Origin: a bacterium
GTDB taxonomy: Bacteria > Thermosulfidibacterota > Thermosulfidibacteria > Thermosulfidibacterales > Thermosulfidibacteraceae
DNA length: 26,731 nt
Assembly: GCA_027022065.1 (NCBI GenBank)
Contig: JALVZS010000124.1
Span: 1-26,731, forward strand
Reading direction: 5' to 3'
Each line of letters starts with the position of its first letter. The first letter of the stretch is position 1. Shown here piece by piece: positions 1 through 26,731 of the stretch. The position numbers were made by a program, and so were the translations under genes. A model generated the notes under the pieces. The model was not told where the DNA came from, made no database searches, and was given only the letters and a program-made list of their open reading frames with translations.

Positions 1-146
1 AGGGCCTCAGCAGATCCGTGCAGGTGCTACAGAGGGGGGCAACGCCTACGGATATTGCTCACCTTGCGGCAATCGGTGTTGTTGAGGCACAGTATCTTGA
101 AAACAAAGGAGACCTTTATAAGGAAGAAGAACAGAGGATTCCTTGA
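1..146 (+). CDS. 3' end of an unrecognised protein gene (partial)
   Basis: The reading frame that begins at base 3 is open from the window edge to the TGA at 144-146 and gives the last 47 residues of a protein. The visible tail contains VQVLQRGATPTDIAHLAAIG followed by a charged end (YKEEEQRIP). It looks like a soluble alpha-helical C-terminus. I do not recognise the family and assign no function. It is transcribed in the same direction as panB, but a promoter-like TTGACA overlaps its stop codon and a structured leader separates it from panB, so it is probably not part of the panB operon. Confidence 0.6.
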   Translation, partial: GLSRSVQVLQRGATPTDIAHLAAIGVVEAQYLENKGDLYKEEEQRIP

Positions 147-171
147 CAATAACGCTTTAGTTTAATAATTA
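143..171 (+). promoter_or_regulatory. Candidate promoter of the panB operon
   Basis: A perfect TTGACA lies at 143-148, overlapping the stop of the upstream gene. An AT-rich stretch follows (161-171, TTTAATAATTA). With a 17-bp spacer the -10 would be 166-171 (TAATTA), which is a poor match; TAATAA at 163-168 has a shorter, 14-bp spacer. The position fits a transcript starting near 175, just before the leader hairpin at 181. The -35 is convincing and the -10 is not. Confidence 0.4.
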
Positions 172-180
172 GTTAAGTAG

Positions 181-216
181 GCCGCTTGGATCCCTGATTC
201 TGGGGACCGAGACGGC
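181..216 (+). ncRNA. pan RNA motif-like leader hairpin (putative riboswitch aptamer)
   Basis: Bases 181-216 fold into one long hairpin. GCCG (181-184) pairs with CGGC (213-216), CTTGG (185-189) with CCGAG (207-211, one G-T wobble), and TCCC (191-194) with GGGA (203-206), closing a loop of about 6-8 nt. This leaves exactly two single bulged residues, A190 on the 5' side and A212 on the 3' side. The published pan motif, found upstream of pantothenate genes, is described as a stem-loop with two conserved bulged A residues. Here it sits about 65 nt before panB. Its ligand is not known to me. The call rests on manual folding and gene context, not on a covariance-model search. Confidence 0.7.
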
Positions 217-251
217 AGGGGAGGAAAACTAAGGCCCTTCCGGCTCGGTCC
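204..251 (+). promoter_or_regulatory. Mutually exclusive antiterminator pairing in the panB leader
   Basis: GGACCGAG at 204-211 is a perfect reverse complement of CTCGGTCC at 244-251. The first copy lies in the 3' strand of the pan-like hairpin. The second covers the terminator loop (244-249) plus the first two bases of the 3' terminator arm. The 8-bp pairing would compete with the upstream hairpin and disturb terminator closure, as in transcription attenuators. It could instead be a loop pseudoknot. Confidence 0.55.
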
Positions 252-266
252 GGAAGGGCCTTTTTT
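231..266 (+). terminator. Rho-independent terminator / attenuator before panB
   Basis: A perfect 13-bp stem is visible: AAGGCCCTTCCGG at 231-243 pairs with CCGGAAGGGCCTT at 250-262. The loop is 6 nt (CTCGGT) and the T run covers 261-266. It ends only about 15 bases before the panB start codon and lies downstream of the pan-like hairpin, so it is best read as a regulated attenuator rather than merely the terminator of the upstream gene. Confidence 0.85.
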
Positions 267-281
267 AATAGGGGGTGGCTT

Positions 282-1079
282 GTGAAAAGAGTAACTGTCG
301 TGGACATCCAGAACAAAAAGGGAAAGGAACCCATAGTTATGATAACCGCCTACGACTATCCCTCCGCCCAGATGGTGGATGAGGCAGGGGTGGACATAAT
401 CCTCGTGGGGGATTCCCTGGGAATGGTGGTGCTTGGATACGACAGTACCCTTCCTGTCACCATGGAGGACATGCTGAGGCACACCGCTGCCGTTGTGAGG
501 GGAAGCAAAAGAGCACTGGTTGTGGGGGACATGCCCTTTATGAGCTATCAGCTTTCTCCTGAGCAGGCTTTGGACAATGCGGGAAGGTTTATAAAGGAGG
601 CGGGGGCCCATGCGGTTAAGCTAGAGGGCGGAGAGGAGGTGCTTGAGGCCATAAGGAAGATTACCTCTGCGGGCATTCCCGTGATGGGCCACATAGGTCT
701 TACGCCTCAGTCCATCCACAAAATAGGCGGTTACAGGGTGCAGGGAAGGGACGAGGAGACCGCCGAAAAGCTCAAAAAAGACGCAAAACTTCTGGAGGAG
801 GCTGGATGCTTCAGCATCGTACTTGAGGCGGTTCCCATGAACCTTGCTAAAGAGATAACGGAGAGCTTGAGTATTCCCACAATCGGAATAGGGGCTGGTC
901 CTTACTGTGACGGTCAGGTTCTGGTCTATCACGACGTTCTTGGTCTTTTCCAGGAGTTCAAGCCCAAGTTTGTGAAAAGATATGCTGAGCTTAGGGGGGA
1001 GATAGTGGAGGCTATAAAGAGGTATGCTGATGAGGTGAGGGAACGCAAGTTTCCCGATGAGGAGCATTCCTACCTTTAG
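282..1079 (+). CDS. panB: 3-methyl-2-oxobutanoate (ketopantoate) hydroxymethyltransferase PanB
   Basis: PanB transfers a hydroxymethyl group from 5,10-methylene-tetrahydrofolate to alpha-ketoisovalerate, the first committed step of pantothenate (vitamin B5, CoA precursor) synthesis in the cytoplasm. The 265-residue protein has the usual family length. The metal-site segments are visible: VGDSLGMV with Asp45, VGDMPF with Asp84 and KLEGG with Glu115. GHIGLTPQS (136-144) and VLEAVP with Glu182, the probable catalytic acid, are also present. The start is GTG at 282, preceded by a purine-rich GGGGGTGG at 271-278. It is the first gene of a long run with panC 9 bp downstream, and the pan-like attenuator ends just before its ribosome site, so transcription is probably controlled by pathway end product. 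The family call is secure. Confidence 0.97.
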
Positions 1080-1088
1080 GAGGAGGGT

Positions 1089-1943
1089 ATGAAGCTGGTG
1101 GAGAAGATAGATGAGATGAAGTCCCTTGTGAGGCAGTGGAGGCAGGCGGGGGAAACCGTAGGCTTCGTTCCCACCATGGGGTACCTCCACGATGGCCATC
1201 TGGCACTGGTGAAGCGGGCGAGGGAGGAGAATGACAGGGTGGTTGTGAGCATCTTTGTGAATCCCACTCAGTTTGGTCCCAATGAGGATTACGAAAGATA
1301 CCCTAGGGATCTTGAAAGAGACATGAGGCTTCTTGAGCCCTACAAGGTGGATGCGGTCTTTCATCCTTCCGTGGAGGAGATGTATCCGGAGGGCTACAAG
1401 ACCTATGTGGAGGTGGTGGATATAACGGAGAGGCTGTGCGGAGCTTCCCGCCCTGGCCACTTTAGAGGGGTTACTACGGTTTGTATAAAGCTCTTTAACA
1501 TCGTGAATCCTCACAGGGCTTACTTTGGGAAAAAGGACTTCCAGCAGCTTGTGGTTATAAAGAACATGGTAAGGGATCTTAACATGGACCTTGAGATTGT
1601 ACCCGTTCCCATTGTGAGGGAGCCAGATGGTCTGGCCATGAGCTCCAGGAACACCTACCTCAATCAGGAGGAGAGAAAGGCTGCAACCTGCCTCTACAGG
1701 GCGCTTAAGGAGGCGGTGAGGCTTTATGAAGAGGGGGAAAGGGATGCTGCCAAGATAAGAGAGGCTGCGAGAAAGGTTATAGAGGCGGAGCCTCTCGCTA
1801 AGATAGACTATGTGGAGGTGGTGGATCCGGAAACCTTCAAGCCTGTTGAGAGGGTAGAAAAGGGCACGCTTGTGGCCCTGGCCGTTTTTGTGGGACCGGC
1901 CAGGCTTATAGACAACGTTCAGCTGGGGGTGGATGAGCTATGA
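1089..1943 (+). CDS. panC: Pantothenate synthetase (pantoate-beta-alanine ligase) PanC
   Basis: PanC joins pantoate and beta-alanine, using ATP through a pantoyl-adenylate intermediate, to make pantothenate. The 284-residue protein has standard length. It shows the nucleotidyltransferase HxGH signature in [10 protein letters not shown] (28-37), the FGKKD segment (146-150) that lines the active site, and MSSRN (184-188), the counterpart of KMSKS. The start ATG at 1089 follows an AGGAGGAGGG ribosome site at 1078-1087. The final codons overlap panD as ATGA (1940-1943), which implies translational coupling. Gene order panB-panC-panD matches many bacteria and completes the branch from ketoisovalerate and aspartate to pantothenate. 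Confidence 0.97.
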
Positions 1944-2338
1944 GAGAGCTTATGAGGAGGATGCTTTTTGCCAAGATCCACAGGGCCACGGTGACAGAGG
2001 CAAACTTAAACTATGTGGGAAGCATCACCATTGATAAGGAGCTTTTGGACGCCTCTGGGATACTGCCCTATGAGGTGGTGGAAATCTGGAACATCACCAA
2101 CGGCGAGAGGTTCAACACCTATGTGATAGAGGGAGAGCCCGGTTCCGGAGTTATATGCCTCAACGGTGCCGCAGCTAGGAAGGTGGCCGTTGGGGACAAG
2201 ATAATAATAGCCTGCTATGTGAACATGCCACATGAGGTGGCGGTTAAGTGGACGCCTACCGTAGTCTTTGTGGATGACAACAACAGGATATTGGAGGTAA
2301 GAGGGGCGGAAAGGCCCTTTGAGGTCTATGAGGTCTGA
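1940..2338 (+). CDS. panD: Aspartate 1-decarboxylase PanD (pyruvoyl enzyme)
   Basis: PanD decarboxylates L-aspartate to beta-alanine, the second substrate of PanC. It is made as a proenzyme that self-cleaves between Gly and Ser to form a pyruvoyl cofactor. The cleavage segment YVGSIT lies near residues 25-30, and the conserved [12 protein letters not shown] stretch and NGAAAR follow. At 132 residues the length is normal. The start is uncertain by a few codons: ATG 1940 overlaps the panC stop and has GGGGGTGG upstream at 1925-1932, whereas ATG 1952 ([11 protein letters not shown]) aligns better with E. coli PanD. Its 3' end overlaps the start of ribD. Function is secure from sequence and neighbours. 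Confidence 0.96.
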
Positions 2339-3410
2339 CGAGTACTACATGAAGAGGGCCCTTGCCCTCGCGAGAAGGGGGCAGGGCCTTACAAGCCCCA
2401 ATCCCATGGTTGGGGCTGTGGTCGTCTCCGAGGACGGAGAGATTATAGCAGAAGGTTATCACAAGAGGTTTGGTGCCCTGCACGCCGAAAGGGATGCCCT
2501 TGAAAAGCTGGATTATAAAGCCCGCGGTTGCACCCTCTATGTGAATCTTGAGCCCTGTTGCCACTGGGGGAAGACTCCTCCCTGCACGGAGGCCATCATA
2601 AAGGCCGGGATAAAGAGGGTGGTGGTGGGGACCCTTGATCCCAATCCGCTGGTGGCCGGAAAAGGCGTTTCCATACTGAAGCAGCACGGTGTAGAGGTCA
2701 GGGTGGGGGTGCTGGAAGACCTCTGCGTTAGGTTAAACAGGGGCTTTTTTAAGTGGATAAAGGAGAAGAGGCCCTATGTCATTCTCAAGTGGGCCCAGAC
2801 CCTTGACGGAAAGCTCGCAACGCTAAAAGGAGACTCCAGGTGGATAAGCTCTCCTGTTGCTCTCAGGCATGCTCACAGGCTAAGGGCCTTTGCAGATGCG
2901 GTGCTTGCGGGAAAACAGACCGCCCTGATAGATGATCCTCAGCTTACGGTGAGGCTCTGTAAAGGAGTCAGTCCCGTTAGGGTGGTTCTGGATGAGCGCA
3001 TGGAGCTTCCTCTGGATCTGAAGCTCTTTAAAACACCTCCAAAAACAATCCTTTTTGCGTGTAGAATTGACGATAAAAAGGCCAGGGCCCTTGAGGAGAG
3101 AGGGGTTGAGGTGGTTGAGGTAAAGGGTAATGATGGGGTGGATCTGGAGGAGGTGCTTGCTCAGTTAGGCGAAAGGAGAATAACGACGCTTCTTGTGGAG
3201 GGAGGGGCAAAGCTACTCGGCTCTTTTATTAAGAGGAGGCTTTGGGATGAGATTCAGGTCATCGTGGCTCCCATGATCCTCGGAGACGGAAGGTCCGTGC
3301 TTAAGGAGCTGGCTCCTGAAAGAATCTCTGAGGCTGTAAGGTTTTCCCTTATCTCAGCCAGAAGGATAGGGAGGGATGCCCTAGTTGTCCTTTCCCAGCA
3401 TGCGGTTTGA
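2328..3410 (+). CDS. ribD: Bifunctional diaminohydroxyphosphoribosylaminopyrimidine deaminase / reductase RibD
   Basis: RibD carries out the second and third steps of riboflavin synthesis: zinc-dependent deamination of the pyrimidine, then NADPH-dependent reduction of the ribosyl side chain. The N-terminal deaminase domain shows the zinc site with His52 and catalytic Glu54 (LHAERDAL), and Cys77 and Cys86 in the [11 protein letters not shown] segment. The reductase domain starts near residue 148 ([17 protein letters not shown]) and includes [14 protein letters not shown] chose ATG 2328 ([12 protein letters not shown]) over the TTG at 2319, giving 360 residues, because the family starts just before this helix. 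It overlaps panD by 11 bp and the next gene also overlaps it. No other rib gene is in view, so this enzyme is detached from the usual rib cluster. Confidence 0.95.
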
Positions 3411-4434
3411 GGGTGGCGTTCTCTTTCTTTCAGGGGATTGGAGTATAAACACCTTGGGTGCTTCCTTTCCAGATGCCTCTTTTAGCGGGGTCAGAGAGAT
3501 AGATCTTTCCGGTGTTTCCCGCATGGATACTTATGGTGCTTTATTTGTTGTGAAAGTTATGGAGGGCAACGGCCTTTCCATAGGGGATCTAAGGGGTCTT
3601 TCTCCTGGGTTTGAGAGGCTTATCCAGATAGCTATCCAGAGGGAAAAGGCCTGTCCAAGGCCTAAAAGGGGGGTTTCTGTTTTCCCCTTAGTATACAGGT
3701 ATCTCTCGTTCTTTGGTTTCGTTGGAAGGCTTGCTCTTGAGGGCGTTTTAAGGATCAGAGACTTTGATATAAGGGGCTTTTTCAATGATATTCAAAACAT
3801 GGGCCTTCGCGCCCTTCCCATAATAGGGATCCTTTCCTTTCTTATAGGTGTGGTCATAGCCTATCAGAGCGCTGCCCAGCTTGCCCGCTTTGGAGCCAAC
3901 ATTTTTATAGTGGATCTTGTGGTGCTTTCCGTTGTGAGGGAGCTTGCCCCTCTCATTGTGGCGGTTCTCATATCGGGAAGAAGCGCAAGCAGCTACACCG
4001 CAACCCTAGGACTTATGAAGGTGAATGAAGAGATAGACTTTCTAGAAGTGATGGGCGTTTCTCCCTATGCGTCCCTTGTGCTTCCAAGGGTTCTTTCCCT
4101 CACCATTATAACGCCGCTTCTTGTGGTCTTTGCGGACCTGGTGGGTATAGCTGGTGGGATGCTTGTGGCAAACGGGGTATTGGGCATAGGCTTTGGCCAG
4201 TTTATTAGAAGAATGGAAGCTGTGCTTCTTCCGCACCACTTCTGGGCAGGGATCGTTAAGGCGCCGTTTTTTGGTTTTTTCGTAGCCCTTGTTGGCACAT
4301 GGAAGGGCTTTTCTGTGGAGAAGAAGGCGGAAAGCGTGGGATTTAATGTGATAGAGAGCGTTGTTATGAGCCTGTTCGGTGTGATAGTAATAGATGCCGT
4401 TTTTTCAGTGGTGTACAGATGGCTGGGGATATAA
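3400..4434 (+). CDS. mlaE: MlaE-type ABC permease with N-terminal STAS-like domain
   Basis: This is the inner-membrane permease of an Mla-type phospholipid/lipid ABC transporter that works between inner and outer membranes. From the ATG at 3400 it has 344 residues. Residues 1-85 resemble a STAS (MlaB-like) domain, with EIDLSGVSRMDTYGA at 33-47. Residues from about 105 to the end form the MlaE permease with about five hydrophobic segments and the conserved cytoplasmic loop GLMKVNEEIDFLEVMGVSP (204-222). A TTG at 3385 would add five residues. No clear ribosome site is seen; the 11-bp overlap with ribD suggests coupled translation. MlaB therefore appears to be supplied in cis, and mlaF and mlaD follow directly. 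Confidence 0.93.
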   Translation: MRFEGGVLFLSGDWSINTLGASFPDASFSGVREIDLSGVSRMDTYGALFVVKVMEGNGLSIGDLRGLSPGFERLIQIAIQREKACPRPKRGVSVFPLVYRYLSFFGFVGRLALEGVLRIRDFDIRGFFNDIQNMGLRALPIIGILSFLIGVVIAYQSAAQLARFGANIFIVDLVVLSVVRELAPLIVAVLISGRSASSYTATLGLMKVNEEIDFLEVMGVSPYASLVLPRVLSLTIITPLLVVFADLVGIAGGMLVANGVLGIGFGQFIRRMEAVLLPHHFWAGIVKAPFFGFFVALVGTWKGFSVEKKAESVGFNVIESVVMSLFGVIVIDAVFSVVYRWLGI

Positions 4435-5186
4435 TCGTTGTTGACAGCATCAAGACCGCTTACGGTAGCAGGGTGGTGCACGACGGCTTGAGCCTTACTG
4501 TGAGAAGGGGTGAGATCCTTTCCATAGTGGGGGGAAGCGGTTCGGGGAAAAGCACCCTTTTGAAGGTGCTTCTTTTGCTGAAAAAGCCTGTTTCAGGGAA
4601 GGTGCTTTTTAACGGGGTTGATGCCTTTTCCCTTTCCTCTTCCGAAAGGCAGAGGTTGAGAAATAGAATGGGGGTGCTTTTCCAGTCTGTTGCCCTTTTC
4701 TCCTCTATAACCGTTGGTGAGAACATAGTTTACGCCATAAGGAAGAGAAGCAGGGTGCCCAAGGATATGGCATGTGAGATGGCCATGCTGAAGCTTAGAC
4801 TCGCCAACCTTCCAGAGGATGTCTTTTTCATGTATCCCTCCGAGCTTTCAGGGGGAATGAGGAAGAAGGCGGGGCTTGCAAGGGCCTTGGCTCTTGATCC
4901 TGAGATACTCTTTCTTGACGAGCCTACAAGCGGGCTGGATCCCATAAGTGCCGATGAGTTTGACAGAACCATAAATAGCATCTCTCGGCTTATGGGCATC
5001 ACTGTTGTGATGATAACCCACGATCTTCCCAGTCTACTCATATCTGACAGAGTGGCGGTGCTTTCCAATGGGAAGGTAGTTTACATTGGTCCTGTTGAGG
5101 GATTAGAGAGGGTTGATGATCCCTGGATAAAAACGCTTCTTTCAGGGGAGAGGGGAAGGAGGTTTTTGGGTGGAGTCACAGCCTAG
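4419..5186 (+). CDS. mlaF: MlaF-type lipid ABC transporter ATPase
   Basis: This is the cytoplasmic ATPase subunit that drives the MlaE permease. All ABC motifs are intact in 255 residues: Walker A GSGSGKST (39-46), Q-loop Gln89, signature LSGGM (143-147), Walker B ILFLDE (163-168), SGLD D-loop (171-174) and H-loop His201 in MITHD. LSGGMRKK followed by AGLARAL is the form typical of MlaF/Ttg2A ATPases. The start ATG at 4419 lies inside the 3' end of mlaE (16-bp overlap) and the gene also overlaps mlaD by 17 bp. Direction of lipid transport cannot be read from sequence. Confidence 0.95.
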   Translation: MAGDIIVVDSIKTAYGSRVVHDGLSLTVRRGEILSIVGGSGSGKSTLLKVLLLLKKPVSGKVLFNGVDAFSLSSSERQRLRNRMGVLFQSVALFSSITVGENIVYAIRKRSRVPKDMACEMAMLKLRLANLPEDVFFMYPSELSGGMRKKAGLARALALDPEILFLDEPTSGLDPISADEFDRTINSISRLMGITVVMITHDLPSLLISDRVAVLSNGKVVYIGPVEGLERVDDPWIKTLLSGERGRRFLGGVTA

Positions 5187-6000
5187 GTATGTTATTGTGG
5201 GTATCTTTTTAACACTGCTCACCCTCGTTTCTTTAGGATTTGTCTTCTGGATCTACGGGTACAGGGGTGAGAAGGCCGATGTGTATGTGATTCTCACGGA
5301 GGAGGCCGTGAATGGGCTGAGGGTGGGATCTCCTGTTAGGTACAAAGGTGTTGATGTGGGAAAGGTAAGCGGCATATCCATAGATCCCAAGGATCCCGAG
5401 GTTATAAGGATCTTTCTAAAGATAAAGAAGGGAGTGCCCATACACGCGGATACCGTGGCCATGGTTCTTCCTCAAGGGATAACGGGGCTTTCCTACATCA
5501 GCCTTTCCGGTGGAAGGAAGGGGAAGCCTTTTTTGGTGAAGCTGGACGGCAAGGTGTATCCCGTTATAAGGCTTGAGCTTTCAGGTATTCAGAAGATTTC
5601 CCGCTCCCTTCCTGAGCTTATGGCCCGTGTGGATGAGCTTGTGACGAGGCTCAACATGCTGTTGAGCAATGAAACCATAAGCAACATAGGCGCCATAACG
5701 GCTAATCTGAGAATGGCCACGAAAGAGCTTTTGCTGGTTGAAAGAAGACTTCAGAAGGTCTTGTCCCAAACGGATAGACTTGCGGCAGGGGCCTCTAGCA
5801 CTATGAGAAACCTCAACGATACCCTTTCTCGCATAAACGATTTGGTGTGCAGCCTAAATGAAACCTCCAACACCTTCAGGGAGCAGGTGCTTTATGAGGC
5901 GGTGGAGCTTCTCAAGGAGGCGAGAAGTAGCGTAAAGAGGGCGGACATGCTCATACAGGAGCTTGAGGCGCGCCCAAGCGTGCTCATATACGGAAGGTGA
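5170..6000 (+). CDS. mlaD: MlaD/MCE-domain substrate-binding protein
   Basis: This MCE-domain protein is anchored in the inner membrane and binds lipid in the periplasm as part of the Mla transporter. It begins with an N-terminal signal-anchor helix (about residues 7-26, VIVGIFLTLLTLVSLGFVFW). One MCE domain follows (about 35-115), with GLRVGSPVRYKGVDVGKV and LPQGITGLSYISLSGG as typical blocks. The remainder (about 140-265) is helical and coiled-coil-like, containing MARVDELVTRLNMLLSN and repeated heptad-like leucines. The start is GTG at 5170, inside mlaF. Its 276 residues are longer than E. coli MlaD (183) but normal for anaerobe and delta-proteobacterial versions with a long helical tail. 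The lipoprotein gene begins 3 bp after its stop. Confidence 0.93.
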   Translation: MESQPRYVIVGIFLTLLTLVSLGFVFWIYGYRGEKADVYVILTEEAVNGLRVGSPVRYKGVDVGKVSGISIDPKDPEVIRIFLKIKKGVPIHADTVAMVLPQGITGLSYISLSGGRKGKPFLVKLDGKVYPVIRLELSGIQKISRSLPELMARVDELVTRLNMLLSNETISNIGAITANLRMATKELLLVERRLQKVLSQTDRLAAGASSTMRNLNDTLSRINDLVCSLNETSNTFREQVLYEAVELLKEARSSVKRADMLIQELEARPSVLIYGR

Positions 6001-6003
6001 GGG

Positions 6004-6525
6004 ATGAGGAAGCTTTTGGTCTTTGTGCTTCTGGGCTTAACCTCCTGTTTTCCTGCAAGGGAGACAAACTTCAGGTACATAGGGTTTGGGGTTCATCCTT
6101 TGGGCTCCTATCCCTGTGTGAGTCTTGATCTATATGTGCCTATGGAGCTGGACAGCAGAAGAATACTGGTGCTTGAAAATGGCTACTTTTTGTATCTTCC
6201 CAGAACTCTCTGGCTCTGCTCACCCTCTTGCCTTCTGAAGAGCTATCTAGATGCATCTTTTGGATTTTCGGAGAGGGGAACCGAAAGGCTGAAAATAAGC
6301 ATTAACGCCTTTTATTTTGAAAGAAACGGCCCCCAAACCAGATTTATACTTGATGCAAAATGTGCACTTTGCGGCAAGGTATGTGTGAACAAGCACCTTT
6401 ATTATGCACAGGACTGTTTGTATGACCTAAGTTCCTGTGTTAAAAGGGCTTTGAACAGTTTTTCTCAGGATGTGAAGAAGCTTTTGGAGGCTGGTCATGC
6501 TGGTAAAAAGGGCGAAGGACTTTGA
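6004..6525 (+). CDS. ABC-type transport auxiliary lipoprotein-like protein (cysteine-rich)
   Basis: This is probably a periplasmic lipoprotein partner of the MlaEFD transporter, similar in position and layout to the ABC-transporter auxiliary lipoprotein family (PF03886, PqiC-like). A short signal peptide ends in a lipobox, LTSC, with the lipidated Cys15. The mature part is about 158 residues with alternating beta and helix. It is unusually rich in cysteine: Cys38, 72, 76, 120, 123, 127, 138 and 145, including CALCGKVC. Eight cysteines beyond the lipobox could form four disulfides or a metal site. It begins 3 bp after mlaD and overlaps the cupin gene by 29 bp. Family membership is inferred from context and lipobox more than from strong motifs. 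Confidence 0.65.
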   Translation: MRKLLVFVLLGLTSCFPARETNFRYIGFGVHPLGSYPCVSLDLYVPMELDSRRILVLENGYFLYLPRTLWLCSPSCLLKSYLDASFGFSERGTERLKISINAFYFERNGPQTRFILDAKCALCGKVCVNKHLYYAQDCLYDLSSCVKRALNSFSQDVKKLLEAGHAGKKGEGL

Positions 6526-6829
6526 AGAGGTAGTACCTCAGGAGCCGGGGGTTAAGGGCGTGAGGATGAGGGTGCTTTCCCCGGATGAGGGCTCATTTGT
6601 TATGAGGGTTTTTGAGGTGGAGCCTGGGGGAAATACGCCTTCCCACAGCCACCCGTGGGAGCATCAGGTCTATGTGCTTTCGGGAAGGGGGAGGGTATTT
6701 ATAGGAAATGAGAGCTTTGAGGTGGAGGAGGGTTTCTTTGTGTATGTTCCGCCGAATGTTCCTCATCAGTTTGTGAATGCGGGGGAGGGTGTATTTAGGT
6801 TCATCTGCGCTATTCCCAAGGTGTCATGA
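6497..6829 (+). CDS. Small single-domain cupin protein
   Basis: This is a 110-residue single cupin barrel. Motif 1 is visible as GGNTPSHSHPWEHQVYVLSG, with probable metal ligands His50, His52 and the Glu55-His56 pair. Motif 2 ends in PPNVPHQF with His90. Such small cupins bind a metal and may act as isomerases, dioxygenases or sensors; the substrate cannot be deduced. It overlaps the lipoprotein gene by 29 bp upstream and the glycosyltransferase as ATGA (6826-6829), so it is translated as part of the same operon. The neighbouring sugar genes hint at a role in sugar or cell-surface chemistry, but this is inference. Confidence 0.85.
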   Translation: MLVKRAKDFEEVVPQEPGVKGVRMRVLSPDEGSFVMRVFEVEPGGNTPSHSHPWEHQVYVLSGRGRVFIGNESFEVEEGFFVYVPPNVPHQFVNAGEGVFRFICAIPKVS

Positions 6830-7839
6830 GGATACTGCACATCGCTTCTCATGACGCCTTCTTCAGGGGAGGTGCCGTTCAGCTTTTGAGGATGTCAAGG
6901 GGTCTCTCCCTCAGAGGCCACAGGGTTGCCGTTGTGCTCAACAGAAGCACATGTGAGGGTTTGGAATTACCAGAGGACTTTGACTTTTTTTGCATAAGGC
7001 TTTCTGCGTTTAGCCTTTTGAGGCTCTTAAGGCTGTCCAGAGAGTTTGATGTGATCCACGCCCACAAGCCTGTGGCTTTAAGGATAGCCTTTTTTACTGT
7101 TCTTGTTCTGAGAAAGCCTGTGGTCTTTCAGAGAGGAACAACCTATCCTGTTAAGGGCTTTAGCAGGTGGTGTTTAAAGGCTTTTCCCATTTTCACTGTT
7201 GCGGTCTCGCACGCCGTAAGGCGGGCCTTGGTGGAGTGCGGTGTGCCGGAGGAGAGAATCTTCGTTGTTTACGGAAGTGCTCCTTTCCTGAAAATAAACA
7301 AAAAGCCCTCAAGCTCCTTCAGGTTGGGGATAGTTGCGGCTTTGAAGGGCAAAAAGGGGTATCCCCTGTTTTTCTGCATAGCATCGCGTATCGCCGAGAA
7401 GCTTTCTAAGGTTAAGTTTTTGGTGTTCGGCTCGGGAAGCAAAGAGAAATTCCGCGAGCACTACAAGGGCATTGAGGGGCTTGTCTGTTTTATGGGGCAC
7501 GAGGAGGATCTTGAGAAGATATACTCCGGTTTGGACATGCTTCTTTGCACCTCTTTAAAGGGTGAGGGTTTTACGGGAAGCGTAAGGGAGGCCATGTTGT
7601 ACAGCGTTCCCGTTGCCACAACGCCCGTTTCTGGAAATCCGGAGTTTATTGATGGAGCGCACACGGGCCTGATAATAGATAAGGACTGCGGTTCGGCCTC
7701 TTCTTGTATTCTCAAAGGCATCTTTAATCCCAAAAAGCTTAAAAAACTTTCCGCGAATGCGTTCGTTTTGTCCTGCCGCTTTTTCTCCATTGAAAGGCAA
7801 GCCGAGAACCTGGAGAGGGTCTACGGGACTTTGTTATGA
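6826..7839 (+). CDS. GT4-family glycosyltransferase
   Basis: This retaining GT-B glycosyltransferase (family GT4 / glycosyl transferases group 1) probably moves a sugar from a nucleotide donor to a lipid or glycan acceptor at the cytoplasmic face of the membrane. The 337-residue protein starts with MRILHIASHDAFFRGGAVQL, the Gly-rich acceptor loop of the family. It includes the donor-domain block GEGFTGSVREAM (near residues 245-256), the EX7E-type catalytic region, followed by VPVATTPVSGNPEFI. It overlaps its neighbours on both sides by ATGA (6826-6829 and 7836-7839). With the following CDP-alditol transferase-like and nucleotidyltransferase genes it forms a surface-polymer module. Donor and acceptor are unknown. 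Confidence 0.88.
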   Translation: MRILHIASHDAFFRGGAVQLLRMSRGLSLRGHRVAVVLNRSTCEGLELPEDFDFFCIRLSAFSLLRLLRLSREFDVIHAHKPVALRIAFFTVLVLRKPVVFQRGTTYPVKGFSRWCLKAFPIFTVAVSHAVRRALVECGVPEERIFVVYGSAPFLKINKKPSSSFRLGIVAALKGKKGYPLFFCIASRIAEKLSKVKFLVFGSGSKEKFREHYKGIEGLVCFMGHEEDLEKIYSGLDMLLCTSLKGEGFTGSVREAMLYSVPVATTPVSGNPEFIDGAHTGLIIDKDCGSASSCILKGIFNPKKLKKLSANAFVLSCRFFSIERQAENLERVYGTLL

Positions 7840-8852
7840 AGAAGATACTGGTCTTTGCCAGGGTGCCCATGAATCTTGTCTGTCTCAGCACCATTTATGA
7901 GAGGATAAAAGACGAATACTGCATAAAAGGAACGGGGAAGCCCTTGGGTATGGGGCTGAAGGAGCTTTATGAAAGGGCAGGCTGGGATGTGAAGCTGGTT
8001 AATCCCTTTTTTTCCAAGTTCTTGAAGTGGGACATGTACATATCCTCCGACATTTATCTTTTGGCCAAAAGGGCCAAGGTTAGGGTGCACACCTTTCACG
8101 GTGTTTCCTTTAAAGGCAGGGCCTACACTTACAAGGTGCTGGACTACGACAGGCTCTTTATAGTGGGACCTTACATGCTCAGACGCTTTGTGGAGAAGGG
8201 GATATTAAGGGAGGAGGATCCTAGGATCCTTAAGGTGGGTATGCCCAAGCTGGATCCTCTGGTTGACGGCACCTGGACAAAGGAAAAAGCTAGGGCATTT
8301 CTGGGATTGGAGGGGGAAGGCTTCGTGGCACTTTACGCTCCCACCTGGGGTGCAGCTTCCTCTCTTGAGCTTTACGGCGATCTTGTGGTGGATGTAGTGC
8401 TGAATCTAGGGGGGGGACTTATAGTTAAGCTTCACGATCACTCTTTGAGGAAGGAAAGGTGGCAAAGGAAGCTTTCCGAGTGGGAGAGCAGGGGCGTTTG
8501 CGTGTACAAAGGTGTGGACATTGTTCCTGCCATGGCAGTGTCTGATGTGCTCATAACCGATCTAAGTTCTGTTGCCAACGAGTATCTTCTGCTTAACAGG
8601 CCCATAGTTTATCTCTTCGTTCCCTCATATCATAGAAGGTACAAAGATACTGCGGACGAAGCCATGCTCTTTAGAACGGGTCCCTTGGTTGAAAGGCCGG
8701 ATCCTTCTGCCTTGGGGAAGGTGCTTGTTGAGTCCCTGGAGCATCCGGAGGCTTATGAAGAGGAGAGACTTTATTTGAAGGAACTTCTCTTCTACAATCC
8801 TGGGAGGGCCACGGAGGTTGCTGTATCTTACATAAGGGAGCTTTTGGAGTGA
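7836..8852 (+). CDS. CDP-glycerol/CDP-alditol phosphotransferase-like protein (TagB/TagF-like)
   Basis: The 338-residue protein resembles the CDP-glycerol:poly(glycerophosphate) glycerophosphotransferase family, which adds glycerol- or ribitol-phosphate to wall teichoic acids or related surface polymers. Visible family features are HTFHGVSFKGRAYTY, where substrate-binding His lie (about residues 86-100), APTWG near residue 170, and VLITDLSSVANEYLLLNRP (about 232-250), the donor-binding block normally TDYSS. It lacks a long extra N-terminal domain, so it looks like a single-addition (TagB-like) enzyme. It overlaps the genes on each side by 4 bp. The next gene encodes a probable cytidylyltransferase that might make its CDP-activated donor. 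Presence of this family in a diderm operon with Mla genes is notable. Confidence 0.75.
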   Translation: MKKILVFARVPMNLVCLSTIYERIKDEYCIKGTGKPLGMGLKELYERAGWDVKLVNPFFSKFLKWDMYISSDIYLLAKRAKVRVHTFHGVSFKGRAYTYKVLDYDRLFIVGPYMLRRFVEKGILREEDPRILKVGMPKLDPLVDGTWTKEKARAFLGLEGEGFVALYAPTWGAASSLELYGDLVVDVVLNLGGGLIVKLHDHSLRKERWQRKLSEWESRGVCVYKGVDIVPAMAVSDVLITDLSSVANEYLLLNRPIVYLFVPSYHRRYKDTADEAMLFRTGPLVERPDPSALGKVLVESLEHPEAYEEERLYLKELLFYNPGRATEVAVSYIRELLE

Positions 8853-9574
8853 GAGCTGTTCTTCTTGCAGCAGGGCAGGGCAAAAGGCTTCTTCCTTATA
8901 CTAAGGAGGTGCCCAAGGCGCTTTTGGAGGTTGATGAAGCAAGCGGTTTGACAATAATAGAGTATCAGGTGAGGCTTCTTAAACTCTGTGGCGTTGGAAA
9001 AATTGCGGTGGTTGTTGGGTATAGGGGTGAGAGGATAAAAGAGGTTTTGGGTCCTGAGATAACATACATTGATAATCCAGACTATGAAAGCACTAACAGC
9101 CTTTACTCCGCCTTTCTTGCCCTCCCCTTTATGGAAGGCGATGTGGTGGTTATGAATGCCGATGTGCTGTTTCACAAAGGGATACTGGAATCCCTTTTGA
9201 TGGACGATAGGGATGCGGTGATAACCGTTGATTCTTCTTCTTTTTTGGATGAAGAGACCATGAAGGTGAAGGTTGAGGATGGTCTGGTGGTGGACATAAG
9301 AAAAAACCTAGATCCCCGTGAGGCTTTTGGAGAGAACCTTGGAGTGGTGAGGTTTCGCGGAGAGGCCCTGGAGGTTCTAAAAGACGCCTTAAAGAGTCTT
9401 GTGAGCTTGGGAAGGGTGAAGGACTGGTTTCCCGCTGCCTTTAGGGAGTTTTTGAAGTTTAGGCCTCTTTACTTTCTTGATATTGCTGGTTTTCCCTGGA
9501 TTGAAGTGGATTTTCCCGAGGATTTATTTAAAGCTAGGAAAGAGATTTATCCTGCAGTGTGTTTGACAAGCTGA
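8849..9574 (+). CDS. Sugar/alditol-phosphate nucleotidyltransferase (probable cytidylyltransferase)
   Basis: This NTP-transferase (Rossmann-like, 241 residues) activates a phosphorylated sugar, alditol or similar small molecule. It shows the nucleotide-binding signature LAAGQGKRL (6-14) with Lys23 in VPKALLEV. The metal-binding Asp105 is in MNADVLF, STNSLYSAF lies at 81-89, and WIEVDFPEDLFKA near the end supplies the second acidic pair. The STNSLYS block and the short length are like LicC and inositol-phosphate cytidylyltransferases, so CTP is my preferred nucleotide, but this is inference. The start is GTG at 8849, overlapping the previous stop as GTGA. The feo promoter -35 (9563-9568) lies inside its last codons. 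It ends the long panB operon. Confidence 0.78.
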   Translation: MRAVLLAAGQGKRLLPYTKEVPKALLEVDEASGLTIIEYQVRLLKLCGVGKIAVVVGYRGERIKEVLGPEITYIDNPDYESTNSLYSAFLALPFMEGDVVVMNADVLFHKGILESLLMDDRDAVITVDSSSFLDEETMKVKVEDGLVVDIRKNLDPREAFGENLGVVRFRGEALEVLKDALKSLVSLGRVKDWFPAAFREFLKFRPLYFLDIAGFPWIEVDFPEDLFKARKEIYPAVCLTS

Positions 9575-9594
9575 GTGTTAGATGATACTAACAC
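9563..9594 (+). promoter_or_regulatory. feo promoter with overlapping palindromic operator
   Basis: TTGACA at 9563-9568 and TACTAA at 9586-9591 are separated by 17 bp. Across the spacer and -10 lies a perfect inverted repeat, GTGTTAG (9575-9581) and CTAACAC (9588-9594), with a 6-nt centre. A repressor bound there would block RNA polymerase. TTAG-N6-CTAA resembles sites of iron-dependent DtxR-type repressors, so iron-responsive repression is a reasonable inference. The -10 itself is weak. Confidence 0.6.
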
Positions 9595-9614
9595 ATATCA
9601 AACGAGGGAGGGCT

Positions 9615-9857
9615 ATGGTGCCACTTGCCATGTGCAAGGAGGGAGAAAGGGTAGTGGTGAAAGGAATAGCTGGGGGAAGGGGCATAAGAAGCATGCTGGA
9701 GGCCATGGGCATTGTGCCGGGGATTGTGATGGAGATTTTGAAAAGTGGCCCTGGCCCTGTGGTGGTTAAGGTGAACGGCACAAGGCTGGCCCTGGGATGG
9801 GGGCAGGCCATGAAGGTTTACTGTGAGGTTTACAACGATGAGGCTGTCGGAGCTTGA
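9615..9857 (+). CDS. feoA: FeoA-domain protein (first copy)
   Basis: FeoA is a small SH3-like cytoplasmic protein that supports the FeoB ferrous iron transporter. I place the start at ATG 9615 (MVPLAMCKEGERVVVKGI), giving 80 residues. GGGAGGG at 9606-9612 is an excellent ribosome site, FeoA proteins normally start this way, and the upstream ATG at 9582 lies inside the promoter palindrome. The family core is visible: LEAMGIVPG (the LxxMGlxPG element), VVKVNGTRLALG and a final hydrophobic strand. It overlaps the second feoA by 20 bp. Confidence 0.92.
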   Translation: MVPLAMCKEGERVVVKGIAGGRGIRSMLEAMGIVPGIVMEILKSGPGPVVVKVNGTRLALGWGQAMKVYCEVYNDEAVGA

Positions 9858-10062
9858 GCTGGGAAAAGAGGCCGTGGTTGTACACATTGGGGGAAACGGG
9901 TTTCTGAAGAGAAGGTTGAGGGAGATGGGATTGGTTAAGGGTGAAAAGCTTAAGGTTGAACACATAGCCCCTTTAGGGGATCCCATAGAAGTGGTTATAA
10001 AGGGCACCCGCATCTCCCTGAGAAAGAGCGAGGCAGATCTTGTTGAGGTTGAGCAGCTGTGA
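9838..10062 (+). CDS. feoA: FeoA-domain protein (second copy)
   Basis: This is a second FeoA-like SH3 protein of 74 residues from ATG 9838 ([17 protein letters not shown]). The core [14 protein letters not shown] and [17 protein letters not shown] is typical. A GTG at 9823 would add five residues but falls earlier than the family start. It overlaps the first feoA by 20 bp and feoB as GTGA (10059-10062). Two tandem FeoA proteins before FeoB occur in several anaerobes; the two copies are clearly diverged from each other, so they may have separate roles in regulating or gating FeoB. Confidence 0.92.
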
Positions 10063-12212
10063 AGGAAAGGATCGTAATAGCCTTTGTGGGGAATCCCAAT
10101 GTGGGAAAGACCGCTCTTATAAATGCCATCTCCGGTGCCCAGCTGAAGGTGGGAAACTGGCCTGGGGTCACCGTTGAGAAGAAAGAAGCTTTCTTTACCC
10201 ATAGAGGCGTTGAGTTCAGGCTTGTGGATCTTCCCGGCATTTACAGCCTTTCTCCATACACACTTGAGGAGAGGATCTCACAGGAGTTTCTGCTGGAAGA
10301 GCGCCCTGATGCCGTTGTAAATGTGCTTGACTCCACCAATTTAGAGCGCAACCTATACCTGACCACCCAGCTTGCGGATCTTGAGATACCTACGGTGGTT
10401 GTCCTCAACATGTGGGATGAGTTCCAGTCTAAGGGTTATCAGCTTGATCTCAAGATGCTTGAGAGGGTTTTGGGAGTGCCCTGTGTGCCCACGGCGGCCA
10501 CCAAGGGAAAAGGGGTTGATGAGGTTCTGGACGCAGTGCTGGAGGTGGTGGAAAAAAGCCGTGTTCCTAGAAAGGTCCGCTTCAAAAGGATCATAGAGGA
10601 GGAGCTGTCAAAGATAGAAAAGAGGCTCAAAGAGGCGGGTTGTCCCTATCCTATCCGCTGGAGTGCGGTAAAGCTCCTTGAAGGGGATGGGTTTTTTTCC
10701 GAAAAGCTTTTCTCCAAGATAAAGCTGGATGTGTCCTTCGTGGAAGAAGCTGTAGAGCGGATAGAGGCCCATTACGGGGACGATGTGGAAACCGTGCTTG
10801 CAGAGCAGAGATACGGCTACATAAACGGACTTTTGAAGGAGGTGTTCAAGAGGCCCATCCAGCACAAGATGGAGCTTACTGATATCATTGACAAGGTGCT
10901 GCTCAACAGAGTTTTGGGACTTCCTGTGTTCTTCGTGATGGTTTACCTCATGTTCAAGGTTACCTTTGACGGCAGTGCCCCTTTTATTGACTGGATGGAC
11001 GGCTTTATTAATGGGTTTCTGGGAAAGTGGATTTCCTACCTTCTGTATCAGGCTCACCTGCCCGGGTGGCTTCGTTCCCTCGTTGTGGGGGGTATATTTC
11101 AGGGTGTGGGTCTGGTCCTATCCTTTATCCCTCTTATGCTGATCCTCTACATATTTATGGCCCTTCTTGAGGAAAGCGGTTACATGGCAAGGGCTGCCTT
11201 TCTCATGGACAGGGTGATGCACGCCGTTGGGCTTCACGGAAAGTCCTTCATCCCGCTGGTGATAGGCTTTGGGTGCAATGTGCCAGCTATCCTTGCCACA
11301 AGAACGCTGGAGAACGAAAGGGACAGAAAGCTCACAGCGCTTCTTGTTCCCTTTATGTCCTGCGGAGCGAGGCTTCCCATATACGCGCTTTTTACGGGCA
11401 TCTTCTTTGTGAGGCACAGGGCAGAGGTGGTGTTTCTCATGTACCTTCTGGGAATGCTGGTTTCTCTAATAGTGGGTTTGGTCCTCAGAAGGACCGTGTT
11501 TTCTGGTGAGGCTCCGCCTTTTATCATGGAGCTTCCTCCTTATAGGCTTCCCACGCTGAAGATGATATGGAACTCCGCCTGGTTCAGGACTAAGGCATTT
11601 ATAAGAAAGGCTGGAACCATAATAACCCTAGCTATGGTTATACTGTGGCTCTTTTTGAACATCCCCTTTGGTGCTCCCGTTGAGAAGTCTCTGTTGGGAA
11701 GATTCTCAAGGGGGATTTCCTTTGTGTTTGTGCCTGCAGGCTTCGGCCACGACTGGAGAACAGTTGCTGCGCTTATCCCAGGGACTGCTGCCAAGGAGAT
11801 AGTGGTGGGTGCTTTGGGGCAGCTATACGGAGGGGCTTCTTCCAGCTACAGCTCTGAAGAGATTAACCCTGGCTCCTTTAGAGAGGATCTCAAAGAGCAG
11901 GTGGTCTCTTTCTTTGGTGCCTTCAAAGAGGCCTTTAGAAATATATTCATGTCCTGGAAGAGCAGCGTGTTCTCGGGAGAAGAAGAGGAGCTGGGGGAGG
12001 TGGCTAAAAGCATAGCTCACTCCTTTACGCCTCTTCAGGCCTTCTGCTACATGGTGTTTTGTCTGCTTTGGATGCCCTGCATCTCCACACTGGGTATAAT
12101 CTATCAGGAGTTTGGCTGGAGCATGGTGGGTATGTCTTTGGCCATAACCACCATTGTGCCCTGGGTGGTTTCAAGCTTGATATACAACGTGGGAAGGCTT
12201 TTGGGCTACTGA
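10059..12212 (+). CDS. feoB: Ferrous iron transport protein FeoB
   Basis: FeoB is the inner-membrane ferrous iron transporter with an N-terminal G-protein domain. In the 717-residue protein the GTPase motifs are intact: G1 GNPNVGKT (11-18), G2 Thr38 in GVTVE, G3 DLPG (57-60) and G4 NMWD (117-120). The membrane part begins near residue 285. It carries the two gate blocks with conserved cysteines, [18 protein letters not shown] and [14 protein letters not shown], and the C-terminal Gate repeat [21 protein letters not shown]. The start GTG at 10059 overlaps the second feoA stop. Its last 42 bp overlap the convergent mtaB gene. Expression is probably set by the palindromic promoter before feoA. 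Confidence 0.97.
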
Positions 12213-13484
12213 GGCTAGGGCTTTATCCTCAATTCGCTTTAAGAGCTTGAACTTCAGAACCTTTCTTTTTAGGTGGGTGATGTCCTCCTTTACCAAAAGT
12301 GTGATGTAATTTTCTGAAACTGCCATGCTGTAGCCTTCTCTGCTCTTTCTTCCCTCAACCACCGCGTCCACCTCTTTTCCTAATAAGCCTTCCACAAACA
12401 CCCTTTTCTTTTTCTGTTTTAGCTCGTTCAACCTTTCCCATCTCTTTCTCTTTATGTCCGGCCTAACCTGCGGTCTCATATCTGCTGCAGGTGTTTGGGG
12501 TCTGGGGGAAAAGGAGAAGATATGCATGTAATATATGGGCAACCTTTCAATGAGCCTGTATGTGGCCTCAAAGTCTTCCTCTGTTTCTGTGGGAAAGCCT
12601 ACTATGACATCCAGCCCTATCCCAACCGTGGGGATTTTTTCCCATATCTTCATTATGAGGTCCTCAAAGAATCTCGCTGTGTATGGGCGCTTCATTAGTT
12701 TAAGTATCCTGTCGCTTCCGCTTTGAAGCGGGATGTGCAGGTGCTTGGCGATCTTATCCGTTGACGCCATGAGATAGATTAGCTCATCGGAGATTTCCGT
12801 TGGCTCAAGGGATGAGAGCCTTATCTTTTTGAGCCCTTCTATCTTTAGAAGCTCTTCCAGTAATCCCACAAGGTTGCTTCTCTTTCCTCTGTAAAGTCCA
12901 AGATGGGTGCCTGTGAGCACCACCTCTTCAAAGCCCGCATCCACCAACCTTTTGACTTCATTTACCACAAAGTCCTCATCTGCGCACCTCGCGGGCCCTC
13001 TCGCCCTCCAGACTATGCAGTAGGAGCAGCTTCTGTTGCACCCCTCCTGTATCTTTACGAAGGCCCTGGAGTGGTTGTGAAAGCCCTCTATGGGCATGGG
13101 GTTGAAGCTTCTGCTGAAGGGGGAGATCCTTACGAGGGGAATTCCGCCCTTTAAGGCTTCCTCAACGATACTTGGCATGTGAAGCTTTTCCTCGTTTCCT
13201 GTAACCACGTGCGCTCCTGCCTCTAGGGCCTGCTCTGGAAAAAGCTGCGTCATACAGCCTGTGGCAACCACCAGGGCATTTGGATTCCTCTTTAGAGCCT
13301 GTCTTATGCTCTGTCTGGCCTTGGCGTCTGCCTGGGCTGTTACTGTGCAGGTGTTTATAATGTAAACATCTGCTTTTTCTCTGAAGTTCACTATCTTCCA
13401 GCCCGCCTTTTCAAACTGCTCCCTCATAAACTCGGTTTCAAACTGGTTCAGTTTGCACCCTATTGCGTAAAAGGCCACCTTCAT
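12171..13484 (-). CDS. mtaB: tRNA (N6-L-threonylcarbamoyladenosine(37)-C2)-methylthiotransferase MtaB
   Basis: MtaB is a radical-SAM enzyme that adds a methylthio group to t6A37 in tRNAs reading ANN codons. From ATG 13484 ([16 protein letters not shown]) it has 437 residues. The UPF0004 cluster cysteines are Cys10, Cys46 and Cys77. The radical-SAM motif CNRSCSYC supplies Cys149, Cys153 and Cys156. Downstream are [19 protein letters not shown] and [16 protein letters not shown], and a C-terminal TRAM-like domain follows from about residue 365. CKLNQ rather than the MiaB pattern favours MtaB. An earlier in-frame start at 13523 is less likely, because AAAGGCGAC sits just before 13484. Its 3' end runs 42 bp into feoB on the opposite strand. 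Divergent from the acyl-CoA genes. Confidence 0.93.
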
Positions 13485-13527
13485 GTCGCCTTTATGAATA
13501 TAGCTTGATAGGGCCTGAATCAAAGGG

Positions 13528-13555
13528 TTGATTGAAAATTTTCTCTCGTTATGTT
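13528..13555 (+). promoter_or_regulatory. Candidate promoter for the hydroxyacyl-CoA dehydrogenase operon
   Basis: TTGATT (13528-13533) and TATGTT (13550-13555) are spaced 16 bp in the 113-bp divergent gap. A short palindrome GAAAATTTTC (13534-13543) lies inside the spacer and AAATTT-type repeats follow, so a regulator site is possible. The boxes are each imperfect and this is a weak call. A good ribosome site, GGAGG, at 13585-13589 precedes the start at 13598. Confidence 0.3.
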
Positions 13556-13597
13556 TAACTAAATTTAAAGCAAATAAAATTTTCTGGAGGTGTAGCG

Positions 13598-14467
13598 ATG
13601 AAGCTGGAGGATATTAAAACCATTGGTGTGTGCGGTGCGGGAACCATGGGTTCTGGCATTGCACAGGTTGCGGCGGCTTCTGGATTCAACGTTATTCTGA
13701 GGGATATATCGGACGAGGCCCTTGAAAGGGGCATGAACATCATCAAAAAGAGCTTGGGCAGGATAGTAAAGAAGGGCAAGATGACCCAAGAAGAGGCGGA
13801 TGCGGTTATCAGCAGGATAAAGACCACCAAAGATCTTAACGATCTCAAGGACGCTGACTACGTGATAGAGGCGGTCTTTGAGAAGATGGAGCTTAAGAAG
13901 GAGCTTTTCGGTGAGCTTGACAAGATCACAAGGCCCGAGGTGGTTCTTGCCACGAACACATCTTCTCTTTCCATAACCGAGATAGCCGCTTCCACTAGCA
14001 GACCTGATAAGGTGGTGGGTATGCACTTCTTCAATCCTGTGCCGGTTCTTCCTCTGGTGGAGATAGTAAAGGGGCTTACCACTTCCGATGAAACGGTGGA
14101 ACTTGCCTATCAGCTTGCCAAGAAGATGGGCAAATCTCCCATAAAGACCAAGGATCAGCCTGGATTTATCGTGAACAGGATACTTGTGCCCTATATGAAC
14201 GAGGCGGCGTGGGCCTACATGGAGGGTGTGGGAACGGTTGAGGAGATAGATGAGGCCATGAAGCTTGGTGCAAACATGCCTATTGGTCCTTTAGCGCTGA
14301 TAGATCTTGTGGGAGTGGATATTACGCTGGATGTTTTGGAGGTGTTTTATAAAGAGTTTGGTGATCCCAAGTTTAGGCCTGCGCCCATTCTGAGGCAGAT
14401 GGTCAGGGCAGGCCATCTTGGAAGAAAGACGGGAAGGGGCTTTTATGTTTACGAGGACAAAACCTAA
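13598..14467 (+). CDS. 3-hydroxyacyl-CoA (3-hydroxybutyryl-CoA) dehydrogenase
   Basis: This enzyme interconverts acetoacetyl-CoA and 3-hydroxybutyryl-CoA (or longer homologues) with NAD(P). The 289-residue length is that of the stand-alone short-chain enzyme (Hbd/PaaH type). The dinucleotide-binding loop GAGTMG is at residues 13-18. The catalytic region is visible as TNTSSLSIT and GMHFFNPVPVLPLVEIV (with the catalytic His), followed by DQPGFIVNRILVPYMNEA. The end HLGRKTGRGFYVYED is also a family hallmark. The crotonase gene follows after a short gap with a strong ribosome site, so the two enzymes probably act in succession in butyrate/crotonate metabolism or beta-oxidation. Direction of flux cannot be inferred. 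Confidence 0.95.
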   Translation: MKLEDIKTIGVCGAGTMGSGIAQVAAASGFNVILRDISDEALERGMNIIKKSLGRIVKKGKMTQEEADAVISRIKTTKDLNDLKDADYVIEAVFEKMELKKELFGELDKITRPEVVLATNTSSLSITEIAASTSRPDKVVGMHFFNPVPVLPLVEIVKGLTTSDETVELAYQLAKKMGKSPIKTKDQPGFIVNRILVPYMNEAAWAYMEGVGTVEEIDEAMKLGANMPIGPLALIDLVGVDITLDVLEVFYKEFGDPKFRPAPILRQMVRAGHLGRKTGRGFYVYEDKT

Positions 14468-14482
14468 TGGGAGGTGACGGCT

Positions 14483-15268
14483 ATGGCCTATGAAACGCTT
14501 ATTGTGGAGAAAAGGGAAGACGGAATAGCAGTTGTTACCATCAACAGGCCCAAGGTACTTAATGCCCTTAATGCCACGGTGATTGATGAGCTTGAGAAGT
14601 GCTTTACAGAGCTAAAGGATGATCCTCAGGTGAAGGCGGTGATTCTTACAGGTGCAGGAGACAAGGCCTTTGTGGCAGGTGCTGACATAAGTGGTCTTGT
14701 GGAGTTAAACCCGCTTCAGGGCAAGGAGTTTGCTGAAAGGGGCCAGAGGGTTTTCAATCTCATAGAAAACCTCGGTAAGCCTGTGATAGCGGCCATAAAC
14801 GGCTATGCTCTGGGTGGTGGCTGCGAGCTTGCCATGGCTTGCACCTTGAGGGTTGCCTCTGAGAAGGCAAAGCTCGGCCAGCCTGAGGTGAATCTTGGAA
14901 TCATTCCAGGATACGGCGGCACCCAGAGGCTTCCCAGGCTTGTTGGCAAGGGCAGGGCTATGGAGCTGATACTCACCGGGCGCATGGTGGATGCACAGGA
15001 GGCTTACCAGATAGGGCTGGTTAACAAGGTGGTTCCTCATGAGAAACTCATGGACGAGGCCATAGAGCTTGCCAAGACCATCATGTCCAAAGGTCCTCTT
15101 GCGGTCAAATATGCTATGGAAGCCGTGAACAGAGGGCTTGAGGTGAGCCTTGAGGAAGGTCTGAGAATAGAGGCTGATCTATTCGGCATCTGCTGTGCCA
15201 CGGAGGACAAGACAGAGGGAACCAAGGCCTTCTTGGAGAAGAGAAAGCCCAACTTCCAGGGCAGGTAA
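14483..15268 (+). CDS. Enoyl-CoA hydratase / crotonase
   Basis: This crotonase-fold enzyme hydrates crotonyl-CoA or a related enoyl-CoA to 3-hydroxyacyl-CoA, the partner step of the dehydrogenase just upstream. From ATG 14483 (MAYETLIVEK) it has 261 residues. GGGAGGTGA at 14469-14477 makes this start better than the GTG at 14474. Oxyanion-hole segments AFVAGADIS and GYALGGGCELAMAC are present. Both catalytic glutamates are conserved, one in GGGCE and one in GQPE ahead of LGIIPGYGGTQR, which supports true hydratase activity rather than another crotonase-family reaction. A GC-rich hairpin lies directly after the stop. Confidence 0.94.
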   Translation: MAYETLIVEKREDGIAVVTINRPKVLNALNATVIDELEKCFTELKDDPQVKAVILTGAGDKAFVAGADISGLVELNPLQGKEFAERGQRVFNLIENLGKPVIAAINGYALGGGCELAMACTLRVASEKAKLGQPEVNLGIIPGYGGTQRLPRLVGKGRAMELILTGRMVDAQEAYQIGLVNKVVPHEKLMDEAIELAKTIMSKGPLAVKYAMEAVNRGLEVSLEEGLRIEADLFGICCATEDKTEGTKAFLEKRKPNFQGR

Positions 15269-15276
15269 ACTTCACA

Positions 15277-15307
15277 GGGAGGCTTCCCGCCTCCCTCATT
15301 AATTTTT
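15277..15307 (+). terminator. Probable intrinsic terminator after the crotonase gene
   Basis: GGGAGGC (15277-15283) pairs perfectly with GCCTCCC (15289-15295) around a TTCCC loop. TCATTAATTTTT follows. The stem is short (7 bp) but all strong, and the T tract is interrupted, so termination may be partial. If it works, the toxin-antitoxin and sel genes need read-through or a promoter of their own, and I see no good one in this gap. Confidence 0.55.
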
Positions 15308-15318
15308 GAGGTTATCCC

Positions 15319-15552
15319 ATGGCTGTTATTAAGGTTGAAGAGGCTGTGCTTGAAGTTATGGAAAAGCTTTCCAAACTTACGGGAAAGCCAAAAGAAAAGG
15401 TACTAGCAGTGGCTTTACGCAGGTATCTTAAGGAGCTGGAACGGAGGAATATAATTGAGAAAATGGTGAAAGCTGCTAAGCAAATAAAATCTGATCTTGA
15501 GGCTTTGAAGGATATTGAGCAATTGGATGAGCTAGCAGGGGATGGTTTTTAG
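15319..15552 (+). CDS. Putative antitoxin of a MazF-type toxin-antitoxin pair
   Basis: A 77-residue protein ends by overlapping a MazF-like toxin gene by 11 bp, the usual antitoxin-toxin layout. The N-terminal half (VIKVEEAVLEVMEKLSKLTG, then LAVALRRYLKELERR) has the size and strand-helix-helix look of a ribbon-helix-helix DNA-binding domain. The C-terminal half is a charged helix ending in DELAGDGF, which would wrap the toxin. I do not recognise a specific antitoxin family. GAGGTT at 15307-15312 is a reasonable ribosome site. Base composition is visibly more AT-rich than the neighbouring genes, suggesting acquisition by transfer. Autoregulation is typical for such pairs but no operator is evident. 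Confidence 0.75.
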   Translation: MAVIKVEEAVLEVMEKLSKLTGKPKEKVLAVALRRYLKELERRNIIEKMVKAAKQIKSDLEALKDIEQLDELAGDGF

Positions 15553-15889
15553 AAGAGGAGATATCTATTTAGTCAAATTTAGTGGTTCTAGAGGCATTGA
15601 GCCTGGTAAGGTTAGGCCAGCCATTATTTTTCAATCCCAGGAATTACTGGATTTGGAATACCCAACGGTCATAGTAATATCTCTGACTACTCATTTGAAA
15701 GGTGGTTTCCCTTTGAGGGTGAGGATAAGAAAAAGGGATAAGCTTGAAAAAGATTCCGATGCTATGATTGATCAGGTGAGAGCCATAGATGCTAGAAGAA
15801 TAATTCCTGAAAGGTTGGCTTCTTTGAAAGAATCTGAGGTTAAGATCATAGAAGAAGCTCTCTTGGTGGTGCTTGGGATAGGTTTATGA
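15542..15889 (+). CDS. MazF/PemK-type endoribonuclease toxin
   Basis: This 115-residue protein matches the MazF/PemK mRNA interferase family. The start FRRGDIYLVKF, then GIEPGKVRPAIIFQ with the conserved Arg-Pro pair, leads into the central strand VIVISLTTHL with the Ser/Thr of the active site. DQVRAIDARRI closes the core. All expected key residues are present, so it is probably an active sequence-specific RNase kept inhibited by the 77-residue partner. The start ATG at 15542 lies within the antitoxin 3' end. The stop TGA overlaps the selA start (ATGA, 15886-15889). Composition is AT-rich like the antitoxin. Target sequence cannot be inferred. Confidence 0.9.
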   Translation: MVFRRGDIYLVKFSGSRGIEPGKVRPAIIFQSQELLDLEYPTVIVISLTTHLKGGFPLRVRIRKRDKLEKDSDAMIDQVRAIDARRIIPERLASLKESEVKIIEEALLVVLGIGL

Positions 15890-17259
15890 ATATGGAAAAA
15901 CTAAAAAAGTTACCGAAGGTTGACGGCATTCTCAAAAGAGAGGAGATTCAGAAACTCTGCAACACCTATCCCAGATGGGTGGTCGTTGAGGCCATAAGAA
16001 GGGTCATTGAGGAAAAGAGGAGGGAGCTTTTGAGTGGTGCGGATATAGCCGTTTCTGAGGATTCTGTGGCCTCTGAAGTGGTGAACAGAATAGAGGTTTT
16101 CGCCCAGCCTTCCCTGAGAAGGGTGATAAACGCCACAGGAGTTGTGCTTCATACCAATCTTGGTAGGGCTCCTCTGGCGAGGGAAGCAGTTTCCGCAATG
16201 GCCTCCGTTGCCATGAACTACTCCAATCTTGAGTACGATCTGTCCAAGGGAAAAAGGGGCCTCAGATACACACATGTGGTGGATCTGCTCAAAAAGATAA
16301 CGGGCTGCGAGTCTGCCTTGGTGGTTAACAACAACGCTGCTGCCGTTTTTCTTGTGCTCAACACTCTTGCCAGGGAAAGAGAGGTTATAGTCTCAAGGGG
16401 TGAGCTTATAGAGATCGGTGGTTCCTTCAGGATGCCCGATGTGATGACCTCGGCAGGCGCTATTTTAAGGGAGGTAGGAACCACCAACAAAACGAAGCTG
16501 TCGGACTATGAGAACGCCATAAATGAAAATACGGCTCTTATCTTGAGGGTGCATCCCAGCAACTACAGAATTGTGGGGTTTACAGAGCGTCCCTCTTTGA
16601 AGGATCTCGTGGCCTTGGGAAAAAAATACAGTGTTCCCGTTTACGAGGATCTGGGAAGTGGCCTTTTCGTGGATGTAAGAAGCTTCGGCCTTCCCTACGA
16701 GCCCACAGTTCAGGAATCTTTGAAAGCAGGAGTGGACCTCGTTTCCTTTAGCGGAGACAAGCTGCTAGGAGGGGCACAGGCGGGAATAATCCTTGGAAGG
16801 GCCGATCTTGTGGAGAGGATAAGGAAGAATCCCATAAACAGGGTTTTAAGAATAGATAAGCTTACTTTAGCGGCCCTTGAGGCTACATTGAGGCTGTATC
16901 TTGGAAATGATCTCAAGAAGATACCGGTGGTTGCTCTTTTGTCTCAGACAGAAGAGGAGCTTAAAAGTAGGGCCGAGCGGGTAAAGGCCCTTTTGGAGGA
17001 GAGGCTGCCTAACTGGAGTTTTGATCTGGTTAGGGATACATCTGCGGTAGGAGGCGGTGCCCTTCCCGAAGCCAAGCTTCCTACCTGGTGTGTGGCTATA
17101 GAGGGAGATTGTCTTGAGGTGGAGAGGAGGTTGAGAACCATACCGAAGGTGCCCGTTATAGGGAGGATAAAGGAAGACAGGGTACTTCTTGATATGAGAA
17201 CGGTTAGAGAGGAGGAGGTTGAACTTCTCGTGGAGATGGTGGAGAGGGCCTTGAGATGA
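15886..17259 (+). CDS. selA: L-seryl-tRNA(Sec) selenium transferase SelA
   Basis: SelA is a PLP enzyme that converts seryl-tRNA(Sec) to selenocysteyl-tRNA(Sec) using selenophosphate. The 457-residue protein carries the family blocks RRVINATGVVLHTNLGRAPL, VVNNNAAAVFL and VGTTNKTKLSDYE. The PLP-binding Lys292 sits in SFSGDKLLGGAQAG. ATG 15886 overlaps the toxin stop, and ATG 15892 two codons later is equally possible. No strong ribosome site is visible apart from purines within the toxin end, so coupled translation from mazF is likely. It overlaps selB as ATGA (17256-17259). With selB it shows that the organism decodes UGA as selenocysteine; selC and selD are not in the window. Confidence 0.97.
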   Translation: MNMEKLKKLPKVDGILKREEIQKLCNTYPRWVVVEAIRRVIEEKRRELLSGADIAVSEDSVASEVVNRIEVFAQPSLRRVINATGVVLHTNLGRAPLAREAVSAMASVAMNYSNLEYDLSKGKRGLRYTHVVDLLKKITGCESALVVNNNAAAVFLVLNTLAREREVIVSRGELIEIGGSFRMPDVMTSAGAILREVGTTNKTKLSDYENAINENTALILRVHPSNYRIVGFTERPSLKDLVALGKKYSVPVYEDLGSGLFVDVRSFGLPYEPTVQESLKAGVDLVSFSGDKLLGGAQAGIILGRADLVERIRKNPINRVLRIDKLTLAALEATLRLYLGNDLKKIPVVALLSQTEEELKSRAERVKALLEERLPNWSFDLVRDTSAVGGGALPEAKLPTWCVAIEGDCLEVERRLRTIPKVPVIGRIKEDRVLLDMRTVREEEVELLVEMVERALR

Positions 17260-19124
17260 AGTATGTGATTGTGGGAACTGCAGGCCACATAGACCACGGA
17301 AAAACCGCACTGGTAAAGGCGATAACAGGCATAGATACCGACAGGCTTCCCGAAGAGAAGAAGAGGGGGATTACTATAGACATAGGATTTGCCCACTGGA
17401 AGCTTTCCGAGGATCTAGCCCTCAGTTTCATTGATGTTCCCGGACATGAAAGGCTCGTAAAGAACATGATAGCGGGAGCCTGCGGAATAGATATGGTTCT
17501 TCTCGTGGTTGCGGCAGATGAGGGTGTAATGCCGCAGACCGTGGAGCATCTTAATATATGCCGCATACTTGGGATAAAGCACTGTATTGTGGCTTTGAAC
17601 AAAGCGGACAAGGTGGACGAGACCACCCTTGAGCTTGCTCTGGAGGATGTTAGGGACTTTTTGGCAAAAACTCCCTATGCTTCTGCTCCCATAGTTCCCG
17701 TTTCCGCAAAGACCGGCTTTAACATCAATGCTCTTGTGGATGCCATAAGGGATGTAGCACTTAAGGTTGAACCTAGAAGCTCTATAGGTCCCTTCAGGCT
17801 TCCGGTTGACAGGGTCTTTACGGTTAAGGGTTTCGGCACCGTCGTTACAGGCACGGTCTTTTCCGGAAAGGTGAGCGTGGGAGATACCGTGGAGGTGCTT
17901 CCCGTTGGCAAGAGGGCAAAGGTGAGAAACATTCAGGTGAGGGGTGAGAATGTTGACTCATCCCATGTGGGCTTAAGGACCGCTTTAAACCTCCACGGTG
18001 TTGAGAAGGACGAGCTTGAAAGGGGCGTTGTCGTTGCGAGTCCCGACGCCTTCAGCCCTTCCACAATGTTGGATGTTAAGCTTTTCCTGCTGGAGGATGC
18101 AAGGCCTCTTGCGGATCTTGCTCCCGTTAGGGTCCACGTAGCCACAAAGGAGGCTACGGGAAGGGCGAAGCTTCTGGATAGGAAGGAGCTTCTTCCGGGG
18201 GAGGAGTGCTACTGCCGTATCCACCTTGACGAGGAGGTTGTGGCGGTAAACGGCGAGGCTTTTGTTCTGAGGAGCTACTCTCCCGTGTTCACCATCGGAG
18301 GTGGCGTTATACTGGATGCCTGTCCCTCTGGGAAGAGGATCAAGCGCTCTCAGCTGGCAGAAAGGCTGAAGGCTCTTGAGGGCGAGGATGACAGGGAGAG
18401 GATTTCTCTCTTTTTAAAGTGGGCTTCAAAGGGGCTCACAAGGGATGAGCTGAAGAGAAAGTGTATAGATCCCTGGAAGGTGGATGAGGTTTTGGAATCC
18501 CTCTTATCTGAAGGGCTTGCCGTAAAGGCCGGGCCTTTATACATGCACAGGGATACCGCAAAATCCTTTGTGGAGAGAATAGAGGAGCTTGTCAAGGACG
18601 AGCTGGAAAAGGATAAGCTCAAGGGTTATGTTGGTGTTACTGAAATTTCCCATAAGGTTTCTCTGTCGGATGAGGCTGTTGCCGCTTTAGCTGCTCTTTC
18701 GGAGAGGCTTGAGGTTTCTTCTAAGGGTATAAGGCTTAAGGGGCAGAGGGAGCTGGATGAGGAAAGCAGAAGGCTTGTAGGCTCCTTTGAAAGGCTTCTT
18801 ATCAACTACGGGCTGAAGCCTCCCAATCTGGACAGACTTTTTGAGGAGGCGAGAATACCGCCCAAGGACAGGGGCAGGGTCTTGAAGTATTTAACCGAGC
18901 AGAACAGGGTGATCAGGGTCAGCACGGACATCGTTCTTCACAAGAAGTGGGCGGATCACATGGTTTCCAAGGTGAACGCCTTTTTTGACAGAAAAAAGGA
19001 GCTTTCCGTTGGCGAGTTTAAGGACATGCTGGGCATAAGTAGGAAGTATGCTATTCCCTATTTGGAGTTTTTAGATAAAATAGGGATTACGAAAAGGGTA
19101 GGCAATATAAGGACGAAGAGGTGA
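17256..19124 (+). CDS. selB: Selenocysteine-specific translation elongation factor SelB
   Basis: SelB delivers selenocysteyl-tRNA to ribosomes at UGA codons marked by a SECIS RNA hairpin. The G domain at the N-terminus has GHIDHGKT (10-17), the GITIDIGFA effector segment, DVPGHE and NKAD. Beta-barrel domains follow, including VFTVKGFGTVVTGTVFSGKV. The last 250 or so residues form the winged-helix repeats that bind SECIS RNA, ending in EFKDMLGISRKYAIPYLEFL and KRVGN. At 622 residues the protein matches standard bacterial SelB (E. coli 614). It overlaps selA by 4 bp and is followed after 4 bp by a LysR regulator. Confidence 0.97.
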   Translation: MKYVIVGTAGHIDHGKTALVKAITGIDTDRLPEEKKRGITIDIGFAHWKLSEDLALSFIDVPGHERLVKNMIAGACGIDMVLLVVAADEGVMPQTVEHLNICRILGIKHCIVALNKADKVDETTLELALEDVRDFLAKTPYASAPIVPVSAKTGFNINALVDAIRDVALKVEPRSSIGPFRLPVDRVFTVKGFGTVVTGTVFSGKVSVGDTVEVLPVGKRAKVRNIQVRGENVDSSHVGLRTALNLHGVEKDELERGVVVASPDAFSPSTMLDVKLFLLEDARPLADLAPVRVHVATKEATGRAKLLDRKELLPGEECYCRIHLDEEVVAVNGEAFVLRSYSPVFTIGGGVILDACPSGKRIKRSQLAERLKALEGEDDRERISLFLKWASKGLTRDELKRKCIDPWKVDEVLESLLSEGLAVKAGPLYMHRDTAKSFVERIEELVKDELEKDKLKGYVGVTEISHKVSLSDEAVAALAALSERLEVSSKGIRLKGQRELDEESRRLVGSFERLLINYGLKPPNLDRLFEEARIPPKDRGRVLKYLTEQNRVIRVSTDIVLHKKWADHMVSKVNAFFDRKKELSVGEFKDMLGISRKYAIPYLEFLDKIGITKRVGNIRTKR

Positions 19125-19128
19125 GATT

Positions 19129-20025
19129 ATGGAGCTAAGGCATATAGAGGTGTTTGTGGCAATAGCGAGGGAGAAGAGCTTCACCAAGGCAGCGGAGGTT
19201 TTGGGGATATCCCAGCCCACGGTGAGCCTCCACCTTCAGAGCCTTGAGAAGGAGCTGAGGGTAAAGCTCTTTGACAGGGAGGGAAAAAGCATCTCCCTCA
19301 CTCCTGCGGGCAAGGTTTTTCTAGAGTATGCGGTAGAGATGGTTCAGCTTAAGCAGAAGGCCATACTCGCCCTGAAGCGCTTTCTCGGAAGCGTTGAGGG
19401 GACCTTTACCATAGGGGCAAGCACCGTTCCAGGGGAATACATACTTCCCAGATTGCTTCCTGAGTTTCTCAAGCAGTATCCCAAAACCAGGTTTAGAATA
19501 CAGGTTTTGGACTCTTCTGAAATAGCCGCCCGCATAGCCGAGGGTATCTTTGAGATGGGAGTGGTGGGAGATAGAATTGAGGACGACAGGCTTAAGTATA
19601 TAGATCTTTGCTCTGATGAGGTAGTGGTGATCACCTATCCCGATTTTCCCAAGGACAAAATATCCTTGGAAGAGCTTACCAAGGTTACCTTGGTATTTAG
19701 AGAGGCGGGATCTGGTACAAGGAGAACCTTTGAGAGGGCTCTTGTGGAGAAGGGAATAGATGCTTCCTCCTTGAATATAGTTAGTGAGGTAGGAAGCACC
19801 ACGGCGGTTAAAGAGGCGGTTAAAAGGGGGCTGGGGTGCGGCGTTGTTTCCAAGATTTCGGTGGTGGAAGAGCTGGAGAGGGGAGAGCTGAAGATTCTTA
19901 GTGTGAACGGGCTGAAGGTGGAGAGGAACTTCTGTGCGGTGGTTAAGGCGGGAAGAACGCTTTCACCTGCTATAGAGATCTTCATTGAGTTCCTGAAGAA
20001 GCAGAGCAAGCAGCTCTGCGTTTAG
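19129..20025 (+). CDS. LysR-family regulator of the selenium-metabolism-associated type
   Basis: This is a 298-residue LysR-type transcription factor. The winged HTH occupies about residues 1-60 (MELRHIEVFVAIAREKSFTK, then ISQPTVSLHLQSLEKEL and GKSISLTPAG). The rest is a CysB-like periplasmic-binding-type effector domain with GASTVPGEYILPRLLPEF. It starts at ATG 19129, with GAGGTGA across the selB stop as ribosome site. LysR proteins of this type are repeatedly found with selAB and other selenium genes, so I infer it senses selenium or sulfur status; its ligand and targets are unknown. The gene ends 4 bp inside the convergent membrane-protein gene. Alternative: a general CysB/CbbR-like regulator. 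Confidence 0.88.
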   Translation: MELRHIEVFVAIAREKSFTKAAEVLGISQPTVSLHLQSLEKELRVKLFDREGKSISLTPAGKVFLEYAVEMVQLKQKAILALKRFLGSVEGTFTIGASTVPGEYILPRLLPEFLKQYPKTRFRIQVLDSSEIAARIAEGIFEMGVVGDRIEDDRLKYIDLCSDEVVVITYPDFPKDKISLEELTKVTLVFREAGSGTRRTFERALVEKGIDASSLNIVSEVGSTTAVKEAVKRGLGCGVVSKISVVEELERGELKILSVNGLKVERNFCAVVKAGRTLSPAIEIFIEFLKKQSKQLCV

Positions 20026-20912
20026 TCCCTCCTTGCCCTGAGCAGCAGAAAGGGAAGCCCTGTTGCGATGGAAAACGCCAGAAGGCACAGGTGGAATGTA
20101 AGTCCCGTTGTGAAAGCGATTTCTCTTGGAAATCCCAGAAGCATGTAGGCTCCTGCCCATCCCGTTTCAAAGCTGCCTATACCTCCTATGCTGTGCAGGG
20201 GAAGCACAGTGGTTAGTTCGGCGAAGCTCACGCCGAATACCGCTTCCCAGAAGCTTGTACTGTATCTCAAGGACTCAAGGATGGCCTTTGTCAGAAGGTA
20301 AAAGGCGTAAAACTTTACGGCCCACACGGCAAGGGAAACTGCCATTATTTTGGGAGTATTTTTTACTTCTTCCTTTATGTTCCTTATAAACTCCTCCACG
20401 AAAGTCCTGACTCTTTCAGGCAGAACCCTTTTCGCCTTCATTCCCAGAACCATAAACAGTGCCAGAAGGGCAAAAACAACTGCAATCAGCATCCACGTTA
20501 GACTTAGCACTCCCTTTGATACGGTTACATATATAAGAGATGCGGATATGAAAAGTGCTATGCAGAGCATATCGGCAACACGCGCGCTGAAGAGAATAGA
20601 GGACAGCCTTGCCTTGGAGTGGTTTTTAAGCAGGTAAAGGAAACTCAACTCTCCCGTCCTTGCGGGATACACATTGTTTGACAAAGTATGAACGGCCACT
20701 ACAGAAAATAGCGTGGGTATGCTTTCATCAACTCCCATTATCCTCCATCTGACTGCTCTCGCCAGAAAGCTCAGTATGTAGAAAAGATAAGCTTCCAAGA
20801 TGGTGCTGATGGATGCCTTTTTGAAGAAGAGTTTTATCTCCGATAGATCAATGTTGGCTATAACGATAACCACCAGGAGAAGGGTAAGAAGCGGAAAAAT
20901 ATACCTCTTCAA
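20022..20912 (-). CDS. UPF0104 / lysylphosphatidylglycerol-synthase-type membrane protein
   Basis: This is an integral membrane protein of 296 residues with about seven to eight hydrophobic segments. It belongs to the LPG_synthase_TM (PF03706/UPF0104) group: it has FYILSFLARAVRWRIMG, NNVYPARTGELSFLYLLK and the late HSIGGIGSFETGWAGAY block. It has only the membrane domain and lacks the cytosolic lysyl-transferase domain of MprF, so amino-acid transfer to lipids is not expected. Stand-alone members are thought to be flippases or partners of glycosyltransferases. It overlaps the upstream family 2 glycosyltransferase gene by 4 bp, which supports a joint role in moving or modifying a glycolipid. 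Confidence 0.85.
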   Translation of the reverse strand: MKRYIFPLLTLLLVVIVIANIDLSEIKLFFKKASISTILEAYLFYILSFLARAVRWRIMGVDESIPTLFSVVAVHTLSNNVYPARTGELSFLYLLKNHSKARLSSILFSARVADMLCIALFISASLIYVTVSKGVLSLTWMLIAVVFALLALFMVLGMKAKRVLPERVRTFVEEFIRNIKEEVKNTPKIMAVSLAVWAVKFYAFYLLTKAILESLRYSTSFWEAVFGVSFAELTTVLPLHSIGGIGSFETGWAGAYMLLGFPREIAFTTGLTFHLCLLAFSIATGLPFLLLRARRD

Positions 20913-21850
20913 GCCTTCCTCACGATGCTTCTCACGTAGTAAGGGGTTTTGTTCTCGGACTCAAAGTACACCCTCACTATGAGCTCTCCCAGGATTCCCA
21001 GACAGATGAGCTGCAGACCCGCAAGCATAAAGACAGAGGATATATAAAGTAAGGGCCTGTGTCCGATAGGTGCTCCCGTAAGTATCTTATAAAAAATGAG
21101 GTAGAAAAAGGGAACACCACCGAGAAGCATGAGGACGCTTCCTATTCCTCCGAACACCCTCATGGGCTTTGCCTTGTAGAAGAGCAGAAACTTGATGACT
21201 ATGAGATCCAAAAGCACTTTAAAGACCCTTGTCAGTCCGTACTTGCTCCTTCCAGCAACTCTGGGCCTGTGGTTTACAGGGATTTCCGCTATTCTGCATC
21301 CAAGCTCTGAAGCCAAAGCGGGGATGAACCTGTGCTGCTCTCCGTAGAGCTTTAGTTCTTTTATAATATCTGCCCTGTAGGCCTTTAATGTGCAGCCGTA
21401 ATCGTGAAGCTTAACTCCGGTCAACCTAGATATGAGCCAGTTTGCCACCTGCGACGGAAACACCCTGGTGAAGTAGGGATCCTTTCTGTCCTTTCTCCAT
21501 CCGCTGACTATGTCGTATCCCTCCTCAAGCTTTTTGATGAGCCTGGGGATGTCTTTTGGATCGTTCTGTCTGTCTCCATCCATGGTCACGATGATATCGC
21601 CTCTTGCGTGGTGAAACCCAGCGCTCATTGCGGCGGTCTGACCAAAATTTCTCCTTAAGTGAATCACGGTAACCTTTTCGTCCTGTTGGGCTATGCTGTC
21701 CAGAACCTCTCCTGAGCCGTCGGTGGAGCCGTCATCAACAAAAATTATCTCATAGTCGGTTCCCATGCCTTCAAGAACGCTTTTGGTTTCCCTGTAGAGC
21801 TCAGGCAGGTTCTCTCTCTCATTGTATACAGGTATAACTACGGAAATCAT
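20909..21850 (-). CDS. Polyprenyl-phosphate family 2 glycosyltransferase (DPM1/GtrB/ArnC-like)
   Basis: This membrane-anchored GT2 enzyme probably transfers a sugar from a nucleotide donor to a polyprenyl phosphate carrier on the cytoplasmic side. The 313-residue protein starts MISVVIPVYNERENLPELYR. It shows DDGSTDGS and the donor-metal motif in MDGDRQNDP, then HDYGCTLKAYR and RVAGRSKYGLTR, the usual acceptor-side blocks of GtrB-like enzymes. Two C-terminal membrane helices follow (about 232-256 and 266-292). Its partner downstream is the UPF0104 membrane protein. The promoter is not clear in the 56-bp gap upstream. The resulting lipid-linked sugar could serve surface polysaccharide or lipid A modification. 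Confidence 0.93.
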   Translation of the reverse strand: MISVVIPVYNERENLPELYRETKSVLEGMGTDYEIIFVDDGSTDGSGEVLDSIAQQDEKVTVIHLRRNFGQTAAMSAGFHHARGDIIVTMDGDRQNDPKDIPRLIKKLEEGYDIVSGWRKDRKDPYFTRVFPSQVANWLISRLTGVKLHDYGCTLKAYRADIIKELKLYGEQHRFIPALASELGCRIAEIPVNHRPRVAGRSKYGLTRVFKVLLDLIVIKFLLFYKAKPMRVFGGIGSVLMLLGGVPFFYLIFYKILTGAPIGHRPLLYISSVFMLAGLQLICLGILGELIVRVYFESENKTPYYVRSIVRKA

Positions 21851-21906
21851 GCTTTAGGGATTACCAACTGATTCATTGGCTTTCAAGCCCTTGGTATTTG
21901 CTGTGA

Positions 21907-22719
21907 CTATATTAAATCTTTCCAAATAGGAGATTCAAAAACGCTGTTGTTAGCTTCCTGTTCCATCCGTAAAAATAACTTCCAGGGCACGCTATAAGTG
22001 AGTACATTATTTGGTAACAATTTACGAATATTTTTTATCGCCGCAAGGTCTAATAATCCTAAAACTGCTTTAGGATTATCCGATCTGGCTTCTTTAAATA
22101 CGTAAGCTCCTATCATTTGACAAGCAGCACCTTGAGGAGTAACAGTTATATTTATTCCATCCGTAAATGAACCCACTAAAGTTATAAGGGCCGCAAGCTG
22201 TACTGGATTAACTGTAAAAATTACTGATTCTGGAATATCTTCTTCTACCAATTTAGCCAGTGGTTTTATGATTCTATATTTTTCGGGAAAGTCATAAATA
22301 GGCAGTTCTTGAGTCATCCACCTATACGCTTTTTCTTTTGAACAATGGAAGCGTTCTCCCTCAATGAATTTCCTACGCTCGTGAGGGGGTATCTTTTCCA
22401 CAATAGCTTTGTAGAGTTCCTTGTTATTTGCTGCAGATAATCCTTGCGAGAAGAACGCAGCAAAGAAATCATACCCGCCAAACTCTTCTTTCCCATAGCA
22501 ACTTCCAAATCCCAATCCTGCACAAGCGCCTGGACATCCATAAGTTTCGCGGTCAAAAACGACAGTCCTTCCTTCAGTAACAGCTTTGGCAAACATTGTC
22601 ATTATACAAAAATATCTTCCAGGGACAGCCTGTAAGGCATCCTCTGGCTTGTAATTGCTCCGAACAAGGACAACTGTTTCAAAATCTGGCTTTAATTTTT
22701 CAGCTACTTTGCTTTTCAC
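21907..22719 (-). CDS. DUF169-family protein, probably acquired
   Basis: The 270-residue protein resembles the DUF169 family, whose function is unknown. It is soluble with no signal peptide. A cysteine- and glycine-rich block, GCPGACAGLGFGSCYG, at residues 61-76 (Cys62, 66 and 74) and Cys126 in RFHCSKEK could bind a metal or heme. VTPQGAACQMI near the C-terminus is another conserved-looking piece. I place the start at GTG 22719 because AGGAGG lies 6 bases upstream; a longer frame from 22785 would begin in the -35 box of its promoter. The DNA is clearly more AT-rich than its neighbours and codon choice differs (more TTA, AAA, GAA), suggesting horizontal transfer. It appears monocistronic. Confidence 0.8.
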   Translation of the reverse strand: MKSKVAEKLKPDFETVVLVRSNYKPEDALQAVPGRYFCIMTMFAKAVTEGRTVVFDRETYGCPGACAGLGFGSCYGKEEFGGYDFFAAFFSQGLSAANNKELYKAIVEKIPPHERRKFIEGERFHCSKEKAYRWMTQELPIYDFPEKYRIIKPLAKLVEEDIPESVIFTVNPVQLAALITLVGSFTDGINITVTPQGAACQMIGAYVFKEARSDNPKAVLGLLDLAAIKNIRKLLPNNVLTYSVPWKLFLRMEQEANNSVFESPIWKDLI

Positions 22720-22756
22720 TATTAGCCTCCTGTAATCAAAAAGTGCTTTTGGAAAT

Positions 22757-22785
22757 ATAATATAAAATCCGCATTTCCTTGACAA
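22757..22785 (-). promoter_or_regulatory. Promoter of the DUF169 gene
   Basis: On the minus strand TTGTCA (22785-22780) and TATTAT (22762-22757) are spaced exactly 17 bp, each one mismatch from consensus. The expected transcript start near 22750 leaves a leader of about 30 nt with AGGAGG (22731-22726) before GTG 22719. This is the best-looking promoter in the window and it decides the DUF169 start codon. Confidence 0.7.
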
Positions 22786-22807
22786 ATCACGGTTCCTATC
22801 CTAGGGA
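22779..22807 (+). promoter_or_regulatory. Candidate yqeY promoter overlapping the divergent DUF169 promoter
   Basis: A perfect TTGACA at 22779-22784 shares five bases with the -35 box of the DUF169 promoter on the other strand. The 17-bp position (22802-22807) reads TAGGGA, a poor -10; TATCCT at 22797-22802 is too close. The divergent arrangement would make the two promoters compete for polymerase. Weak on the -10 side. Confidence 0.35.
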
Positions 22808-22846
22808 TGTTTCTGTAAAAACAGCGGGATTGGGAGGAGATGAAGG

Positions 22847-23293
22847 ATGGGACTTAAAGAGAAGATAATGGCAGACATGAAGGAGGCTATGAAGGCCAAG
22901 GATGCTGCTAAGGTTTCAACGCTTAGGCTTCTTCTTTCCGAGATCAAAAATAGAGAGATAGACAAAAGGGGAGAGCTTACCGACGATGAGGTGATAGCTG
23001 TTATACAGAAGGCGGTTAAACAGAGGAAGGAGTCTATAGAGCAGTACGAGAAGGCTGGAAGAAGCGAGCTTGTGGAGAAGGAGAAAAAGGAGCTGGAGAT
23101 ACTTGAGGCATACCTTCCACAGCCTCTTACAGAAGAGGAGCTTGACGCCCTCATAGATGAGACCATCAAAGAGGTGGGGGCTACATCAATAAAGGATATG
23201 GGCAAGGTGATGAAGGCCATCATGCCCAAGGTTAGGGGCAGAGCCGATGGCAAGCTCGTGAATCAAAAGGTGAGGGAGAAGCTGGGGGGATAG
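22847..23293 (+). CDS. yqeY: YqeY/GatB-YqeY domain protein
   Basis: The 148-residue, highly charged helical protein belongs to the YqeY family, which shares its fold with the tail domain of GatB/GatE amidotransferase subunits and may interact with tRNA. Its precise function is unknown. The N-terminal helices MGLKEKIMADMKEAMKAKD and KVSTLRLLLSEIKNREID are family hallmarks, as are YEKAGRSELVEKEKKEL, LEAYLPQPL and the C-terminal KDMGKVMKAIMPKVRGRADG. ATG 22847 is preceded by GGAGGAGA at 22833-22840. mutS2 begins 12 bp after its stop, so the two are probably co-transcribed. Confidence 0.93.
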   Translation: MGLKEKIMADMKEAMKAKDAAKVSTLRLLLSEIKNREIDKRGELTDDEVIAVIQKAVKQRKESIEQYEKAGRSELVEKEKKELEILEAYLPQPLTEEELDALIDETIKEVGATSIKDMGKVMKAIMPKVRGRADGKLVNQKVREKLGG

Positions 23294-23305
23294 TGTTTAA
23301 TCTTC

Positions 23306-25585
23306 ATGTACGATCTAGAGCCTTTAGAGTTCTTTGAACTTTTAGGGCTTGTAGCCTCTTTTGCAGAAAGCGATTTAGGCAAAAAGGCGGTTCTTTCTCT
23401 GAGGCCTGCAGGCCTTAAAGAGGCGAGGGCGAGGTTTGAGGAGGTAAAGGAGGCTGTACTTTTCTGCGATCTGGAAGGGGGGCTTTCCCTTTCGGAGCTT
23501 GAGGATATTTCGCCTCTGGTTGAGGTTGCAAAAGTAAAAGGGGCGGTCCTCTCTGCAGACAATATTCTGCTTGTGAAGAGGCAGCTTTTTCTTGCCGGAG
23601 AGGTTAAGAGGAGGTTTGATCCCGAAAGATATCCGGCGCTTTCAAGGCTTGCGGGAAACATCGCTTCGTTGAGGGAGCTGATCTCTGAGATTGATGCGTC
23701 CATTGATGTGCATGGTGAGGTGAAGGACGACGCCACAGATGAGCTTCGCTCCATAAGGAGCAGCATAAGAGCCGTAAGGGCCGAGATTACCGAGAGGCTC
23801 AAAAGATTCATAGGAAGCTCCTTTGCTTCAAAGGTGCTTTCCGACACCAATATTCACCTGAGAAACGACAGATTTGTGCTTGCTGTAAGGGCTGAGAAGG
23901 TTTCGCAGGTTAAAGGAATCGTGGTGGACTCATCCTCCACGGGAAGAACCGTTTTTGTGGAGCCCAGCTTTGTGGTTCCGCTGAACAACAAGCTGGCCCT
24001 TTTGAGGGAGAGAGAAAAGAGGGAGATTGAACGCGTTTTAAGAAGGCTCACCGAAGCTATTGGGAGGCACGCTGCATCCATTGCGGAGAATCAGAGGGTG
24101 CTTGCCTATCTGGACTCGGTCTTTGCCAGGGCGCGCTTTGCCAGAAAATACAATGCCTCTGTTCCTCAGATAGGGGAGGAGAGAAGAATAAGCATAGTGA
24201 GAGGAAGACATCCGCTTCTTTACAAGCTGAAGGGCGGGGATACGGTGCCTCTGGATCTTGAAATGGGGAGGAACTTTACCACCTTGGTGATAACGGGGCC
24301 GAATACGGGTGGAAAGACCGTTGCCTTAAAGACCATAGGGCTTCTTACCCTCATGGCCCTTTCCGGCATTCCCGTTACCGCTCACGGCGACAGCTACTTC
24401 TTTGCCTTTTCCAAGGTCATGGCGGATATAGGGGATGAGCAGGACATTGAGAGTAGCCTTTCCACCTTTTCGTCCCACATAGAGAGGATAAAGAGGATAG
24501 TGGAGGAGGCAGACAGAGACTCCCTTGTGCTCATAGATGAGCTGGGAACGGGGACCGATCCTGAGGAGGGAAGCGCCCTTGCCGTTGCCATAGCGGAGTA
24601 TTTGCACAAGAGGGGCTCCTTCAACGTTATTACCACCCATCACGGGGAGCTAAAGCTTCTGGCTTACGCCACGCAGGGCATGGAGAATGCCTCTGTTGAG
24701 TTTGATGTGGAGTCTCTAAAACCTACCTACAGGCTTCTTGTGGGCATACCGGGGGAGAGCAACGCCTTTATCATTGCAGAAAGGCTGGGGCTTAGGAAGG
24801 AGATAGTGGAGAGGGCAAAAAAGGTAAAGGGAAGCTCTGCTGAGGATAAAGGAGAGGCCGTAAGCTGGGTACTGAAGGCAAAGAGGGAGGCGGAGCTGCT
24901 TCTTAAGGAGGCGCAGGAGCTTAAAGGCAGGGCCTCTGAGGAGCTTGAGAGGGCAAAAAGGGATGCGGAGAGGATCAGGGAGGAGGCCTTTGAGGAGGTA
25001 AACAGAATCATTGACGAGGCGAAAAGAAGCATAAAAAGCGCCTCTAGCAGGGGCGAGGGAGCCGTAGTCAGGGTTGCGAGGGAGATCAAGAGAAAAGTTA
25101 AAGAGAAGGTTGAGGAGGAAAAAAGGGAAGCGATAAGGGTGGGCGATATTGTGGAGGTGCCCTCCTTTGGCATAGAGGGGAGGGTGGTGGCGGTTAGGGG
25201 AAGCAATGTTGAGGTGCATACAGGCAAGATGAGTCTTACGGTTCCCATAGCCTCCGTTAAGCCCACGGGAAGAAAGGCTCAGGAGGAAAAGAGGGAGACT
25301 CCATCCATAAGCTTAAAGATTGAGAGAAGCAGGGACACCTTCTTTCCCGAGCTTAACATAGTGGGCAAAAGGGTGGATGACGCACTCCCTGAGGTTGAAA
25401 AGTTCTTAAACGACGGCTATCTTTTGGGAATAAAGAACCTCAGGATAATCCACGGAAAAGGGGAAGGGATCCTGAAGCAGGCGGTGCAGGAGTTTTTAAA
25501 GGATCATCCCTTGGTTGCTTCCTTTCGCCTTGCGGATGAGAGGGAGGGGGGAAGTGGCGTAACCCTTGTGGAGCTTTTAATTTAA
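23306..25585 (+). CDS. mutS2: MutS2 family protein with Smr domain
   Basis: MutS2 is a MutS-related ATPase and endonuclease that acts on branched DNA to suppress recombination, and in some species on collided ribosomes; it does not perform mismatch repair. In the 759 residues the Walker A GPNTGGKT is at 331-338, the Walker B and D-loop LVLIDELGTGTD at 407-418, and TTHHGELK at 443-450. A long coiled coil (about 515-610) follows, then a KOW-like strand region. The C-terminal Smr domain (about 682-759) keeps HGKGEG (716-721), but the entry motif reads LNIVG (683-687), where LDLRG or LDVRG is usual, so its nuclease site may be altered. The ribosome site before 23306 is weak. Confidence 0.95.
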   Translation: MYDLEPLEFFELLGLVASFAESDLGKKAVLSLRPAGLKEARARFEEVKEAVLFCDLEGGLSLSELEDISPLVEVAKVKGAVLSADNILLVKRQLFLAGEVKRRFDPERYPALSRLAGNIASLRELISEIDASIDVHGEVKDDATDELRSIRSSIRAVRAEITERLKRFIGSSFASKVLSDTNIHLRNDRFVLAVRAEKVSQVKGIVVDSSSTGRTVFVEPSFVVPLNNKLALLREREKREIERVLRRLTEAIGRHAASIAENQRVLAYLDSVFARARFARKYNASVPQIGEERRISIVRGRHPLLYKLKGGDTVPLDLEMGRNFTTLVITGPNTGGKTVALKTIGLLTLMALSGIPVTAHGDSYFFAFSKVMADIGDEQDIESSLSTFSSHIERIKRIVEEADRDSLVLIDELGTGTDPEEGSALAVAIAEYLHKRGSFNVITTHHGELKLLAYATQGMENASVEFDVESLKPTYRLLVGIPGESNAFIIAERLGLRKEIVERAKKVKGSSAEDKGEAVSWVLKAKREAELLLKEAQELKGRASEELERAKRDAERIREEAFEEVNRIIDEAKRSIKSASSRGEGAVVRVAREIKRKVKEKVEEEKREAIRVGDIVEVPSFGIEGRVVAVRGSNVEVHTGKMSLTVPIASVKPTGRKAQEEKRETPSISLKIERSRDTFFPELNIVGKRVDDALPEVEKFLNDGYLLGIKNLRIIHGKGEGILKQAVQEFLKDHPLVASFRLADEREGGSGVTLVELLI

Positions 25586-25602
25586 GTAATCCGGAGGTTG
25601 CT

Positions 25603-25818
25603 ATGGGTAGCATAGGCTTTTCTGAACTGCTGTTAATATTTATCGTTATACTTCTGCTCTTTGGGGCGAAGAAGCTTCCGGAGCTTGCAAGAAGCATGGG
25701 CCTTGCCCTCAGGGAGTTTAGGAAGGCCGCCAACGAGATTGAGGAGCCGGTTAAGGATGTGAAGGCCGTTGCAGAAGGCGGCGAGGAGGAGCAGAAAGAG
25801 GTGAATGATAGGAAATAA
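25603..25818 (+). CDS. tatA: Twin-arginine translocase subunit TatA
   Basis: TatA is the pore-forming subunit of the Tat pathway, which exports folded proteins with twin-arginine signal peptides. The 71-residue protein has the classic layout: a short periplasmic N-terminus (MGSIGFSE), one membrane helix (ELLLIFIVILLLF, 8-20), an FG hinge (20-21), an amphipathic helix KKLPELARSMGLALREFRKA, and an acidic tail. GGAGG lies 6-10 bases before ATG 25603. It overlaps the following gene by 14 bp. The FG hinge marks it as TatA rather than TatB. Confidence 0.95.
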   Translation: MGSIGFSELLLIFIVILLLFGAKKLPELARSMGLALREFRKAANEIEEPVKDVKAVAEGGEEEQKEVNDRK

Positions 25819-26635
25819 CGAGCTACTTCTTATACTGCTTCTTTCCCTTGTATTTCTCGGTCCCAGGCGTCTGATTGAGCTTATGAGAGCCGTTAGGGGT
25901 GAGGAGGCCTCCCTTAAGGAGGATGAGACGGACGAGAGTGTTATCCCTCACCTTGAGGAGCTCAGGCAGAGGATAATATACTCCCTCATAAGCATCATTC
26001 CCACAACTGTGGTCTGCTTCTTCTTCGCTCCTCACATAATAAACTTTCTGAGGAAGCCCTACGGGGGAAAGCTCATATTCATATCTCCTCCGGAGGCGTT
26101 TATTGTAAACATAAAGGTGGCCATAGGGGGCGGAATCATTCTTGCCTTTCCCTTTATAGCCTACCAGATGTGGAGGTTTGTGGCGCCTGGGCTTTATCCC
26201 AACGAAAAGAAGATCTTTATAGGACTTATGCTTCTCTCCTGTGTACTTTTTGCCGCAGGCGTTTCCTTTTGTTACTTCTACATAGTGCCGCTGGCCTTTA
26301 AGTTCCTCCTGAAATTCTCCTATGACTGGTTCCAGCCCATGTTCACGGTGGGGAGGTACTTTTCCTTTCTCTTCAAGCTGATAATAGCCTTTGGCGTGGT
26401 GTTTCAGACTCCCATAGTTGTGCTTTTTCTCATTTTAACCGGGGTTACGAGCGTGGAGGCCCTTTCCCGCTACAGAAAGCACATATGGGTGGCGAGCTTC
26501 ATCATAGGAGCGGTTCTTACGCCACCGGATGTGCTTTCTCAGGTTATGATGGCTCTTCCTCTGATTCTGCTTTTTGAACTGAGCCTGCTTCTTGGCAGGA
26601 TTGTGGCAGGGGGCAAAGGGGAAGCCTCCTCTTGA
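25805..26635 (+). CDS. tatC: Natural TatB-like/TatC fusion protein
   Basis: This is the Tat translocase receptor component. The TatC core begins at HLEELR (residues 49-54) and includes WRFVAPGLYPNEKK with the conserved Glu, and six membrane helices up to about residue 270. The first 37 residues are not part of ordinary TatC. NNELLLILLLSLVFLGPRRL places a Glu (residue 6) before a membrane helix, then a Gly-Pro hinge (19-20) and an amphipathic helix (21-31), the layout of E. coli TatB. An acidic linker (32-46) joins the two parts. The frame is continuous from ATG 25805, inside the tatA 3' end. No separate tatB is seen, so the receptor pair appears fused. Confidence 0.9.
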   Translation: MIGNNELLLILLLSLVFLGPRRLIELMRAVRGEEASLKEDETDESVIPHLEELRQRIIYSLISIIPTTVVCFFFAPHIINFLRKPYGGKLIFISPPEAFIVNIKVAIGGGIILAFPFIAYQMWRFVAPGLYPNEKKIFIGLMLLSCVLFAAGVSFCYFYIVPLAFKFLLKFSYDWFQPMFTVGRYFSFLFKLIIAFGVVFQTPIVVLFLILTGVTSVEALSRYRKHIWVASFIIGAVLTPPDVLSQVMMALPLILLFELSLLLGRIVAGGKGEASS

Positions 26636-26691
26636 AAAAGGGCGTTTGTGTGGCAAGAATTAGCATTAAATTCTGACTCAAAGGGGGAGAA

Positions 26692-26731
26692 ATGGCACAC
26701 GTAGTGGAAAAGACCATTGAGGAAATAAACG
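26692..26731 (+). CDS. 5' end of a further gene, possibly DUF39/homocysteine biosynthesis (partial)
   Basis: ATG 26692 follows a strong ribosome site (GGGGGAGA at 26683-26690) and begins MAHVVEKTIEEIN before the window ends. KTIEEIN resembles the start of DUF39 proteins linked to homocysteine synthesis and sulfur transfer, but 13 residues are too few for a firm call. The 56-bp gap after tatC holds no clear terminator or promoter. Confidence 0.5.
   Translation, partial: MAHVVEKTIEEIN

Follow-up and report, generated by a model that had tools for sequence, protein, structure and literature searches.

Which kind of RNA precedes the pantothenate operon panBCD in this member of the Thermosulfidibacteraceae, and could a leader with a single hairpin switch the operon? 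Our analysis concerns a stretch of 26,731 nt (hereafter the window), in which the panB leader occupies positions 143-281. According to our main reading, which we hold with a probability of roughly 0.75, a single-hairpin pan RNA controls panBCD by transcription attenuation: the free hairpin would be displaced, resulting in read-through, and a hairpin held by a factor would result in termination. The argument makes use of the following features:

143-148, + strand: candidate -35 box TTGACA, at conserved spacing to the hairpin
164-171, + strand: candidate -10 region, weak, from sequence and position; either AATAAT at 164-169 (15-nt spacer) or TAATTA at 166-171 (17-nt spacer)
181-216, + strand: pan hairpin of the 3' type with 14 bp, loop 196-201 and bulges A190 and A212, from model matches and covariation
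204-220, + strand: 5' half of the putative antiterminator, i.e. the hairpin 3' strand and its 3' flank, with AGGG at 217-220 as toehold
231-266, + strand: intrinsic terminator, 13-bp stem 231-243/250-262 with U tail 261-266, -25.8 kcal/mol
235-251, + strand: 3' half of the putative antiterminator, i.e. the terminator 5' arm, the loop and the top of the 3' arm, including CUCGGUCC at 244-251
271-278, + strand: candidate panB ribosome-binding site GGGGGTGG, predicted from sequence
282-1079, + strand: panB, ketopantoate hydroxymethyltransferase (PF02548, E 2.2e-126)
1089-1943, + strand: panC, pantoate-beta-alanine ligase (PF02569, E 4.6e-118)
1940-2338, + strand: panD, aspartate decarboxylase (PF02261, E 4.2e-51)

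RNA folding yields exactly two single-nucleotide bulges in 181-216, namely A190 and A212. The original prediction had drawn the hairpin with these two residues bulged, and all of its letters and coordinates check out. The leader (143-270) folds more stably than 200 out of 200 dinucleotide shuffles (z -3.3). The Rfam pan model (RF01749) matches at 143-219 with 32.5 bits (E 6e-4 to 0.0011); the scan proposed with the original prediction does deliver a match, but one that is formally under the gathering cutoff of 36.2 bits. Accordingly, a scan of the whole window at gathering cutoffs returned zero matches, and the pan locus surfaced in a sub-threshold scan. The low score is explained by the fact that RF01749 describes the tandem form, since the alignment of the window has deletions where the first hairpin should be. 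The 36.2 bits mark where a model derived from tandems calls a match and are not a biological feature; the order-level relatives G002, G004 and G007 exceed it. A model of the 3' hairpin only, built from 60 sequences without this lineage (mostly Bacillota, some Chloroflexi), matches at 182-215 with 36.8 bits (E 7.8e-10 in the window, 4.7e-8 genome-wide), and a hairpin model search of the whole genome found no significant second copy. In an alignment of 26 distinct stems, both bulged As are invariant columns, and six of the eight pairs show compensatory changes (28 two-sided cells against 8.8 in shuffled alignments, 0/500). Covariation is thus present in the relatives' leaders, whose alignment had been suggested along with the prediction. 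PyrR and other weak Rfam matches at the locus lie far under their own cutoffs and were dismissed.

The segment 181-216 is a pan hairpin, in single form rather than the usual tandem, and the RNA of the window is an additional member of the already known pan family; its useful part is the platform that it shares with this family. With RF01749 (Weinberg et al. 2010, PMC2864571) it has in common the two conserved bulged As, the consensus CCGCUUGGAuCC..GGACCGAGACGG, and the location upstream of panB, panC and panD. It differs by its single hairpin, by its sub-cutoff score and by a probable promoter in place of the first tandem hairpin. Furthermore, the upper stem is longer in the clade, with hairpins of -15 to -20 kcal/mol versus mostly -8 to -14 kcal/mol elsewhere, and the lineage of the window apparently falls beyond the three groups named in 2010, or on their margin.

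Most pan RNAs are arranged in tandem (Weinberg et al. 2010, PMC2864571); single forms are therefore already a known minority, and the arrangement is a feature of most, not all, members rather than a defining one. In the window it is absent: neither a model of the first-type hairpin (R2) nor a structural descriptor covering the 95 nt upstream detected a first hairpin. In a set of 386 genomes, the bulk of which sample the whole domain, hairpin model R1 matches in 72. Thirty loci were retrieved by means of the hairpin model, about seven of them being the clade itself, and in 29 panB follows directly downstream on the same strand. R2 matches neither the clade nor the majority of the remaining single-hairpin loci; this model alone understates tandems, and the first hairpins of Chloroflexi were caught by the structural descriptor instead. 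As far as these sequences show, single pan hairpins upstream of panB are common outside Bacillota. Of 398 genomes in the phylum to which G059 belongs, taken to be Bacillota from the content of its members, 152 have a pan match.

Some loci deviate from this picture. Ten other Rfam-matched loci, inspected singly, lie upstream of panB, except for one that precedes a PanE-like gene. The second pan RNA of the genome G059 (L016, 1501-1625) stands upstream of an ORF for a PanE-like ketopantoate reductase, not panB. G070 contains two 3'-type pan hairpins in succession (L006, 1501-1530 and 1580-1613), unlike the usual tandem of a first-type and a second-type hairpin. In L006, L008 and L013, the upstream gene extends with its 3' end into the hairpin 5' strand (CCG CTT GGA TCC, i.e. 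..PLGS before the stop), hence the pan RNA is partly coding there.

What stands ahead of the window's hairpin is most likely promoter DNA and not RNA, judging from sequence and spacing, though Rfam aligned 143-180 to the first part of its model. The original prediction had likewise counted 143-180 in the RNA motif; the TTGACA at 143-148 and the AATAAT at 164-169 argue for the promoter instead. TTGAC[AT] is found 36-43 nt ahead of the hairpin at 17 of 51 loci, where 0.25 are expected, and ahead of the hairpin in six of the seven clade members; within the window, the 27-nt promoter pattern is rare. Several Chloroflexi leaders that do have a first hairpin carry TTGACA at -85 to -92, ahead of that hairpin. 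Because 143-180 resembles a promoter, the transcript probably starts near 176, just ahead of the hairpin. The upstream gene (1-146 of the window) ends at 146, within the candidate -35 box. Its counterpart in G002 (L211, 3-1481) encodes, as judged by eye, a malic enzyme/phosphotransacetylase-type protein.

Downstream, the Pfam assignments confirm panB, panC and panD, and together with the model matches and the covariation they bear out the prediction of a pan hairpin upstream of panBCD. This position is characteristic of the family and is shared by the order-level relatives. The folding also agrees with the 13-bp terminator with T tail that had been placed at 231-266 before panB; as expected of an attenuator, a U-tailed terminator precedes the panB start codon. 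The presence of a type III pantothenate kinase (CoaX) was considered as a reason for control by an RNA and rejected: it scores above cutoff in six of nine clade genomes, not in the genome of the window.

A dual complementarity underlies the proposed switch. Judged by base complementarity, 204-216 together with 217-220 can pair either with the hairpin 5' strand or with 235-251, the two pairings being mutually exclusive and conserved in relatives. The original prediction named an antiterminator of 8 nt, with 204-211 perfectly complementary to 244-251. This complement is real, but it is only part of the longer pairing; as sole antiterminator it would cover mainly the terminator loop and open just two of the 13 terminator pairs, and it was rejected in this role. 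The full pairing occupies 235-243, nearly the whole terminator 5' arm. It joins 15 of 17 positions (mismatches A212xG243 and C216xU239), a level reached by none of 20000 shuffles of 221-262 and by no other + strand site in the window. Within it, GGACCGAGACGG (204-215) has an 11/12 complement at 240-251, and 0.03 such matches are expected in the whole window.

As had been proposed, the competing structures were folded against each other, and they turn out to be two mutually exclusive folds of comparable stability. As a duplex alone, the 15-bp antiterminator amounts to -26.1 kcal/mol versus -22.6 for the pan hairpin. For the 176-251 transcript, the pan fold reaches -30.6 kcal/mol, and the antiterminator fold -29.4 (forced) or -27.0 kcal/mol (hairpin 5' strand blocked), so that at the decision point the two folds are within 1-4 kcal/mol of each other. 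A path estimate puts the barrier from pan to antiterminator at about 5 kcal/mol. The predicted branch-migration profile is near-flat, from -26.7 kcal/mol, when the four toehold pairs (AGGG 217-220 with CCCU 235-238) have formed beside the intact hairpin, over -19.8 to -25.7 kcal/mol; on paper, this is a profile of toehold-mediated strand displacement. Once 252-262 have been made, the minimum free energy structure of the full leader is hairpin plus terminator, favored by about 10 kcal/mol; hence, the choice must fall during transcription.

Eight MAGs from the same order are most closely related to the genome of the window. Seven genomes, including that of the window, provide a complete panB leader, and two other panB contigs are truncated there. 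All seven complete leaders show hairpin and terminator before panB, and six of them retain the long pairing, with -23.6 to -28.6 kcal/mol and each value matched by at most 1% of shuffles. G-U variants of the pairing occur in G005 and G006 (GGACCGGG with CUCGGUCC) as well as in G004 (GGACCGAG with CUCGGUCU). The exception is G002 (genus g2), whose terminator is a different, replaced one: it offers an 8-bp complement to GGGGACCG with -11.4 to -12.5 kcal/mol and a shuffle fraction of 0.17-0.195, which is not significant. As long as the terminator is incomplete, stability clearly favors the pan fold over the antiterminator in most clade leaders; in the window and in G003, the two states are near balance or reversed.

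Does the pairing extend to the pan family as a whole? We sampled 102 leaders family-wide, clade included, and located the hairpin 3' strand in 100 of them; in 92 of these, a terminator of at most -8 kcal/mol follows within 150 nt. The duplex that the hairpin 3' strand forms with the terminator 5' arm averages -15.2 kcal/mol, versus -9.8 for shuffled terminators. When terminators are swapped between leaders, the mean is -13.0 kcal/mol, and the best of 200 swaps reaches -13.7. Individually, the pairing has p<=0.05 in 52 of the 92 leaders, where relatedness inflates such shuffle tests. Among 38 terminators from outside the clade, most of them not from Bacillota, 18 show an individually significant pairing; about half of the non-clade terminators do not. 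A motif CCUUYYG is common to the terminator 5' arms over dozens of genera. For the seven-pair core of the antiterminator, a gap-free alignment of 77 distinct leaders contains 34 two-sided cells versus 19.2 when shuffled (0/500), and slide 0 gives the highest scores for pairing and for covariation, though it does not lead in each single count. The clearest covarying switch is CAGAGGG with CCUUCUG versus CGGAAGG with CCUUYCG; two of the seven pairs show one-sided variation. By this comparison of sequences, many pan RNAs elsewhere, but not all of them, have the pairing too, and it shows covariation. L206 and L221 have a pan hairpin upstream of panB and no U-tailed terminator within 220 nt, which suggests that they use another output mechanism. 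The tandem partner, i.e. the first hairpin, varies freely (103 compensatory cells, 99.7% paired). The double use of one strand may explain why the 3' hairpin is strongly conserved while its tandem partner varies.

A match to the pan model, formally sub-cutoff, has thus been found together with covariation in relatives and a pairing kept in six of the seven clade leaders and in many pan RNAs elsewhere, which speaks for the predicted switch, off with a stable and on with an opened hairpin; the sensor, the polarity and the action in vivo we infer. The proposed course of events would be as follows. When the terminator 5' arm emerges, its CCCU (235-238) would first pair with the AGGG toehold (217-220); the pan hairpin would then be unzipped into the antiterminator by branch migration, allowing read-through into panBCD. 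A factor, either a protein or a metabolite signalling sufficient pantothenate or CoA, would hold the bulged-A hairpin and block branch migration; the terminator would then form and panBCD would be off.

As to the nature of this factor, a protein, possibly a pathway enzyme, rather than an RNA-bound metabolite is slightly the better guess, and it is compatible with the attenuation model. The published suggestion is a dimeric RNA-binding protein, in view of the small simple stem with two bulged As and its usual occurrence in tandem (Weinberg 2010, PMC2864571); the hairpin would also leave scant room for a metabolite pocket. However, one hairpin suffices here and in many lineages, which means that tandem binding is not required, and our analysis identified no candidate protein.

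The polarity is the weaker part of the model, because thermodynamics favors the hairpin in most clade members. With the pan fold more stable there, the default state would be off if kinetics are ignored. In an opposite scheme, hairpin and terminator form by default, and a factor made at pantothenate shortage opens the hairpin or holds the antiterminator. The pan hairpin is transcribed first, and the stability of most clade leaders as well as the minimum free energy structure of the full leader agree with this scheme. We nevertheless regard it as unlikely: the strand-displacement barrier is low, the states are near balance or reversed in the window and in G003, and the invariance of the bulged As suggests a binding site that belongs to the hairpin rather than to the antiterminator. 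A plain leader, in which a leaky terminator follows a stable 5' hairpin without switching and G+C-rich repeats happen to create the complementarity, might be argued from a locus known from MAG sequence alone and from the non-significant pairing in G002, but is highly improbable given the shuffle test in the window, the register-specific covariation, the terminator swap test and the spread of CCUUYYG, which terminators as such do not need.

Returning to attenuation by displacement of the free hairpin, we find a close parallel in Bacillota riboswitches, for example of the purine or SAM-I type, where one strand serves both the sensor and an antiterminator, and the latter competes against an intrinsic terminator ahead of the operon. 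The window has the same shared-strand arrangement; its sensor, in contrast, is one small bulged hairpin without a multi-helix junction, and its antiterminator employs the most conserved strand of the hairpin. In the PyrR-binding leader (RF00515), a protein binds a small hairpin, and a terminator comes next, ahead of a biosynthesis operon. The overlapping match to this model is weak (28.1 bits, cutoff 54), and sequence and gene context differ; the resemblance is an analogy, not kinship. In open-access main texts we found neither a known ligand nor a described attenuation mechanism or pairing for pan RNAs, although the supplements of Weinberg 2010 may mention a terminator; nor did we find, in the open-access literature, a demonstration of ligand or protein binding or of pantothenate regulation for the family.

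For the family at large, we lean, by a narrow degree, towards regarding pan RNAs as toehold-exchange attenuators, in which the hairpin 3' strand and the unpaired 3' tail would be conserved for pairing with the terminator, and in which the single hairpin, under-called by the tandem model of Rfam, would be a complete sensor. The single-hairpin form removes the assumption that two hairpins are required. In a one-hairpin leader of about 100 nt, terminated versus full-length RNA would provide a direct read-out for testing metabolites or proteins on an RNA that has been a regulatory orphan since 2010. The comparative result predicts mutations that would lock pan leaders on or off in tractable Bacillota, and the mechanism hypothesis may be applicable to much of the pan family.
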